Below are positions 1 to 64,000 of a stretch of DNA of 64,000 nucleotides, piece after piece. The stretch lies in NCBI RefSeq assembly GCF_014207595.1, contig NZ_JACHGY010000001.1, forward strand, positions 1 to 64,000, in the 5' to 3' direction. The translations under genes were made by a program, and so were the position numbers. The notes under the pieces are model-generated. The model had not been told where the DNA came from and did not search any database. It saw only the letters and a list, made by a program, of their open reading frames with translations. Numbering within the stretch: the stretch's first letter is position 1; every line of letters starts with the position of its first letter. Origin of the DNA: Algisphaera agarilytica. Lineage in GTDB: Bacteria; Planctomycetota; Phycisphaerae; Phycisphaerales; Phycisphaeraceae.

Positions 1-501
1 AAAACAACTCCACACTGAAAAAGAATTGACCTGGATAACAGCGGCGAAGCATCACGCGGAGGGATCACCAAAAGGCGACAGAGCGTGGGGCGGGAGAAAC
101 TAAAAGCGATGTTGTTGATTGTTACCAATCAGGGGATTCTTAATACTTTAACTGCAAAAATGAGTTAATCCAAGTCTTTTCCGGCAAGTATTGACGCATA
201 TTGCTGCGCTGCTCAACGTTGGATCGATCCCACGCAGAGACAAACACCCATGCTGCGAAAATGCGCATAGCTGGATAGAAGACACAGCAAACTACTGCAC
301 CAGTATTGATACGTCGAAGAATCGTCACTCCGATCGCCCGTAGCACCTCAAGCAATACCTAAGTGTCTTCTCGACATATGCCTATAACGAGAGTCGCGGA
401 TTATCCCGCGACCTTTTGGCGTCCGGGCTTGGTTCAAGTCAAAAGACGACGAACCCAAGTCCGCAAAGACAAACTCTTAAACGAGAGAGGCAACCTCCGA
501 C
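1..501. other. Gene-free left edge
   Basis: About 500 bases with no convincing coding region, more AT-rich than the rest of the window. A minus-strand open frame of about 70 codons (140-355) has no recognisable product and no good ribosome binding site. The only structure I see is a short GC-rich hairpin at 393-412, downstream of the sulfatase gene. Positions 372-382 also match 11 bases of the operator dyad found upstream of the LuxR-type gene at 25.7 kb, which may be chance. Confidence 0.5.
393..417 (+). terminator. Possible terminator hairpin
   Basis: A 7-bp GC-rich stem (gtcgcgg 393-399 with ccgcgac 406-412) around a 6-base loop is followed on the plus strand by cctttt. The T-run suits plus-strand transcription, but no plus-strand gene precedes it in the window. 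It also lies just downstream of the minus-strand sulfatase gene, so it may work weakly in that direction. Visual call only. Confidence 0.3.
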
Positions 502-1836
502 TCAGTCCACCATCTGGGACACCAGGACCCGAGCAAGTCGCTCCCGGACCGCCTTGGATTCAGCGGTGTCGTCTTCAGGAAGAATGGGCTGCTGCTCTAA
601 GCGGTCGGCCTTTGTATCGAACAAACGGCCGTCGTCATACAGTTTCCAACGGCAGTCCCGTGCCGAGACGTGCAAACGAAAACGGTCTTTACCCATCCCG
701 GGGCGTGGATCGTAATAGCTGTAAATCCACTCCCGAGGTTTCGAAACACCCGTTGCGCCAATCAACTCACCGTAGAAGCTATGCCCGTCCAGACCGTTGA
801 ACGCCACCCCGGGCTGGCCCGCGGCTTCGAGGAGGGTGGGGATGAAATCGGTTGAATCCACGAGCGTGTCACTCACGCCCGGCTTAACCGTTCCGATCCA
901 ACGGGCAATAGCGGGCACATGCGTTCCAGCTGCGGTGGTTAGCCCCTTCCCGCCTCTGACCGGCCCGCTGATGGTTTGGGAGGTGTGGCGTTGGTCGGTG
1001 CCGTTGTCGCTGTAGAAGAGGATCAAAGTGTTTTCGCCGAGCCCGAGTTCATCGACGTGGTCCACGATACGCCCGACGCAGACATCCATGTATTCGACCA
1101 TGTCCTTGAAGTAGAGGTTGTCGGAATCAAGACGCTTCGCAGGGTCTGCCCAATCCTTGCTCAACGGAGTCGGCACCATCGGCCCGTGGGGAAGGGCCAT
1201 CGGGTAGTACACGAAGAAAGGCCCGTCCTTCTCGCGTTCAATAAAAGCGTTGATGTAGTCGACCCATTCGTCAGGTCCGTAGGAACCGGGCTTATGGACC
1301 AATTCACCGTCCTGCAGGTAGGTCGGGTCTGCGAAACGCGAGCCCTTGTCTTCGGTGTGAAGTGAGTGAAACAGGCTGTAGTGATCAAAGCCGGCATCTT
1401 TGGGGTGCATGCCGATACCCCGGAGCTGATCCGCCAAGGGGTCTGTCGGCCGTTCATAGCTCTGGAGTTGCCACTTACCCGCGATGCAGCTGGTGTAGCC
1501 CGCCTCGGCCATAAAGTGGCCGATGGTTTTTGCGCCGGGATCCAGGATGCCGAACGCGATCCAGTTGCGGTTGTTGTGGAGCCCGGTCATCAACTGAAGA
1601 CGGGTGTTGGTGCACAGCGGCTGGGCGTAGGCGTGATCGAAACGCAGCCCCTCTGCCGCCAGACGATCCAAGTTTGGAGTGGCATAACCGGTTCCGCCGT
1701 ATACGCCCAGTCCGTCCACCCCGATATCGTCTGCCATGATGAGGATGATGTTGGGCCGATCGGGCTCGGCAGCGATCGCCGTGGCGGTCGAAGCAAATGA
1801 AAGGACGCCAAGCATCACGGCAAACACATTATTCAT
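502..1836 (-). CDS. Secreted sulfatase (S1 family) with unusual active-site motif
   Basis: A 444-residue exported sulfatase predicted to hydrolyse sulfate esters, probably on algal polysaccharide. Residues 1-23 form a signal peptide. The alkaline-phosphatase-like core starts with PNIILIMADDIG, where the Asp pair at 36-37 would bind calcium. The formylglycine-type Cys is C75 in PLCTNTRLQLMTG; the usual family motif is C-x-P/A-S/T-R, so position 77 is Asn rather than Pro or Ala. A TAGGAAG ribosome binding site lies 7 bases before the ATG. It is next to an AraC-type regulator and a sugar-catabolic operon, and the window also holds GH86 and GH117 agar enzymes, which suggests a sulfated galactan such as porphyran. 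Substrate is inference. Confidence 0.85.
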   Translation of the reverse strand: MNNVFAVMLGVLSFASTATAIAAEPDRPNIILIMADDIGVDGLGVYGGTGYATPNLDRLAAEGLRFDHAYAQPLCTNTRLQLMTGLHNNRNWIAFGILDPGAKTIGHFMAEAGYTSCIAGKWQLQSYERPTDPLADQLRGIGMHPKDAGFDHYSLFHSLHTEDKGSRFADPTYLQDGELVHKPGSYGPDEWVDYINAFIEREKDGPFFVYYPMALPHGPMVPTPLSKDWADPAKRLDSDNLYFKDMVEYMDVCVGRIVDHVDELGLGENTLILFYSDNGTDQRHTSQTISGPVRGGKGLTTAAGTHVPAIARWIGTVKPGVSDTLVDSTDFIPTLLEAAGQPGVAFNGLDGHSFYGELIGATGVSKPREWIYSYYDPRPGMGKDRFRLHVSARDCRWKLYDDGRLFDTKADRLEQQPILPEDDTAESKAVRERLARVLVSQMVD

Positions 1837-1897
1837 ACCGAATCTTCCTATTCAGAGAAATGACTGATGCGATAGACAATAGGTAACTTGAATATGC

Positions 1898-2776
1898 TTA
1901 AGCCACCGTGCTGGCGGCCTCGGAATCGCTCCGCACACTCTTGCGATACTGGCTGGGCGTGGTGCCGGTGTAGTCTCGAAACACACGGCAGAAATGCTGA
2001 GCGGTGCTGAAGCCACACCCAAAAGCGACATCGATCACTTTAGCGTCACTCTCGGCCAACTGCTGCTGGGCCCGCTGAACCCGCAGGCGGTTCATGAGCA
2101 TCAGCGGGGTGTCGCCGGTGTGCTTGCGTACCAGGTCGGTCAGCCGAGCCCGGCCGAGCCCGCAGGCACTGGCCATGGACTCGACCGACCACGGCTCGTG
2201 GCAGCGGCTTTCCATCTGCTTGATAAAAGCCAACACTCGGTGGTCGGTCTCGAGCACACGGCTACGCGGAGTCGCTTGGGACTGTGCAATCCGCGCGAGC
2301 TCAACGAGAGTCTGTCCCGCAAGCGCTCGCCGCACCACACCCGTGCCAAGCCCGTCCGCACCACGTTGCCCCGCGATGCCACGGACTAGGTGCACCAGGT
2401 TCTCGGTGAGCGGAAGCGAACGCGACGGAGAGTCAACGAGAGCTTTTCTGATCTGACGGCCCTCGGTCGCGGTGAACGGCAGCTCCGGGTGCCAACCGAA
2501 TCGATTGTTCGCCGGACGCTTCCTATAGACGCGGTCTAGGCCGATAACCGCGAAGCTCAGCTCCAGGCCGGGCGCGGTTTCGCAGGTGCTGCCGTGCCAT
2601 TCCCAGGGAAACGTAAAAAACACCGAACCCGCCGGGACGCGATAGGCGCGGTCGTCCACCGACCACTCCGCGGTGCCGCCGGTGACGCAAACCACCTCTA
2701 GCCCGACGTTGCGGTGCCACGACAGCTTCCGTTGTTTGCCAGGACGCCAGACGCCAGTGACATCGATCAAATTCAT
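1898..2776 (-). CDS. AraC-family transcriptional regulator
   Basis: A 292-residue regulator. The N-terminal half (about 1-140) is cupin-like (WHRNVGLEVVCVTGG, then VPAGSVFFTFPWEWHG) and probably senses a sugar. The C-terminal 100 residues carry the two helix-turn-helix motifs of the AraC family, ending GCGFSTAQHFCRVFRDYTGTTPSQYR. I start it at the ATG at 2776 because the cupin begins there; an upstream extension to 2821 is possible but runs into the shared promoter. It is transcribed away from the isomerase operon at 2901, and two 12-base direct repeats sit between the genes, so it most likely controls that operon and itself. Effector unknown. Confidence 0.85.
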   Translation of the reverse strand: MNLIDVTGVWRPGKQRKLSWHRNVGLEVVCVTGGTAEWSVDDRAYRVPAGSVFFTFPWEWHGSTCETAPGLELSFAVIGLDRVYRKRPANNRFGWHPELPFTATEGRQIRKALVDSPSRSLPLTENLVHLVRGIAGQRGADGLGTGVVRRALAGQTLVELARIAQSQATPRSRVLETDHRVLAFIKQMESRCHEPWSVESMASACGLGRARLTDLVRKHTGDTPLMLMNRLRVQRAQQQLAESDAKVIDVAFGCGFSTAQHFCRVFRDYTGTTPSQYRKSVRSDSEAASTVA

Positions 2777-2792
2777 GCAATCATGGTAACCC

Positions 2793-2848
2793 AAAAATTT
2801 ATCTAAAACACCAATCGCCAATCTTGGAAGACATCGAAAAATTTATCT
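2793..2848. promoter_or_regulatory. Twin direct repeats, candidate AraC-type operator
   Basis: The 12-mer aaaaatttatct occurs at 2793-2804 and again at 2837-2848 in the same orientation, 44 bp apart start to start, about four helical turns. They lie between the divergent AraC-family gene and the sugar isomerase operon. AraC-family proteins typically bind direct repeats with such phasing. A possible promoter for the plus-strand operon (TTGGAA at 2824, TGTAAT at 2848) overlaps the second copy. Confidence 0.55.
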
Positions 2849-2900
2849 GTAATTTGTTTCTTGTCCCAATATCACTTCCCGTTATCCCGGAGTCTGCCAC

Positions 2901-3743
2901 ATGAAAATCGGTTGTTTTGCGTTGATCGAACCTTTTTCCGATATGGCCCGCCAGTTCCAGGCCATCGCGGAGATGGGCATCCAGTACGCCGACCTGACCG
3001 ACAGCCACGACGGTGCGAGCCTGGGCTCGGAGTTTGGCTTCGCCGCAACCATCAGCCTCGACGGCCACCCGCAAGCAATCCGCCACATGATCGGCGACAC
3101 GGGCATCCAACTCACCGCCGTGTGCGCCCACGCCAACCTCCTCGACCCCCCTTCCCCCGAGGCCTACGGCACCCCGCAGATCATCAAAGCGATACAGCTC
3201 GCCCACTTCATGGGCATCAAGCAAGTGGTCACCACCGAGGGCGATCCGAAGACCGCTTTCGGCGAATCGTTGGCCCCCGAACAACGCATCTTTGCGATCC
3301 GCGAGAAACTGCATCACCCCATCGCATGGGCCAAGGAACTCGGCATCGAGCTGCTGCTCGAACCCCACGGCATCGTCACCGACGACATCGACGCGCTGGA
3401 CGAACTGCTCAACCAACTCGGCGAACCCGAAACCGTGGGCCTGAACCTCGACACCGGAAACCTCTGGCTGGGCGGCGGTGACCCGCTGGCGTTTATCGAA
3501 CGCTTCGGGCCGCGCATCAAGCACGTGCACTGGAAAGACATGCCCGAGGAATGGGTTGAGAAACGCGGCACGATGTACGGCTGCGGCATGGCGGTGATCC
3601 CGCTCGGCGACGGCGTTATCGCGGTCAAGGAAGCGGCGGAGGAGCTCGTCCGCATCGGGTTTGATGGGCCCACGACGCTCGAGATCGCGGGAGCCGATGC
3701 GGTGAAAACGTCGGCCGAGCGCCTGATGGAGTGGACTTCGTGA
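2901..3743 (+). CDS. Sugar phosphate isomerase/epimerase (xylose isomerase-like TIM barrel)
   Basis: A 280-residue cytoplasmic TIM-barrel protein of the AP-endonuclease-2/xylose isomerase-like superfamily. The metal-binding set is in the usual order: E154 (LLLEPHG), D184 (LNLDTGN), H210 (HVHWKD) and E261 (TLEIAG). Members isomerise or epimerise sugars or keto-sugars; the exact substrate cannot be read from sequence. A GGAG lies 8 bases before the ATG. It is first in an operon with two Gfo/Idh oxidoreductases, two ThuA modules and a DUF6807 protein, a set typical of Planctomycetes sugar-oxidation loci. Its stop overlaps the GTG start of the next gene, implying translational coupling. Confidence 0.85.
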   Translation: MKIGCFALIEPFSDMARQFQAIAEMGIQYADLTDSHDGASLGSEFGFAATISLDGHPQAIRHMIGDTGIQLTAVCAHANLLDPPSPEAYGTPQIIKAIQLAHFMGIKQVVTTEGDPKTAFGESLAPEQRIFAIREKLHHPIAWAKELGIELLLEPHGIVTDDIDALDELLNQLGEPETVGLNLDTGNLWLGGGDPLAFIERFGPRIKHVHWKDMPEEWVEKRGTMYGCGMAVIPLGDGVIAVKEAAEELVRIGFDGPTTLEIAGADAVKTSAERLMEWTS

Positions 3744-5455
3744 AAACGGCTGCGGTGATTGGTTGCGGACGTGCCTGTGACGGCAACAAGGAAGGCTGGG
3801 CGATCGGTCACGCCCACGCCCATGGATTTCGCGCAGCGTTCCCGGACGTCGAGCTCTACGGCGTGGACATCAACGCGGACAATCTCGCGGCGTTCGGCGA
3901 AACCTTTGGTGTGCCTGAAGACCGGCTGTTTAATTCGACCGAAGCGCTCTACGCGGCGCTAACGCCCGACTGCGTGAGCATCGCGACCTGGCCGGGCCTG
4001 CATCACTCACAGGTGCTCGAAGCCGCCAAGCACGGCGTCCGCGCGATCCTCTGCGAAAAACCAATGGCCCTGGACGGCAGCGAGATCGACGAGATGATCG
4101 CCGCCTGCGAGCAATCCAACACACGCCTCGCGATCGCCCACCAACGCCGACACGACCCGTGGTTCACCAAAGCCCGCCAGCTCTTGGCCGGGGGCGTGCT
4201 CGGGGAGAAGCTCGTACTCACCGCGCACGTCGGAGAGAACTGGGACATGCTCTCGTGGACCACCCACTGGTTAGACATGGCCAGTTATCTGCTCGACGAC
4301 CAGCCCATAGCGGTGCTGGCGGGCGTCGACCACACCGGCCAACGGCGATACCAGCACGCCGTGGAAGACAGCTCGGTCGTTCAGATCGATTACGCCAAGG
4401 GGGCCAAGGGCGTCTTCCTCACCCTCGATGCCGCCGGGCCGTTTGGTTATGGCATCCATATCGTCGGCACGAACGGGTTGATGCAGATCAGCGAGGGGCG
4501 AAATGAAATCCACGTCATGACCCAGGACGGCTTCACCGCATACCCCGTCGACGCCGAGGCCGAGCCTACCAGTTACGCCGGGCTCTTCGGCGAGTTGTGG
4601 CGAGGTGTCGAAGATTCCTCGACCACCGTGCGCTGCGGGGTTGAACACGCCGCCATGGCGACACGCATCGCTTTTGCCGCCCATGAATCGGCGCGGACGA
4701 TGCGCCGTATCGCGCTGCCGCCGCGTGATCTGGGGTTTGCCCCCTTGGAGATCGCACAACACCCGCCGCGTCGCAAGCCGTTCCTGAAAAAAGCGGTACT
4801 CCTCGCCGACCCGCACCACTGCGACGAGAACGGCGAAGGCGGACGCGACGGCCTGACCGATGCGCTGCTGGCCGAGGTCAGCGATCAGGTACACGTGGTC
4901 CCGGTTGAACAGCGCGAACCTGTCGCCCGTGATTTCGATGGGGCCGACCTGCTGGTGATCTACCACATAGAGATGACCAGTTCGCCCGAGGTCCGCGCAT
5001 TGATCGGCGATTGGATCAAAGCGGGCAAGCCGACGGTGATCGCCCACTGCGGCATCGGCGCGTATGCCGACTGGCCGTGGTTCCGCGAGCAGATCGGGCG
5101 CTACTGGGTTTGGGGAGGCGAAGCGCTCCCGCCTTCCGGCCACCCGCACGTTCCCTACAAACTTCAAGTGGTCGAGGGCAGCGGTTTCGACCCGGGTTAC
5201 GACACGGCCTGGCTGCCGCGTGACGAGGTGTACATGGGGCTGGGCCTGGCCGCCCCGGTTCGTGAGCTCGTCACCGCCGAGACCTCAAAGGGCGAGGCTT
5301 ACATCGCCTGGCAAGCCGAGGGCGTCGACAACGTCGCCGTGTGGGCCCCCGGGCACCGCCGTGAGATTTGGGCGCTGCCCGCGATGCGTTCGGGGCTGCG
5401 TGCCACCGCTGAGCTGGTGTGCAGTGTTGGTTTACTTGCCGACGTCAGCCGGTGA
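3740..5455 (+). CDS. Gfo/Idh/MocA oxidoreductase fused to a ThuA-like domain
   Basis: A two-domain protein of about 571 residues. Residues 1-345 are an NAD(P)-dependent Gfo/Idh/MocA oxidoreductase: Rossmann start AAVIGCGRACDG and the catalytic CEKPMA lysine near residue 107. From about residue 350 to the end it is ThuA-like (ADLLVIYH, GAYADWPWF, GRYWVWGG), a glutamine-amidotransferase-like fold linked to sugar utilisation. I prefer the GTG at 3740: it overlaps the upstream TGA as GTGA and has GGAG 8 bases before it; GTG 3731 is the alternative. The C-terminal module is clearly homologous to the whole next gene. It has no signal peptide, so it is probably cytoplasmic and acts on imported keto-glycosides. 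Substrate unknown. Confidence 0.82.
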   Translation: MKTAAVIGCGRACDGNKEGWAIGHAHAHGFRAAFPDVELYGVDINADNLAAFGETFGVPEDRLFNSTEALYAALTPDCVSIATWPGLHHSQVLEAAKHGVRAILCEKPMALDGSEIDEMIAACEQSNTRLAIAHQRRHDPWFTKARQLLAGGVLGEKLVLTAHVGENWDMLSWTTHWLDMASYLLDDQPIAVLAGVDHTGQRRYQHAVEDSSVVQIDYAKGAKGVFLTLDAAGPFGYGIHIVGTNGLMQISEGRNEIHVMTQDGFTAYPVDAEAEPTSYAGLFGELWRGVEDSSTTVRCGVEHAAMATRIAFAAHESARTMRRIALPPRDLGFAPLEIAQHPPRRKPFLKKAVLLADPHHCDENGEGGRDGLTDALLAEVSDQVHVVPVEQREPVARDFDGADLLVIYHIEMTSSPEVRALIGDWIKAGKPTVIAHCGIGAYADWPWFREQIGRYWVWGGEALPPSGHPHVPYKLQVVEGSGFDPGYDTAWLPRDEVYMGLGLAAPVRELVTAETSKGEAYIAWQAEGVDNVAVWAPGHRREIWALPAMRSGLRATAELVCSVGLLADVSR

Positions 5456-5493
5456 CGCCCACTGAAAACGGCTTCTTTCTATAGGTATTGATT

Positions 5494-6324
5494 ATGAATC
5501 CTTCACTTTCGCCATCGCTACGGTCCGCCCTGTTTCTCGTCGCCGCCGCTGCTTTGTTCGGCTTTGTCTTTGGCGTCATTGTTCCGTGGAACGCGAATAC
5601 GGTTCAAGCAGAAGCCCAAGCCACGGCAGAGCCGGACGACTCCAACGATTCTCTCGGCCACGTTGTCTTGTTCGGCTCCATCCACTCGCACCCCGGCGAT
5701 CGTTCCAAGCACCCCACCGAATCCGGGCGTGACGGGGTGCGTCATGCCCTCGAGGCGATCGGCGCCGAGTCGGTGAATATGGTTGCGATTGAGCAGCGTG
5801 GCCTGACCGCCGAAGACCTTGCCGAGGCCGACCTGCTGGTCATTTACCACAATTACCGCAAATCCACCCCGCAAGTCCGCGAGTTGATCAGCGAATGGGT
5901 CGGCAACGGCCGACCGATGGTGGTTATTCATGCGGGTCTTGGCGCCTACTCCGATTGGCCCGAGTTCCGTAACTGGCTGGGCCGCTACTGGGTCTGGGCC
6001 GACGAAGACGGTAACCCCCACCCCAAGTCACAACACCCCATCACCTCTTGCACCCTAAACGTCGCTCCCGACTCGGACTTTGAGGCCGACATCGATGGCA
6101 AGACCCTGCCCGTCGACGAGCTGTTTACCCGTCTCGCCGAGGTCAGCCCAACCGAAGACTGGGTCACGGCCGAGTCACCCAAAGGCCACCAGGCCTACAT
6201 GGCCTGGGGTTCTAAGGAAACGCCGAACGTCACGATGATGAACCCGGGACACAACCGCGTGATCTGGGACGAACCCGCGATGCATGCCATGCTCAAAGAA
6301 GTGATCCGGAAGGCCAAACGCTGA
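5494..6324 (+). CDS. Exported or membrane-anchored ThuA domain protein
   Basis: A protein of about 276 residues with an N-terminal hydrophobic segment (LFLVAAAALFGFVFGVIVPW, about 13-32) that should direct export or anchor it. The rest is one ThuA-like domain: ADLLVIYHNYRKSTPQVREL, GAYSDWPEFRNWLGRYWVW, and MMNPGHNRVIWDEPAM near the end. It resembles the C-terminal domain of the preceding gene along its whole length, so the two are tandem relatives, one cytoplasmic and one extracytoplasmic. The ATG at 5494 is preferred over the in-frame TTG at 5488 and has a short AGG 8 bases upstream. Biochemical role of ThuA proteins is poorly defined. Confidence 0.8.
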   Translation: MNPSLSPSLRSALFLVAAAALFGFVFGVIVPWNANTVQAEAQATAEPDDSNDSLGHVVLFGSIHSHPGDRSKHPTESGRDGVRHALEAIGAESVNMVAIEQRGLTAEDLAEADLLVIYHNYRKSTPQVRELISEWVGNGRPMVVIHAGLGAYSDWPEFRNWLGRYWVWADEDGNPHPKSQHPITSCTLNVAPDSDFEADIDGKTLPVDELFTRLAEVSPTEDWVTAESPKGHQAYMAWGSKETPNVTMMNPGHNRVIWDEPAMHAMLKEVIRKAKR

Positions 6325-6406
6325 AATCCTGAATCCACTGCCGCCATCGGTTTAGCCGCCCCATCCACCAATACTTAATTGCTCTCAATCTCGAATGGAG
6401 AACACC

Positions 6407-7732
6407 ATGACCAACATTTCCCGACGTACCTTCCTTAAATCATCCGCCGCCGGTGCCGCCGCAGTGGGTTTCCCGACCTTTGTCCCCGCCACCGCGCTGG
6501 GCAAAGACGGGGCGGCCGCCCCCAGTGAACGCGTCACCGTGGGCGTGATCGGCTGTGGCTCACGTTCGAATAGTTGCTGGGCATACAAGGCAAACCCGGG
6601 GGCTCAAGTGCTCGCTACCTGCGACCCTTTCCTGAACCGCCGAGTCGAGAAAGCCGAGGCCTGGGGGGCCGAGTCGCACTACGCCGACTTCCGTGAGCTG
6701 CTGGAGCGCGACGACATCGACGCGGTACACATCGTGACCCCCGACCACTGGCACGTGCCGATCTCAATCGCCGCGGCGCGTGCGGGCAAAGACGTCTACT
6801 GCGAAAAGCCGCTGGGTGTCAGCATCGAGCAGAACCTCGCGGCCCGCGAGATCGTCGAGAAACACAACCGCGTGTTCCAGTACGGCACGCAGCAACGCTC
6901 GATGGATTCCTGCCGGCTGGGACTGGAACTCGTGCTCAATGGCCACATCGGCGAGGTCCAGGAAATCTATGTCTGGGCACCCCAGGGCGGCACCGGAGGT
7001 GACCCGACGCCCCAACCCGTCCCGGCCAACTTCGACTACGACCTCTGGCTCGGCCCCGCGCCCGAGAAGCCCTACTGCGACGCCCGCGTCGCCAACACGG
7101 GCGCCTGGTTCATCTACGACTACGCCATCGGCTTCATCGCGGGCTGGGGCGCGCACCCGCTGGACATTCTCCAGTGGTGGGCGGACGAAAACGACATGGG
7201 CATCCCCGTTGAGTACACCACCACCGGCACCATACCAACCAAGGGCCTTTTCGATTCGGTCACCCACTGGTCGATGCAGGCCACCTACGCCAACGGCCTG
7301 AAGATGCACTTCCTCGATCGCTCCACCGCGGTGAAGGGTGACATGACCTTGCCCGAAGGCATGACCAAGAGCCTCGAAAAGATTGGCAACGGCACAATCT
7401 TCCTAGGCAGCGATGGTTGGGTCAGTATTTCGCGTGGCGTGTTCACCGCCTCCTCCGAAGAACTCCGCCGTAAAGCCAAAGACCCCGGCCCGATCCGCCT
7501 CCCGGTCAGCCGACAACACATGGACAACTTTGTGGACAGCGTCCGGAGCCGTGAGCAGCCGATCTCCAACCTCGAGTCCGGCATCAAGTCCGACATCATC
7601 TCGCACATGGGTGACCTGTGCATCCGCACTGGCGAAACGCTTCGCTGGGACCCGGTCAACGAAACCGTCGTTGGCAGCGATGACGCCGTCAAGATGATGC
7701 ATCGGCCGATGCGTGGGCCGTGGACGCTGTAG
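6407..7732 (+). CDS. Tat-exported Gfo/Idh/MocA oxidoreductase
   Basis: A protein of about 441 residues starting with a twin-arginine signal ([18 protein letters not shown]), so it would be folded with NAD(P) in the cytoplasm and then exported. The Rossmann start [12 protein letters not shown] follows, and the CEKPLG lysine is near residue 132. The C-terminal half ([27 protein letters not shown]) is typical of the many exported Planctomycetes Gfo/Idh proteins that act on glycosides. I start it at ATG 6407, which has GGAG 6 bases upstream; an in-frame ATG at 6395 would place that GGAG inside the gene. It is followed closely by the DUF6807 gene. Substrate unknown. Confidence 0.85.
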
Positions 7733-7747
7733 GAAAGGGCGATACGG

Positions 7748-8656
7748 TTGCTGAAAGCCGTCATAGTTCTCGTATTTGCACTGACAACCTCCGCCACCAT
7801 GAGCCAGCCCTCGATCAACATCGTCGAATCGCCCGATTCCACCACGCTGGAGTTCGACGGCAAGGCCTTATGGACCCTGGTGCACGACCCGGAACAGGGC
7901 AAGCCGTACATTCACCCCCTCGCGTCGACCGGGGGGGTGGTCTTCACCGACCTGCGCCCCGAAGACCACCCCTGGCACCGCGGCGTGTGGTTCTCGTGGA
8001 AGTTCATCAACGGCGTCAACTACTGGGAAGAGGACCGCACCACCGGCAAGTCCAAGGGCGAGACGCGCCTATTGCAGACCACGGTTGACGCCCAGGACGA
8101 AGCGGTTTCAATCGCCATCGATCTCGCCTACGCCCCGGCGGGCAGCGACGAGATCGTGATGCGCGAGCACCGAACGCTCCACATCACCCACCCCGACGAC
8201 GAGGGCATCTACACGGTCCACTGGTCGAGCGCATTCACCGCACAGGACAACGACGTCCACCTCGACCGCACCCCGATCCCCGGCGAACCCGACGGCAGGA
8301 AGTACGGCGGCTACGCGGGCTGGTCGGTCCGCATGAACCCGCAGATGCGCAAGGGCACCTTCATCAACAGCGAAGCCCAGGTCCTTGGCAACCGCGAACC
8401 CGCGCGGTGGCAGGCCTACCACACCCCGCAGGGGGCGAGCCTGCTGTTCATGGACCACCCCGACAACCTCAACGCCCCCGCCAAGTGGTACCTGGCCAAG
8501 GGCATGCCGTACTTCAGCCCCGCGGTCATCCACGACGGGCCGTACACCCTCCAAGCGCACGAAACGTTGGAGCTGCAGTACGCCCTGGTCGTCCACCCCG
8601 GACAGCTACAGCCCGACGCGGCGGAGCGCCGCTGGAAACAATGGGTTGCTGAATGA
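7748..8656 (+). CDS. DUF6807 (PmoA-like) secreted protein
   Basis: A 302-residue protein of the family annotated as methane oxygenase PmoA-like or DUF6807, common in Planctomycetes and Verrucomicrobia sugar clusters; the name does not mean methane oxidation. A signal peptide spans about 1-19 (MLKAVIVLVFALTTSATMS). Family features are the DLRPEDHPWHRGVWFSWKF stretch and the final ELQYALVVHPG. The start is a TTG, 7 bases after a GAAAGGG ribosome binding site and 15 bases after the previous stop; the signal peptide supports this start. It closes the operon and converges on pflA. Role unknown, presumably extracytoplasmic sugar processing. Confidence 0.75.
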   Translation: MLKAVIVLVFALTTSATMSQPSINIVESPDSTTLEFDGKALWTLVHDPEQGKPYIHPLASTGGVVFTDLRPEDHPWHRGVWFSWKFINGVNYWEEDRTTGKSKGETRLLQTTVDAQDEAVSIAIDLAYAPAGSDEIVMREHRTLHITHPDDEGIYTVHWSSAFTAQDNDVHLDRTPIPGEPDGRKYGGYAGWSVRMNPQMRKGTFINSEAQVLGNREPARWQAYHTPQGASLLFMDHPDNLNAPAKWYLAKGMPYFSPAVIHDGPYTLQAHETLELQYALVVHPGQLQPDAAERRWKQWVAE

Positions 8657-8704
8657 CCCCGGCCGGCCCCGGTTCGGTCTCAACGAATCGGCAGGCGGGT
8701 TAAA

Positions 8705-9544
8705 TCAGACCACCGGGCAGCCGGCCGCGCGGAAAATCTCGATCGCGGCTTTGGCTTGATCTGGCGTCGCCGCGGGGGTGTCGGCCAGGGGATAATCCAG
8801 GTCCAGCTTCTTCCACTTGTCCCGCCCCATCTGGTGGAACGGAAGAACCTCGACCCGCTCAACATTCGACATCGGGGCGACGAACTCAGCGAGTGCCTCG
8901 ATGTCTTCTGCACCATCCGTCAGCCCCGGCACCAAGACGTAGCGCACCCAGGCCGGGCGCTGGCGCTCGGCCAGCCGGCGGGCAAAGTTCAGGATGTCGG
9001 TGTTGTCGTGACCCGTGACCACGCGGTGGTGCTCGGCGTCGAACGCCTTGAGGTCCAGCAGAAACAGATCGACATCCTCGAGGTCTTCATCGCTGAGGCG
9101 ATGCCCGAGGTAGCCGTTGGTATCCATCGCGACGTGCAGCCCCAACTCCGTCTTCATGGCACGCAGCAGCTCAATCGCAAACGGGGCCTGGACCAGGGGC
9201 TCCCCACCCGACACGGTGAACCCGCCCTTCGTCGCCTTCAGAAACTGAGCATACTTGGCGACGTCCGCCACGATCTGCTCGACGGTGTGGGGCTGGCCTC
9301 GATTGACAGGCCAGGTGTCGGGGTTGTGGCAGTACTGGCATCGCAGGTGGCAGCCCATGAGCCAGACGACGTAACGGAACCCCGGCCCATCCACCGTCGA
9401 CGCGTTCTCGTAGCTGTGCAACAACCCGGTGCGCGGCGAAACGCCCCTGCCGGGCTGGAGCGGGGCGGGCTCTAGCGTCGGCAGGGGCACATGCGCAGCG
9501 TCGCCCTGGGTTTCGGATTGGGAGACGTCGTGCGGGTCGTTCAT
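8705..9544 (-). CDS. pflA: Pyruvate formate-lyase activating enzyme (radical SAM)
   Basis: A 279-residue radical SAM enzyme that installs the glycyl radical on pyruvate formate-lyase. The CxxxCxxC iron-sulfur ligands are C65, C69 and C72 in GCHLRCQYCHNPDTW, and TVSGGEPLVQ is the usual SAM-binding GGEP motif. It has an N-terminal extension of about 40 residues compared with E. coli PflA. It lies 33 bases downstream of pflB on the same strand, so the two are co-transcribed. Expected to be active only without oxygen. Confidence 0.92.
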   Translation of the reverse strand: MNDPHDVSQSETQGDAAHVPLPTLEPAPLQPGRGVSPRTGLLHSYENASTVDGPGFRYVVWLMGCHLRCQYCHNPDTWPVNRGQPHTVEQIVADVAKYAQFLKATKGGFTVSGGEPLVQAPFAIELLRAMKTELGLHVAMDTNGYLGHRLSDEDLEDVDLFLLDLKAFDAEHHRVVTGHDNTDILNFARRLAERQRPAWVRYVLVPGLTDGAEDIEALAEFVAPMSNVERVEVLPFHQMGRDKWKKLDLDYPLADTPAATPDQAKAAIEIFRAAGCPVV

Positions 9545-9577
9545 GGGTTCAAGCCGATTCAGCCCGTGGGGAGCGGC

Positions 9578-11860
9578 TTACAGCTTGTTGTGGAACGTGC
9601 GGTTGACCACGTCCTGCTGCTGTTCACGGGTCAGCTTGATGAAGTTTACCGCGTAGCCGCTCACGCGAACGGTCAGTTGCGGGTAGTTTTCGGGGTTCTC
9701 CATGGCATCGATCAACGTCTCGCGATCGAGCACGTTGACGTTCATGTGGAAGCCCGAGGCTCCGAAATACCCGTCCAGGCAGGCGGCGAGGTTGCGGATC
9801 TGGTCCTCACGGTTCGAGCCCAGAGCGCTTGGCAGGATGCTGTTGGTGAGGCTGATGCCGTCTTGAGCGGCCTCGTAGGGCAGCTTGGCCACCGAGAGCG
9901 CCGAGGCCACATAGCCGTTCTCGTCGCGGCCGTGCATCGGGTTGGCACCGGGGGCGAACGGCTCGCCGGTCTTACGCCCATCGGGGGTCGCGCCGGTGGA
10001 CTGGCCGTAGACGACGTTGGACGTGATCGTGAGCACGCTCATGGTGTGGTCCGCGTTGCGGTACGTCGGGTGCTTGCGGAGTTTTTCCATGAAGGTCTCG
10101 ACCAGCCAGGTGGCGTAGCCATCGACATCGTCGTGATTGTTGCCGAAGGCGGGGTAGTCGCCCTGGACCTCGTAGTCGACCACGAGGCCGGTGTCGTCGC
10201 GGACGACCTTGACGCCCGCGTTGCGGATGGCAGACAACGAGTCGGCGACGACCGAGAGCCCGGCGATGCCGAAGGCCATCGTGCGGCGCGGCGAGTAGTC
10301 GTGCAGCGCCATCTCGATGCGTTCGTAGGCGTACTTGTCGTGCATGAAGTGGATGCAGTTCATGGCGTTGACGTAGACACGGGCCAGCCAGTCCATCGCC
10401 TTGTCGTAGCGCTCCATGACCTGGTCGTAGTCGAGCACGTCGCCCTCGATGGGGTCGAACTCGGGCATGACCTGCTTGCCGGTGAGTTCATCCCGGCCGC
10501 CGTTGATCGCGTAGAGCAGGCACTTGGCCAGGTTGACGCGGGCGCCGAAGAACTGCATCTGCTTGCCGACTTCCATGCCGCTGACGCAACAGGCGATCGC
10601 GCTGTCGTCACCGCCGCCGTCCCGCAGCAGGTCGTCGTTTTCGTACTGGATGCTGGAGGTGTCGATACTGACCTTGGCGCAGAACTGCTTAAAGCTCTCG
10701 GGCAGCGCCGTCGACCAGAACACGGTCAGGTTCGGCTCGGGCGCGGGTCCGAGGTTGTACAGCGTCTGCAGGAAGCGGAACGAGTTCTTGGTGACCAGCG
10801 GCCGGCCGTCTTCACCGACGCCGCCGATAGATTCGGTGACCCAGGTCGGGTCGCCGCTGAACAGGTCGTTGTACTCCGGCGTCCGCAGGAAACGCACGAT
10901 ACGCAGCTTGATGACGAAGTCGTCGATCAGTTCCTGGGCTTGCTCTTCGGTGAGCTTGCCGGTTTCCAGGTCGCGCTGGATGTAGATGTCGAAGAAGGTG
11001 CTGACCCGGCCCAGCGACATGGCCGCGCCGTTCTGTTCTTTCACCGCGGCGAGGTAGGCGAAGTAGGTCCACTGCACGGCCTCGCGTGCATCCTTGGCGG
11101 GCTGGGAGATGTCGAAGCCGTAGGCCTCACCCATCTGCTTGAGTTCTTTCAGGGCCTTGATCTGCTCAGAGATTTCTTCGCGGTCGCGGATGACGTCCTC
11201 GGTCGAATGGAGCTCGGCAAGCTGGAGTTTCTCGGATTCTTTCGCTTGGATCAGACGATCCACGCCGTAGAGGGCTACGCGGCGGTAGTCACCGATGATC
11301 CGGCCGCGGCCGTAGGCGTCAGGTAGGCCAGTGACCAGGTGGGCGCTACGGGCCTTGCGGATCTCGGGGGTGTAGACATCGAAGACGCCGTCGTTGTGCG
11401 TCTTGCGGTAGTTGGTGAAGACCTTGGCGACCTCGGGATCGGGTTTGTAGCCATAGGCTTCGAGCGAGCCGACGACCATGCGCCAGCCGCCGTTGGGGAA
11501 GATCGCGCGTTTCAGCGGGGCGTCGGTCTGCAGGCCGACAATCAGCTCGAGGTCCTGGTCGATGTAGCCCGGCTCGTGGGCGGTGATGGACGAAGGGATC
11601 TGGCTGACATCCAGCACGCCCTTCTCACGCTCGATCTTAAAGAGCTCTGACAGCTTTTCCCAGACCTTCGTCGTGCGGGGCGTCGGACTGGCAAGGAAGG
11701 CCTCGGTGCCCGAGTACGGCGAGTAGTTACCACGGATGAAGTCGCGGACATCAATGGATTGCTGCCATGGGCCGGGCGTGAATCCGGTGTGCGGATCGAA
11801 TGCACCGGAGCTGGCTTCGGGGTGAAGAGTGGTGGGTCGGGGCGGGATGGCGGTGCTCAT
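9578..11860 (-). CDS. pflB: Formate C-acetyltransferase (pyruvate formate-lyase)
   Basis: A 760-residue glycyl-radical enzyme converting pyruvate and CoA to acetyl-CoA and formate during fermentation. The catalytic adjacent cysteines are C424 and C425 ([13 protein letters not shown]), and the radical glycine is G735 in RVSGYAV, 26 residues from the end as expected. Length matches E. coli PflB (760). The cytoplasmic enzyme needs the downstream pflA product. The 335-base region upstream is AT-rich with dyads and repeated TATCGGCA motifs, consistent with redox control. A formate/oxalate-type transporter lies nearby on the other strand. Confidence 0.96.
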
Positions 11861-12195
11861 GGCAAGTGCTTCCGGTAAAGAGGGCTGATCGTTTGGATTC
11901 TAATTTACGGATAAAAAGGGGTTTTAGTCTTCTTTTAAGATCCTAGCATCAATCCGCTCCTCCGTAAACCCATATCGGCAAGATGTGAATCTCGACTTTT
12001 CTATTATATCGGCAGTAATTTCATGCGAATTCGGTGAAATGTAGATCGCCAAAAATTTCACAATATTTCTTCTGGCCGGCCGTGGCGACGTGCCGATACT
12101 TTTGTTATTCTGGAGTTTTATATCCACTATTTAACAGCCGAGCGGCCACCGTGGTGTGCCCGGCCTCAGAGTTCTTTGAACGAGAAAGTGCCCCC
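11861..12195. promoter_or_regulatory. AT-rich divergent control region upstream of pflB
   Basis: This 335-base gap separates pflB (minus) from an orphan gene (plus) and is much more AT-rich than its surroundings. It holds a dyad ATTTCA-N11-TGAAAT at 12018-12040 and three TATCGGCA motifs: direct at about 11973-11980 and 12007-12014, inverted at 12091-12098. The TTCACAA at 12056-12062 resembles one Rex half-site, but I see no second half. No classical FNR site (TTGAT-N4-ATCAA) was found by eye. An open frame on the minus strand (11924-12127) looks spurious. Confidence 0.45.
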
Positions 12196-12897
12196 ATGAA
12201 CACCTACTCCACGCAAGCAACTTCGGTACGTATCTACGATGGCGACGGCGACGCGCTGTTCCTGGAAACCGGGCTGGCCGACAAGCTGGTCCTGGCTCCG
12301 GAGGGTCGTCCGATTGGCAGTGCCGACAAACAACCCCGCCTCCGCCTGATGTGGGGCCAGTACCTGCTCGACGACCTGCTGGCGGGCCGTTACAGCTCGC
12401 TGGTGTGCGCCGCCAACGCCGAGGACAACACCGAGGGGATTCTGGGGCAACTCGCGACGATGCTGCCCGGCAGCCAGTGGACCCCCGAGAGCGTCACCGC
12501 CCACGCCCGGCAGTTCGCCCAACGCGACGACGTCACCGTTCTGAAATACGACATGGGACTGGTCGAGGTCCTCGCCCTGCTCCGCCCGTCGCATCGGGAG
12601 GTCATGACGATGGAAGACCTCAGCCACGGGTTTGAATTGGTGTCGCAACTCCTGCGTCACCACACCCAGTGGCGGCCGACCGCGACCGTGTCCTTCCTCG
12701 AAGGCCGGGCCAACCGGCTCGAAGATGCCGAAGGCAACGAGCCGAGCTTCGAATCGATCCTGCAGGTCATGCACGAAGCGGGCTACGACGGCGACGTGTA
12801 TCCCTCCCCGGCGATGTTCGAAGCGGCACCCACCGCGGTGTTTAGCCGATACCCATTCCCCGACTCGCTGGAAGCGATGCGCAGCGGCGGCTTCTGA
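12196..12897 (+). CDS. Conserved-looking protein of unknown function
   Basis: A 233-residue soluble protein that I do not recognise. It begins with a compact region (VRIYDGDGDALFLETG) and includes WGQYLLDDLLAGRYSSLVCAAN, an acidic middle and a C-terminus rich in aromatic residues and Met. No signal peptide, membrane segment or metal motif is evident. The ATG at 12196 is chosen because codon use and composition become coding-like there; the frame is open further upstream through AT-rich promoter DNA. It is divergent from pflB and followed by a strong terminator, so it is monocistronic. A function related to anaerobic metabolism is only guilt by association. Confidence 0.6.
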   Translation: MNTYSTQATSVRIYDGDGDALFLETGLADKLVLAPEGRPIGSADKQPRLRLMWGQYLLDDLLAGRYSSLVCAANAEDNTEGILGQLATMLPGSQWTPESVTAHARQFAQRDDVTVLKYDMGLVEVLALLRPSHREVMTMEDLSHGFELVSQLLRHHTQWRPTATVSFLEGRANRLEDAEGNEPSFESILQVMHEAGYDGDVYPSPAMFEAAPTAVFSRYPFPDSLEAMRSGGF

Positions 12898-12918
12898 TTC
12901 CGGGGCCACCTCGGTTCG

Positions 12919-12965
12919 AGCCGGCCGGGCGACCGTGGGGGGTAACGCCCGGCCGGCTTTCTTTT
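12919..12965 (+). terminator. Rho-independent terminator
   Basis: A perfect 13-bp stem (agccggccgggcg at 12919-12931 with its complement at 12946-12958) closes a 14-base loop and runs into tttctttt. It ends the orphan gene at 12897 and insulates it from the transporter gene beginning at 12997. Confidence 0.85.
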
Positions 12966-12996
12966 GTGCCACACCCCACCCGACGTCAGGAAAACC

Positions 12997-14295
12997 ATGT
13001 CCGCAAACCGCAACCGTTGGCTCGTCGCCCTCTCCGGCGTCGGCATCCACATCTCAATCGGCTCGGTCTACGCCTACAGCGTGATGACCTTGCCCCTCAA
13101 AGAAGCCCTGGGCTGGCAGAAGTCCGACATCACCATGGCCTTCTCCGTGGCGATAGTCTGCCTGGGCCTCTCGGCCGCGTTTCTCGGGCACTTCGTCGAG
13201 AAGCACGGGCCGCGCGCTTCGGGGATGCTCGCAGCGATCTGCTACGGCCTGGGCACGATCGGGGCAGGCCTCGCGGTGCGGTTTGAATCGCTGCCGATGT
13301 TCATCGCGGCCTACGGCGTGCTCGGCGGCATCGGCCTGGGCGTGGGCTACATCACCCCCGTCTCCACGCTGGTCAAGTGGTTCCCCGACAAGCGCGGCCT
13401 GGCCACGGGCATGGCGATCATGGGCTTCGGTTTCGCGGCGATGATCTTCGGCCCGGTCATGCAGAAGCTCTTCTCCACCGTCGGCCCGTCGAACACCTTC
13501 TTGATCCTGGGCAGCGTTTACTTTGTGGTGATCTTCTGCAGCGCCCTCTACATCGCCCCGCCGCCCAAAGGCTGGAAGCCCGCCCAACTCGACGAAACCG
13601 AAGGCGTTTCCAAACCCAAGCGAGTTCAACGCGAAGACCTCGCGCAGCTCACCGTCTTCGAAGCCATCCGCACCAAGCGGTTCTACTTCATGTGGACGAT
13701 GCTGTTCATCAACATCACCTGTGGGATTGCGTTGATTTCGGTGGCCTCGCCTATGGCCCAAGAGATGGCGGGCATGTCCGCCGCCGCCGCCGCTGCGATG
13801 GTCGGGTTCATGGGGCTGTTCAACGGCATCGGCCGGATCGGCTGGGCCTCGCTGTCGGACTACATCGGCCGACCCGCAACTTACGCCGCATTCTTCTCGA
13901 TCCAGATCGTGGCATTCTTCCTGCTCACCAAGTCGCCAGCGCCCTGGCAGTTCCAGGCGCTGGTGCTTCTGATCCTCACCTGCTACGGCGGAGGATTCGC
14001 CTCCGTGCCCGCGTTCCTCGGTGACCTGTTCGGCACCAAGCAGCTCGGGGCGATCCACGGCTACACGCTGACCGCCTGGGCCGCCGCGGGCCTCGTCGGC
14101 CCGACACTGGTCACCCGCGTGCAGGAAGCCACCGGCAACTACGCCACGACGCTCTACGTCTTCGCCGGCCTCTTCGTCCTCGCCCTGGCCGTCACCGGCC
14201 TGATGGCCTTAGACATCCGGGCCAAGCGCGCAGCCATGGGCCACACACCCCCCACCGCAGGCCCCGGCGTGATGGGTCAACCCGCAGCGGGATGA
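12997..14295 (+). CDS. MFS transporter, OFA (oxalate/formate antiporter) family
   Basis: A 432-residue inner-membrane protein with about 12 transmembrane segments. The start NRWLVALSGVGIHISIGSVY and the GLGVGYITPVSTLVKWFPDKR loop are typical of the OFA family of major facilitator transporters, which exchange small carboxylates such as oxalate, formate, lactate or pyruvate. AGGA lies 6 bases before the ATG. Because pyruvate formate-lyase is encoded nearby, formate or pyruvate exchange is a reasonable inference, but the family is broad. The C-terminal tail after the last membrane segment is short and Gly/Pro-rich. Confidence 0.85.
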   Translation: MSANRNRWLVALSGVGIHISIGSVYAYSVMTLPLKEALGWQKSDITMAFSVAIVCLGLSAAFLGHFVEKHGPRASGMLAAICYGLGTIGAGLAVRFESLPMFIAAYGVLGGIGLGVGYITPVSTLVKWFPDKRGLATGMAIMGFGFAAMIFGPVMQKLFSTVGPSNTFLILGSVYFVVIFCSALYIAPPPKGWKPAQLDETEGVSKPKRVQREDLAQLTVFEAIRTKRFYFMWTMLFINITCGIALISVASPMAQEMAGMSAAAAAAMVGFMGLFNGIGRIGWASLSDYIGRPATYAAFFSIQIVAFFLLTKSPAPWQFQALVLLILTCYGGGFASVPAFLGDLFGTKQLGAIHGYTLTAWAAAGLVGPTLVTRVQEATGNYATTLYVFAGLFVLALAVTGLMALDIRAKRAAMGHTPPTAGPGVMGQPAAG

Positions 14296-14323
14296 GGCGT
14301 TTCACCCAACACCGCTCGGACGC

Positions 14324-16225
14324 TTAGCGCGTTGGCGTTTGGGTAAACACCCGCATGGTGACGGTGGTGAGGTGGCCGCCGGGCTTGTCGAACTCGACCT
14401 GCACCTCGTTCTCGGTTTTCATCAAGTCTTCGGGCACCGGGATTTCGAGGACGCCGAAGAAGCTCGCCCGGGTACGTTGGTCGATGCCTCGCCAGTCGTT
14501 GGGCACATCGAGCGGCTGACCGTTGAAGAGCACCGTGGGCTGCAGGGCCATGTCGTGTTCGCGCGAGATACCAATACGCAGCGAGCCGCTCGAACCGTCC
14601 TTGCCGGGAATCTTGAAGGTAAGCGGTTGCTCGCCGATTTCGTGCAGGTAGCTGTCGCTGTATTGCTTGGTTTCTTGCACCAAGGCTTTGGGCGAAGGGG
14701 CCTGGTCGTAGTGGAGTTCGAGGATGGCGGTGGCTTGCGCCCCGATCTCCAGCTCCGCGGGGACAGCATCGAGATCGATCTCATCGAAAACCGGCTTACC
14801 TTTGGGGGCGTGGAGGTGGCGGAGGGTGACTTTCTGCGGCTGGGCATCGACGGGCAGGTTGATCTGCACCGGCACCGGCTTGAGGTCGAGGCTGTTGACC
14901 ACGAGGTGGATCGTGTTGCCATCCACAAACGCGGCGGTCTGGATGTCGGGGTCGCTGGCTTGGGTCCATAGGCGTTCGCCGTTGACACGCGACCACAGCT
15001 CGTAGAAGTGGGCGAGTTCGGTGTAGATCCATTCACCGTTTTCCTCACGCAGCAGGCGGGTGCGGTAGGGATTGCCGGCTTCGTGGTTCCACCACAGGGC
15101 CTTCATAATCATGAACGGCATGCTCTTCTCGACGATCTGAGGGCGTTCCATTAGTCCCATCGTGTAGCCCGAGTAGGCATTGAGCTTGTGCCAGTCGCGC
15201 TCGGGGCTCCACGCGTCCAGCCGGGAGTCGACACCGGTCATGCCAAACTCGGAGATGAGCAGCGGCTTGACTTCACCGAGCTCGATAAGCGATGCCTGTT
15301 CGAGCATGTCGAGGACGGCTTCCATGCGGGCCCCCTTGGTTCGGTACTGCAACCCGCGGTCCCAGCCCTTGTCATAGAAGTGAACCGCGAAGAAGTCCAT
15401 GTTGTCCCCGGCGATCTCCATGAAGCTGCCCCAGGTGCGGTCCCACTCCTCGAAGTTGTCTTCTTCCGGGTCGGCCGAGGCCTGGCAGAATCCGCCGATT
15501 TTCATGTCCGTGCCGGGGTTGAGCTCCCGTACCTTGTCGGCGACCACGTTGTGGAAGCGGAAAATATCCTCGCGAGTGACATCCTCTTTGGCGTGAGCGG
15601 AATCAACGAGGTCCCAGAGCGGCTCGTTAAGGACTTCGAAGTACTCGGGCATCGGCGGGCCGGGCTGGTCTTCGGATTGTTGATAGAAGTGTTTGAAGTA
15701 ATGCCCCGTAAACGTCGCACTGGCTTCCATGTTGGCGAAAGCCCAGCCCATATCCGTGGGCGTGCCATCGGGGAAGAACGGATGAGGGTGCATCGCAACG
15801 ATCAGCTCGGTTCGATCTTCGTACTGGTGGATGGCGGTGTTTTCTTCGTAGGCTTCACGCAACTCCAAACCGAACTGTTCGATGTGTTCGACCGAGGGGT
15901 AGCCGGGTTTGTCTGGGTCTTCCGGGGTCTGGTCGACGTAGAGTCGCGGCTGACCCGCTTCCCGGCCGAGATAGACATCCCAGCCGTTGAGGAACTGGTC
16001 CATCATCTCCGGGCTGTCCCACTCGCCTTCGGTGGGCGAGGAGTGCATATTGATGTATTTGGAGCGTTCGAATCCGGTGACATCCCCGATGTGGTGGCGG
16101 ACCGTCGGGTCAACTTCAACCACAACGGTGGATTGCTGAGCGCAAGACACCAAAACCGGAGACAAGACCATCAGCGAGCAAGCAGCGGACAGTTTGGGGC
16201 TTTGAAATGAGATCATTTTTTTCAT
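14324..16225 (-). CDS. GH86-like beta-agarase/porphyranase lipoprotein
   Basis: A 633-residue predicted endo-glycosidase. Residues 1-28 form a lipoprotein signal with lipobox LVSC, so it is anchored to the outer or inner membrane after cleavage before C28. The TIM barrel carries FEVLNEPLWD, with E201 as likely acid/base, and LLISEFGMTG, with E326 as likely nucleophile, in the spacing of clan GH-A. The overall pattern resembles GH86 enzymes, which cut beta-1,4 bonds in agarose or porphyran. A C-terminal beta-rich region (about 430-630) follows. Neighbouring GH4 and GH117-like genes and the nearby sulfatase support galactan degradation. Family call is from memory of motifs; GH86 versus another clan-A family is not certain. 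Confidence 0.75.
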   Translation of the reverse strand: MKKMISFQSPKLSAACSLMVLSPVLVSCAQQSTVVVEVDPTVRHHIGDVTGFERSKYINMHSSPTEGEWDSPEMMDQFLNGWDVYLGREAGQPRLYVDQTPEDPDKPGYPSVEHIEQFGLELREAYEENTAIHQYEDRTELIVAMHPHPFFPDGTPTDMGWAFANMEASATFTGHYFKHFYQQSEDQPGPPMPEYFEVLNEPLWDLVDSAHAKEDVTREDIFRFHNVVADKVRELNPGTDMKIGGFCQASADPEEDNFEEWDRTWGSFMEIAGDNMDFFAVHFYDKGWDRGLQYRTKGARMEAVLDMLEQASLIELGEVKPLLISEFGMTGVDSRLDAWSPERDWHKLNAYSGYTMGLMERPQIVEKSMPFMIMKALWWNHEAGNPYRTRLLREENGEWIYTELAHFYELWSRVNGERLWTQASDPDIQTAAFVDGNTIHLVVNSLDLKPVPVQINLPVDAQPQKVTLRHLHAPKGKPVFDEIDLDAVPAELEIGAQATAILELHYDQAPSPKALVQETKQYSDSYLHEIGEQPLTFKIPGKDGSSGSLRIGISREHDMALQPTVLFNGQPLDVPNDWRGIDQRTRASFFGVLEIPVPEDLMKTENEVQVEFDKPGGHLTTVTMRVFTQTPTR

Positions 16226-16306
16226 GGGATATGCTTTCGATTCTGGATCACGGCCAAGGCGGCAGTACGAAATCGTTCAAAAAAACTGAGTTAACGGCAA
16301 TACGAA

Positions 16307-17665
16307 TCAATCAAACCAATCAGAGGACACCGCATCGCGTTGCAACTCGAGAAGCTCGTCGATCAGAGCATCCGTGTCGCCAACCGAATACGTCAGCGGG
16401 TCGGTCAACAGCGCCCGGCGAAGCAGGTCGCGGTCGGTGTGGAACGCGGCGGCGGCGGTGAGTTCGTGGGTGTCGAGCACCTGCTCGCAGAGCCCGCGGA
16501 TGCCGCGGGGCATCTCGGGATACGGCAGCGGACGCGGGCCGTCCATATCGACCTCGCAGAGCAGCTCGAGGAAGGCGTCGTCCGCCATATTCGGCACCGC
16601 CCCACCGTTAGCGGTATTGATGTGCATGGACTTGCCCAGGCCCGCCCACATGTTTTCGATCAGGTCGGTCGCGGGGTCGGGGCCGAACTCGGTGTCGAAC
16701 TCGGCGATATCAACGCTGCCCGAGACGTAGTCGTCCACACGTTGCCAGACCTCGTCGGTCCACTTCAAGCGATCAGGGACTTCGAAGATCTTCAGCGGCG
16801 GATGCGTGTCACGGCCGACGGTGCCGGGGCGTTGGTAGAAGCGGACGTATTCCTTGGTGTGGGCGATCACGGCGGGCAGGTAGCCGAAGGCGTCGTGCAG
16901 CTCGACCGCGATACCGTTGTTGAGCCAGCCCTTGGCCTGCGTGGCATAGCCTTGGGCCTGTTGGTTGAGGTCGTCGTCCGCGTTCTTTCGCACGTGGTCG
17001 ACGATATCGGGCAGGATGTCTTTGCCGTCGTACGACGCTTCGAGCAGCCAGGTGAAGTGGTTCGGCCCGCCGCTGCGCAGCTTGAGCTTGTCGTCGAACG
17101 GGACGCCGGCGGCCTTGGCGTAGTTCTCGTGCAGCGTGAACTGCGCATCGCAGAGAGCCATTGACTTCAAGTCGGGGAAGAACCGGGCCAGGCCCATGCC
17201 GTGGACCGCAGCGGGGTTGATGTAGTTGATCACCCAGGCGTCCGGGCAGAGCTCGAGCACGTCGCGGGCGCTGCCGGCGATCTCCGGCCACTCACGCAGC
17301 GTGCGGAACACCCCGCCGGGCCCGATGGTGTCGCCCGAACACATGCGGATGCCGTACTTCACCGAGGTGTCGCAATCCACACCGCGGAAGTGAGCGTTAC
17401 GGTCGGCAAACGAGAACACCACAAAGTCGGCGTCCTTGAGCACCTCGCGCCGATCGGTCGAGGCTTCGAGCTTCAGCGGCGCATCGTTGTGCGCGATGGC
17501 TTTCTCGGCCAGCGTCTTCATCTTCGCCAGGCGATCCGCATCGGTATCGACCAGGGCGAGCGTGCCGGTACGGAGGTGCGGGGAGTGGATCATCTGCCAC
17601 ACGGCCTTGCGGCCAAAGAACAGGCTGCCTGCTCCGAGGATGACGACTTTGGGGGAATGAGCCAT
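16307..17665 (-). CDS. GH4 family glycosidase (alpha-galactosidase/glucosidase type)
   Basis: A 452-residue NAD- and Mn-dependent glycosidase of family GH4. It opens with the Rossmann motif KVVILGAGSLFFG, followed by DADFVVFSFADRN, VINYINPAAV, the metal-ligand Cys in ALCDAQ and GGPNHFTWLLEA, all typical of the family. GH4 enzymes hydrolyse alpha- or beta-glycosides by a redox mechanism; specificity cannot be assigned, though alpha-galactoside or glucuronide would fit. I start it at 17665, where the Rossmann fold begins; the frame is open 19 codons further up. No signal peptide, so cytoplasmic. A dyad upstream (17734-17747) is a candidate operator shared with the divergent Gfo/Idh gene. Confidence 0.85.
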   Translation of the reverse strand: MAHSPKVVILGAGSLFFGRKAVWQMIHSPHLRTGTLALVDTDADRLAKMKTLAEKAIAHNDAPLKLEASTDRREVLKDADFVVFSFADRNAHFRGVDCDTSVKYGIRMCSGDTIGPGGVFRTLREWPEIAGSARDVLELCPDAWVINYINPAAVHGMGLARFFPDLKSMALCDAQFTLHENYAKAAGVPFDDKLKLRSGGPNHFTWLLEASYDGKDILPDIVDHVRKNADDDLNQQAQGYATQAKGWLNNGIAVELHDAFGYLPAVIAHTKEYVRFYQRPGTVGRDTHPPLKIFEVPDRLKWTDEVWQRVDDYVSGSVDIAEFDTEFGPDPATDLIENMWAGLGKSMHINTANGGAVPNMADDAFLELLCEVDMDGPRPLPYPEMPRGIRGLCEQVLDTHELTAAAAFHTDRDLLRRALLTDPLTYSVGDTDALIDELLELQRDAVSSDWFD

Positions 17666-17733
17666 GAAGGAATCTCTGGGGCGGGGGCGCAAAAGAGGGT
17701 TCGAGACAGATTGCAGGGACATGGTAGTTTGCT

Positions 17734-17747
17734 AATTGTCTACAATT
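17734..17747. promoter_or_regulatory. Candidate operator dyad between GH4 and Gfo/Idh genes
   Basis: Perfect 5-bp arms (aattg-N4-caatt) lie in the AT-rich part of the divergent intergenic region. The size suits a LacI- or GntR-type repressor half-site pair, but no such regulator gene is adjacent. Confidence 0.35.
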
Positions 17748-17908
17748 TTGGCATTTCAGGCCAACGTCAACCTATTGTGTCCGGCTTGGATAAATCTCCG
17801 TTCAACTTTAAGAAGTAGCATGCGCGTAAGGGGTTAGTACTCGAAGAAATGCTTTGCACCGAGAAAGCATCCCCCCCGCCGTTTCACTTTCACCCCCCGG
17901 ATAAACCC

Positions 17909-19114
17909 ATGAACACCCTCCTCGTCGGCACCGGCGAATACACCACCGGCTACGTCCACGGCCAGGAAAGCCAATCCGACAAAGGCGCGGGCGTCATCGG
18001 CCTGAGCGCGTTTTACCAGCGTGCCCTCGGCCAGATCGACCGCGTCCTGATGGCGGGGACCAACGGCACCAAGTTCCCCGGCATCCGTGAACACCTGGGC
18101 CGGGTGCTCGGCGAACGCTACCGGGACCTCAGCACCGACTTCGAGAGCTTCCCCGCCGACGACTGTGCACGTGACCCCGAAGCCTATCTCAAGGCGATGG
18201 ACGAGCTCTCACCCGGCGACACCGTGATGGTCTTCACCCCCGACGACACCCACTTCACCATCGGCATGGCCGCGGTCGAGCGTGGGCTTCACGTCTTGAT
18301 CGCCAAGCCGATCGTGCAGACGGTCGCCGATCACAAGGCGTTGATCGAGGCGGGCGACCGCAAGGGCGTGCTCGTAGCGATGGAAGTTCACAAGCGTTGG
18401 GACCCGATCTACGCCGACGCCCGCGACAAGATCCGCGATCTGGGCGACTTCAGCTTCTACAACGCCTACATGAGCCAGCCCAAGTCACAGCTCGAGACGT
18501 TCCGCGCCTGGGCGGGCAAGTCCAGCGACATCAGCTACTACCTCAACGCCCACCACATCGACTTCCACAACTGGTCGGTCGGCCACCGCGCCCGGCCGGT
18601 GTCGGTGACGGCGCTCGGCGCGACCGGTGTGGCACAATCGAAAGACATCGACACCGAAGACACCATCACGCTGGCCGTCAAATGGGAAAATACCGAGAGC
18701 GGCAACCTCGGCACCGCGCTCTACACCTCGTCATGGATCGCCCCCAAGAGCGACGTCCACTCGCAGCAGCGCTTCCACTACATGGGCCACGAAGGCGAGA
18801 TCCAGGTCGACCAGGCCCACCGCGGCTACCAGATGGCGACCGACGCCGACGGCTTCCGCTCACCGAACCCGCTTTTCATGAAGTACCTGCCCAACGACGA
18901 AGGCAAGTTCGCCGGGGCGTCGGGCTACGGCTACCTGAGCATCGAAGCGTTCATCCAGGCGGCCCACTCGGTCAACGACGGCAAGACCACCGCCGTCGAC
19001 TGGGACGGCAAGCTGGCCACCGCCCGCCAGACCCTCCCCGTCACCGCGATCCTCGAAGCGGGCCGACGGAGCCTCGACGCCAACGGCGCAACGATCCAGA
19101 TCGACGAGCTCTGA
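17909..19114 (+). CDS. Gfo/Idh/MocA family oxidoreductase
   Basis: A 401-residue cytoplasmic oxidoreductase. It begins MNTLLVGTGEYTTGYVHG, a somewhat unusual Rossmann loop with YTTGYVHG after the Gly motif, and has HVLIAKPIVQT where the family usually has EKP, so the catalytic Lys is kept but the preceding Glu is Ala. HHIDFHNWSVG is the typical His-bearing C-terminal segment. The ATG at 17909 gives the normal N-terminus. It precedes the GH117-like gene by 66 bases and may oxidise a sugar released from agar, for example in 3,6-anhydro-L-galactose catabolism; that role is inference. Confidence 0.8.
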   Translation: MNTLLVGTGEYTTGYVHGQESQSDKGAGVIGLSAFYQRALGQIDRVLMAGTNGTKFPGIREHLGRVLGERYRDLSTDFESFPADDCARDPEAYLKAMDELSPGDTVMVFTPDDTHFTIGMAAVERGLHVLIAKPIVQTVADHKALIEAGDRKGVLVAMEVHKRWDPIYADARDKIRDLGDFSFYNAYMSQPKSQLETFRAWAGKSSDISYYLNAHHIDFHNWSVGHRARPVSVTALGATGVAQSKDIDTEDTITLAVKWENTESGNLGTALYTSSWIAPKSDVHSQQRFHYMGHEGEIQVDQAHRGYQMATDADGFRSPNPLFMKYLPNDEGKFAGASGYGYLSIEAFIQAAHSVNDGKTTAVDWDGKLATARQTLPVTAILEAGRRSLDANGATIQIDEL

Positions 19115-19180
19115 GGGTTGGTGATGGATTAGACTAAGCCGGTCGTCGCGATCACGAATCTTTTTTCGTAAGGCTTGTCT

Positions 19181-20251
19181 ATGTCTGTTCACCTCAGCGC
19201 CGCTTCCAAACGCGCAGCGTCGTACCCCGCCCGCGGCCCGGAGTGGTCCACCAGCTTCAGCTTCCAGACCGTCACCGGCATCGGGCATGAGGCCGGGGTC
19301 AACCGACGCGACCCCAGCAGCATCCTCCGCATCGACGATCTTTACTACGTCTGGTACACCCGCTCCGAGGGGCCGAGCTCGTGGCGCAAGCCGGGCTATG
19401 ACCCCGCCCAGCGGATCTTCTCCTGGGACATGGCCGAGATATGGTATGCCTCTTCACCCGACGGCTACGACTGGACCGAACAAGGCTGCGCCGTCGACCG
19501 CGGTGAAGCCGGGGCTTACGATAGCCGGACCGTGTGCACGCCGGACGTGATGCACCACGACGGGCGTTTCTATCTCGTTTACCAGGCGGCGACCGAGCCG
19601 TACGGCGGGAGCGAGGAAACCGTGGGTATGGCGGTGGCCGAGTCGGTCGATGGCCCGTGGGAGAAGACCCCCGAGCCGATCCTCCGGCCGATGAAAGGCG
19701 GCGAGTGGTTCGGCGACCCCGACAACTACAACAAGGGACACTTCCGCGGCCTGAACCACGACCCGATGCTCCTGTTTTTCAAAGGCAAGTACCACCTGTA
19801 CTACAAGTGCGGCAGCTCGCATCATCCGGGTAAACCCAACGAGAAATACGCGGGACGTGACACACGCTGGGGCGTGGCGATCTCTGACAACCCCACCGGG
19901 CCCTACGATCACTCGCCCTACAACCCCGTCACCAACAGCGGCCACGAGACGCTGCTCTGGCCCTACAAAGACGGCCTCGCCGCCCTTCTCAACCGCGACG
20001 GCCCGGAACGCGACACCGTGCAGTACACCACCGACGGCGTGAACTTCGAGCCCATGGGCACCGCGTGGAACACCCCCTGGGCCGGGGGTGCCTGCCGTTG
20101 CGAAGATACGGACGCGCACCCGCTCAAGGGGATAGAGTGGGGCCTGGGCCATATCGACGAAGGCGGGTCGGAGTGGAACTACATCGTCCGCTTCGATGCC
20201 GATCCCCACAACAGCTCCACCTGCCCGTCGTACTACCCGCGCAAGCTGTAA
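19181..20251 (+). CDS. GH117-like alpha-1,3-neoagarooligosaccharide hydrolase
   Basis: A 356-residue five-bladed beta-propeller protein matching the GH117 pattern: GIGHEAGVNRRDPSSILR with the conserved Asp of the RRDPS motif, YYVWYTRSEGPSSWRK, DSRTVCTPDVMHHDGRFYL, LNHDPMLLFFKGKYHLYYK, and WGLGHIDEGGSEWNYIVRF near the end. GH117 enzymes remove 3,6-anhydro-L-galactose from the non-reducing end of neoagarooligosaccharides, the second step of agar breakdown. No signal peptide, so it should act in the cytoplasm on imported oligosaccharides. ATG 19181 has TAAGG 7 bases upstream and is preferred over TTG 19175. A GH43-like relative is the main alternative. Confidence 0.8.
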   Translation: MSVHLSAASKRAASYPARGPEWSTSFSFQTVTGIGHEAGVNRRDPSSILRIDDLYYVWYTRSEGPSSWRKPGYDPAQRIFSWDMAEIWYASSPDGYDWTEQGCAVDRGEAGAYDSRTVCTPDVMHHDGRFYLVYQAATEPYGGSEETVGMAVAESVDGPWEKTPEPILRPMKGGEWFGDPDNYNKGHFRGLNHDPMLLFFKGKYHLYYKCGSSHHPGKPNEKYAGRDTRWGVAISDNPTGPYDHSPYNPVTNSGHETLLWPYKDGLAALLNRDGPERDTVQYTTDGVNFEPMGTAWNTPWAGGACRCEDTDAHPLKGIEWGLGHIDEGGSEWNYIVRFDADPHNSSTCPSYYPRKL

Positions 20252-20287
20252 TGGCTAGGTGAAACCAACTCCCTGTATTCCCTGGAT

Positions 20288-21307
20288 TCAGCCGTAGCTC
20301 AGACTGGTCTCGGAGAGTTGGAGGTCATCCTCTAACGCACGGCGCGGCGCGAGTCCGGCCTGGGTGAGCCGGTCGTGATACAACCGCACGGCTTCTTCGG
20401 GAGCTAAGCCTTCGCCCACAATCAGACGCAGGCATCGGATGAACTCCAAAGGCGCTTCCGCGTCCTTGATCTTCCGGCCGAACAAGGCCACGCGGGCACC
20501 GTATTTCTGCGCCTGCGACAGGAGCGTGAATGCGTCGCAAGTGGTGCCGCTGGACCCGCCGAGGACGCCGACGATCAGCGACGGGTCGTAGGCGACGAGT
20601 TCTTCTAGCGCCGCCGGCCCGAGGAAAGGTATTTTCAAGAACTGCGGCCGCTCATCCAGCGCCACGCCGGCCAGAGATCGGCAGATCATGTCGTTGACGT
20701 AGGCGGGGATCTGGTCGGCCGGGATACCGCAATCCACATTGGGCGCAAAGACCTCAAGGAAGTAATCGAAGTCGGCCTCGGCAGCCCGGGCGCGGAACGC
20801 GTGGAACGCTTCGAGGTTGGCCAGGTCGAGCTCAAGATTGTTATTGAAAGTAATCGAATACAGCCCGAGGTTCACCGCGGGCTTTGTGCCGAGCTCGGGG
20901 TGGAGCGTGCCGTACTGCGCCTCGGTGATGTAGCAGGAGCTGAAAGCGCGCGACGGCTGCTCGCAATACGAACCCCCGCGCACCGCCCAGACGTCGGTGG
21001 TGTCGTTGGCACGGATGGCGGGCGTAACGTTGCTGGACTCGAACAGTTGTTCCTGGTGCGCCAGCCGGCTCATCGCCGAGACGGACGAGAGCATGATGTC
21101 CACCTCGCCCTGCTCGACCACCTGTCGGACCTCGTCGAGGAACGTGGGCATCGAGCGATACGGCGTATCGTCGCCGCTGGGCCAGCCGCGGCCCGGGCTG
21201 GGCACGCCCCAAGCCATGTCGGCGTCCTTCGCATCGGCCAAGATGAATTCGCCGCACATCAGGTCGCCGCGCAGGGCTTCGAGCTTGTTCTTCAATCGTT
21301 CATGCAT
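20288..21307 (-). CDS. Class I aldolase-like TIM barrel protein
   Basis: A 339-residue protein resembling the DeoC/LacD/FbaB class I aldolase superfamily. FLKIPFLG provides a likely Schiff-base Lys, and VGVLGGSSGTTCDAFTLLSQA followed by GARVALFGRKIKDAE looks like the phosphate-binding end of the barrel. It is the last gene of a tight three-gene operon: isomerase, PfkB kinase, aldolase. Its ATG overlaps the kinase stop by 8 bases. Together they would isomerise a sugar, phosphorylate it and split it to triose phosphate plus an aldehyde. The substrate is unknown; family assignment is moderate. Confidence 0.65.
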   Translation of the reverse strand: MHERLKNKLEALRGDLMCGEFILADAKDADMAWGVPSPGRGWPSGDDTPYRSMPTFLDEVRQVVEQGEVDIMLSSVSAMSRLAHQEQLFESSNVTPAIRANDTTDVWAVRGGSYCEQPSRAFSSCYITEAQYGTLHPELGTKPAVNLGLYSITFNNNLELDLANLEAFHAFRARAAEADFDYFLEVFAPNVDCGIPADQIPAYVNDMICRSLAGVALDERPQFLKIPFLGPAALEELVAYDPSLIVGVLGGSSGTTCDAFTLLSQAQKYGARVALFGRKIKDAEAPLEFIRCLRLIVGEGLAPEEAVRLYHDRLTQAGLAPRRALEDDLQLSETSLSYG

Positions 21308-22268
21308 GGCAAGTGTTCCGCAGGTGGTTCAGTAAATCCGCCGAGGTTTTCGACAATTCCGACTCGGCCATTTCTTCTCGCGTGGGCAAGGCGGTACGTC
21401 CGCCGAGCTGAGTAGCGACGTGGGCCGCCACCAATGCGGCCATCTCCAAACGCAGCTCCAACGACAACCCGTCGAGCAACGCGCTGGCATAACCCGCGTG
21501 GAACGAGTCGCCGCAGCCCGTGGTGTCCACCGCCTCGACAAGAAACGCGGGCTGATGGATCACGCCCTTGGGTGTCAACGCCCAGCTGCCGTGCGTGCCG
21601 TCGGTCACAACCAACTGGCCGTCGGTCGATTGAGCAAGGCGGCGCATCGCGGCGTCTGGTTCGCTTTCACCGCTGAGTTGCTGTGCCGCGACCAGCGGCA
21701 GGATGCAGTCCGTGCCAAGCTCAATCATCTGGCGCATCACCGCGGGGTCACCCGCTTCGATGTCGAGCACGCTCTGCACCCCCGCTTCGCGTGCCGCTTC
21801 AAGACCACGCAGTCCAACGTCGGGCTCGTAACCATCGGTCAGCAGCAGCCGGGCGTTCTGAATCGCCTGGACCGGAACTTCATCGGGCTCCAAAGGAAGA
21901 TAGCCTTCGAGCGAGTAGAACACCGTGCGTTCACCGTCGGCCGGGTCGATCTGCACCACCGCCGCGGCGGGCTGAGCGTCGGGGGTGTGGACGAACAGGT
22001 CGGGCTGAACGCCGTAACGCTGGAGGTCTGCCCGGGCGGTCGCGCTCAGGGCGTTGTCGCCCAGCCGTGTGGCGAAGCCGGTGCGCCAACCCAGCCGTGC
22101 CAGACCACACGCCGCGTTGCCGGCGGGCGCGCCGCCCTGGATGACCAACTCGTTGACTTGGTGTTTCTCACCAGCCTGAACCTCGCGTGGCAGACGTACC
22201 AGCACGTCGACGACGTTCAAGCCCAGCACCACGACATCCAGCGGTTTGGAGAGCGTTTCGGAGGTCAT
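21300..22268 (-). CDS. PfkB-family carbohydrate kinase
   Basis: A 322-residue ribokinase-family sugar kinase. The N-terminal VVVLGLNVVDVLVRLP, the GGAPAGNAACGLARLG substrate-binding motif and the C-terminal DTTGCGDSFHAGYASALLDG anion hole with the catalytic Asp are all present. It likely phosphorylates the ketose made by the preceding isomerase. Its start overlaps the isomerase stop as ATGA, and its own stop lies within the aldolase start, so all three are translationally coupled. Confidence 0.9.
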   Translation of the reverse strand: MTSETLSKPLDVVVLGLNVVDVLVRLPREVQAGEKHQVNELVIQGGAPAGNAACGLARLGWRTGFATRLGDNALSATARADLQRYGVQPDLFVHTPDAQPAAAVVQIDPADGERTVFYSLEGYLPLEPDEVPVQAIQNARLLLTDGYEPDVGLRGLEAAREAGVQSVLDIEAGDPAVMRQMIELGTDCILPLVAAQQLSGESEPDAAMRRLAQSTDGQLVVTDGTHGSWALTPKGVIHQPAFLVEAVDTTGCGDSFHAGYASALLDGLSLELRLEMAALVAAHVATQLGGRTALPTREEMAESELSKTSADLLNHLRNTCHA

Positions 22269-23806
22269 CGCGCTGCTCCGTTGGTATGCGCTTCAGCGGG
22301 GCCGAAACCCGAGAGGCGGTGGTGCTTGGAAACCTCCAGGGTCTGCACGCCCAGGAAGAAGTTGAGCATCGCCAGGTCTTCGTGCCAGTGGCCGTAGCCC
22401 AGCGACCAGTGGTGGTCGAGCCCGCCGCTGAGGATGGTGCCCATGATCTGCGACGCGGTGGCCCGGGCCTTGGGGATGAGTTCGCCATACACCCCGCGGA
22501 ACGGCATGGTGCAATCCGCCATCTCGCCCTCGAACGCAAACATCCGCCCCGCGTCGGGAGACTGATACCGAACCAGCGTCGCTGGCCCGAGAGCTAACGG
22601 GAACTCGACCATCATGCCCACTGCGGTCTCGGGGTCAGCGTTTTCGAGGATGGAGTGCTTGCGCAGGTCGAAGTTGTGGCCCGCGTGCAGCAGCCGGGTG
22701 GGCGAAGCGCCGCAGTGCCAGATGCCGATGCGGTTGGCCTGCGGGTTGACCGCCGAGAGGTCCATCATCGTGGGGATCGCGTCGCCCTCGGAGAGCAGGT
22801 GCATCGTCAGCGACGAGATCAGCCCGTTCATCTCGCCTTCTTCGGTGGTGCACAGACCCCAGTCGTTGAGCATGGACACCGAGCCGTCGCAGGCGCAGCC
22901 GTACTGATTGAACAGCTCCGGCCAGCTCTTGATCGTGCAGCCGATGTATCCGCCCTCGGCGGCCATGTGCGCGATCGCAAGGCCCAGCCGCAGCGTCTGC
23001 ATGGCCTGCTCGTCGGGGACATCATTGACCGCGCACCGCGACGACCGCGTGATCGATTCGAGAAGGCTGCGGATGGCGCGGTCGTCGAGTTTGCGCGAAT
23101 AATCAAACGCCGCTTGGAGGTCGATGCGGTCGAAGCGTAAGCCGAACTGCCGGATGACCGAGAGTTCATCGGTCTCGCCGTCGTAAAACGCGATCACGCG
23201 CGAGCCGCCGACGTGCAGCGCCTTGCCGAACCGCAGTCGTTGCCGGGCGCGGGCCACCCGGCAGAAGCGGGCGATCTCTTCGGGCAGCGTGTCGGTGACT
23301 TCTTCGTGGAGCCAGGCGTAGCGGACGTCCAGCCGGTTGAGCATGTTCAGCAGAAAGTTCTGGCAGCACAAGCTGTTGGCGCTCAAACGCTCGGCGGGCG
23401 GGTCGGGGAACGACCAGCTCATCAGCGGCAGCCCCTGCTCGGTCAGCCAACGACCGAGGTACGCGCCGATCTCACCCGCGGTGTAGGCGGCGTGGAACAA
23501 CAGCACGCCGTGAAGTTCGTGTTCGGATTCACGCGACAGGAAGCGGATCAGGGCGTCGGGATCTTCGAAGGGTTCATCAGCCCGGACGATCTCGAATTGT
23601 TCGGCCGGCAGGGCGCTGCCGAGCAGGTCTAGCACTTGCTCGTAACGCTGACAGGCCGGCTCCCAGGGGAAGTGGATATGAAGGCCACACGCCACGACCG
23701 CGATCCGGGTCGGCGCGGCTGTGGGCAGCGGCGGAGCCAATTCGCGGAGGATCTGGGTAGTGACCCCTTGATCAGGCAACGCTTGGGGGGGTGAAGGAGC
23801 AATCAT
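22265..23806 (-). CDS. L-fucose/L-arabinose isomerase-like protein
   Basis: A 513-residue protein with the fold of L-fucose isomerase, which interconverts aldose and ketose with a divalent metal. Visible family features include RIAVVACGLHIHFPWEP near residues 36-52, LPLMSWSFPDPP and the C-terminal DHHWSLGYGHWHEDLAMLNFF. First gene of the isomerase-kinase-aldolase operon, with GGAGA 8 bases before the ATG. The divergent AraC-type gene at 23957 probably regulates it. Given the surrounding agar enzymes, L-galactose, L-fucose or a related 6-deoxy or anhydro sugar is plausible, but this is inference. Confidence 0.75.
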   Translation of the reverse strand: MIAPSPPQALPDQGVTTQILRELAPPLPTAAPTRIAVVACGLHIHFPWEPACQRYEQVLDLLGSALPAEQFEIVRADEPFEDPDALIRFLSRESEHELHGVLLFHAAYTAGEIGAYLGRWLTEQGLPLMSWSFPDPPAERLSANSLCCQNFLLNMLNRLDVRYAWLHEEVTDTLPEEIARFCRVARARQRLRFGKALHVGGSRVIAFYDGETDELSVIRQFGLRFDRIDLQAAFDYSRKLDDRAIRSLLESITRSSRCAVNDVPDEQAMQTLRLGLAIAHMAAEGGYIGCTIKSWPELFNQYGCACDGSVSMLNDWGLCTTEEGEMNGLISSLTMHLLSEGDAIPTMMDLSAVNPQANRIGIWHCGASPTRLLHAGHNFDLRKHSILENADPETAVGMMVEFPLALGPATLVRYQSPDAGRMFAFEGEMADCTMPFRGVYGELIPKARATASQIMGTILSGGLDHHWSLGYGHWHEDLAMLNFFLGVQTLEVSKHHRLSGFGPAEAHTNGAAR

Positions 23807-23956
23807 CGCAGTGGTCTCCTAAAAAAGAGGGAGGCTTTGACTACGACGAAATTGTCCGACGACGAGCAATCCCGGACTACATCCAAGACCGCCATTATTG
23901 ATACTATTATGATATAAAAAGGTCCCCATCCACCCAGGCTGGCATTATAAAACCAT

Positions 23957-24817
23957 ATGCAGCCCTCTTTCGAACATGTCGTATATCCCGAAGACGCCTC
24001 GTTCGCTGCCCTGCATTTTGACGGCGAGGCGTTCGATTGCCCCTATCACATCCATCCTGAAATCGAGTTGCTGTGGATCGAAAGCGGCCGGGGCCGGCGA
24101 TTGGTCGGCGACCACGTGGGACGGTTCGAGGAGGGCGAGCTCTACCTCTTCGGCCCCGACCTGCCTCACATGTTTTACAGCGACCCGCCGCGCGACCAGG
24201 CGGTGCCAGCCAAGTCGCGTTACGCCCAGTTCCGCCCCGACTGCCTGGGCGAAGACTTCTTTGATCGTCCCGAAATGAAACGCCTCAGCGAATTGCTGAA
24301 GCGTGCCGATTCAGGAATCGTGTGGCCACGCCAAGCACACCAAGGCGTTGCCGAACGCCTCGGCGAGATCCAGGAAATGGATGCTGCGCCCCGCGTGGTT
24401 GCGTTGCTTGAGATGTTGATCCTCGTCGATGCGCAGTCCGCGAACGGGATCGCGTTGGCAAGCCGTGACTACACCGCACTCGCCACGGCCAACTCCGATC
24501 GGATCAGCCGGGCCATCGATTACGTCCACCGTCAACTGGAGGGCGAGGTCACGCTGGACGGCGCCGCCCGCGCCGCCAACCTTTCCCCCGGGGCTTTCAG
24601 CCGCTTCTTCCGCAAACGTACCGGGCAGCGATTTATCGACTTCGTCATCGACCAACGCCTCGGCGAAGCCTGCCGCCTGCTGGCCGAGAGCGACGAAGCG
24701 ATCGGGCAGATCGCTTTGCAGGTGGGTTTCAACAACCTGTCCAACTTCAACCGCCAGTTTCTGAAGCGTAAAGGCCTGTCTCCATCGGTGTTTAGAAAAA
24801 ACCTCGTGGAGGGCTGA
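23957..24817 (+). CDS. AraC-family transcriptional regulator
   Basis: A 286-residue regulator with an N-terminal cupin sensor (YHIHPEIELLWIESGRG, FEEGELYLFGPDLPHMF) and a C-terminal AraC helix-turn-helix pair (about 185-283), ending QIALQVGFNNLSNFNRQFLKR. It is divergent from the isomerase-kinase-aldolase operon across a 150-base AT-rich promoter region and is the likely regulator of that operon, responding to the sugar or its phosphate. Not closely similar to the other AraC-type regulator at 1898. Confidence 0.88.
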   Translation: MQPSFEHVVYPEDASFAALHFDGEAFDCPYHIHPEIELLWIESGRGRRLVGDHVGRFEEGELYLFGPDLPHMFYSDPPRDQAVPAKSRYAQFRPDCLGEDFFDRPEMKRLSELLKRADSGIVWPRQAHQGVAERLGEIQEMDAAPRVVALLEMLILVDAQSANGIALASRDYTALATANSDRISRAIDYVHRQLEGEVTLDGAARAANLSPGAFSRFFRKRTGQRFIDFVIDQRLGEACRLLAESDEAIGQIALQVGFNNLSNFNRQFLKRKGLSPSVFRKNLVEG

Positions 24818-24926
24818 AACACGGCCAAACCCTGGCTCACCCTCCCTGACGGGCGACCTAAATCAGCGTGTTGGCTTGGCCGATAACACTGGGGACTACC
24901 TATCCACCCATTCAGGGGAATCACGC

Positions 24927-25511
24927 ATGATCGTCCACCCGCTCGCCTCGCCGTCGCTGACCTCCACCGTCCCGGTGATCTGCATGCCTGGGCCCGATGG
25001 GGACGGCCAAGCGATGCTCGACCGTGTCTTGCCCTACGCCAAGCGGCTCCTGGCTTTCCCCGCGTTGCTGGTGTGCCCGGATATGAGCAGCGTCGAGAAA
25101 CCCAAAGTCTGGGCGCAGACATTGGCCGAGGCGGCACGCACCTACAACCTGGCCGAACGCGCCTTGGTGTTCGGCTACAACCACGGCGCGGACATGGCCT
25201 GCCGCTTCACGTTGGAATACCCCTCGGATGTGCAGGCGTGCGCTGCGTTGTCCGCACAGAATTGGTTCGAGCCCACCACCACGAACCTGGCGGCACTTTG
25301 CGAGGTCCCCTGGATGATTGGATGCGGCGACCAGGATGCGGAGTTCCTGATCCGTGATGCACGGGCGTTTCAGATTGGATTGGCCGAGCAGGGCTGCCAG
25401 GTCGACCTCCTGGATTGGGAAGGCGGCCACGACGACCTGCCCGAACACGCCCTCGAAAACGTGATGCACTTCTTCAACGACACGCAGAGCCAGCAGCGAC
25501 TCGCCGCCTAA
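24927..25511 (+). CDS. Alpha/beta-hydrolase fold protein lacking the nucleophilic Ser
   Basis: A 194-residue protein like the small carboxylesterase/phospholipase (YpfH/EstB-like) branch of the alpha/beta hydrolases. The nucleophile elbow, normally G-x-S-x-G, reads GYNHGADMA (about residues 82-90), so the Ser is Asn. The Asp (GCGDQDAEF) and His (GGHDDLPEHA) positions of the triad look preserved. It may therefore be a pseudoenzyme or bind a ligand. ATG 24927 follows AGGGGAA by 6 bases and is preferred over an upstream in-frame TTG at 24876. It follows the AraC gene by 109 bases and may be part of the same sugar-responsive locus. Confidence 0.7.
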   Translation: MIVHPLASPSLTSTVPVICMPGPDGDGQAMLDRVLPYAKRLLAFPALLVCPDMSSVEKPKVWAQTLAEAARTYNLAERALVFGYNHGADMACRFTLEYPSDVQACAALSAQNWFEPTTTNLAALCEVPWMIGCGDQDAEFLIRDARAFQIGLAEQGCQVDLLDWEGGHDDLPEHALENVMHFFNDTQSQQRLAA

Positions 25512-25574
25512 GACCGCCGAACCGGCAACACACGGTGCGATGGGCGAGTTGTTTGACCACGCCAAGAAACCTTG

Positions 25575-25631
25575 AGGCCCCCGGAAGATACCAAGGGCCA
25601 AGCCCAGGCAAATACGGCAGATGTCGTATAG
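25575..25631. repeat. Direct repeat copy 1 (degraded promoter/operator)
   Basis: First copy of a 57-bp direct repeat whose second copy begins 129 bp downstream at 25704. The first 21 bases match exactly; the middle is diverged; the last 20 differ at only 2 or 3 positions. The embedded dyad (25612-25629) is less symmetric than in copy 2, and the promoter-like hexamers are degraded, suggesting an ancestral duplication with decay of this copy. Confidence 0.75.
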
Positions 25632-25703
25632 GCCAGAATAATACGCGCATAAAACAAGGGATCTCGCTCACGCGGATCCCCAATCCAATACCCCAATATC
25701 CTT

Positions 25704-25760
25704 AGGCCCCCGGAAGATACCAAGCGAAAAGCCTTGGCGAATACGGCATATGTCGTATAC
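25704..25760. repeat. Direct repeat copy 2 with intact promoter/operator
   Basis: Second copy of the 57-bp repeat, immediately upstream of the LuxR-type gene. It contains the near-perfect 18-bp dyad atacggcatatgtcgtat (25741-25758; 16 of 18 positions symmetric) placed between promoter hexamers. Confidence 0.75.
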
Positions 25761-25761
25761 T
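25734..25761 (+). promoter_or_regulatory. Sigma-70-type promoter with operator dyad in the spacer
   Basis: TTGGCG (25734-25739), a 16-base spacer and TATACT (25756-25761) form a good vegetative-type promoter about 35 bases before the TTG start of the LuxR-type gene. The 18-bp dyad fills the spacer, so a bound dimer would block polymerase; autoregulation by the downstream gene is the simplest idea. Confidence 0.6.
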
Positions 25762-25794
25762 GTTCCAAGCTGATCCTCCTGGGATGCCAACACC

Positions 25795-26868
25795 TTGTCT
25801 GAACTTAATTTAGACCAATGGAATCAGGTCCACCGGGCCACCCAGGAGGTGGCACGGGTGGCCGAAGTTGACGATTTCCACCAGCATGCGATCGGTGCGG
25901 TGAAGATGCTGATGTCGCACACCCTGATCTCCTCGGAGCTGCACGACCTCTCGCTGATGCAGCTCGTCTCCTCTGCCCAGACCCGGGAAGACGACGAGTT
26001 CCAGTCACGGATGCCCGACTTCGCCGACCACCTCCACGAACACCCGTGTGTCGAAGCTGCCCTGAACACGCGGTCGCTGAACATCATGGGCGTGCTGGAC
26101 AAGATGTCTTCCCGCGATTTCGAAAAGCTCGGGCTTTACAACGAGTTCTACCGCTACGTCGATATCCGCGACCAGATCATCATCGCCCGCTCGCAGGGCT
26201 TCCCCTCGCTGCTGGCCCTGGCGATCTCGCGCGACAAGCAGTTCTCCCCATCTGAACGCCAGATGTTGGAACTCTTCGCCCCGTCCCTGGCCAACGCCCA
26301 CACGACCTGGCAGGCAATCCGGCGGGCCAAGGGGCACCACGCCTGGGCCCTGGGCGCTCTCGAACACCTGAACTGCGGCGCACTCCACGTCTCCACGGAC
26401 GGACGCATCCTCGATCAGAACCCGTTGGCGAAGCGGCTCATCGAAGACTACTGGCCCGGCCGAAACTACGGCGACCGTCTCCCCCAAGCGTTGCATGCCT
26501 GGCTCAAGGTCAGCACCCAGGACCCGCTCAACAAACGACACCCGCTTGTGCGGCAGAGCCCGGCGGGCACGGTTTCGTTCCGGTTGGCCCAAGACATCGC
26601 CAGCGACGACTGGCTCATCCTCGGCCGAGAGAACCCCGCCGTGACCGACCTGACTCCCCTGCTGGAACTGGGCCTCACCGAAAAACAAGCCGAGGTCATC
26701 AACGTCGCCCGCCACGGCCTGACCTACTCTCAGATCGCCGAGCAACTCGGCAAGTCGGCGGGCACCGTCCGCAAGCAGATGGAGCAGATCATGGCCAAGC
26801 TCGATGTGCACGACAAAGCCGCCGCCGTCGCCAAGGCCACGCAAGCGCTAAACACCCCCGGGCTTTAA
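25795..26868 (+). CDS. LuxR-type transcriptional regulator
   Basis: A 357-residue regulator. The C-terminal 60 residues are a LuxR/GerE helix-turn-helix (LTEKQAEVINVARHGLTYSQ, IAEQLGKSAGTVRKQM). The N-terminal 200 residues, with no receiver Asp pattern, look like a GAF/PAS-like sensor that I cannot name; there is no clear autoinducer-binding signature. The start is a TTG and no better in-frame start exists for about 37 codons. A duplicated 57-bp promoter/operator lies directly upstream. Signal and targets are unknown. Confidence 0.8.
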   Translation: MSELNLDQWNQVHRATQEVARVAEVDDFHQHAIGAVKMLMSHTLISSELHDLSLMQLVSSAQTREDDEFQSRMPDFADHLHEHPCVEAALNTRSLNIMGVLDKMSSRDFEKLGLYNEFYRYVDIRDQIIIARSQGFPSLLALAISRDKQFSPSERQMLELFAPSLANAHTTWQAIRRAKGHHAWALGALEHLNCGALHVSTDGRILDQNPLAKRLIEDYWPGRNYGDRLPQALHAWLKVSTQDPLNKRHPLVRQSPAGTVSFRLAQDIASDDWLILGRENPAVTDLTPLLELGLTEKQAEVINVARHGLTYSQIAEQLGKSAGTVRKQMEQIMAKLDVHDKAAAVAKATQALNTPGL

Positions 26869-26904
26869 CCCTCAACTCCCCGCTTCCGGGCAGACGTAAT
26901 AACA

Positions 26905-26930
26905 CCCAGCATCCTCCAAGGGATACTGGG
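26905..26930. terminator. Possible bidirectional terminator hairpin
   Basis: A stem of CCCAG and ATCC paired with GGAT and CTGGG, interrupted by one mismatch, lies between the converging LuxR-type and outer-membrane genes. There is no T-run, so the call is weak and rests on position. Confidence 0.3.
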
Positions 26931-26952
26931 CGCTCAAGGATATCGATGGGAT

Positions 26953-27852
26953 TTAGAAGCTCACCACCGCGGAGAGTGTCCAGCGGTAGCCGAACAGGTC
27001 TTCATTGCTGGTGATGGGGAATTCGTAAGCGGCGCGTAACCCAACATTGCTCGCGGGCCGAACCTCGAAACCCGGAGCGAGAGTCACCACGTCTTCGCCT
27101 TCACCGCCGCCGATGTTGGCCACGTCCACCGCCGAGAACGGCAGCGGCGCGTTGTCGCCATCGTCCAGCGTCACGTATCCGTTGACCTCGGCCACGGCAG
27201 AGAACCACTCGCACAGCCAGTAGTCGGCGTGGAGGTGCCAGGTCAATCGATCCGAGTCCCCGAGGGCTTCTTCGTTGTCCGTGGGCAGCAGCAGGTTGAT
27301 CGTGCCGCCCAAATGCAGGGCTTCGAAACCCTTGTTGAACGACGCCCAGAGACGCAGCTCGTCGTCGCCCTGCAGGACATCGTCGTCGCCGATGCCGAGT
27401 TGGTAACCCAGGCCGACCGCGGCGTGCATGTCGGTTTCAAAGTCCTGGAGGAACGCCCACTTCACACCCGCCGCGAGGTCGTTCCAGCCGTCGTCTTTCA
27501 CAAGGCCCGAATCGAAGTCGGTGTAGCCGTCCTTGTAAGCGACGAACTGCAGCGACTCGGTCAACGCCGCGCGGATCTGCAGGGCGTAGACCTTGGCGTT
27601 GCCCCCGCCGATGGCGGACGACTTGGGGAAGTCGTGATACAGGAACCAAGCGCGGACATCGGTCGTGACGAACGAGTCTTCGTGGTAGTACGGCGAGGTC
27701 ACCGGGTGCACCGCCTTACGCATCGGCTCGACCTCCGCGGCGGCGGGGTTGGGATCGCCGAACAACACGAGTCCCGCGTGCTGCGAAACGGCGGCGGGCG
27801 TCAACGCCGCCACACACAACACGGCCAATAGGGTCTTGAAACTGAGGTTCAT
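26953..27852 (-). CDS. Outer-membrane beta-barrel protein
   Basis: A 299-residue exported protein with a signal peptide (about 1-23, FKTLLAVLCVAALTPAAVSQ). The rest alternates polar and hydrophobic residues in strands and ends WTLSAVVSF, the aromatic C-terminal signature recognised by the Bam machinery. The best guess is a small pore or a member of the MetA-like or transporter-like barrel families. ATG 27852 follows CAGGAG by about 9 bases and is preferred to ATG 27873. A perfect 14-bp dyad (27911-27924) upstream may control it. It lies downstream of fumC but with its own promoter region. Confidence 0.75.
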   Translation of the reverse strand: MNLSFKTLLAVLCVAALTPAAVSQHAGLVLFGDPNPAAAEVEPMRKAVHPVTSPYYHEDSFVTTDVRAWFLYHDFPKSSAIGGGNAKVYALQIRAALTESLQFVAYKDGYTDFDSGLVKDDGWNDLAAGVKWAFLQDFETDMHAAVGLGYQLGIGDDDVLQGDDELRLWASFNKGFEALHLGGTINLLLPTDNEEALGDSDRLTWHLHADYWLCEWFSAVAEVNGYVTLDDGDNAPLPFSAVDVANIGGGEGEDVVTLAPGFEVRPASNVGLRAAYEFPITSNEDLFGYRWTLSAVVSF

Positions 27853-27910
27853 CGAAACGGTCTCCTGAAACATGAGTCAGCGTCGACACGACGCTTTTTT
27901 AGATTTATGG

Positions 27911-27924
27911 ATAGATTTATCTAT
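27911..27924. promoter_or_regulatory. Dyad upstream of the outer-membrane gene
   Basis: atagat-tt-atctat, a perfect 6-bp-arm palindrome in an AT-rich stretch about 60 bases before the outer-membrane gene. It resembles a repressor or two-component response-regulator box, with no known match. Confidence 0.4.
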
Positions 27925-28008
27925 TATTTGAGCATAGCAACGTCTCGCCGTCAATACGTGGCGAGGAAAAAGGATTGAGATCACCCGATCAGCGACGTTC
28001 GATCGGCA

Positions 28009-29424
28009 TCAACCCGGGCGGGTCATGCTGTCGTAGTCCATCAGTTCCGCCAGGCGTTCTTCGGGCATCAGGTTCAGCTCGCCAACGAGCTGCTTGATGG
28101 TCTTGCCTTCCTTGTGGGCCTGCTTGGCGAGCGCGGCACACTTGTCGTAACCGACTTCGGGAGCGAGCGCGGTGATAGTCATGAGCGAGGCTTCGAGTAG
28201 TTCGGTGCAGCGTTCTTCATTGACTTCCAGGCCGTCGAGCAGCTTGTCGACGAAGACGTTGGAGACGTTGGCCAGGAGATCGACCGATTCGAGGAAGGCG
28301 TCGATCATCACGGGCATCGCGACGTTGAGCTCGAAGATCGACCCGACGCCGCCGAGCCCGGCGGTGGTCACGGTCGCGTCGTTGCCGATGACCCGGCAGC
28401 AGACCTGCATGACCGATTCACAAATCACGGGATTGACCTTGCCGGGCATGATCGACGACCCGGGCTGGATCGCGGGGAGGTTGAGCTCGCCGATGCCACA
28501 GCGCGGGCCCGAGCCGAGGTGGCGGATGTCGTTGGCGATCTTGGAGAGGGAGACGGCGATGGTTTTGAGGTCACCCGACGCATGGACGAACGAGTCTTTT
28601 GCCGCCTGGGCCTCGCAGCGGTCGCTGGCTTCTTTAAATGGCGTGGAGGAAAAACCGAGACGCTGGGTGAGCGTCTCGCAAACTTTGGCGGCAAACTCGG
28701 GGTGTGCGTTGATGCCGGTGCCAACGGCGGTGCCACCGATCGGCATATTTGCCACCATGTCGGAAAGCGCGTGTTTCGCACGGTGGATGCCGTGAGAGAC
28801 CGCCGAGGCGTAGCCGGCAAAAACCTGCCCCAAACGGATCGGCGTAGCATCCATCAAGTGGGTGCGCCCCGTTTTTAGAATCTTGTCGTAGGCATCGACT
28901 TTGGTTTGCAGGGCTTCATGCAGATACGTCAGTGCCGGGATGAGCTGCCCGGCAATCGTTGCCCCCCCGCCGATGCACATCGCCGTGGGGAACGTGTCGT
29001 TGCTCGATTGCCCCATGTTGACGTGGTCGTTGGGGTGGACGCCGCCCTCAGCCTTGGTGGTCGCGCCGAGGCCGAGCTTCTCGTTGGCCACCGCGGCGAT
29101 GACCTCGTTGGCGTTCATGTTGGTGCTGGTGCCGCTGCCGGTCTGGTAGACGTCGACGGGGAAGTGGGCGTCGTGCATGCCCTGAGCGACTTCATCGGCG
29201 GCGGCGATGATGGCGTCGGCGAGCTTGGCGTCGAGCTTGCCGAGGTCTTTGTTGGCCTCGGCGCAGGCGGCCTTGAGGTGGCCAAAGGCGTGGATGACCG
29301 CGGGGGGCAACGGGCGGTTGGCAATCGGGAAGTTGGCGACGGCCCGGGCGGTGGAGGCGCCGTAGAGGGCGTCGGCGGGGACGGGCATCTCGCCCATGGA
29401 GTCTTTTTCGATGCGGGTGGCCAT
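28009..29424 (-). CDS. fumC: Fumarate hydratase class II
   Basis: A 471-residue homotetrameric fumarase interconverting fumarate and malate in the citric acid cycle. The family signature GSSIMPGKVNPV with its mobile catalytic Ser is present, along with TGSGTSTNMNANEV, HPNDHVNMGQSSND and GRTHLMDATPI. Length is normal for FumC (about 465). GGAAGGA lies 5 bases before the ATG. Oxygen-stable, unlike class I fumarase. Confidence 0.96.
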   Translation of the reverse strand: MATRIEKDSMGEMPVPADALYGASTARAVANFPIANRPLPPAVIHAFGHLKAACAEANKDLGKLDAKLADAIIAAADEVAQGMHDAHFPVDVYQTGSGTSTNMNANEVIAAVANEKLGLGATTKAEGGVHPNDHVNMGQSSNDTFPTAMCIGGGATIAGQLIPALTYLHEALQTKVDAYDKILKTGRTHLMDATPIRLGQVFAGYASAVSHGIHRAKHALSDMVANMPIGGTAVGTGINAHPEFAAKVCETLTQRLGFSSTPFKEASDRCEAQAAKDSFVHASGDLKTIAVSLSKIANDIRHLGSGPRCGIGELNLPAIQPGSSIMPGKVNPVICESVMQVCCRVIGNDATVTTAGLGGVGSIFELNVAMPVMIDAFLESVDLLANVSNVFVDKLLDGLEVNEERCTELLEASLMTITALAPEVGYDKCAALAKQAHKEGKTIKQLVGELNLMPEERLAELMDYDSMTRPG

Positions 29425-29661
29425 GAGGGTCCTTCCGGGGTTGCGTTACAGCGTTGCAGATCACGAGGCTGGAGCGGGGAGCGTATAGCGCCCCGGGCGG
29501 GCGTGCCAGCGGGACCGGATGGGTGCGGATTTGCGAGGCGGCTTCATAGAGCTCATCAGCCGGTCGGCTACGCCGCCCCGGTCGCGCCTTGCAATAGACA
29601 GCCGCGACGCGTGGCGTCGCAGCGAGGTTCCGGAGTGTGTGGCGTTGCACTCGGGGATACG

Positions 29662-30768
29662 TCAAGCCGCGCGGCGGTCGGCGTCATCGACACTCGGGTC
29701 GTCCTGCAGCTTCGAGGCCGCAGCGGACATCTGATCCAAGAGCGTGGTGGCCCGGTCGCGCAGCTCCGTGAGGATCTGGTCCGCCTGGGACTCGAACAAC
29801 TCGGCCAACCCCGTCATCGACTCGTCCAGCCGCTGAGCCCGGACCTGCATCTCGTTGTCGGCGGCATCGGTGAGGTTGTCCAGGAACTCGCGGTGCCGGC
29901 CCTGCTGATCATCGAGCTGAGCCTTGAACGCTTCCTGCGTTTCGTGAGCGTGGGACATAGCCTCAACGACCTGCTGACGGATGCGCTGCATCGCCGCGTC
30001 GGCCGCCGACTCGGTCCGGGCGAGGATGCCGTCGGCCTTCTCGTGGAGTGAGTGGGCGAGCTGATCAAACTTCTCCACGATCTCACGCTCGGCGACCGCG
30101 TGAGCCTCCGCAAGTTGCGTATCGAGTCGCATCCGTTGCTGGCCGAGCTCGGCCGACATCTCCCCGAGCATGGCCTCACGCATGGTCTCGAGCTGCTTCT
30201 CGAAGGTATCCCGCCCCGCCGACTGATACGCCGCGAGGTGGGCGTCAAAACGCTCGAGTTGCTCGGTGACGTGGTTTGCCAGCCCCTGCGCCTTCTCGGT
30301 CGCCTGCGCGAGGTCGCCATGGATCATCCGGCCATCGGCCAGGGCCTGGCCAAGCGGTTTCACGACCGCGGTCAGCTTGGCGTCGAGTTGTTCGAGGCGG
30401 GCGAGCTTCTCGTCGGTGATGGTGTTGACACGGTGGAGCTTGGCATCGATCTGAGCGTCGAGCGCTCCGAGCTTGGTAATCAACGCCTGAAGTTTCTGGG
30501 TGGTCTCGGCGGTGTTTCCCTCGGCTTCAACGGCCGGCGTCTCGGCCACGGTCATCGTGGTGGGCTCCGCCTCGGCCTGTGGCTTGGGCGGCTGGGTTTT
30601 CTTCAGCGTGACCTCGACCTCGGCGCGAGCTTCCTTCAGCATCTTCAGCAGGCGGAAACGCTCATCCCGGGCACGATCGAGCAGGCCGGACAGGTCGGCC
30701 TTGGTCGCCGCCGTCGGGGACGAGGCGCGAGAACTCGCGGAAGCAAACGGTTTGGCGGGGTTGATCAT
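29662..30768 (-). CDS. Long coiled-coil protein of unknown function
   Basis: A 368-residue protein without signal peptide or membrane segment. After a Pro/Ala-rich start and a basic segment (SGLLDRARDERFRLLKMLKE), residues about 90-360 are almost entirely charged heptads with frequent Gln, Ala and Leu, a long amphipathic coiled coil. GGAG lies 7 bases before the ATG. It stands alone between fumC and metK. It could be a cytoskeletal, DNA-organising or phasin-like protein; composition alone does not decide. Confidence 0.6.
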   Translation of the reverse strand: MINPAKPFASASSRASSPTAATKADLSGLLDRARDERFRLLKMLKEARAEVEVTLKKTQPPKPQAEAEPTTMTVAETPAVEAEGNTAETTQKLQALITKLGALDAQIDAKLHRVNTITDEKLARLEQLDAKLTAVVKPLGQALADGRMIHGDLAQATEKAQGLANHVTEQLERFDAHLAAYQSAGRDTFEKQLETMREAMLGEMSAELGQQRMRLDTQLAEAHAVAEREIVEKFDQLAHSLHEKADGILARTESAADAAMQRIRQQVVEAMSHAHETQEAFKAQLDDQQGRHREFLDNLTDAADNEMQVRAQRLDESMTGLAELFESQADQILTELRDRATTLLDQMSAAASKLQDDPSVDDADRRAA

Positions 30769-30881
30769 GCAGCTGCTCCAAGATGCGATGGAGGGATCCG
30801 AAGGGGCGTGTCCTGCGGACAAACGCACTTCAGGCGCAGGTTGGATATCGACGCTCTGCGCTCTTCGGGGAGAGGCGATGG

Positions 30882-30919
30882 TTATCGGGCCGCAGCAACC
30901 CGCCGGTTACATCCGATAA
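30882..30919 (+). ncRNA. Possible structured leader of metK
   Basis: ttatcgg (30882-30888) can pair with ccgataa (30913-30919) around an inner aacc/ggtt hairpin, inside the 280-base gap upstream of metK. S-adenosylmethionine synthase genes are often riboswitch-controlled, but the conserved core sequences of SAM-I or SAM-II are not visible. Reported as a weak structural candidate only. Confidence 0.2.
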
Positions 30920-31048
30920 ATTCCTGCTTCACCGGGCTGTTCAAAACGGTGGACTCCCTAGATTCGCACGCCCGCCACGTTGCCGTGAGCGATAAAAACC
31001 GCTAAAACGCTCGTCCTACATTCAGCAATTCACCGTGCAGGAGGCACC

Positions 31049-32305
31049 ATGGCCCGTAGCAAGAACCCCGACGAACACTACTTCTTCACTTCCGAGTCCG
31101 TTTCGATGGGCCACCCCGACAAGGTCAGCGACGCGGTCAGCGACGCGGTCCTCGACAGCCTGCTGGCGGTGGACAACCGGGCTCGCGTGGCCTGCGAAAC
31201 CATGTGCACCACGGGCCTGGTCGTGGTCGGCGGCGAGATCACCGTCCACAACCAGAAGGCCATCAACGCCCTGAACAACGCCGAAGAAACGATCCGCGAC
31301 ATCATCCGCAAGATCGGCTACACCGGCGACATCGGCATGAAGTTCGACGCCGACACCTGCGCCGTCATGCGGGTCATGCACAGCCAGTCCGATGACATCT
31401 CGATGGGTGTCAGCGAAGGCGAAGGCCTGCACAAGGAACAAGGCGCCGGCGACCAGGGCCTGATGTTCGGTTTCGCCTGCCGCGAGACACCTGACCTGAT
31501 GCCGCTGCCGATCGACCTCTCCCACAAGCTGGTCGAGCGCCACGCCAAGGTCCGCCAGGACAACAAGCTCATCAAGGGCCTGCGTCCCGACGCCAAGTCG
31601 CAGGTCACCGTCGAATACGACATCAACAACAAGCCGGTGCGCATCGACACCGTCGTGCTCTCGACCCAGCACACCGAGGCGTGGAACGGCAAGGCCCAGC
31701 AGGCCAAGCTCAAGAAGGCGGTCATCAAGCACATCATCGAGCCGTGCATGCCCAAGAAGCTGTACGACCCCAAGAACGTCACCATCCACGTCAACCCCAC
31801 CGGCCAGTTCGAGATCGGCGGCCCCCACGGCGACGTCGGCCTGACCGGCCGCAAGATCATCGTCGACACCTACGGCGGCCGCGGCCGTCACGGCGGCGGC
31901 GCATTCTCCGGCAAGGACCCGTCCAAGGTCGACCGCAGCGCCGCCTACATGGCCCGCTACATCGCCAAGAACCTCGTCGCGTCGCGCATCTGCGACGTCT
32001 GCGAAGTCCAGCTCTCCTACGCCATCGGCGTCGCCGAGCCGACCTCGATCCACGTGGACACCTACAAGACCGGCAAGCTCCCCGAGCCCGAGATCACCCA
32101 ACTGGTCCGCGACATCTTCCCGCTGACGCCCGACGGTATCCTCAAGCACCTGAAGCTGCGCAACCCCATCTTCTCCCCCACCGCCAGCCACGGCCACTTC
32201 GGCCGCAAGCCCGGCAAGGTCAAGGTCAACGGCAAGAGCTACGAAACCTTCACCTGGGAAAAGACCGACCTCGCCGCGAAGATCAAGAAGGCCGCGGGTA
32301 TCTGA
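31049..32305 (+). CDS. metK: S-adenosylmethionine synthase
   Basis: A 418-residue enzyme making S-adenosylmethionine from methionine and ATP. It opens with [17 protein letters not shown], and has [20 protein letters not shown] and [20 protein letters not shown], the family's ATP and methionine-binding motifs. Length is slightly above the E. coli enzyme (384). A strong AGGAGG precedes the ATG, and a good terminator follows the gene. Cytoplasmic and essential in most bacteria. Confidence 0.97.
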
Positions 32306-32337
32306 TTCGGCTTAACCCAAATCCCTCGAATGACTCG

Positions 32338-32372
32338 CAACGCCGCGGCCCCACCCGCGGCGTTGTGCTTTA
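32338..32372 (+). terminator. Rho-independent terminator after metK
   Basis: A perfect 11-bp GC-rich stem (32338-32348 with 32355-32365) closes a 6-base loop and is followed by a short tgcttt run. It sits 32 bases beyond the metK stop. Confidence 0.8.
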
Positions 32373-32407
32373 ACAATCGATAACCGTTTAGCGGTTATCC
32401 TATTCGT

Positions 32408-34180
32408 ATGCTCGTGAAGAAAGGCATCGCGGTTTCGCCCGGCGTGGCGATCTATAAGGCGGTGGTCCTCGACAATGAGGACCGACCGGTGCCGCGCCGT
32501 ACGATCCCCGTGGCGTTGATCGACCACCACATCCGGCGTGTCGATAGCGCATTGGAAGAATCGATCAAACAGATCACCGAGGTCCACCAGCAAACCACCG
32601 AGACGCTGGGCGAAGAGCTCGCCAAGATCTTCTCGTTCCACCTGGGCATGCTCGCCGACCCCGCGCTGACCGATCAGTTCCGGGCGATGGTGCGTAAGGA
32701 GCGGGTCACCGCCGAGTACGCCGTGTACTCGGTGATGACGACCTACGCCCAGACGTTTCTAGCCCACGAGAACAGCTACTTCCGCGACCGCGTCGGCGAC
32801 ATCTACGACCTCAAACGCCGTGTCCTGCGTCAGCTCATCACCTCGGGCACCAACGACCTGTCCAAGGTCGATGCGCCCTCGATCGTGATCGCCCAGGACC
32901 TCACGCCCAGCCAGACCGCGGCGCTCGACAAATCCAAGATCATGGGCCTGGCGACCGACGTCGGGGGCCGCACCAGCCACACCGCCATCCTCGCCCACGC
33001 CCTGGGCATCCCCGCCATCGTCGGCCTCGAAGACCTCACCCAACGCGTCGAATCCGGCGACACCGTCATCATCGACGGCCACCGCGGCGTCATCATCGTC
33101 GAACCCGACGCGGGACAGCTGCTCGAATACAAGCAGGAAGTCCGCCGGATCAAAAAGCTCGACGCCGAGCTTGGCAAGCTCCGCGACCTGCCGGCCGTCA
33201 CCAAGGACGGCACCGAGATCTCGCTGCTGGGCAACATCGAGTTCCCCACCGAAGTCCCCGATGCCCTGGAAAAAGGTGCCGTGGGCATCGGGCTCTACCG
33301 CACCGAGTTCCTCTACCTCTCGGCCGAGCACGAACCCACCGAAGAGCAGCAATACGACAGCTACGTCGAAACGATCCGCAACCTCGGCGGCAAGCCGTTG
33401 ACAATCCGCACCCTCGACCTCGGGGCCGACAAGATCCCCGAGAGCGCCGAGCTGGCTGCGCCCATGCTGAACGAACGCAACCCGTTTCTGGGCCTGCGTT
33501 CGATCCGGCTGTGCCTGCAAAACCTGCCGATGTTCCGCACCCAACTCCGCGCAATCCTGCGGGCGAGTGCCGAGGGGCCGGTGAAGATCATGTTCCCGCT
33601 GATCTCCAGTGTGATGGAGCTGCGGCAGGCGAAGATGATCCTCCAGGATGTGAAAGAAGACCTCGACGACCAGGACATCCCGTTCGCCGAGAACATCCCC
33701 GTCGGGATGATGATTGAGGTGCCCTCCGCGGCCCTCCAGGCCAAGACGTTCAGCAAGGAAGTCGACTTTTTCAGCATCGGGACCAACGACCTGATCCAGT
33801 ACACCGTGGCCGTTGACCGGGCCAACGAGCGGATCGCCAACCTCTACTCCGCGGGCCACCCGGCGGTGATCCAGCTGCTCAAGGACGTGATCCGCGCAGC
33901 CGATAGAAGCGATACAGACGTCAGCCTCTGCGGCGAGATGGCGGGGCAGCCCGAATTCATTATGCTGTTGCTGGGTTTGGGGCTCCGCAGCTTCTCGATG
34001 ACCCCCCCGGCGATCCCGGAGGTCAAGAGACTGATCCGGAGCGTCAGCCTCGACCAGTGCCGACGCGTGGCCCGAAAGGCCGTCGGCTTTGATTCCGACC
34101 GTGAAGTGTTGAACTACCTCAGGGATGAGGTCAACAAAGTCATGCCCAAGGCGTTCGATGGACGTTCCATCGGATTCTGA
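32408..34180 (+). CDS. ptsI: Phosphoenolpyruvate-protein phosphotransferase (PTS enzyme I)
   Basis: A 590-residue enzyme I that takes phosphate from phosphoenolpyruvate and passes it to HPr. The active-site His is H191 in GGRTSHTAILAH; the C-terminal TIM barrel carries the IGTNDLIQYT and LCGEMAGQPEF signatures. Length is typical (about 575). No HPr or sugar-specific enzyme II gene is adjacent, so in this organism it may serve a regulatory phosphotransferase chain rather than sugar transport; that is inference. Confidence 0.95.
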   Translation: MLVKKGIAVSPGVAIYKAVVLDNEDRPVPRRTIPVALIDHHIRRVDSALEESIKQITEVHQQTTETLGEELAKIFSFHLGMLADPALTDQFRAMVRKERVTAEYAVYSVMTTYAQTFLAHENSYFRDRVGDIYDLKRRVLRQLITSGTNDLSKVDAPSIVIAQDLTPSQTAALDKSKIMGLATDVGGRTSHTAILAHALGIPAIVGLEDLTQRVESGDTVIIDGHRGVIIVEPDAGQLLEYKQEVRRIKKLDAELGKLRDLPAVTKDGTEISLLGNIEFPTEVPDALEKGAVGIGLYRTEFLYLSAEHEPTEEQQYDSYVETIRNLGGKPLTIRTLDLGADKIPESAELAAPMLNERNPFLGLRSIRLCLQNLPMFRTQLRAILRASAEGPVKIMFPLISSVMELRQAKMILQDVKEDLDDQDIPFAENIPVGMMIEVPSAALQAKTFSKEVDFFSIGTNDLIQYTVAVDRANERIANLYSAGHPAVIQLLKDVIRAADRSDTDVSLCGEMAGQPEFIMLLLGLGLRSFSMTPPAIPEVKRLIRSVSLDQCRRVARKAVGFDSDREVLNYLRDEVNKVMPKAFDGRSIGF

Positions 34181-34298
34181 CCTCGCCCCGCGAGCAGAAC
34201 ACGCCGAACATTAAAACTGCCAAGCGTTTCGATCGCCGGGCGAACCTGCCCGAGGCTCGAGCGAAACCAAGGCCCAAGACAAGGAAGTCGACGCGTTT

Positions 34299-34410
34299 CA
34301 GTGATGAATGAACAGTTCCGCGTGATTAGTAAAGATCATTCTGCGCTTGCGATGCAAATCGCGGTGTTATGTCTTTCCACTCGTCACTGATCACTGTTTA
34401 CTCATCACTG
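34299..34410. repeat. Inverted repeat upstream of the RNase E/G gene
   Basis: An 18-base arm (34299-34316) is matched, 16 of 18 in inverted orientation, by 34393-34410, with 76 bases between. Sequences of the same type (CAGTGATGAGT) recur around 42746-42777. This region also accounts for most of the 249-base gap between ptsI and the RNase gene; nothing else was seen in that gap. Confidence 0.6.
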
Positions 34411-34429
34411 GATCGCGTCGCGATCCCCG

Positions 34430-36913
34430 ATGCCTACAACCGAAATGCTCATCAACTACGTCCCCGGCGAGGAGTGTCGCATCGCCATCGTCGAGGACGG
34501 CAAGCTCGAGGAGTTCTACCAGGAACGCGCCTCGACCGAGTCCCACGTCAGCAACATCTACAAGGGCCGGGTTACCAACGTTGAACCCGCCATCCAGGCC
34601 GCGTTTGTCGACTTCGGCCTCGAGCGCAACGGCTTCCTGCACATCTCCGACCTGCACCCGAAATACTTCCCCGGCAAAGACCGCGAAGAGTTCGAGAAGG
34701 TCGGCCACAAGACCGCCCGCCACGAACGCCCGCCCATCCAGAAGTGCCTCAAGCGCGGCCAGGAAGTCCTGGTCCAGGTCCTCAAAGAAGGCATCGGCAC
34801 CAAAGGCCCCACCCTCACCAGCTACCTCTCCATCCCCGGACGCTTCCTGGTGATGATGCCCGACATGCAGCGTCTGGGCGTCTCCCGCAAAGTCGACGAC
34901 GACGACGCCCGCAAGGAGATGCGCGACATCCTCAAAACGCTGAACCCGCCCAAGGAGTTCGGCTTCATCGTCCGCACCGCCGGCATCGGCCAGACCAAGA
35001 CCGACCTCAAGCGCGACCTGTCGTACCTCCAGCGTCTGTGGAAGAACATCGAACGAAAGCGCAAGCAGCGCGGCAAGTACGGCGAACTCTACGCCGAGTC
35101 GGACCTGGTCATCCGCACCATCCGCGACGTGTTCAGCAGCGACATCGACCGCATCGTCTGCGACGACCTCACCGCCGCCCGCCGGGCGCGGGACTTCCTG
35201 GCCGTGGCCAACCCGCGGACCAAGTCCAAGGTGGTGCACTACGACGACCCCGTGCCGTTGTTCCACCGCATGGGCATCGAGGAACAGCTCGACAACATGA
35301 ACTCACGCGAGGTGCCGCTGCCCTCGGGTGGTGCGCTGGTCATCGACCCGACCGAAGCTTTGGTCGCCATCGACGTGAACTCGGGCAAGTCCCGCGCGGC
35401 GAAAGATGCCGAGACCAACGCCTACAAGACCAACCTCGAAGCGGTCGACGAGATCGCCCGGCAACTCCGCCTGCGCGACCTCGGCGGGCTGGTGGTGCTC
35501 GACCTGATCGATATGCGGCCGATGAAAAACCGCAAGGCCGTCGAGTCGCGGTTCCGCAACAACCTCAAGAAAGACCGGGCCCGCACCCGCATCGGGCCGA
35601 TCTCGCAGTTCGGCCTGCTGGAGATGACCCGCCAACGCATGCGGCCGTCGCTGGTAAAGTCGATCTACCAGGAGTGCAGCCATTGCAACGCCCGTGGCTA
35701 CAGCATGAGCCCCGAATCGGTCATCCTCAGCGTGATGCGCCGCCTGGCCCTGGTCATGCACCGCGATGATGTGGCCAGCATCGAGCTGACGATCAGCCCG
35801 GACGTGGCCTTCCACATCCTCAACCGCAAACGCGGCGAGCTCGTCCAGCTCGAAGCAAAGTACGGCAAGACCGTGATGGTCCGCGTCGGCGGCAACACCG
35901 TGGACTTCGTCAAGATCACGGCGATGAACGAAAAAGGCGTCGTGCTCCCCACCGACCCCGAAACCTACAAGCAGCGGCTCAAGCCGACCACCGACACCAG
36001 CTTCCGCGAACTCGCCGAGGCCGAAGTGGTGGAGCTCGAAGAGTTCGAGGAACTTGAGGAAGAATCGGCAGAAGAATCCAACGCCGAGTCTGGCAAAGCT
36101 TCGACCGAGACCGAATCGGATGCCGCCGAGGAAGACGGCGAAAAGAAATCCTCCGGCAAGTCGTCCCGCCGGCGCCGCCGCGGCCGCAAGAAGAAATCAG
36201 AGCAAGCCGAGGAATCTACAGAGTCCGAAGCCCAGGCCGATACCCCAGTCGAAGCCGAGGCCGACGATTCAGCCGGTGAAGCGGGTGACGATTCGGATGG
36301 CGAAACCACCGAGAAGCCCAAGCGCCGACGCCGTCGTCGCCGCGGAGGCCGGGGACGGAACAAGAATAAGGACGCACAACCTTCCGCTGAAGACGACGCG
36401 CCGACGGAAGATGAAGCCGCCGAAACCTCAGAATCCGAGGCCGTAGCCGACGAGGCGGAACAGGCCAGCGAGTCCCAAGACGCCGAAGGTTCCGAAGAAG
36501 AAGCCGCGCCCAAGAAACGGCGTCGGCGTCGCTCGCGGGGCAAGAAAAAATCCGCTTCGACGGACGCCCAAGCCAATGAAGGCGACGAGGCGACTTCGGA
36601 CGAAGACCAGCCCGACCCTCCGCAGCCGGACACCAATGAAAACGCTTCGGAAATCATGGTCGACGGCGAGCCCACCAAGAAAAAACGCAGCCGTCGAACC
36701 CGAAGCAAGAAATCCAGCAAGGCGAAAGAACCCGCGCTGCCCCTGGATGAATTCGGCGACGTCAACGGCAACGTGAAGGTCGCCGAGGATGGCAAGCCCG
36801 TCGCAGCCGCCTCCGAAGGCAACGCCAAGTCCAAGGGTTCGATGAAGTCCACCAAGAAGAAAAAACCCCTCAAGCCCGGCCGGGGTTACGCCAACCGTAT
36901 CGTCAGCGGATAA
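34430..36913 (+). CDS. rne: Ribonuclease E/G family endoribonuclease with long charged tail
   Basis: An 827-residue endoribonuclease for rRNA maturation and mRNA decay. Residues about 35-130 contain an S1 RNA-binding domain; the DNase-I-like core has the catalytic Asp pair D315 (VAIDVNSGK) and D358 (VVLDLIDM), and the zinc-link cysteines C416 and C419 (CSHC). From about residue 530 to the end lies a low-complexity tail of acidic runs alternating with Arg/Lys blocks (RRRRRGRKKK, RRRRRRGGRG), likely disordered and binding RNA or partner proteins, as in RNase E. The catalytic half is complete. ATG 34445 is an alternative start. Confidence 0.92.
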   Translation: MPTTEMLINYVPGEECRIAIVEDGKLEEFYQERASTESHVSNIYKGRVTNVEPAIQAAFVDFGLERNGFLHISDLHPKYFPGKDREEFEKVGHKTARHERPPIQKCLKRGQEVLVQVLKEGIGTKGPTLTSYLSIPGRFLVMMPDMQRLGVSRKVDDDDARKEMRDILKTLNPPKEFGFIVRTAGIGQTKTDLKRDLSYLQRLWKNIERKRKQRGKYGELYAESDLVIRTIRDVFSSDIDRIVCDDLTAARRARDFLAVANPRTKSKVVHYDDPVPLFHRMGIEEQLDNMNSREVPLPSGGALVIDPTEALVAIDVNSGKSRAAKDAETNAYKTNLEAVDEIARQLRLRDLGGLVVLDLIDMRPMKNRKAVESRFRNNLKKDRARTRIGPISQFGLLEMTRQRMRPSLVKSIYQECSHCNARGYSMSPESVILSVMRRLALVMHRDDVASIELTISPDVAFHILNRKRGELVQLEAKYGKTVMVRVGGNTVDFVKITAMNEKGVVLPTDPETYKQRLKPTTDTSFRELAEAEVVELEEFEELEEESAEESNAESGKASTETESDAAEEDGEKKSSGKSSRRRRRGRKKKSEQAEESTESEAQADTPVEAEADDSAGEAGDDSDGETTEKPKRRRRRRRGGRGRNKNKDAQPSAEDDAPTEDEAAETSESEAVADEAEQASESQDAEGSEEEAAPKKRRRRRSRGKKKSASTDAQANEGDEATSDEDQPDPPQPDTNENASEIMVDGEPTKKKRSRRTRSKKSSKAKEPALPLDEFGDVNGNVKVAEDGKPVAAASEGNAKSKGSMKSTKKKKPLKPGRGYANRIVSG

Positions 36914-36985
36914 CTCCGCGTCCACGGTTGATCAACCGACAGCCCGTCGAAATCCAACACCCCTGATCCGTCAGCCCGGACCCGT

Positions 36986-38209
36986 ATGGCCCAACCCCAC
37001 CCGCCGACTTCTGCTCAGGACCCCCGCCCCGCCGACGCGTCCCCGCGTCGCGTGGTTGTGTTGGGCTCCACCGGCTCAATCGGCGTGAACACCCTGGCGG
37101 TCATCGAACACCTCACCCGCACCGGGCGGTGCCCGTTCGAAGTCGTCGGCCTCGCGGCGTCCCGCAACGCCAAGCAACTGGCCGAGCAGGCCCAGCAGTT
37201 CGGCTGCCCCGCGGTGGCCATCGCCGACCCGCTCAAAGCCTCGGCACTCTCCGCCGATCACGTCTTCGCCGGCGCCGACGCCGCTCAGCAACTCGTCGAG
37301 CACGCGAAGCCTGATCTGGTCGTCTCGGCGATCGTTGGGGCCGCAGGCCTGCCCGCAACCGTGGCCGCCATCAAGCAGGGCTGCACCGTCGCGCTGGCCA
37401 ACAAGGAAACGCTGGTGGCCGCGGGTGACTGGGTGATGCCATTGGCCCGGGAGCACGACGCCGCCCTGCTGCCCATCGATTCCGAGCACTCGGCCATCTT
37501 CCAGGCCCTTGGTCAAACCACCGACACCACCGGCGTCCGCCGTGTGGTCCTCACCGCCTCGGGCGGCCCCTTCCGGGATTGGCCGGCCGAGAAGATGCGC
37601 GACGCTACACCCGAGCAGGCCCTGAACCACCCCACCTGGGACATGGGGCCGAAGATCACCATCGACTCGGCGACGATGATGAACAAGGCCCTGGAGATCA
37701 TCGAGGCCCACCACCTCTTCGACCTGCCCCCGGAAAAAATCGAGGCGGTGATCCACCCCCAATCGGTCGTGCACAGCTTCGTCGAGTTTGCCGACCACAG
37801 CGTGCTGGCCCAGCTCGGCCCGCCGGATATGCGGACACCGATCCAGGTCGCCCTGACACACCCCGAACGTCTGGCCGGATGCTCGGACCAACTCGACTGG
37901 AACAAGCTCCGCCAACTCGACTTCCATCCCCCCGACGGCGAGCGATTTCCCGCCCTACCATTGGCTTACCAGTGCATCCGTGCAGGCGGTACCGCTGGAG
38001 CGGTGTTGAACGCCGCCAACGAAGTCGCGGTTCAGGCGTTTTTGGAACACCGCATCCGCTTTGGGCGTATCGTAGAGCTGGTTGGGGAAGCGTTAACCGC
38101 GATCCCCGCAGTGCCGATCAAGACCCTGACGGATGTGTTTCAGGCCGACCAGCAGGCCCGTGATTTCGTCTCCGAACAACTCAAGGCCCCCGCCACCTCC
38201 GATTCCTGA
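36986..38209 (+). CDS. dxr: 1-deoxy-D-xylulose 5-phosphate reductoisomerase
   Basis: A 407-residue NADPH-dependent enzyme making 2-C-methyl-D-erythritol 4-phosphate, the committed step of the non-mevalonate isoprenoid pathway. The NADPH loop VVVLGSTGSIGVNTL follows a short Pro-rich N-terminus; ALANKETLVAAG, LLPIDSEHSAIFQ and LTASGGPFRDW are family motifs. Followed 21 bases later by rseP, a pairing seen in many bacteria. Confidence 0.96.
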   Translation: MAQPHPPTSAQDPRPADASPRRVVVLGSTGSIGVNTLAVIEHLTRTGRCPFEVVGLAASRNAKQLAEQAQQFGCPAVAIADPLKASALSADHVFAGADAAQQLVEHAKPDLVVSAIVGAAGLPATVAAIKQGCTVALANKETLVAAGDWVMPLAREHDAALLPIDSEHSAIFQALGQTTDTTGVRRVVLTASGGPFRDWPAEKMRDATPEQALNHPTWDMGPKITIDSATMMNKALEIIEAHHLFDLPPEKIEAVIHPQSVVHSFVEFADHSVLAQLGPPDMRTPIQVALTHPERLAGCSDQLDWNKLRQLDFHPPDGERFPALPLAYQCIRAGGTAGAVLNAANEVAVQAFLEHRIRFGRIVELVGEALTAIPAVPIKTLTDVFQADQQARDFVSEQLKAPATSDS

Positions 38210-38230
38210 TCCCCCACGCGACCCACCTCC

Positions 38231-40360
38231 ATGATGAGCGCCATCTTCAGTAACAACATCACCGCCGTCATCGCCCTGATCCTGGGCTTCGGCTTCCTGA
38301 TCTTCGTCCACGAACTGGGCCACTTCGCCGTCGCCAAGTGGGTCGGCATCCGTGCCACCCAGTTCGCCATCGGCTTCGGCAACGCGATCGTGTCGTACCG
38401 CAAAGGCATCGGCTTCCGTGCCGGCGGCACCGAGAAGGAATACATCGCCCGGGCGCTCGATGCGCTCAAAGAAGAAGGCAAGTCGATCGACGGACTAGAC
38501 GAGCACAAACGCAACCAGATGATCATGGAGAAGGCCGACGAGCTCGGCCTGGGCGAAACCGAATACCGCTGGAACACCCTGCCCCTGGGCGGCTACGTGA
38601 AGATGCTCGGCCAGGAAGACATGGACCCCTCGGCCCAGTCCGACGACCCCCGATCGTTCAACCGCAAATCCATCGGCGCCCGCGCCGCGGTGATTTCCGC
38701 CGGCGTGATCATGAACCTGATCTTCGGGTTGATCTTCTTCATCATCTGCTTCCAGATGGGCGTGAAGTTCCCCGCTGCGGTGGTGGGCGGCGTTGAGATG
38801 GATAAGCCGGCCAACACCACCTATGCCGAGGGGCACGAAGGCGATCCGGCCTACCGTGGACTTGAGCCGGGCGACGTGATCACCCACATCAACGGCAAGC
38901 CGATCACCGACATGGCTGAGGTCCGCATCGCCACGGCCCTGGGCAAGGGCGGTAAGCCCGTCGAGATGACCGTGGACCGCGAGGGCGAAGCCGCACCATT
39001 GACCTTCAACATCACGGCTGTCGCTTCCGAAGCCAACGAAGGCCTGTTGTCGGCTGGAATCGTGCCAGCGGATACGCTCACCGTCGGCGAAAGCCGTGAC
39101 TCAGATCGTGTCGGTGAAGCTGCCGTCACGAAGGGAAGTGTTTTCGATGGCATCGGCATTGAGCCGGGCATGGTCGTTGCATCGATCAACAGCCAACCGG
39201 TAGAAAACTACGGCCAGTTCCACCGGGCATTCCAAGGATTGGAGAGCCCGCAGGTCGAAATAGGCTTCGGGAATTCCGCGGGCAACGCGGTCGTGATGGC
39301 CAATACCTTGGCCCGTCCTTCGTTGGTCCGCACCAAGGTCGGTGAAGATCAGGTACGCAATCTGCTGGGATTGCGCCCCGTCACGAGTATTCCAGGCGTG
39401 TCCGATGACAAGCCCGCAAAGAAGGCCGGGGTTGAACCCGGCGACCAGCTAGCCCAACTCGGCTCACTAAACTGGCCCGCCGTTGAAGACATCGAGGATG
39501 TCGTGAAAGGCGCCAACGGCGAGGCGCTGGATATCGTGGTGCAGCGCGACGGAAAGCTCGTTGACCTCGGTCAGGTACAACCAAGACGCAACCTGATCGG
39601 TGTGAATTTAGCTCCTGCGACCAGCCTCCCGCGGGTTGCTTCGGTGATCCGTGGATCGGTTTTCGATCGTGCCGCAACGGACCGCCCGCTCCCACCCGGC
39701 TCGCGGCTGATCGCTGTGAACGACCGCGAGGTTGCAAACTGGACCGAGTTCCAACACGCCGTATCCGATTCGCTCCGCGCCGAGGGGCAACCGGCCAACA
39801 TCGAACTGACTTTCGCGATCAACCTCGGCGACCAACAGTCGACCGAGACCTACAACCTCGCGCTCACCGAGACAGAACTCGGCACACTCCGTGAGACGCT
39901 CGCCTGGCTGCCCCCGAGCGGGTTCGCCCTCGAGCCGTTGATGACCACCGTCAAGGCAAGCAGCCCTATCGAGGCCACCCAGATCGGCATCGATAAAACC
40001 GGGCAGTTCATCCAGCAGACCTACATCACCCTGCTTCGCCTGATCCAGGGCACCATTGGCGTCAAGAACCTCCGCGGCCCGGTCGGCATCGTCGACGAGG
40101 GCTCCAAAGTCGCCAAGCAGGGCATGGCGTACTACCTGTTCTTCCTCGGGCTGATCAGCGTCAACCTCGCGGTGCTGAACTTCCTGCCGATCCCGATCGT
40201 GGACGGCGGGCTGATGGTGTTCCTGATGATCGAGAAGATCAAGGGGTCGCCGGCGAGCCCGAAGGTGCAGACCGCGGTGGCCCTGGTGGGCCTGGTCGGG
40301 CTGGCGTGCGTGTTTCTCTACGTCACGTTCAACGATATCTCGCGGATCGTGACCGGCTGA
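38231..40360 (+). CDS. rseP: Site-2 intramembrane metalloprotease RseP with several PDZ-like segments
   Basis: A 709-residue inner-membrane zinc protease that cleaves membrane-bound anti-sigma factors and signal-peptide remnants. The zinc site HELGH is at residues 27-31 in the first membrane helix, and the partner motif NFLPIPIVDGG is near the C-terminus. It is much longer than E. coli RseP (about 450). The extra length is a periplasmic region with four PDZ-like segments near residues 206, 310, 395 and 480 (for example GLEPGDVITHINGKPI, AGVEPGDQLAQLGSLNW). Co-directional with dxr upstream and yidC downstream. Confidence 0.92.
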   Translation: MMSAIFSNNITAVIALILGFGFLIFVHELGHFAVAKWVGIRATQFAIGFGNAIVSYRKGIGFRAGGTEKEYIARALDALKEEGKSIDGLDEHKRNQMIMEKADELGLGETEYRWNTLPLGGYVKMLGQEDMDPSAQSDDPRSFNRKSIGARAAVISAGVIMNLIFGLIFFIICFQMGVKFPAAVVGGVEMDKPANTTYAEGHEGDPAYRGLEPGDVITHINGKPITDMAEVRIATALGKGGKPVEMTVDREGEAAPLTFNITAVASEANEGLLSAGIVPADTLTVGESRDSDRVGEAAVTKGSVFDGIGIEPGMVVASINSQPVENYGQFHRAFQGLESPQVEIGFGNSAGNAVVMANTLARPSLVRTKVGEDQVRNLLGLRPVTSIPGVSDDKPAKKAGVEPGDQLAQLGSLNWPAVEDIEDVVKGANGEALDIVVQRDGKLVDLGQVQPRRNLIGVNLAPATSLPRVASVIRGSVFDRAATDRPLPPGSRLIAVNDREVANWTEFQHAVSDSLRAEGQPANIELTFAINLGDQQSTETYNLALTETELGTLRETLAWLPPSGFALEPLMTTVKASSPIEATQIGIDKTGQFIQQTYITLLRLIQGTIGVKNLRGPVGIVDEGSKVAKQGMAYYLFFLGLISVNLAVLNFLPIPIVDGGLMVFLMIEKIKGSPASPKVQTAVALVGLVGLACVFLYVTFNDISRIVTG

Positions 40361-40367
40361 GACGCTC

Positions 40368-40461
40368 ATTTCGGATTTCGGAGTGTGGATTTCCGACTAA
40401 CCCGCCGCTCGTGGCCGGGCGCGGCTGTGAAATTCGCAATCCGAAATCCCAAATCCGAAAT
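40368..40461. repeat. Inverted repeat between rseP and yidC
   Basis: atttcggattt (40368-40378) is the exact complement of aaatccgaaat (40451-40461), and nearby degenerate copies (ggatttccg; aatccgaaatcc) extend the pattern. This looks like an AATCCGA-type dispersed intergenic repeat rather than a terminator, because it lacks a T-run. Confidence 0.6.
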
Positions 40462-40514
40462 CGCTCCTCAGGTATACTGCCCCGCTTCACCAAGCTCCCC
40501 TGAGGTTTTGATTG

Positions 40515-42728
40515 ATGAGACTGCTGGTCCCGATCGTTGCAATCCTGATTGGCCTCGCGTTCGCGTTTGCGATCGCCACCGGCCGCTCGGGCACCGACGC
40601 CCCGCCGATCCCCGCCGACGACGAAACGACCGAGCAGGTCGCGTCCGCCGAGGACGCCCCCGAAGCCGCCGATCAGCCGGAAGCCGACCCCGGCGACCAG
40701 CCGGAGCAGGCCGCGCCCACCGAAGGCGCGACACCCGACCCGGCGGTGGAACTGGCCGGACTCAAGGCCGTGCCGACCGACTCCCCGCAGGCCCCTGCGC
40801 TGGGCGCTACCAGCGACGAGAGCCCGTTCAAGTTCCGCATCGAGTTCACGTCCTACGGCGCGGGCCTCAAGAAGATCACGCTGACCGACTACGACCAATT
40901 CGTCGATCCGCCCAAGGAAGGCGAAGCCAAACCCGCCTACCACCTGATGGACGTCAACCAGGGCGTCGCGGAAGGCGCCGCCCCCGCGTTCTACCCCTAC
41001 GCCGCCCAGGCCGTGACGATCAACGGCCAGAGCGTTCGCCTCGACGGCGTGCAGTGGGCCGCCGACGACGTGGTCCGTGGCGACGCCAGCCACTCGGTGA
41101 CCTACCGCCTGCCCGTCGTGGGCGCCGACGACCAACTCGTCGCCGAGGTCGTCCGCACCTGGACCGCATCGGCCGACAGCTACGACCTGTCGCTCAAGCA
41201 GCAAATCCTTAACCACACCGACGCCCCGCTCGAGGTCAGCTTCCAGCAGTACGCTCAGGGCGATGTCCTGACCGACCTCGGGGCCTACCTAGGCGACCGC
41301 CGGATGTTCATCACCGGGCACTTCCGCGACGAGAAGCCGCCCAAGTTCGGCATCTACGTCGACGACAGCTTCATCCCCCGCAACGACCTGATCAAGCAGA
41401 AGCGCACGCTCTGGCCCAACGAAGACCTGCCGGTCCGCAAGAACCCCCGGCTGGCCTGGCTCGCCGCGGAGAACCGCTACTTCGCGGTGATCACCCACGC
41501 GCCCGTTCCCGAAAGCGCCACCGTCACCGCCGACGTGCCCGAACTCGACGGCACGTTCCCCGCGGTGTCCTACCGCGTGCTCGATCAAGAGATCGACATG
41601 CCCCAGGCCGACAAGCAGCGCATCGCGGTGCAGCTCGGCAGTGCGGCCCACACGGTCGCCCCCGGTTCGTCGCTCGCGCTGGACCTGGCGGTCTACGCCG
41701 GTCCGCGGAAGAAGGCCGTGCTCGACGAGGCGCCCTACAGCCTGATGCACTTCGACAAGCTCATCCGCTACGAGCTGGGCTGCACCTGGTGTACGTTCCA
41801 GTGGCTGGCCAAGGGGCTCTTGGGCTACCTCAAGGGCCTGAACTGGCTGGTCAAAGACTGGGGTATCGCGATCATCATCCTCGTGCTGACCGTGCGTCTG
41901 CTGCTGCACCCGATCACCAAGCGGGCGCAGACGAACATGATGAAGATGAGCAAACAGATGGGCAAGCTCCAGCCGGAGATGGCAACGCTCAAAGAGAAGT
42001 ACAAAGACGACCCCACCGCGCTCAACCGCGAGACCATGAAGCTCTACCGCGAGGCAGGCATCAACCCCGCGAACATGCTCGGCTGCCTGCCGATGCTGCT
42101 CCAGACGCCGATCTGGATCGCGCTCTACGCCATGCTCTACTTCGCCATTGAGCTCCGCCACGAGCCGGCCTTCTACGGCGTCTTCCAGTCGATTTCCGGC
42201 GGTGCTTGGCACTTCCTTGAAGACCTGTCGGTGAGCGACAACTTCATCCGCTTCATCCCCCCCGAACAGCCCGCCTACAAGCTGACTTGGCTGCCCTTTA
42301 TCGAGCCGGAGTTTCGTAGCCTCAACGTCCTGCCGCTGCTTATGGCCGTGGTCTTCTTCTTCCAGATGAAGCTCACCACCCCGCCGCCGCAAACCGATCA
42401 GCAGCGTCAGCAACAGATGATCATGAAGTTCATGCCCTTCATGTTCCCGATCTTCCTCTATTCAGCGCCGGCGGGCCTGACGCTGTACATCTGCTGCTCC
42501 ACCTTTGCGGGCATCGTCGACAGCTACATCGTCCGCAAACACGTCCGCGAGCAGGAAGAGGCCGGCACGCTGTTCGAGAAGAAGCCGGTTAAGCCCGGCG
42601 GCTTCCGCGACCGCATGCAGAAACGCTTCGAGATGGCCGCCCAAATGGCCGCCGAGCGCCAGGCCGAGATCGAGAAGCAGAAGAAAGCCAGCGGCGGCGG
42701 TAACAAGAACTACAAGAAGCGGAAGTAA
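40515..42728 (+). CDS. yidC: Membrane protein insertase YidC
   Basis: A 737-residue inner-membrane insertase. Residues 1-22 form the first membrane segment, then an acidic Pro/Glu-rich linker (about 25-75) not found in E. coli, a periplasmic beta-sandwich domain (about 85-395), and the 60KD/Oxa1 core with segments around 445-475, 535-560 and 600-680. Family motifs include GIAIIILVLTVRLLLHPITK and GCLPMLLQTPIWIALYAMLY. The C-terminus is basic (KKKASGGGNKNYKKRK), as in ribosome-binding YidC proteins. GAGG precedes ATG 40515 by 9 bases. Confidence 0.95.
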   Translation: MRLLVPIVAILIGLAFAFAIATGRSGTDAPPIPADDETTEQVASAEDAPEAADQPEADPGDQPEQAAPTEGATPDPAVELAGLKAVPTDSPQAPALGATSDESPFKFRIEFTSYGAGLKKITLTDYDQFVDPPKEGEAKPAYHLMDVNQGVAEGAAPAFYPYAAQAVTINGQSVRLDGVQWAADDVVRGDASHSVTYRLPVVGADDQLVAEVVRTWTASADSYDLSLKQQILNHTDAPLEVSFQQYAQGDVLTDLGAYLGDRRMFITGHFRDEKPPKFGIYVDDSFIPRNDLIKQKRTLWPNEDLPVRKNPRLAWLAAENRYFAVITHAPVPESATVTADVPELDGTFPAVSYRVLDQEIDMPQADKQRIAVQLGSAAHTVAPGSSLALDLAVYAGPRKKAVLDEAPYSLMHFDKLIRYELGCTWCTFQWLAKGLLGYLKGLNWLVKDWGIAIIILVLTVRLLLHPITKRAQTNMMKMSKQMGKLQPEMATLKEKYKDDPTALNRETMKLYREAGINPANMLGCLPMLLQTPIWIALYAMLYFAIELRHEPAFYGVFQSISGGAWHFLEDLSVSDNFIRFIPPEQPAYKLTWLPFIEPEFRSLNVLPLLMAVVFFFQMKLTTPPPQTDQQRQQQMIMKFMPFMFPIFLYSAPAGLTLYICCSTFAGIVDSYIVRKHVREQEEAGTLFEKKPVKPGGFRDRMQKRFEMAAQMAAERQAEIEKQKKASGGGNKNYKKRK

Positions 42729-42745
42729 CGGCGGCCTTTGGCCTT

Positions 42746-42777
42746 CAGTGATGAGTGAATAGTAAACAGTGATGAGT
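42746..42777. repeat. Tandem CAGTGATGAGT-type repeats at the mnmE start
   Basis: Two copies of CAGTGATGAGT (42746-42756 and 42767-42777) lie in the yidC-mnmE gap. The ATG at 42772 used by mnmE is inside the second copy. The same word family appears at 34299-34410 upstream of the RNase E/G gene. Confidence 0.65.
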
Positions 42778-44175
42778 ACGCAGCCGACTAAGGCCAATGA
42801 TTCTGGCTCCCAGCGACTTCACTCGTCACTCGTCACTCGTCACTCGTCACTCTCGAACGACACCATCGTCGCAGTGAGCTCGCCGCCCGGGCGCTCGCCC
42901 CGGGGACTGGTCCGTCTCGCGGGACCCGAGGCGCTTGCGCTGTTAGAACAGTTGATCGGCTCGCTGCCCGAGCCCCGGCGTATTGCGTCACAGACTCTCA
43001 GCCACGCTGATCTGCCCGCAATCCCCGTAATGGCCATGACTTTTCCCGGGCCACACAGCTACACCGGCGGCGATGTCGCCGAGCTGCAACTGCCCGGCCA
43101 CCCCGCCCTGCTCGACCGTGTGATCCATTCGGCGCTCGGCCTGGGCGCTCGCCTTGCCGAGCCGGGCGAGTTCACCTTCCGGGCCTACGCCGCCGGCAGA
43201 CTGGACCTGACCCAGGCCGAGGGCGTCGCCGCGACGATCAACGCCATCAGCGACGGCCAACTCGCCGCCGCCACCCACCTCCGTGAGGGCGAGCTGGCAC
43301 GGTTCTCCACGAAGCACGTCGATCGGCTGGGCAATCTCCTGGCTCTGGTCGAAGCGGGCATCGATTTCGTCGACCAGGAAGACGTGGTCCCGATTGCGCC
43401 GCGTGATCTGGCCCGACACCTCGGCGAACTGCAAACCGAACTTTCAAGCTTGCTGCAGCAAAGCCGATCGTGGGGCGCAGTCGAAGCGCTGCCGCGCGTC
43501 GTGTTGGTCGGCCCGCCGAGCGCGGGCAAGTCCACCCTGTTCAACTCCCTCTTGGGCCACCCCCGCGCGGTGATCGACGCCGATCCGGGCACCACGCGCG
43601 ATGTGCTGGCCGAGCCGATGGACCTTGGCGGTAGCGAAGTGATGCTGGTCGATGTCGCCGGGCTGGAGTCGGCCGAGTCGTCGCTGGATCGCGATGTGCA
43701 GCAGCAGGCCCGAGACGCCATCCGCACCGCCGACCTGCTGCTTGTCGTGGGCGAGGCTGCGGAACTGGACCACGCGAACTGCCCGCAACTGAGGATTCAA
43801 ACCAAGTGCGACCTCTCCCCCGAACCGATCTCCGGCAGACCAGACACGGACATGCTCCGTGTCAGCGGCATGACCGGCGAAGGTCTCGATGCGCTGCGAC
43901 AGGCGATCCAACAACGCCTCGGCGAACGGGCGGTTAGTGTGCAGGCCAACATCCTCGCACTCCAGCCACGTCATGAGTCCGCGCTACGTGACGCGCTCGC
44001 CGGGCTCGAAGATGCGCTCCTGCACGTCGCTCCTGAAGCCCACGCGCTCGACGAGATCGAACTCGTCGCCGGCTCGATGCGGCAGGCCCTCGACCTGCTC
44101 GCAGGCCTCGGCGGACAGCTCACGCCCGACGACGTCATCGGCCGGGTGTTCTCAACGTTCTGCGTCGGGAAGTAA
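42772..44175 (+). CDS. mnmE: tRNA modification GTPase MnmE (TrmE)
   Basis: A 467-residue GTPase that, with MnmG, modifies wobble uridine of tRNAs. The N-terminal formyl-THF-binding domain begins at NDTIVAVSSPPGRSPRGLVR; the G1 loop is VGPPSAGKSTLFN (about 245-257) and the C-terminal FCVGK carries the catalytic Cys. The first about 27 residues are unusual: they are encoded by intergenic repeats, including a 7-base tandem array at 42821-42852 read as HSSLVTRHSSL. No ATG, GTG or TTG lies between the repeats and the conserved start, so translation must begin upstream, most simply at ATG 42772. Confidence 0.93.
   Translation: MSTQPTKANDSGSQRLHSSLVTRHSSLSNDTIVAVSSPPGRSPRGLVRLAGPEALALLEQLIGSLPEPRRIASQTLSHADLPAIPVMAMTFPGPHSYTGGDVAELQLPGHPALLDRVIHSALGLGARLAEPGEFTFRAYAAGRLDLTQAEGVAATINAISDGQLAAATHLREGELARFSTKHVDRLGNLLALVEAGIDFVDQEDVVPIAPRDLARHLGELQTELSSLLQQSRSWGAVEALPRVVLVGPPSAGKSTLFNSLLGHPRAVIDADPGTTRDVLAEPMDLGGSEVMLVDVAGLESAESSLDRDVQQQARDAIRTADLLLVVGEAAELDHANCPQLRIQTKCDLSPEPISGRPDTDMLRVSGMTGEGLDALRQAIQQRLGERAVSVQANILALQPRHESALRDALAGLEDALLHVAPEAHALDEIELVAGSMRQALDLLAGLGGQLTPDDVIGRVFSTFCVGK
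42821..42852. repeat. Heptamer tandem repeat (ACTCGTC)n inside mnmE
   Basis: Four perfect head-to-tail copies of actcgtc (42821-42848) plus a partial fifth. Because 7 is not a multiple of 3, gain or loss of one unit would shift the reading frame into the conserved MnmE sequence; the present number keeps it in frame. Confidence 0.85.
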
Positions 44176-44195
44176 CCCAATCCTCTTGTTCCCGC

Positions 44196-44810
44196 TCAAG
44201 GTAACGATGTTTCGGGGGCGGGTTGTTCTTCTAGCAACCAAAGCACCGCTTCTTCCAATTTCTCGGGGTGTAGCCCCACCGCGCGGATGACACCTTTGCG
44301 ATCGACCAACGCATAAGTGGGCATCCACATCACACGCCACCACTCACCAAACGCGCCCGAAGGGTCCCGCGCCGTGGGGTAGTCCATCGGGTGCTGGTTC
44401 AGCACCTGGTCATATTTGTCCTGGCCCCGCTTTGATCCGCAAACACCCACGATCATCACGCCTTGATCGCCGTACTTCGCCAAGAGCGCATGGCGTTTAG
44501 GCAGCGATTCGAAGCACGGCACGCACCACGTCGCCCAGAAATCCACCAGCACAATCTTGCCTTGAAGGTCTTCCAGCGTCGGCTCGCCGTTCCGCCAGTC
44601 CTCAACCCACAGCGGCGGCATCGGCTGGCCCACCAACTCGTCCTGCAAGGCTCGTTGCTTCTCCGTCCCAAAGAAAAACGCTTGGGGCATCGACTCGACC
44701 GCGATCGGCGTCACCAACGCAGGCATCGTGGGGGTTTGTGGTGAGGGCTCCTCACACCCCGGCATCAGAAACAACACCAGGAAAATCAAGATCGTGACAC
44801 GGCTCATCAT
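44196..44810 (-). CDS. TlpA-like thioredoxin-fold lipoprotein
   Basis: A 204-residue extracytoplasmic protein with lipoprotein signal (lipobox MPGC, C19) and a thioredoxin-fold domain carrying the redox pair C96-x-x-C99 in FWATWCVPCFESLP. The family supports disulfide reduction, often in cytochrome c maturation. Convergent with mnmE and divergent from the hydrolase at 44887; no cytochrome-maturation genes are adjacent, so its exact client is unknown. Confidence 0.85.
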   Translation of the reverse strand: MMSRVTILIFLVLFLMPGCEEPSPQTPTMPALVTPIAVESMPQAFFFGTEKQRALQDELVGQPMPPLWVEDWRNGEPTLEDLQGKIVLVDFWATWCVPCFESLPKRHALLAKYGDQGVMIVGVCGSKRGQDKYDQVLNQHPMDYPTARDPSGAFGEWWRVMWMPTYALVDRKGVIRAVGLHPEKLEEAVLWLLEEQPAPETSLP

Positions 44811-44886
44811 GCGTAAGCGGATCGTAGCAGGCCGAACCTGTCTCCGGTGATTTGGTCCATCCTCAGGCTCCCCCTACACTCCTGCC

Positions 44887-45735
44887 ATGCCTCTTGAACT
44901 CCTCTTTCTCGGCTCGGGCACCAGCGCGGGCATCCCCATGATCGGCTGCGGCTGCGCGGTCTGCCGGTCCGACGACCCGCGTGACAAGCGGGACCGCCCC
45001 AGCGTGCTGATCCGCTACGACGACCCGTCGCTGACCGTCGAAGACACCCACACCGAATTCAACCCCAAACAGACCGGCCGACGTCAGATCCTCATCGACA
45101 CCGCCCCGGACATGCGGCAGCAGATGATGCGCGAGTCCATCAGCCGACTCGACGCCGTGATCTTCACCCACGCCCACGCCGACCACACGTTCGGCCTCGA
45201 CGACCTGCGCCGCTTCAACGCCGTGATGAACACCGCCCTCGATGTCTACGCCGAGCCCGACGTCATCCATCAGCTCCAATCCACGTTCCGCTACATCTTC
45301 GAGCCGCACACCAACGTCAACAAATCCTTCATCGCCAACCTCATCGCCCACCCGATCGACGAACACGAGCCGCTGAACTTCTTCGGTGCGACCTGGACGC
45401 CCCTGCGCCTGATGCACGGCAGGCTCCCGGTGCTCGGCTATCGCATCGACTTCGCCGGACGCTCGATCGCGTACTGCACCGACGTCTCGACCATTCCCCC
45501 CGACACCTACCCGAAACTGCAGAACCTGGACGTCCTCGTCCTCGACGCCCTCCGCTACCGCCACCACCCCACCCACCTCACCGTTGACCGCGCGGTTGAG
45601 ATCATCGAAGAGCTCCAACCCAAGCAGGCGTATCTCACACACATCGCCCACGACATCTCCCACGCCGAGCTGTCGCCGCGGTTACCGGAAGGCATCCAAC
45701 TCGCTTTCGATGGGTTGTCGGTCCAACTCGATTAG
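44887..45735 (+). CDS. PhnP-like metallo-beta-lactamase-fold hydrolase
   Basis: A 282-residue metal-dependent hydrolase. The metal motif HAHADH is at 95-100 (THAHADHTFGLDDLRRFN), preceded by CGCAVCRSDDPRDKR, a Cys-containing loop typical of PhnP-type phosphodiesterases and of RNase Z-like proteins. A further His (LRLMHGRLPVLGYRID) and LTHIAHDISHAEL complete the metal site. PhnP hydrolyses cyclic phosphodiesters, but without phosphonate genes nearby a general cyclic phosphate or nucleotide role is likelier. Cytoplasmic. Confidence 0.8.
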   Translation: MPLELLFLGSGTSAGIPMIGCGCAVCRSDDPRDKRDRPSVLIRYDDPSLTVEDTHTEFNPKQTGRRQILIDTAPDMRQQMMRESISRLDAVIFTHAHADHTFGLDDLRRFNAVMNTALDVYAEPDVIHQLQSTFRYIFEPHTNVNKSFIANLIAHPIDEHEPLNFFGATWTPLRLMHGRLPVLGYRIDFAGRSIAYCTDVSTIPPDTYPKLQNLDVLVLDALRYRHHPTHLTVDRAVEIIEELQPKQAYLTHIAHDISHAELSPRLPEGIQLAFDGLSVQLD

Positions 45736-45906
45736 GTGGATTCCCATCTTTGACAAAGTCGGTTCATCCTTCGAACTGAGGTGAGTGCCATCCCGTAACA
45801 CGAGTGGGCAACACGCCGTACTTCAAGTTGTTGAACAGCTCAGATCACTCCGCCACGCCCACGCCGTGGGCGCGATGGTTATAGCCTTCCAACACCAGGG
45901 GCTCAC

Positions 45907-47325
45907 ATGCAAGTCAAGATGATTCTTCCGGCACTGACCGAAGCCAAGAGCCCGTACTGGCGGCCCATCAAATACTCGCTGTTTCCCCCGTTGGGTCTGG
46001 CAACCCTCGCCGCTTTCCTCGATGAAGAAGATGAAATCACTCTGATCGATGAACACGTCGAAACGCTGACGTTGGACGACGAACCCGACCTGGTCGTCAT
46101 TCAGGTCTACATCACCAACGCGTTTCGCAGCTACGCCATCGCCGATCACTACCGATCCAAAGGGATCCACGTCTGCCTCGGCGGGTTGCACGTTACGTCG
46201 TTGCCCGATGAAGCCGCCGCCCATGCCGACACGATCTTCCTCGGGCCGGGGGACCACACGTTCGCCGAGTTTCTCAAGGACTTTGGTGCCGGACATCCGT
46301 TTCCTCGCTACGAAGACCGCCGGCGTTCGATCGTGGAGCTTCCTCCGATCCGCCGGGACCTGATCAAGCGATCGCGGTACCTCGTGCCCAACTCCATCGT
46401 GGTCACCCGCGGCTGTCCGCACCACTGCGAGTTCTGCTACAAGGACGCGTTCTACCGGGGCGGACGATCGTTTTACACCCAGACCGTGGACGATGCGTTG
46501 GCGGAGATCGATCGCCTGCCGGGTCGGCACCTCTACTTCCTCGACGACCATCTTCTGGGCCATCCCAAGTTCGCCCGGGAACTGTTCGAGGGGATGCGTG
46601 GGATGAATCGGGTGTTTCAGGGGGCCGCCACGGTCGACTCGATCCTGCGCGGCGACCTCATCGAGCGGGCCGCCGACGCGGGGTTGCGCAGCCTGTTCGT
46701 CGGGTTCGAAACGATCAACGAAAGCAATCTGCACCTGAGCAACAAGCGGCAGAACCTCGGCCGGGACTACGACGCCGCGATCCGTCGACTCGACAGCCTG
46801 GGCATTATGGTGAATGCGAGTTTCGTCTTCGGTTTGGATGACGACGGGCCGGACGTCTTCGACCGCACCGTGGATTGGGCAGTCAGCCAAGGTGTCACCA
46901 CCAGCACCTTCCACATCCAGACGCCTTACCCCGGCACCGATCTTTTCGCTCGCATGGAGCGCGAAGGCCGAATCTTGCACCGCGAGTGGGACCGTTACGA
47001 CACCCGCGAAGTGGTGTACGAAACCCGGGGCATGTCTGCGGAAAAACTCAAAGCCGGTTACGACCGGGCCTACCGCGACTTCTACAACCTGCCCAACATC
47101 TGGGAGGCCAGCCGACACCACGCCACGCTCAAGCACCGCGCCAAGCACTTTGCTTATGCCGCGGGGTGGAAACGTTTTGAGTGGTTCTGGAATTTCCTGA
47201 TCAAGACCGGCACCGTCGGTGCGATGCGACCGGCGTTGGAAGGCGTGCTGTCGGCCGTTCGGCGGGACGGCAAAACGCCAGCCGTTCCGATCCGCGACCT
47301 GGTGCAACTCACGGTCAGCCGATGA
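45907..47325 (+). CDS. B12-binding radical SAM enzyme
   Basis: A 472-residue protein with an N-terminal cobalamin-binding domain (about 1-130; FPPLGLATLAAFLDEEDEIT, CLGGLHVTSLPDEA) and a radical SAM barrel with the iron-sulfur cysteines C170, C174 and C177 (RGCPHHCEFCYKDAF). Such proteins (for example HpnJ/HpnR-like or BchE-like) carry out methylations or rearrangements of lipids, natural products or tetrapyrroles. I cannot assign the substrate; hopanoid or pigment modification are candidates. It converges on trpC downstream. Confidence 0.8.
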   Translation: MQVKMILPALTEAKSPYWRPIKYSLFPPLGLATLAAFLDEEDEITLIDEHVETLTLDDEPDLVVIQVYITNAFRSYAIADHYRSKGIHVCLGGLHVTSLPDEAAAHADTIFLGPGDHTFAEFLKDFGAGHPFPRYEDRRRSIVELPPIRRDLIKRSRYLVPNSIVVTRGCPHHCEFCYKDAFYRGGRSFYTQTVDDALAEIDRLPGRHLYFLDDHLLGHPKFARELFEGMRGMNRVFQGAATVDSILRGDLIERAADAGLRSLFVGFETINESNLHLSNKRQNLGRDYDAAIRRLDSLGIMVNASFVFGLDDDGPDVFDRTVDWAVSQGVTTSTFHIQTPYPGTDLFARMEREGRILHREWDRYDTREVVYETRGMSAEKLKAGYDRAYRDFYNLPNIWEASRHHATLKHRAKHFAYAAGWKRFEWFWNFLIKTGTVGAMRPALEGVLSAVRRDGKTPAVPIRDLVQLTVSR

Positions 47326-47337
47326 CGGCCGCCCTCG

Positions 47338-48147
47338 TTAGGCCGACTCGCCGATGAGTTCTCGGAGGGCTTCTCCGACATCGGGCTGACGCATGAGGTG
47401 CTCGCCCACCAGCACGCGGTGGACGCCGGCCTCGGCGAGGCGTTGTATGTCCTCGTTGGTGCGGATGCCCGACTCGCTGACGAGGATGTCGGTGTTGGGG
47501 ACTTCTTTGAGCAGCTCCATCGTGTGGCCGATGTCGGTGGTCATGGTCTTGAGGTTGCGATTATTAATGCCCAGGAGCTGGTAGCCCGGATGGGGGAAGC
47601 CGACGTGGGACTGGACCTGGATGAGCGACTCGTAGTCGTGGACCTCGACCAGCGCGGTGAGCTTGAGCTCGGTGGCGAGGATGAGCAGGTCGATCATCTG
47701 CGCCTCGCCCAGGCACTCGGCGATCAGCAGAATCGCGTCGGCACCGGCGGCGCGGGCTTCGTAGATCTGATACGGGTCGACGATGAAGTCCTTCCGCAGA
47801 ACGGGCAGCGGGACCACCTTCTTGATCTGCTGGATGTATTCGAGCTTACCCTGGAAATACTTCTCGTCGGTCAGGCAGGAAAGCGCCGCCGCTCCGTTCT
47901 CGTGGTAGGCCCGGGCGATGGCGACCGGGTCGAAGTCCTCGCGGATCACGCCGGCCGAGGGGCTGGCTTTCTTGACCTCGGCGATGACGCGGAGCTTACC
48001 CTTGGGGCGGGTCACGGCGGCGAAGAAGTTGCGCGGCGGTGCGGCGTCCTGGGCCGCGGCCTTGACGTCTTCCAGCGGGCGGGACCGGCGGGTGGTCTCG
48101 ACTTCGAGGCGTTTGTCGTTGACGATCTGGGACAGCATGTCACTCAT
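47338..48147 (-). CDS. trpC: Indole-3-glycerol phosphate synthase
   Basis: A 269-residue TIM-barrel enzyme closing the indole ring in tryptophan synthesis. Family motifs: VIAEVKKASPSAGVIREDFD, VPLPVLRKDFIVDPYQIYEA, LLGINNRNLKTM and ILVSESGIRT, containing the catalytic Lys and Glu residues. I start it at ATG 48147 (MSDMLSQIV), giving the normal family length; the open frame continues far upstream without homology, through radA on the other strand. Isolated from other trp genes here. Confidence 0.94.
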   Translation of the reverse strand: MSDMLSQIVNDKRLEVETTRRSRPLEDVKAAAQDAAPPRNFFAAVTRPKGKLRVIAEVKKASPSAGVIREDFDPVAIARAYHENGAAALSCLTDEKYFQGKLEYIQQIKKVVPLPVLRKDFIVDPYQIYEARAAGADAILLIAECLGEAQMIDLLILATELKLTALVEVHDYESLIQVQSHVGFPHPGYQLLGINNRNLKTMTTDIGHTMELLKEVPNTDILVSESGIRTNEDIQRLAEAGVHRVLVGEHLMRQPDVGEALRELIGESA

Positions 48148-48205
48148 GGGCCGCACAGGATAGCCGATCCCCGCCGGGCGATCTCCGATCCGGTATCTTC
48201 CACGG

Positions 48206-49627
48206 ATGGCCAAAGCGAAATCCCAATTCATCTGCCGCAGCTGTGGCGCGATCTCCCCGCGATGGATGGGCAAATGCCCTGAATGCGGGGAGTGGGACGG
48301 CCTGGAGGAAGTCAAAGCCACCGGCAAGGGCGCCGGGCTGGACCCCCACCGCGGGATCGCCCCCGCCACGGACGGCGAGCAGGCCCAGGCCAAGCCGATC
48401 ACCGACATCGTGGACGAGGACGAGGCGGGCCCGGGCCGGATCGCGACGGGCATCGGCGAGTTCGACCGCGTGCTGGGCGGGGCCGAGTCGATGCGGGGGA
48501 TCGTCCCGGGCAGCGCGACGATGCTGGGCGGCGACCCGGGTATCGGCAAGTCCACCCTGATGCTGCAAGCCGCGATCGTCTTGGCCCGACGAGGCCAGAC
48601 CGTGCTGTATGTCACCAGCGAGGAATCGGCGGGCCAGCTCCGTCTGCGGGCCGAGCGGTTGGCGGCGGCTCCCAGTGGCCGCGAGGGGGAAACCGGACTA
48701 CCCCCCGAACTGTTTGTCCTGGCGGACACGAACCTCGCCCGCATCGCGGCGCAGGCTCAGAAGATCAAGCCCGCGTTGCTGGTGATCGACTCGATCCAGA
48801 TGGTGTACAAGGGCGACCTACCCGCGGCCCCGGGGAGTGTGACGCAGCTTCGGGCGTGTTGCCTGGAGCTGGTGTATCACGCCAAGTCCACGGGCAGCGC
48901 GTTGATGCTGGTTGGTCATGTCACCAAACAGGGCGCTTTGGCTGGCCCACGCTTGCTCGAGCACATGGTCGACACTGTGCTCTACTTCGAGGGCGACCGC
49001 TACCACAGCCACCGTGTGATGCGCGGCGTGAAGAACCGCTTCGGCAGCACGCTGGAAGTCGGGCTCTTCGAGATGACCGACCGTGGCCTGATGGAAGTCC
49101 AGGACGGCGCGGGCCTGCTCGCGGCGGAGTACCAGCCACGCAGCGGCAGCGTCGTCTGCCCGGTGTTGTCGGGCACGCGTTGTCTGCTCATCGAGATGCA
49201 GGCCCTCACCGCCACGGGGTTCCTCGGCTCGGCCAAACGGAAGGTCTCCGGGCTCGACCGGTCGCGGCTGGACATGCTCATCGCAGTGCTCGAGAAACGC
49301 GGCGGGCTGCGGCTGGCGGACCAGGACGTCTTCGCCTCCAGCGTCGGCGGGGTCCGGGTGGGTGAGCCCGCAGCGGACCTGGCGGTCGCGCTCGCCATCG
49401 CCGGTGCCCACCTGGAACGGCAACTCGATCACGGCACGTGCGCCGTCGGGGAGATCGGCCTGGGCGGGGAGATACGCGGCGTGCAGCAGGCCGAGCGTCG
49501 CATCGTGGAGGCGACGCGGATGGGATTCAAACGGATTATCTGTCCGGACGCCCGTTGGCCGAAGGTAAAGGGAGCCGAGCTGGTGCCGGTGAAGACGCTG
49601 GACCACGCGTTGCAGCAGCTAAACTAA
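48206..49627 (+). CDS. radA: DNA repair protein RadA
   Basis: A 473-residue RecA-like helicase that promotes branch migration in recombination. The N-terminal zinc finger uses C10, C13, C24 and C27 (FICRSCGAISPRWMGKCPEC); the Walker A loop GGDPGIGKST is at about 108-117; KNRFGS is the RadA-specific motif, and a Lon-like C-terminal domain follows. Length matches E. coli RadA (460). Divergent from trpC across 58 bases. Confidence 0.96.
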   Translation: MAKAKSQFICRSCGAISPRWMGKCPECGEWDGLEEVKATGKGAGLDPHRGIAPATDGEQAQAKPITDIVDEDEAGPGRIATGIGEFDRVLGGAESMRGIVPGSATMLGGDPGIGKSTLMLQAAIVLARRGQTVLYVTSEESAGQLRLRAERLAAAPSGREGETGLPPELFVLADTNLARIAAQAQKIKPALLVIDSIQMVYKGDLPAAPGSVTQLRACCLELVYHAKSTGSALMLVGHVTKQGALAGPRLLEHMVDTVLYFEGDRYHSHRVMRGVKNRFGSTLEVGLFEMTDRGLMEVQDGAGLLAAEYQPRSGSVVCPVLSGTRCLLIEMQALTATGFLGSAKRKVSGLDRSRLDMLIAVLEKRGGLRLADQDVFASSVGGVRVGEPAADLAVALAIAGAHLERQLDHGTCAVGEIGLGGEIRGVQQAERRIVEATRMGFKRIICPDARWPKVKGAELVPVKTLDHALQQLN

Positions 49628-49697
49628 TCCCGGCGATGATTCGCACCTAGACAGGGGCACGACGATCAGGAATCAGGCGAAGAATCGAGTTTGTGCG

Positions 49698-50918
49698 ATG
49701 GGCTTGCTTGCGATGCTGGTGGGCTTGTGGTGCTTGCCGGTGGCGGGCCAGTTTGTGGCGGGCGATTGGGTTCAGCGTGGCGAAGCCCGTATCCAGAAGT
49801 ACCGCATGACGCCGGTGTCGTTTCTGGTCTTCGACGCTCAGGGCAATCTCGCCCCGAAGGCCGAGATCCACATCGAGCAACTCCAGCACGCGTTCACGGT
49901 CGGCTTTGTTATCTACGATGGATACCCGGAGCACTACGACGCCGAGGCCGAGGGCTGGCGGGTGTTCAACGCGGTGTCGTTGGAGGGCATAACCTCGTGG
50001 CGGAAGATGCAGCCGACGGGGCCGGAAGGACTATTAACCGAATCGGTGGGCGAAGCGATCAAGGCGGCCCGGGACGCGGGGATGCATGTGCGTTGGGGGG
50101 CTTTGCTGTCGGCCGACGCGTTTGATCTGCCCGAGTGGGTGGTGCCGCTGCGTGGGGAAGCATTGTTTGAATCGGCCCGGCAATACCTGCAACAGGTCGC
50201 GGCGGCTTACGGCGAGACCTTGGACGACCTCGACATCGCTGAGGAAACCCTCGACCACGACCGGCTGACCCCGGCCATGCTCCGCGTTCTTGCGATGGAC
50301 GCCCAGAACGTGTGGCCCGGCGTTGCGTCTCGCTTGCAATACGACGACGCGTTGTCCGGGCCGCGCACTTTCGACTTGGTCCGTGAGATGGATAGCGTGA
50401 TCAAGCAGCAGCTGAATATCGCCGGCTTCACGATCAACCAAACTTTCCCGCCCCGCCCGATTCAGCAGGACCTGATGGAGCCCGCCCTGCAACGCCTGGC
50501 CAACCAGCATCAACCGCTGCTCATCGGCTCGCTGGAAATCGCAGGGTCTCACGCCATCGAAACCGCGGTAAATACCGAAACCGTCCTGCGGACGCTGTTT
50601 GCCCAGCCCATGGTTCAGGGCGTTTACTTCTCCGGCCTGTACGCCGACGACACCGCCGATCCCTCGGCTGCTTTGTTCGACGACGAACACCAGCCCACGC
50701 CCGTTTCTCGAACGGCCGATCGCTTGTTTCGTGACACCTGGTGGACCGACGTGACGGTCCGATCCGACGAGCTGGGCCAGGCCAAGGCACGCGTGTATCT
50801 CGGCAGCCACCGAGTCACCGCGACGCTGGCCGACGGCAGCAGCGTGAGCGTCACCATCGATCTGTCCGAGAGACGAGACGATGCGCCGCAGATCGTGCTT
50901 ATGCCGATTGCGGAGTGA
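49698..50918 (+). CDS. GH10-like secreted protein with altered catalytic motifs
   Basis: A 406-residue exported protein (hydrophobic start MGLLAMLVGLWCLPVAGQF). The N-terminal RIQKYRMTPVSFLVFDAQGN and HAFTVGFVIYD recall the beta-rich module and first strand of Planctomycetes GH10 xylanase-like proteins. Where GH10 has the acid/base N-E motif (usually DVVNEA) this protein has DLDIAEETLD, and the nucleophile strand is LLIGSLEIAG rather than a clear TELD. It may be a diverged or inactive member, or have another substrate. ATG 49698 is the only reasonable start found. It stands 70 bases after radA and converges on ureG. Confidence 0.55.
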   Translation: MGLLAMLVGLWCLPVAGQFVAGDWVQRGEARIQKYRMTPVSFLVFDAQGNLAPKAEIHIEQLQHAFTVGFVIYDGYPEHYDAEAEGWRVFNAVSLEGITSWRKMQPTGPEGLLTESVGEAIKAARDAGMHVRWGALLSADAFDLPEWVVPLRGEALFESARQYLQQVAAAYGETLDDLDIAEETLDHDRLTPAMLRVLAMDAQNVWPGVASRLQYDDALSGPRTFDLVREMDSVIKQQLNIAGFTINQTFPPRPIQQDLMEPALQRLANQHQPLLIGSLEIAGSHAIETAVNTETVLRTLFAQPMVQGVYFSGLYADDTADPSAALFDDEHQPTPVSRTADRLFRDTWWTDVTVRSDELGQAKARVYLGSHRVTATLADGSSVSVTIDLSERRDDAPQIVLMPIAE

Positions 50919-50948
50919 ATGAGCGTTTCGTTGGGGTTCGCGGTGGGA

Positions 50949-51653
50949 TCAAACCGCGTGGCTGCGAGCGTGGAAGATGGCATCGATGATTGCATCCAGG
51001 CCGTCCAGGTGCTTCACGCTGCCCATGACCAGCGGCCCCTCGCCACGCATCTTCACCGCGTCGCTACGCATCACCTCCAGGTCAGCCCCCACGGCCTCGG
51101 CGAGGTCGATCTTGTTGATGACCAAGAGGTCCGACTGCGTGATGCCCGGGCCGCCCTTACGGGGCACCTTGTCGCCGCCCGCGACGTCGATCACGTAGAT
51201 CGTGAAGTCGGCGAGTTCCCGGCTGAAGTGGGCCGCGAGGTTGTCGCCGCCCGATTCGCAGAGCAGCAGTTCGGGGTCGTGCTCGGCGGTGAGCTGTTCG
51301 AGTGCGACCAGGTTGGGCGTCACGTCTTCACGGATCGCGGCGTGCGGGCAACCGCCGGTCTCCACCGCGCGGATGCGGTCGGCGGGGAGCGCGCCCTGCC
51401 GGACTAGGAACTCGGTGTCTTCGCGGGTGAAGATGTCGTTGGTCACCACCGCCATGTTGGTCCGCTCGCGCAACGCTTCGCAGAGCCGCCAGACCAACGC
51501 GGTCTTGCCCGAGCCCACCGGGCCGCCGATGCCCACGGTGAACGCCCGCTGGGTGAAGTCGCGGCCCGAGAGCGCGGCTTCGCGTTCCTCAAACCGGCCG
51601 GGGTAGTCCATGGGTTCGTGGGTGTGGTCGGCGTGCATGTGCATAGGAATCAA
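50949..51653 (-). CDS. ureG: Urease accessory GTPase UreG
   Basis: A 234-residue nickel-insertion GTPase. The P-loop [13 protein letters not shown] is at about 43-55; the nickel-binding CPH motif is in [18 protein letters not shown]. The N-terminus ([14 protein letters not shown]) carries four His in the first 12 residues, a short metal-binding extension not seen in E. coli-type UreG. It lies 29 bases downstream of ureF on the minus strand, away from the structural urease genes at 60-63 kb. It would act with UreD and UreF to load nickel into UreC. Confidence 0.95.
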
Positions 51654-51682
51654 CTTTCACTGAAAAGAGGCGGAGCAGGCGG

Positions 51683-52351
51683 TCAGCTCTGGAACAATCG
51701 AGAATACAACCGATCTTGCCCCGACTGCAACACGTCCAGCAGCGGGCTGGCCTGACACAGATCGTCCAGCGTCGCATCGAGCGAAGCCGACACCCTCGAA
51801 CGTGCCTCGGAGATCAACGATTGCTGGATCGCCTGCGACTCGAGCGGGCCGATCGCCCCCAGCCGCACCGCGGCGGACAGCGCCGAGCGAACCGTCATGA
51901 ACAGGAAGAGCTCGGCGGAACGCAGGCCGTCCATGCCCAGCATCTGCGCGAGGTAGCCGAACACCGAGGCAAAATGCCCGGGGGTCCGCTCCGCCCGGCA
52001 GGCCTTGACCCACTGGGCAACCTCGGCCTGTTCAAACACACGCGTCGATGCAGAAAGCAACGCCTGGCCCTGGGCCACACTGGCCCGGTGGGCGACGTGG
52101 TTGGTCAGGGTCGCTTCGAGGCGTTGCTCTGCCTCGTGGAACCGCTCCGGCTCGCTCGCCACCGTCAGCACCGCCGGCAAGGCTCCCACCACAGTTTGGT
52201 TGATCAACGCTTTAGTCGCGGACTCCAGACTCGCCCGGTCGCGGATCAGCCCGGCCTGCACCGCCGCCTCGAAACCCGAGGAGTGGGCGAACCCGCCTGC
52301 GGGGAACGCCGAGTCAGCCAGTTGCCAGGTCGTCCAGTCCAAGTCCAGCAT
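51683..52351 (-). CDS. ureF: Urease accessory protein UreF
   Basis: A 222-residue all-helical urease maturation factor, seen in WQLADSAFPAGGFAHSSGFEAA and GYLAQMLGMDGLRSAELFLF, typical of UreF. With UreD and UreG it forms the complex that activates urease. The start at 52351 (MLDLDW) gives the family's usual length; the open frame upstream enters the shared control region. Co-transcribed with ureG and divergent from the porin-urt genes, whose sigma-54 promoter lies in the same intergenic region. Confidence 0.92.
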   Translation of the reverse strand: MLDLDWTTWQLADSAFPAGGFAHSSGFEAAVQAGLIRDRASLESATKALINQTVVGALPAVLTVASEPERFHEAEQRLEATLTNHVAHRASVAQGQALLSASTRVFEQAEVAQWVKACRAERTPGHFASVFGYLAQMLGMDGLRSAELFLFMTVRSALSAAVRLGAIGPLESQAIQQSLISEARSRVSASLDATLDDLCQASPLLDVLQSGQDRLYSRLFQS

Positions 52352-52813
52352 GGATGAGGTTATACACGCAATCCGCTGGACAAATGAGGCGGGAGAATAT
52401 TTTGCGGATGCGCTTTTTTTAGGCACTCATGGTCCGGGTAACAACCCCCTGCCTGAAATCAGGGCACAAAGTCTCTCCACCCCGTTCAGCTCTGAATATT
52501 CTTCAACAAAAACTAATCCGGAACCTCAAAACGAGAAAAATAGCTGCGCTTCATAGCTAATTCTGCGTTAACTGGTTTCATCGGCCATCCCCAAGCTCCG
52601 GATAAATCAACGCGTTATCGGCTCACACCTCGCAACTGGCACATGCTTTGCCATGTGTGAGTTACGCAGTGCTTCGTTGCAAGCCCAGCGTACCGCTAGA
52701 TGTTGCGTGAGCACCGTGCCACGCACAGGTTTCGAGCTGTGACACAGAACGGTCTTTGGTTGGCCGGCCACAGCATTACACACACTTATTCGGTGTTTAG
52801 GAGAGTCTTTTAG
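52352..52813. promoter_or_regulatory. Divergent control region of the urea island
   Basis: This 462-base gap between ureF (minus) and the porin gene (plus) holds no convincing gene. It contains the sigma-54 promoter listed separately, and an 18-base dyad (52641-52658, CACATG-N6-CATGTG) overlapping it. No clear NtrC site was recognised. The 5' half is AT-rich and probably carries the ureFG promoter on the other strand. Confidence 0.55.
52637..52652 (+). promoter_or_regulatory. Sigma-54 (-24/-12) promoter upstream of the porin gene
   Basis: tggcac-atgct-ttgcc: GG at 52638-52639 and GC at 52650-52651 are exactly 10 bases apart, as required for sigma-54, and the -24 half is a perfect TGGCAC. It points toward the porin gene, whose start is 163 bases from the -12 element. 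Sigma-54 promoters need an enhancer-binding activator such as NtrC, consistent with nitrogen control. Confidence 0.75.
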
Positions 52814-53647
52814 ATGGGTAATCAATCTCAATATCGCTTCGTGGGCAAGGGTCTGGCAGCTGCTGCCTTGTGTGTCTCGCCGATGGCTGTCGCTCAAGAG
52901 GCCCCCGAGTCGCGCGTGAGCGGCGTTGTGGGTGCCGACATCAACTCGCACTTCGTTTCGTACGGCTTGGACGTCTGGGCTGAAGGCGACGCCTTCTCGG
53001 GCTCGGATACCTTCAACCCCTACGCCGAAGTCTCCATCGACTTTGACGCCTTCAGCCTCACCGCGGGTGTTTGGGCCGACATCAACGACAACGCCGGCGG
53101 CGGCCTGGGTGGCGACATCCAGGAAATCGACGGCTACATCGGCGTCGGCTTCGGCTACGAAGCATTTAGCTTCGGCGTGACCTACCAAGAATGGGCCTTC
53201 GCCAGCCAAACCGAAGATATCCTCGATATCTCCATCGGCTACGACGACACCGGCCTGATCTCGGACGACTTCGCCCTGAGTCCCTCGATCGTGATCCACA
53301 ACCGGGTCGACAACGGTCTGGGCCTCTCGAACGGCACCATCATCGTGGCCGGCATCGAGCCCGGCTTCACCATCGTCGATTCCGAAGAATTCGCCATCGA
53401 CATGTCCGTGCCCGTTAACTTCGGCTTCGCCCTCGATGACGGCTACTTCATCGCCGGCGGCGACGACGGCTTCGGCTTCTTCTCCATCGGTGCTGCCTTC
53501 GGTATGCCCCTGGACATGATCCCCTCCGACTACGGTGCCTGGGCCCTCAACGCCGGCGTCACCCTCTACTCCACCGAGAGCGACGTCTACGCCAACCCCG
53601 ATGACACCTTCGTCACCTACAACCTCGGCCTCAGCCTCGCATTCTAA
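52814..53647 (+). CDS. Porin-like outer-membrane protein of the urea island
   Basis: A 277-residue exported protein. After an N-terminal signal (about 1-28, ending AVAQEAP) it is made of alternating acidic/aromatic beta strands (FSLTAGVWADIN, FSFGVTYQEWAF) and ends NLGLSLAF, an outer-membrane barrel C-terminus. Its own sigma-54 promoter and its position before urtA suggest a nitrogen-regulated urea or amide pore. AGGAG lies about 10 bases upstream of the ATG. A long hairpin follows the gene. Urea specificity is inference. Confidence 0.75.
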   Translation: MGNQSQYRFVGKGLAAAALCVSPMAVAQEAPESRVSGVVGADINSHFVSYGLDVWAEGDAFSGSDTFNPYAEVSIDFDAFSLTAGVWADINDNAGGGLGGDIQEIDGYIGVGFGYEAFSFGVTYQEWAFASQTEDILDISIGYDDTGLISDDFALSPSIVIHNRVDNGLGLSNGTIIVAGIEPGFTIVDSEEFAIDMSVPVNFGFALDDGYFIAGGDDGFGFFSIGAAFGMPLDMIPSDYGAWALNAGVTLYSTESDVYANPDDTFVTYNLGLSLAF

Positions 53648-53664
53648 ATTTTTGCCTTACCGAC

Positions 53665-53738
53665 GCCTGCCCCACACGGATGTTGTTTGAACGAGCTACG
53701 GCTTCCATTCAAAACAACGTTCCGTGTGGGGTTCGGCG
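53665..53738 (+). terminator. Long stem-loop between porin gene and urtA
   Basis: A large imperfect inverted repeat: GCC, ccccacacgga (11 bp perfect) and gttgtttgaa on the left pair with ttcaaaacaac, tccgtgtgggg and ggc on the right. There is no T-run, so it may act as an mRNA stabiliser or processing site as much as a terminator. It separates the porin message from the urtA promoter. Confidence 0.6.
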
Positions 53739-53839
53739 TTATACGGGGGCCAAAGTTTCATCAACCGACAAGTTGAATCACGAGGGGAAAGGCTCCCACC
53801 ACACATTTGATTTTAACCCCTGATGTCTCTGCGCCGGTG

Positions 53840-53855
53840 TGGCGTAGACATTGCA
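53840..53855 (+). promoter_or_regulatory. Sigma-54 (-24/-12) promoter of urtA
   Basis: tggcgt-agaca-ttgca: GG at 53841-53842 and GC at 53853-53854 have the required 10-base gap and the -12 half is a perfect TTGCA. It lies about 60 bases before the urtA ATG and points toward it. With the porin promoter, this makes two sigma-54 promoters within 1.2 kb. Confidence 0.8.
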
Positions 53856-53913
53856 AGCCGGAATTTGAGCTCGGCATTCAGCTCAAAGCCATATATGTAT
53901 CTGGAGAGATGAC

Positions 53914-55194
53914 ATGAAAAGCAATCGCATTAAATCCCTGGCCAAACGGGTTTCGACCCTGGCTGTTGCGGGCACCCTGGGCCTGCTCCCCGCCATGACC
54001 CAAGCCGAAGAGACCGTCAAGATCGGCGTGCTCCACTCGCTGTCGGGCACCATGGCGATCTCGGAGACCTCGCTGCGTGACGTGGTCCTGATGGCTTCCG
54101 AAGAAATCAACGCGGCCGGCGGCGTGAGCGTCGGCGGCAAGTCGTACATGATCGAGCCGGTCGTCGTCGACCCCGCCTCCAACTGGCCCCTCTTCGCCGA
54201 GAAGGCCAAGCAGCTGATCACCCAGGACGAAGTCGCCGTGACCTTCGGCTGCTGGACCTCGGTCAGCCGTAAGTCGGTCCTGCCGGTCTACGAAGAGTAC
54301 AACGAGCTGCTGTTCTACCCCGTGCAATACGAAGGCGAAGAGCAGTCGCTCAACGTGTTCTACACCGCCGCTTCGCCCAACCAGCAGCTGGTGCCCGCCG
54401 CCCAGTACGCTCTGGACGAACTCGAAGCCAAGAAGTTCATCCTCCTCGGCACCGACTACGTCTTCCCCCGCACCGCCAACCGCGTGCTCAAGGCCTTCCT
54501 GCTGAAGAACGGCATCCCCGAAGAAAACATCTACGAGGACTACACCGACTTCGGTCACAAGGACTACCAAACCATCGTCAACAACATCAAGACCCTCGCC
54601 GCCAGCGGTGACGCGGTGGTGCTCTCGACCATCAACGGCGACTCGAACGTCCCGTTCTACACCGAGTTCGCCAACCAGGGCCTAACCTCTGACGACTGCC
54701 CCATCATCGCCTTCTCGGTCTCCGAAGACGAACTGCGTGCGATGGACACCTCCAAGCTCGTCGGCCACCTCGCGGCATGGAACTACTTCATGTCGGTGGA
54801 TACCCCCGAGAACGCCGCTTTCGTCGAAGCGTTCCAGAAGTACTGCGCCGACAACAACCTGCCCGGTGGTTCGGCCCGTGTGACCTGTGACCCGATCGAA
54901 GCCGCCTACTACGGCGTGTATGTGTGGAAGGCCGCGGCTGAGAAGGCTGGCTCCTTCGACGTCGACGCGGTCCGCGAAGCTGTTTACGGCCTCGAGTTCG
55001 ACGCCCCCGGCGGCAAGAAGAAGATGCACGAAACCAACCAGCACACCTACAAGCCGGTCTACATCGGCGAGATCCTCGAAGACGGTCAATTCGACATCGT
55101 CTGGGAATCCGAAGGCCTCGTCGAGCCCGACTCCTACAGCTCGCTGCTGTGGGAAGGCAAAGAGTTCCCCGCCCCCTCCGGCGGCCCCAAGTAA
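53914..55194 (+). CDS. urtA: Urea ABC transporter substrate-binding protein
   Basis: A 426-residue periplasmic protein. Signal peptide to about residue 31 (VSTLAVAGTLGLLPAMTQAEE), then the Leu/Ile/Val-binding-type fold used by UrtA: TVKIGVLHSLSGTMAISETS, CWTSVSRKSVLPVYEEYN, LLFYPVQYEGEEQSLNVFYT. It delivers urea to the UrtBC permease. Preceded by its own sigma-54 promoter and followed by a terminator-like hairpin before urtBC, which would allow high expression of the binding protein. GGAGA precedes the ATG. Confidence 0.96.
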   Translation: MKSNRIKSLAKRVSTLAVAGTLGLLPAMTQAEETVKIGVLHSLSGTMAISETSLRDVVLMASEEINAAGGVSVGGKSYMIEPVVVDPASNWPLFAEKAKQLITQDEVAVTFGCWTSVSRKSVLPVYEEYNELLFYPVQYEGEEQSLNVFYTAASPNQQLVPAAQYALDELEAKKFILLGTDYVFPRTANRVLKAFLLKNGIPEENIYEDYTDFGHKDYQTIVNNIKTLAASGDAVVLSTINGDSNVPFYTEFANQGLTSDDCPIIAFSVSEDELRAMDTSKLVGHLAAWNYFMSVDTPENAAFVEAFQKYCADNNLPGGSARVTCDPIEAAYYGVYVWKAAAEKAGSFDVDAVREAVYGLEFDAPGGKKKMHETNQHTYKPVYIGEILEDGQFDIVWESEGLVEPDSYSSLLWEGKEFPAPSGGPK

Positions 55195-55243
55195 ATCCAC
55201 GACGGGACTCGGCCTCGGCTGAGTCCGACGTGTAAAGAACAAC

Positions 55244-55277
55244 GCCGAGGTGTGGTTAACGCCGCACCTCGGCTTTC
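55244..55277 (+). terminator. Terminator/attenuator between urtA and urtBC
   Basis: A 9-bp stem (gccgaggtg at 55244-55252 with cacctcggc at 55265-55273) followed by ttt. A weaker hairpin (ggactc/gagtcc, 55205-55226) precedes it. Partial termination here would keep UrtA more abundant than the membrane and ATPase parts. Confidence 0.65.
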
Positions 55278-55337
55278 CCCGACCATCGCCCCACTGTTTC
55301 ACTCTTGCCGGCACGCCGGCTCCACACGGATCACGAT

Positions 55338-58300
55338 TTGAAGTTCTCCACGGCCCCCCACCGCCTTGCGACCCGGACCCACTCGCAACGCAAAGCTGGC
55401 GTCTATTCGCTGTTGCTCCTGCTCGTCGCAACCGCCCTGTTCGTGTTCAGCGGCACGTACTCACCGACCGCGACCGCGCAGGACACGCCCGCTGAAGAAC
55501 CCGCTGCCGCCGAGGCGTCGACGGATGAACTCAGCGACGACGAGCTGCTCGAGCTCGCGGTTAACCTCGGCAGTAGCAAGCTCGCCTCCGAAACCGTCGA
55601 ACAACTCATCGGCATGGGCGATGCCCGGGTGCTGCGGCTCTTTGAACGCCTGATGGCCAACGAGCTCCGCACCGTGGGCGACCGATTGGTCTGGGAGCCG
55701 CCCGCGTTGGAAGGTGAATCCCCCGCCGAGGCCGGGGCACCGCTGCTGCTCAACGCGGTGGCTGCCGAGCGTGAGCTGCTGGACCTGGAAACACTCAAAG
55801 TCGACGGCGAGCTGCCCAAGTCCAAGAGCTTCCGTGGCAACCGTAAGGCCCGGAAGGTCATCCAACAGCGTCTTTCACTGATGGGGCTCGACCTCAAAGA
55901 CCCCGTGATCCGCGAAGAGTCGGCCCGCAACGTCGGCAACAAACGCCAGCTCGAAGCCCTGCCCAAGCTTCTCGAGCTGGCAGAGAACGATCCGGAAAAA
56001 GCCATCCGCCGTACCGCGGAAGAAAGCGCCAACCTCATCGTCGCCAGCGGCACCGACCCCGAAGCAGACGAAGCCACCCGCGTCGCCGCGATCGCGGGAC
56101 TGGGCGAGCTCAAGAGCATCCGCGGCCTGGACGTGCTCAAGGAAGTCATCAACAGCGACGACTCCACCCCCGCCATGGTCGCGGCGGCCGAGAAATCCAC
56201 CGACCAGATCAACCGCCACATCTCGGTGACGAACTGGATCAAGAACGCCTTCTTCGGCATGTCGGCCGGCTCGATTTTTGTCCTCGTCGCGCTCGGCCTG
56301 GCGATCACGTTCGGCCTGATGGGCGTGATCAACATGGCCCACGGCGAGATGCTCATGATCGGAGCCGTCGCGACCTGGGCCTGCTTCGAGTTCCTCAGCA
56401 CCAACCCGTTCTGGAGCGGCGACCCGATGGCCGCCCTCGGCCTGAGCCCGAACTGGGCGTACGTCGTCGCGTTCTTCATGGCGTTTACCATCGCGGCGAT
56501 CACGGGCCTGCTGGTCGAAGTCTCGATCGTCCGCTTCCTCTACAAACGGCCGCTCGACTCGCTGCTCGCCACCATCGGCGTGAGCTACATCCTCATCCAG
56601 CTCGTGCGGAACTGGAAAGGCGACAACCTGCCGCTCACCCGCCCCGACTGGTCGGCGGGCGGCTGGGAGGTCTATCCCGACATCGTGCTGGGCTACAGCC
56701 GGATGTTCATCATCGCCCTGACCGCTTTCTGCCTCGCGGCGGTGGTGGTCATCTTCCGCTTCACCAAGATCGGGCTCATGGTGCGGGCGACCGTGCAGAA
56801 CCGGGCGATGGCCCAGACGCTGGGCGTCAATACGCGTGTCGTCGACATGTTCTGCTTTGCCTTCGGCGCCGGGCTGGCGGGGCTCGCGGGCTTTGGGGTC
56901 TATCTCATCGGCAACACCACCCCGCAGATGGGCCAGGGCTACATCGTCGATTCGTTCCTGGTCGTCGTGGTCGGCGGCGTCGGCAAGCTGCTTGGCGTGG
57001 TCATCTCCGGGTTGGGGCTCGGCACGCTCGAAAAAATCCTCGAGCCGATCGTGCTGATCGAAGAACCTATCCGCCTGTTCGATTCGACCTGGGCGAAGGT
57101 CGCGGTGCTGTTGCTAGTGGTGCTGTTCATTCAGCGCCGGCCGTCGGGCCTCTTCCCCGAGAAAGGGCGTGCAGCCAGCCAAGCCACCGGCAAAGACGAC
57201 ATGCCCTGGCTCGGCCGACCGACTTGGCGGACCGACGCGATCCTCGGCGGGCTGCTTGTCATCGTTGGCTTGGTCGTGATCCCGGCTCTGTATCTATCGG
57301 GGAACATGAGCATCGACACGCTCAACCGCTACGGCTACTTCACCTGTTTCGCCATCTGTGCGGTGGGCCTCGACTTGATCTGGGGCTACATGGGCGTATT
57401 GAGCCTGTGCCAGTTCCTGTTCTTCGCATTTGGCTCGTATTGCATGGGCTTCTATCTGATTAACATCGGGCCCAAAGACGTGAACGGCATCCCCGAATGC
57501 CTGGCCTACGTGATGTCCGATGTGGCCAACCCCACGCCGCCTTGGTACCTGGCGTATTTCCAAAACCTCGGCGTGTCGTTCCTTTTGGCGATGCTGCTCC
57601 CCGGATTGGTCGCGGCCGTCATTGGCGTGATGATGTTCCGCAGCCGGGTCAAGGGCGTCTACTTCGCCATCCTCACCCAGGCCATCACGGTGATCGCTTG
57701 GCGGGTGTTCCAGAAAAACGACTTGAAGATGGGCGGCACCAACGGCATCCGTGTCACCTTTAGCGAAGAGCTGTTCGGCAACCCGATCGCGTTCCAGGAA
57801 GGCCTGTCGCTGGCCTCGCAAACCCGATTCAAGCTGTACATCCTCTCGGTGATTGCTTTGATCGTGACGCTGATTGTCGCCAAGGCGATGGTGCGTTCGG
57901 GCTACGGCCGAATCTTGCTGGCGATCCGCGACGACGAGACGCGCCTGCGTTTTTCGGGCTATCAGCCGTGGGTCTACAAGGCGCTGACCTTTACGGTTGC
58001 GGGCATGATGGCCGGACTCGGCGGGGCGCTGTACTTCCCGCAGAAAGGCATCATCACGCCCACCGAGATGGAGCCGTCGTGGTCGATCCTCGTGGTGGCC
58101 TGGGTCGCCTTCGGCGGGCGTGGCACATTGTGGGGCGCGGTGCTCGGGGCGCTGGCGATCAGCCAGATCTACAACTTCATGACTTCCGAGGCTCCGGAGT
58201 ATTGGATGTATGTCCTCGGCGGGTTGTTCATCCTCGTGCCGTTGCTGCTGCCCGGCGGGCTGATGAGCATCCCGACGCTGATCGGTAACGGGCTGTCGCG

Positions 58301-58367
58301 TTCCAAGCCGGGCGGCACGCCACCGCCACCCGCGGTGCCCGCCTCCAACACGGGAGGTGCCGCGTAA
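55338..58367 (+). CDS. urtBC: Fused urea ABC transporter permease UrtB-UrtC
   Basis: A protein of about 1009 residues that joins both urea permease subunits. A signal-like hydrophobic segment is followed by an extracytoplasmic region with HEAT-like helices (about 60-285, e.g. DPVIREESARNVGNKRQLEA), the UrtB membrane domain (about 300-595: GSIFVLVALGLAITFGLMGV, INMAHGEML), a cytoplasmic linker, and the UrtC membrane domain (about 625-985: AICAVGLDLIWGYMGVLSLC, GGTNGIRVTF). In most bacteria urtB and urtC are separate. No stop codon or start motif separates the halves. The start is a TTG (55338; TTG 55305 is possible). Its stop overlaps the ATG of urtD by 1 base. Confidence 0.93.
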   Translation: MKFSTAPHRLATRTHSQRKAGVYSLLLLLVATALFVFSGTYSPTATAQDTPAEEPAAAEASTDELSDDELLELAVNLGSSKLASETVEQLIGMGDARVLRLFERLMANELRTVGDRLVWEPPALEGESPAEAGAPLLLNAVAAERELLDLETLKVDGELPKSKSFRGNRKARKVIQQRLSLMGLDLKDPVIREESARNVGNKRQLEALPKLLELAENDPEKAIRRTAEESANLIVASGTDPEADEATRVAAIAGLGELKSIRGLDVLKEVINSDDSTPAMVAAAEKSTDQINRHISVTNWIKNAFFGMSAGSIFVLVALGLAITFGLMGVINMAHGEMLMIGAVATWACFEFLSTNPFWSGDPMAALGLSPNWAYVVAFFMAFTIAAITGLLVEVSIVRFLYKRPLDSLLATIGVSYILIQLVRNWKGDNLPLTRPDWSAGGWEVYPDIVLGYSRMFIIALTAFCLAAVVVIFRFTKIGLMVRATVQNRAMAQTLGVNTRVVDMFCFAFGAGLAGLAGFGVYLIGNTTPQMGQGYIVDSFLVVVVGGVGKLLGVVISGLGLGTLEKILEPIVLIEEPIRLFDSTWAKVAVLLLVVLFIQRRPSGLFPEKGRAASQATGKDDMPWLGRPTWRTDAILGGLLVIVGLVVIPALYLSGNMSIDTLNRYGYFTCFAICAVGLDLIWGYMGVLSLCQFLFFAFGSYCMGFYLINIGPKDVNGIPECLAYVMSDVANPTPPWYLAYFQNLGVSFLLAMLLPGLVAAVIGVMMFRSRVKGVYFAILTQAITVIAWRVFQKNDLKMGGTNGIRVTFSEELFGNPIAFQEGLSLASQTRFKLYILSVIALIVTLIVAKAMVRSGYGRILLAIRDDETRLRFSGYQPWVYKALTFTVAGMMAGLGGALYFPQKGIITPTEMEPSWSILVVAWVAFGGRGTLWGAVLGALAISQIYNFMTSEAPEYWMYVLGGLFILVPLLLPGGLMSIPTLIGNGLSRSKPGGTPPPPAVPASNTGGAA

Positions 58368-59269
58368 TGCAAACCGCCACGCCCCCCGCCACCGATCCCC
58401 GCCAGTACGACTACGCGGTCGAAGGCCCGCGTCAGAGCCAGCTCTGGGCGCAGCGTTACATCCTGTTCCTGCAGGACGTCACCGCGGTGTTCGACGGGTT
58501 CAAGGCCCTGGACATCGCCGACCTGGGCATCGGGCACAACGAGCTCCGCGTCGTTGTCGGCCCCAACGGCGCGGGCAAGACCACGATGTGCGACGTCATC
58601 TCCGGCCTAACCAAACCCACCACCGGCAAGGTCTACTTCAACGGCGGAGAGATCACCGGCCAGGACGAAACCCTCATCGCCCAGCAGGGCGTCGGCCGAA
58701 AGTTCCAGATCCCTAACGTGTTCGACTCGCTGAGCGTCTGGGAGAACATGCTGCTGGCCTTGCCCAACCCCGCTCAGGGCATCGGCAGCAAAGACCACCT
58801 GCGCAAACTCGACCCGCGCATCTCCGGCCCCGGCGGCCTGGCGATGCTGCGCTTCTTTAAGCACTGCCAGACCGTCGGCGGCAAGGCCACCCCCGAAGCC
58901 CGCGACCGGATCCACGACATCCTCACCCGCGTCCGCCTCATCGACGACCTGCACACCCCCGCCAAGTCGCTCAGCCACGGCCAGCGTCAATGGCTCGCCA
59001 TCAGCTCGCTCATCCTCGCCAGCCCGAAGCTGCTGCTGGTCGACGAACCCGCCGCCGGCCTGACCGACGCCGAGACCGCGCTGACCGCCGAGCTCTTGCT
59101 TGAACTCAAAGACGAACACACCATCATCTGCATCGAGCACGACATGGAGTTTGTCCGCCAGCTCGATTCGCGCGTGACCGTGCTCAACGAAGGCCAGGTC
59201 CTGGCCGAGGGCACGCTGGATCAGGTGCAGAGCGACGAGGCCGTGATCGAAGCGTATTTGGGAAGATAA
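58367..59269 (+). CDS. urtD: Urea ABC transporter ATPase UrtD
   Basis: A 300-residue ABC ATPase with Walker A GPNGAGKTTMCD, signature LSHGQRQWLAI and Walker B LLLVDEPAAGL. It powers urea import with UrtE. An N-terminal extension of about 45 residues precedes the ABC core. The start overlaps the urtBC stop, and urtE follows 8 bases later. Confidence 0.96.
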   Translation: MQTATPPATDPRQYDYAVEGPRQSQLWAQRYILFLQDVTAVFDGFKALDIADLGIGHNELRVVVGPNGAGKTTMCDVISGLTKPTTGKVYFNGGEITGQDETLIAQQGVGRKFQIPNVFDSLSVWENMLLALPNPAQGIGSKDHLRKLDPRISGPGGLAMLRFFKHCQTVGGKATPEARDRIHDILTRVRLIDDLHTPAKSLSHGQRQWLAISSLILASPKLLLVDEPAAGLTDAETALTAELLLELKDEHTIICIEHDMEFVRQLDSRVTVLNEGQVLAEGTLDQVQSDEAVIEAYLGR

Positions 59270-59277
59270 GAATCAGC

Positions 59278-59970
59278 ATGCTCAATCTCCGCAACATCGA
59301 ATTCGCCTACGGCGGCGTCAAGGCCCTGGACGACGTCAACATGACCATGGCCCCGGGCAAGATGACCTGTGTCATGGGTCGCAACGGCGTGGGCAAGACC
59401 ACCCTGATGCAAAACATCATCGGGCTGCTGCGCGGCAGCGGCTCGATCACGCTCGGCGACGAAGAGATCAGCGGGATGACCGCGCACCGTCGGGCACAGA
59501 TGGGTGTCGCCCTCGTACCCCAGGGCCGGATGATCTTCCCCAAGCTGACCGTGGAAGAAAACCTGCGCATCGGCCTGCAGGCCCGACGCGACGGCGGCAA
59601 GTCGATCCCACACGAAGTCTTCGAGGTCTTCCCCATCCTCAAGGACTTCCTCAAACGCAACGGCGGCGACCTCTCCGGCGGGCAGCAGCAGCAGCTCGCC
59701 ATCGCCCGGGCCATGGTCGGCGAGCCGCGCGTCATGCTGCTCGATGAACCGACCGAAGGCATCCAGCCCAACGTGATCCAGCAGATCGGCCACGTGCTCA
59801 AAAAGCTCATCGCCGAGAAGGGCATGACCATCGTACTCGTCGAGCAGTACCTCGATTTCGTCAAAGAGTTTGGCGACCACGTCTACATCATGAACCGTGG
59901 CACGGTGGTTGCAGAAACCTCAGCCAGCGACATGACCCCTGAACTCGTCAACGACCACCTCAGCGTTTAA
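59278..59970 (+). CDS. urtE: Urea ABC transporter ATPase UrtE
   Basis: A 230-residue ABC ATPase: Walker A GRNGVGKTTLMQ, signature LSGGQQQQLAIARA, Walker B VMLLDEPTEGIQPNV, typical UrtE length and sequence. It pairs with UrtD on the cytoplasmic face of UrtBC. The urease gene ureD starts 9 bases after its stop, so transporter and enzyme share a transcript. Confidence 0.96.
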   Translation: MLNLRNIEFAYGGVKALDDVNMTMAPGKMTCVMGRNGVGKTTLMQNIIGLLRGSGSITLGDEEISGMTAHRRAQMGVALVPQGRMIFPKLTVEENLRIGLQARRDGGKSIPHEVFEVFPILKDFLKRNGGDLSGGQQQQLAIARAMVGEPRVMLLDEPTEGIQPNVIQQIGHVLKKLIAEKGMTIVLVEQYLDFVKEFGDHVYIMNRGTVVAETSASDMTPELVNDHLSV

Positions 59971-59979
59971 CCTCCCACG

Positions 59980-60861
59980 ATGCTCAGCGCCACCGCCCCG
60001 CCCGATCACGACTCAACGCCCCGCGCGCTAGCCGAGGCGGACCTGTCGAAGCCGGGCCGGGGGCACGTCGCGTTCGAGCACGTGGCGGGCAAGACCGCGA
60101 TCACGCGCTGCCGTGCCGCGGCGCCGCTGAAATTCCTCACGCCGTCGCGGCGCGGCGACGCCGCCTGGGCCTACGCCAACACGTTCGGCGGCGGGCTCGT
60201 GGCGGGCGACACGATCGACCTGTCGCTCGACGTCGGCGACCACGCCACCGCGGTGCTGACGACGCAGGCCTCGACCAAAGTCTTCCACCAGCAAGACGGG
60301 CTCGGCGCCCAGCAGCACCTCACCGCTACGCTCGGCGAACAGGCAAAACTGCTCGTGCTGCCCGATCCGTTGACATGCTTCGCCGACGCGATCTACCGCC
60401 AGACCCAGCGTTTTGAACTAACGTCTTCGTCCTCATTGGTGTTGCTCGACTGGTTCACCGCCGGGCGCAGCGCCTCGGGTGAGAGCTGGGAATTTGCGGA
60501 CTACCGCAGTCTCAACACCGTGCATGTCGATGGCCGGGAGATCGTGTTCGACCAGACACGGCTGACCGCCGACACGCTCGCCGGCACCGGGCCGATGTGC
60601 GTCGGGCCTTATCAGGTGGTGGCAAACCTTTTCCTGGTCGGCCCCGGCGTGAGCGAAGGGATCGACCAACTCGAACAGTGGATCGACAAGCGGCCCATCC
60701 ACGACGAGTCGCGCTACCTCGCGGGCTTCAGTAGCGCAGACTGGGGCGGGGTCTTGCGCTTGATCGGGCGAAGCACACAGACGTTAACCGGGCTGCTCAA
60801 ACAACAGCTATACTTCACCCACCCCTGGATCGGTGGGAGTCCATGGGACCGCAAGTGGTAG
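59980..60861 (+). CDS. ureD: Urease accessory protein UreD (UreH)
   Basis: A 293-residue urease maturation scaffold. Family features: GHVAFEHVAGKTAITRCRAA, KFLTPSRRGDAAWAYANTFG, GGLVAGDTIDLSLDVGDHAT, TTQASTKVFHQ. It binds apo-urease and recruits UreF and UreG. Between urtE and ureAB; no gap large enough for a separate promoter. Confidence 0.94.
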   Translation: MLSATAPPDHDSTPRALAEADLSKPGRGHVAFEHVAGKTAITRCRAAAPLKFLTPSRRGDAAWAYANTFGGGLVAGDTIDLSLDVGDHATAVLTTQASTKVFHQQDGLGAQQHLTATLGEQAKLLVLPDPLTCFADAIYRQTQRFELTSSSSLVLLDWFTAGRSASGESWEFADYRSLNTVHVDGREIVFDQTRLTADTLAGTGPMCVGPYQVVANLFLVGPGVSEGIDQLEQWIDKRPIHDESRYLAGFSSADWGGVLRLIGRSTQTLTGLLKQQLYFTHPWIGGSPWDRKW

Positions 60862-60878
60862 ACGAGGAGTGAACCGCG

Positions 60879-61643
60879 ATGCATTTGACGCCGCGCGAGA
60901 TCGAAAAACTGATGCTGCACAACGCGGGCTTCGTCGCCCAGAAGCGCCTCGCCCGCGGATGCAAGCTCAACCAGCCCGAGACGGTCGCGCTCATCGCCAC
61001 GGTCGTGATGGAGTTGATCCGTGACGGCAAGCGTGTCGCCGAGTGCATGGACCTCGGCCGGCAGATGCTGGGGCGTCGCCAAGTGATGCCGGGCATCGCC
61101 GAGATGCTGCACGACGTGCAGGTCGAAGCGACTTTCCCCGACGGCAGCAAGCTCGTGACCGTGCACCACCCCATCGCCGCAGAAGACGGCAACCTCGAAC
61201 TCGCGCTCTACGGCAGCTTCCTGCCGGTGCCCGATCTTTCCGTCTTCGGCAACGCGTCCACCGCCACCGACAGCGCCCCCGGCCAGGTCACCGCGCAGGC
61301 GGGCGACATCGAACTCAACGCTGGCCGTGAAACCGTATCGATCGACGTGACCAACACCGGCGACCGCCCGATCCAGGTCGGCAGCCACTACCACTTCATC
61401 GAGACCAACGCGGGGCTGACCTTCGACCGCAGCGCTTCGTACGGCAAACGGCTGGACATACCGGCCGGCACCGCGGTACGTTTCGAGCCGGGCGAGACCA
61501 AGACCGTCACCCTCGTCGCCATCGCCGGCGACCAGATTATCCGCGGCGGCAACAACCTTGCCGACGGTCAAGTCGACTCCGCCCAACAAAGTGAAGCCCT
61601 CAAACGTGTCGAAGCCCAGGGCTTCGGCAACGCAACCAACTAA
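60879..61643 (+). CDS. ureAB: Fused urease gamma-beta subunit
   Basis: A 254-residue protein combining UreA (about 1-100, [40 protein letters not shown]) and UreB (about 125-240, [28 protein letters not shown]). Such fusions are known, for example in Helicobacter. It associates with UreC to form the (AB-C)n urease. GAGGAG precedes the ATG. Confidence 0.96.
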
Positions 61644-61679
61644 CCCCTGTTTATTTCCTCTTACCCCAAAGGTAAAACC

Positions 61680-61832
61680 ATGCTTCAAGCTCTGACCACC
61701 CTCGCCCACGAAGGCCACGACCACAGCTACTTCCTCGGCGGTGAACTGCACCACTGGCTCTGGATCGCTGCAGGCGTCGCTGCCGTTGCTGTCCTTGTCG
61801 CGCCCGCAGTCCGCCGTTGGTTCGGCCGCTGA
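61680..61832 (+). CDS. Small His-rich membrane peptide in the urease operon
   Basis: A 50-codon gene between ureAB and ureC, too short for usual gene finders. Its ATG has AAAGG 7 bases upstream and lies 36 bases after the ureAB stop. The N-terminal half is rich in His (AHEGHDHSYF, ELHHW; five His in 25 residues), then a single membrane helix (about 26-46, WLWIAAGVAAVAVLVAPAV) and a basic end (RRWFGR). The His cluster suggests nickel binding. I know of no named family; position, ribosome binding site and composition support a real gene. Confidence 0.7.
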   Translation: MLQALTTLAHEGHDHSYFLGGELHHWLWIAAGVAAVAVLVAPAVRRWFGR

Positions 61833-61850
61833 GTTGATGGACCGCCATGC

Positions 61851-61913
61851 GTAGGGCGGGCACCGCCCACCACGTGATTTCAAAACGGTCGCGGTGGGCA
61901 GTGCCCACCCTAC
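61851..61913. repeat. Inverted repeat between small peptide gene and ureC
   Basis: gtagggcgggcaccgcccacc (61851-61871) pairs with ggtgggcagtgcccaccctac (61893-61913) with two mismatches. Each arm is itself palindromic (gggc-N-gccc), giving a nested hairpin typical of dispersed intergenic repeats. It may also affect translation of ureC, which starts 35 bases later. Confidence 0.7.
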
Positions 61914-61947
61914 AAGGCCCATGGTTAATTCCCAAAGGTTGTAACCC

Positions 61948-63666
61948 ATGCCCTACAACATGCCCCGCGACGCCTACGCCCAGATGTTCGGCCCCACCAC
62001 GGGCGATCTCATGCGGCTGGGCGACACCTCGCTCACCCTCCGCGTTGAGAAAGACCTCACGTCCTACGGCGATGAGTGCAAGTTCGGCGGCGGCAAGGTG
62101 CTCCGCGAAGGCATGGGCCAGCGGGCCGGCGGCGACCCCGATGAAGCGCTCGACTACGTCATCACCAACGCCCTCATCGTCGACTACACCGGCATCTACA
62201 AGGCCGACGTCGGCATCAAGGCGGGGATGATCACGGGCATCGGCAAGGCCGGCAACCCCGACGTCATGCCCGGCGTCACGCCCGGCATGGTCGTGGGCGT
62301 CACCACCGAAGCCATCGCCGGCGAGGGCCACATTCTCACCGCCGGCGGCCTGGACACTCACGTCCACTACATCTGCCCGCAGATCGCCGACGAAGCGATC
62401 GCCTCCGGCCTCACCACGCTTGTCGGCGGAGGCACCGGCCCGGCGACGGGCACCTGCGCCACCACCTGCACGCCCGGCGCGAACAACATCGCGATGATGA
62501 TGCAGGCCGTGGACGACATCCCCATGAACTTCGGCTTCCTGGGCAAAGGCAACACCGCCCTGCCCCAGGGCCTGCCCGAGCAGATCGCCGCCGGCGCGAT
62601 CGGGATGAAGCTCCACGAAGACTGGGGCACCACCCCCGCCGCGATCGACTGCTGCCTCGGCGTGGCCGACGACATGGACGTGCAGGTCTGCATCCACACC
62701 GACACACTCAACGAGTCGGGTTTCGTCGAAGCCTCGATCGCCGCGTTCAAGGGACGCACGATCCACACCTACCACACCGAAGGCGCCGGCGGCGGCCACG
62801 CCCCGGACATCATCAAGGTCTGTGGCGAAGCCAACGTCATCCCGTCCTCGACCAACCCCACCCGGCCGTACACCGTCAACACGATGGATGAGCACCTGGA
62901 CATGCTCATGGTCTGCCACCACCTCGACAAGAACCTACCCGAGGATGTCGCCTTCGCCGAGTCGCGCATCCGTGGCGAGACGATCATGGCCGAGGACATC
63001 CTGCACGACCTGGGCGCGTTCTCGATCATGGGCAGCGACAGCCAGGCCATGGGCCGCGTCGGCGAAGTCATCACCCGCACCTGGCAGACCGCCAGCAAGA
63101 TGAAAGACCAGCGTGGCACGCTCGGCGGCGACACCGAAGGCCAGGGCGACAACGAGCGCATCAAACGCTACGTCGCCAAGTACACCATCAACCCCGCGAT
63201 CGCCCACGGCATGTCGCACCTCATCGGCAGCATCGAGGTCGGCAAGCTCGCCGACCTGGTGCTCTGGAAACCCGCGTTCTTCGGGGCCAAGCCCGAGATC
63301 GTGATCAAGGGCGGCCACATCGCCTGGGCCCAGATGGGTGATCCCAACGCCTCGATCCCCACGCCCCAGGCCGTGTACATGCGTCCGCAGTTCGCGGCGT
63401 TGGGTAAGGCGGTCGGCCACACCTCGTTCAGCTTCGTCAGCCAGGCCGCCCAGGACGCCGACGTCCGCGAGGCCTATGGCCTGTCCAAGCGGACCGCCGC
63501 GGTGAAAAACTGCCGCAACATCGGCAAGGCCGACATGAAGCTCAACAGCACCGCTCCGAATATCGAAGTTGACCCGGAGACCTACAAAGTCACCGCCGAC
63601 GGCGAGTTCCTGCAGTGCGAGCCCGCCGAGTCGCTGCCGCTGGCTCAGAAATACTTCCTGTTCTGA
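61948..63666 (+). CDS. ureC: Urease alpha subunit (catalytic)
   Basis: A 572-residue nickel enzyme hydrolysing urea to ammonia and carbamate. All active-site residues are present: H138 and H140 ([10 protein letters not shown]), the carbamylated Lys K221 (GMKLHEDWG), H250 (CIHTDTLNE), H276 ([11 protein letters not shown]), the flap Cys C323 and His (MVCHHLDKN) and D364 ([10 protein letters not shown]). Length matches the family (about 570). Last gene of the urea island; its start is preceded by AAAGG and an inverted repeat. Confidence 0.98.
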
Positions 63667-63829
63667 GCCCAACAGAGTCCGTTGATCAAGCTTTGGACGC
63701 CGGCTAAGGCCTGCCTGCTTTTTGTGCGACCGGGCGATGGTTTCATGGCTTTGCGCGGTTCTTAGGCGAAATCCCACCCTGAATCGGCCCAGAACCCACT
63801 GGCCTGGTTTTTGTTGGATGTAGGGACTC

Positions 63830-64000
63830 ATGAGTCCCCGATTCTCCATGTTCAAAATGCTCGGGCTTCCGGTCGCCGTGTGCGTCGTGGTTTCGATGGT
63901 CGGCTGCGGGATGACCCCGGCGGCCTCGAACACCACGGCGGTTCGGCAGCTCGTCAGGGACCACGGTGGCTGGTCGCATCAGCCGGCCCACCAAGCGCAA
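63830..64000 (+). CDS. N-terminal part of a lipoprotein gene (runs off the window)
   Basis: The first 57 codons of a protein with a lipoprotein signal (FSMFKMLGLPVAVCVVVSMV, lipobox VGC), so membrane-anchored after processing. The mature part visible (MTPAASNTTAVRQLVRDHGG) is not recognisable. TAGGG lies about 4 bases before the ATG. It is 163 bases past ureC and may be the next gene of, or beyond, the urea island. Confidence 0.6.
   Translation, partial: MSPRFSMFKMLGLPVAVCVVVSMVGCGMTPAASNTTAVRQLVRDHGGWSHQPAHQAQ

Follow-up and report, generated by a model that had tools for sequence, protein, structure and literature searches.

The urease genes of Algisphaera agarilytica enclose a short open reading frame (ORF), and the question raised by this locus is whether the ORF is a gene and, if so, what its product could contribute to a urease. 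The stretch of DNA analysed here (the window) is 64,000 nucleotides long.

The small gene and its place in the urease operon

The ORF is located at positions 61680-61832 of the forward strand, starts with ATG and encodes a peptide of 50 residues (MLQALTTLAHEGHDHSYFLGGELHHWLWIAAGVAAVAVLVAPAVRRWFGR). It lies between the fused ureAB gene (gamma and beta subunits, 60879-61643; Pfam Urease_gamma, 6.5e-46, and Urease_beta, 5.6e-45) and ureC (alpha subunit, 61948-63666; identified by its ORF and by Pfam). The ureD gene (59980-60861; Pfam UreD, 1.3e-54), ureAB, the small gene and ureC are all on this one strand. The sequence AAAGG (61668-61672), resembling a ribosome binding site, is found seven bases before the ATG. 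The 12 in-frame codons between the stop of ureAB and this ATG include no ATG, GTG or TTG.

The peptide has five His residues (H10, H13, H15, H24 and H25) within residues 10-25 (61707-61754), followed by one predicted membrane helix (about residues 27-45, 61758-61814) and a basic C-terminus, RRWFGR. The helix corresponds to the single hydrophobic stretch of the peptide, with a hydropathy of 2.02 for the best 19-residue window. Only nine residues precede the first His, so that by eye no cleavable signal peptide is evident, unlike in the relatives described below. The 50-residue frame, the sequence resembling a ribosome binding site and the His-rich N-terminus with its single predicted membrane helix, as given in the preliminary description, are all borne out. 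Clustered His residues, a hydrophobic helix and a basic tail, a criterion fixed after the small ORF was known, are combined in the small gene alone among the 386 ORFs of 35-110 residues in the window, and in none of the 6854 ORFs of ten triplet-shuffled windows.

The ureG gene (50949-51653; tblastn identity 59-65%, and ORF) and a probable ureF (51683-52426; tblastn, and ORF) are on the reverse strand. UreG has a His-rich stretch at its N-terminus. By eye, an ORF of 1020 residues (55305-58367) resembles two fused permeases of a urea ABC transporter, and the transporter genes read in this way are directly upstream of the urease genes.

Conservation, selection and family membership

Homologs are found in the same ureAB-ureC gap of both congeners examined. 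That of G001 has 56 residues from its likely start and was found by the search; that of G002 has 57 residues and was found by reading the gap, the search having missed it. A third homolog, of 67 residues (E 7.9e-7), is present in G005, a member of the same family, at 1122 kb, apart from ureAB (1450 kb) and ureC (1617 kb). The urease genes of G005 are scattered, with ureD and ureAB far from ureC and the small-peptide homolog at a third place. In the four-row alignment of the window peptide with these homologs, all five His residues are invariant, as are A9, G12, G21, W28 and A37. By eye, each of the three homologs has a signal peptide ending in AxA ahead of the first His.

The small gene of G001 and G002 is under purifying selection. 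The comparison gives pS of 0.52, pN of 0.19 and dN/dS of about 0.25 (Fisher p = 1.5e-4), with 13, 11 and 22 differences at the first, second and third codon positions. It is hardly credible that the ORF is a non-coding, chance frame in a GC-rich spacer. Short ORFs are abundant, as the 386 in the window illustrate, but chance does not account for homologs at the same place, for this dN/dS or for invariant His residues; the selection between the congeners and the absence of the anatomy from the shuffled ORFs lead us to reject this explanation. The ORF at 61680-61832 is a true gene.

The same alignment bears on the possibility that the peptide is a structural or anchoring partner, tethering urease, or else an accessory complex, to the membrane close to the urea transporter, or that its His residues sense ammonia or pH. 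The position of the gene among the subunit genes, and the putative urea transporter genes directly upstream, would suit such a role. However, the conserved residues are His residues in the predicted outer part of the peptide, not in its cytoplasmic tail, and we consider a role of this kind quite unlikely.

The distribution of the gene is narrow. Among 19 Phycisphaerae urease loci, the peptide is found in three, all from the genus, and the position after ureAB is seen only there. No ORF of this anatomy was found in the other 16 loci (scanned with flanks of about 1.5 kb, contig ends permitting), which include one without a parsed ureAB end (L024) and that of G005 (L023), where ureC is elsewhere. 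The preliminary description had looked to conservation of the frame in related urease operons; such a frame is present in the same gap of the two congeners and was not found in the 16 other loci. Scans with the peptide alone, confirmed by tblastn, gave no relative in the viral contig or genome contig collections. A profile of the four planctomycete peptides (A1) gave strong matches only to the window genome and G005 among 298 genomes of the class, with seven more weak matches (E 3.6e-4 to 0.008). Among 392 genomes of the phylum, it matched five at E up to 1e-3: the window genome, G005, L156, L157 and L158. Those in L156 and L157 are freestanding planctomycete look-alikes with no urease gene within 1.5 kb, and that in L158 is the N-terminal part of a genuine HupE/UreJ.

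The window peptide belongs to none of the families tested. It has no match to Pfam or to NCBIfam at E up to 10, and NCBIfam gives only weak, scattered matches to the relatives and to the alphaproteobacterial peptides described below. Membership of HupE/UreJ is rejected (no PF04955 match at E up to 10), as is membership of DUF6732 (no PF20506 match, the three relatives being below the cut-off). The earlier statement that no family matches is therefore correct for the window peptide itself, but DUF6732 is the best Pfam match of the three relatives, with 21.0 (G002), 19.3 (G001) and 14.9 (G005) bits against a cut-off of 27, which indicates that the anatomy is not unique.

Small peptides in other urease operons and a possible link to HupE/UreJ

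Peptides of the same anatomy are found in another part of the urease operon in Alphaproteobacteria. Four annotated plasmid urease loci were compared; hypothetical proteins of 52 and 65 residues are located between ureA and ureB in Ruegeria and Sulfitobacter, and a full HupE/UreJ is found there in Paracoccus. Alphaproteobacterial loci were then counted, 84 in all, including 80 fetched by UreA. The ureA-ureB slot holds a peptide of 49-88 residues in 23 loci, HupE/UreJ in 14, and neither in 47 (adjacent genes, other genes or, in two, no ureB call). The slot peptides begin with a stretch resembling a signal peptide; they carry His residues (consensus AHxGxHLHPH) and one helix, and they usually end in a basic tail. 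The slot also has other occupants: a membrane protein of about 90 residues, poor in His and unrelated to these peptides, in three Rhodobacteraceae loci (L105, L111, L124), and a Cys-rich protein of about 80-110 residues (LRPNCECCD...) in six loci, mostly of Rhizobiales (L109, L113, L119, L131, L137, L144).

When 149 genomes from a single family were searched with a profile built from 22 of the 23 slot peptides, 76 of them matched at E up to 1e-3. Of the best 30 loci among these matches, 28 have the peptide between ureA and ureB, two of the 28 being from genomes that also supplied profile rows. The two loci outside the slot are L163 and L178. In L163 (1031-1660), a slot-type peptide is beside an arginase-family gene (3e-77) and a very His-rich protein of 153 residues, possibly, as speculation, another nickel enzyme system.

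The small gene overlaps the start of ureB by four bases in 20 of the 23 loci and by one base in two. This arrangement fits translational coupling and raises the main rival explanation, a nascent-chain metal sensor acting in cis, in which metal bound to the His stretch during export would slow translation and tune the next urease gene. Four-base overlaps are, however, common between ordinary operon genes. In the window, a strong hairpin is predicted between the small gene and ureC (61851-61913, forward strand; fold of -45 kcal/mol, z of -7.4). It is a near-perfect inverted repeat, REP- or MITE-like, and its core motif occurs once in the window; the inverted-repeat finder, at its settings, reported nothing in this spacer, although the fold gives the hairpin. 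The hairpin would suit a sensor, but it stops at 61913 and leaves the ribosome site of ureC uncovered (AAAGG, 61934-61938), and none was seen in the spacers of the two congeners. A precedent exists in CutF of Rhodobacter capsulatus, a small exported metal-binding protein with copper-dependent control in cis of the next gene (PMC9973294). Proteins of this kind (DUF2946) resemble the window peptide in being encoded just 5' of a metalloenzyme gene, and are described as having a CxxxC motif and a proline-rich C-terminus (PMC9973294). Both are missing from the window peptide, which has no Cys and no Pro-rich end. Together with the end of the hairpin before the ureC ribosome site, this argues against a straight copy of CutF, and we regard a sensor in cis as rather improbable.

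HupE/UreJ proteins have been described as Ni/Co transporters by comparative genomics (PMC2667541), and the presence of HupE/UreJ in the same slot suggests a link to the small peptides. A strict swap of one for the other at the genome level is weakened by the counts: among 50 of the 80 alphaproteobacterial genomes, strong PF04955 matches (E below 1e-20) are found in 5 of 21 with a slot peptide and in 6 of 19 with neither in the slot, so that a small slot peptide does not exclude UreJ genome-wide. Of 19 Phycisphaerae genomes with urease, 9 have a PF04955 match at E up to 0.01, none of the four with the small peptide and 9 of the 15 without it (7 of these 15 strong). With Fisher p of 0.09 (0.25 for strong matches only), exclusion of UreJ in this class is a hint and not a result. 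In six genomes (G024, G116, G143, G173, G179, G199), the coordinates place the UreJ gene no more than about 2 kb from the beta-subunit domain.

Some Phycisphaerae UreJ N-termini are very like the window peptide. An example is that of L147 (MNILAHAGHDHSG; MNILAHAGHDHSGIVSGLLHPLGGIDHLLAM). With an HMM of 19 UreJ N-termini and shuffles that preserve the signal peptide and the first His, the four planctomycete peptides give uncorrected p values of 0.035 (window peptide), 0.052, 0.032 and 0.021. Three slot peptides are also above their shuffles (L100, L101 and L117; p of 0.001, 0.034 and 0.006). The motif HX5DH of the first UreJ helix is present in the UreJ set of this analysis, and its spacing is found in the slot peptide of L100. 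It is absent from the window peptide, which has GGELHHW at that place. Moreover, L112 encodes a UreJ-like peptide of 64 residues with one helix (10171-10365) directly after ureG. The peptide contains GHPVLGVDHLL (motif HPxxGxDH) and stops after RRR. With two UreJ queries, tblastn matched only this segment of the locus (best 9e-4), the long ORF that follows has the opposite orientation, and no further UreJ was found behind the peptide. L112 and the other mini-UreJ forms indicate that one-helix UreJ derivatives exist beside ureases, in at least single genomes.

These forms would also be expected if the small gene were a remnant of UreJ, a permease that was lost except for its first helix, which is kept by chance or for operon spacing and has no metal role of its own. 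The UreJ-like motifs of L100, L112 and L117 are compatible with this explanation, as is the weak resemblance of each of the four planctomycete peptides to the UreJ N-terminus (p of 0.02-0.05, uncorrected). Purifying selection between G001 and G002, the invariant His residues, and the number and uniformity of the alphaproteobacterial slot peptides all speak against a remnant, and make it unlikely.

The DUF6732 family provides a further set of peptides. Of 22 slot peptides, 13 match it at E up to 1, and it is found above its cut-off in 38 of the 149 genomes that were searched with the slot-peptide profile. By an eye count, 14 of the places found in that search are DUF6732 places, two of them below the DUF6732 cut-off. 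In all 30 loci fetched (L189-L218), a CbiX-like gene, called by its match to an 88-residue query, is on the same strand, 200-290 bases downstream of where the DUF6732 match begins. This query matches Pfam CbiX at 4.6e-19 (69.1 bits, cut-off 22), and its nearest NCBIfam models are sirohydrochlorin nickelochelatases, well below their cut-offs. From the CbiX family, the metal of the DUF6732/CbiX-like pair is probably cobalt. The tblastn output for the 30 loci, from an incomplete run, has no urease match. DUF6732 is absent from the openly licensed PubMed Central papers searched.

Homology of the planctomycete, alphaproteobacterial and DUF6732 groups is no more than suggested. With hhalign, the alignments of the first two groups match at 95.5%, but over 23 columns only, which cover the signal peptide and AHxG. 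Against shuffles with this part fixed, the window peptide gives p of 0.39 for the DUF6732 profile and 0.84 for the slot-peptide profile. For DUF6732, the homologs of G002, G001 and G005 give p of 0.012, 0.026 and 0.030; with the slot-peptide profile they do not exceed their shuffles. The shared anatomy fits convergence as well as repeated descent from UreJ-like N-termini.

A candidate role in nickel capture and comparison with known systems

We propose that the small gene may encode a freestanding nickel-capture peptide with a membrane anchor, similar in kind to the HupE/UreJ N-terminus, and give this reading a probability of about one half. The peptide, if translated as the gene suggests, would be anchored in the inner membrane by its single helix. 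Its basic C-terminus suggests a topology with the His stretch (H10, H13, H15, H24, H25) facing the periplasm, where it would bind Ni2+ as the presumed ligand. Nickel could be raised at the membrane in this way, or passed to a putative importer, and the captured metal would allow urease from the same operon to be metallated. The mode of action would be that of the exported His-rich N-terminus of HupE/UreJ, detached from the permease.

Nickel capture at the membrane had been suggested in the preliminary description from a single ORF. The suggestion is partly supported by a genus-conserved operon gene, with homologs in the same gap of the congeners, five invariant His residues and dN/dS of about 0.25, and by peptides of the same anatomy that share a slot with UreJ (23 and 14 of 84 loci, and 28 of the best 30 profile loci). 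The HX5DH motif in L100 and L112, the UreJ start of L147 and the A1 match to the UreJ N-terminus of L158 point in the same direction, and DUF6732, which is followed by a CbiX-like chelatase gene in all 30 loci, provides an independent tie of the anatomy to metal insertion. What the groups most widely have in common is a neighbouring gene that encodes a metal enzyme or serves metal insertion, His residues exported to the membrane, and a single helix; we suggest periplasmic nickel capture that would feed urease maturation. On the other side, the window peptide does no better than shuffles with the DUF6732 and slot profiles, and is weakly above them for the UreJ N-terminus (uncorrected); the hhalign match is confined to the signal peptide and AHxG; UreJ is no rarer in the alphaproteobacterial genomes with the small peptide (5/21 and 6/19), and its absence from the four Phycisphaerae genomes with the peptide has p of 0.09; and the G005 homolog apart from the urease genes, L156 and L157 with no urease nearby and the 16 loci without the peptide also count against metal capture.

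More tentatively, the peptides could form a freestanding, miniature class of metal-capture proteins, with an exported His cluster, one helix and a charged tail, which would have evolved repeatedly or split from HupE/UreJ-type permeases. The metal would match the operon, nickel in the urease operons of Planctomycetes and Alphaproteobacteria and probably cobalt for DUF6732/CbiX, and the window peptide would be the planctomycete urease type. When nickel and cobalt are present only in traces, their delivery to the enzymes that need them is incompletely understood, and a tiny capture peptide whose gene lies among the subunit genes of its target enzyme would, if real, solve the problem very simply. 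The ureA-ureB hypotheticals of marine Alphaproteobacteria and DUF6732, two sets of small proteins that have been overlooked, would then have testable functions. This wider pattern, of urease slot peptides and of DUF6732 before CbiX-like genes, is of more interest than the single ORF.

The slot peptides, annotated as hypothetical, resemble the window peptide in size, His stretch, single helix, basic tail and presence in a urease operon. They differ in having an HLHPH-type motif, a clear signal peptide and another slot, and the similarity is not above shuffles. DUF6732 shares the pattern of a signal peptide, HPGH, a second His group and one helix. It has HPGH and GHxHW with an acidic tail, whereas the window peptide has HEGHDH and HHW with a basic tail; the gene after DUF6732 is CbiX-like in 30 of 30 loci, and the window gene is followed by ureC and is not 5' of a CbiX-like chelatase gene.

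HupE/UreJ (PF04955) has an exported N-terminus with an AHxGH-type His cluster followed by the first helix, and its gene is in or adjoining urease operons; in 14 of 84 loci it fills the ureA-ureB slot. In comparison, UreJ has about 190 residues and several helices, and the window peptide has one helix, no HX5DH and no PF04955 match. CbtB, a cobalt transporter component, is likewise a very small protein with one helix and a His motif; it works with its partner CbtA, and the window peptide matches no Pfam or NCBIfam model.

The anglerases Ang-1 and Ang-2 are described as N-terminal-His domains, fused to HupE/UreJ-2, that bind metals (PMC12537917). The likeness to the window peptide would be in periplasmic metal capture, in an N-terminal His after signal cleavage and in the link to a HupE/UreJ-type permease. 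By eye, the homologs of G001, G002 and G005 fit such a His residue (AxA before H); in the window peptide, no more than nine residues come ahead of the first His. The anglerase domains are folded and fused to the permease (PMC12537917), whereas the window gene, with 50 residues and one helix, encodes neither a folded metal-binding domain nor a permease. For the capture proposed here, the anglerase work would be the closest tested precedent among the studies considered here.
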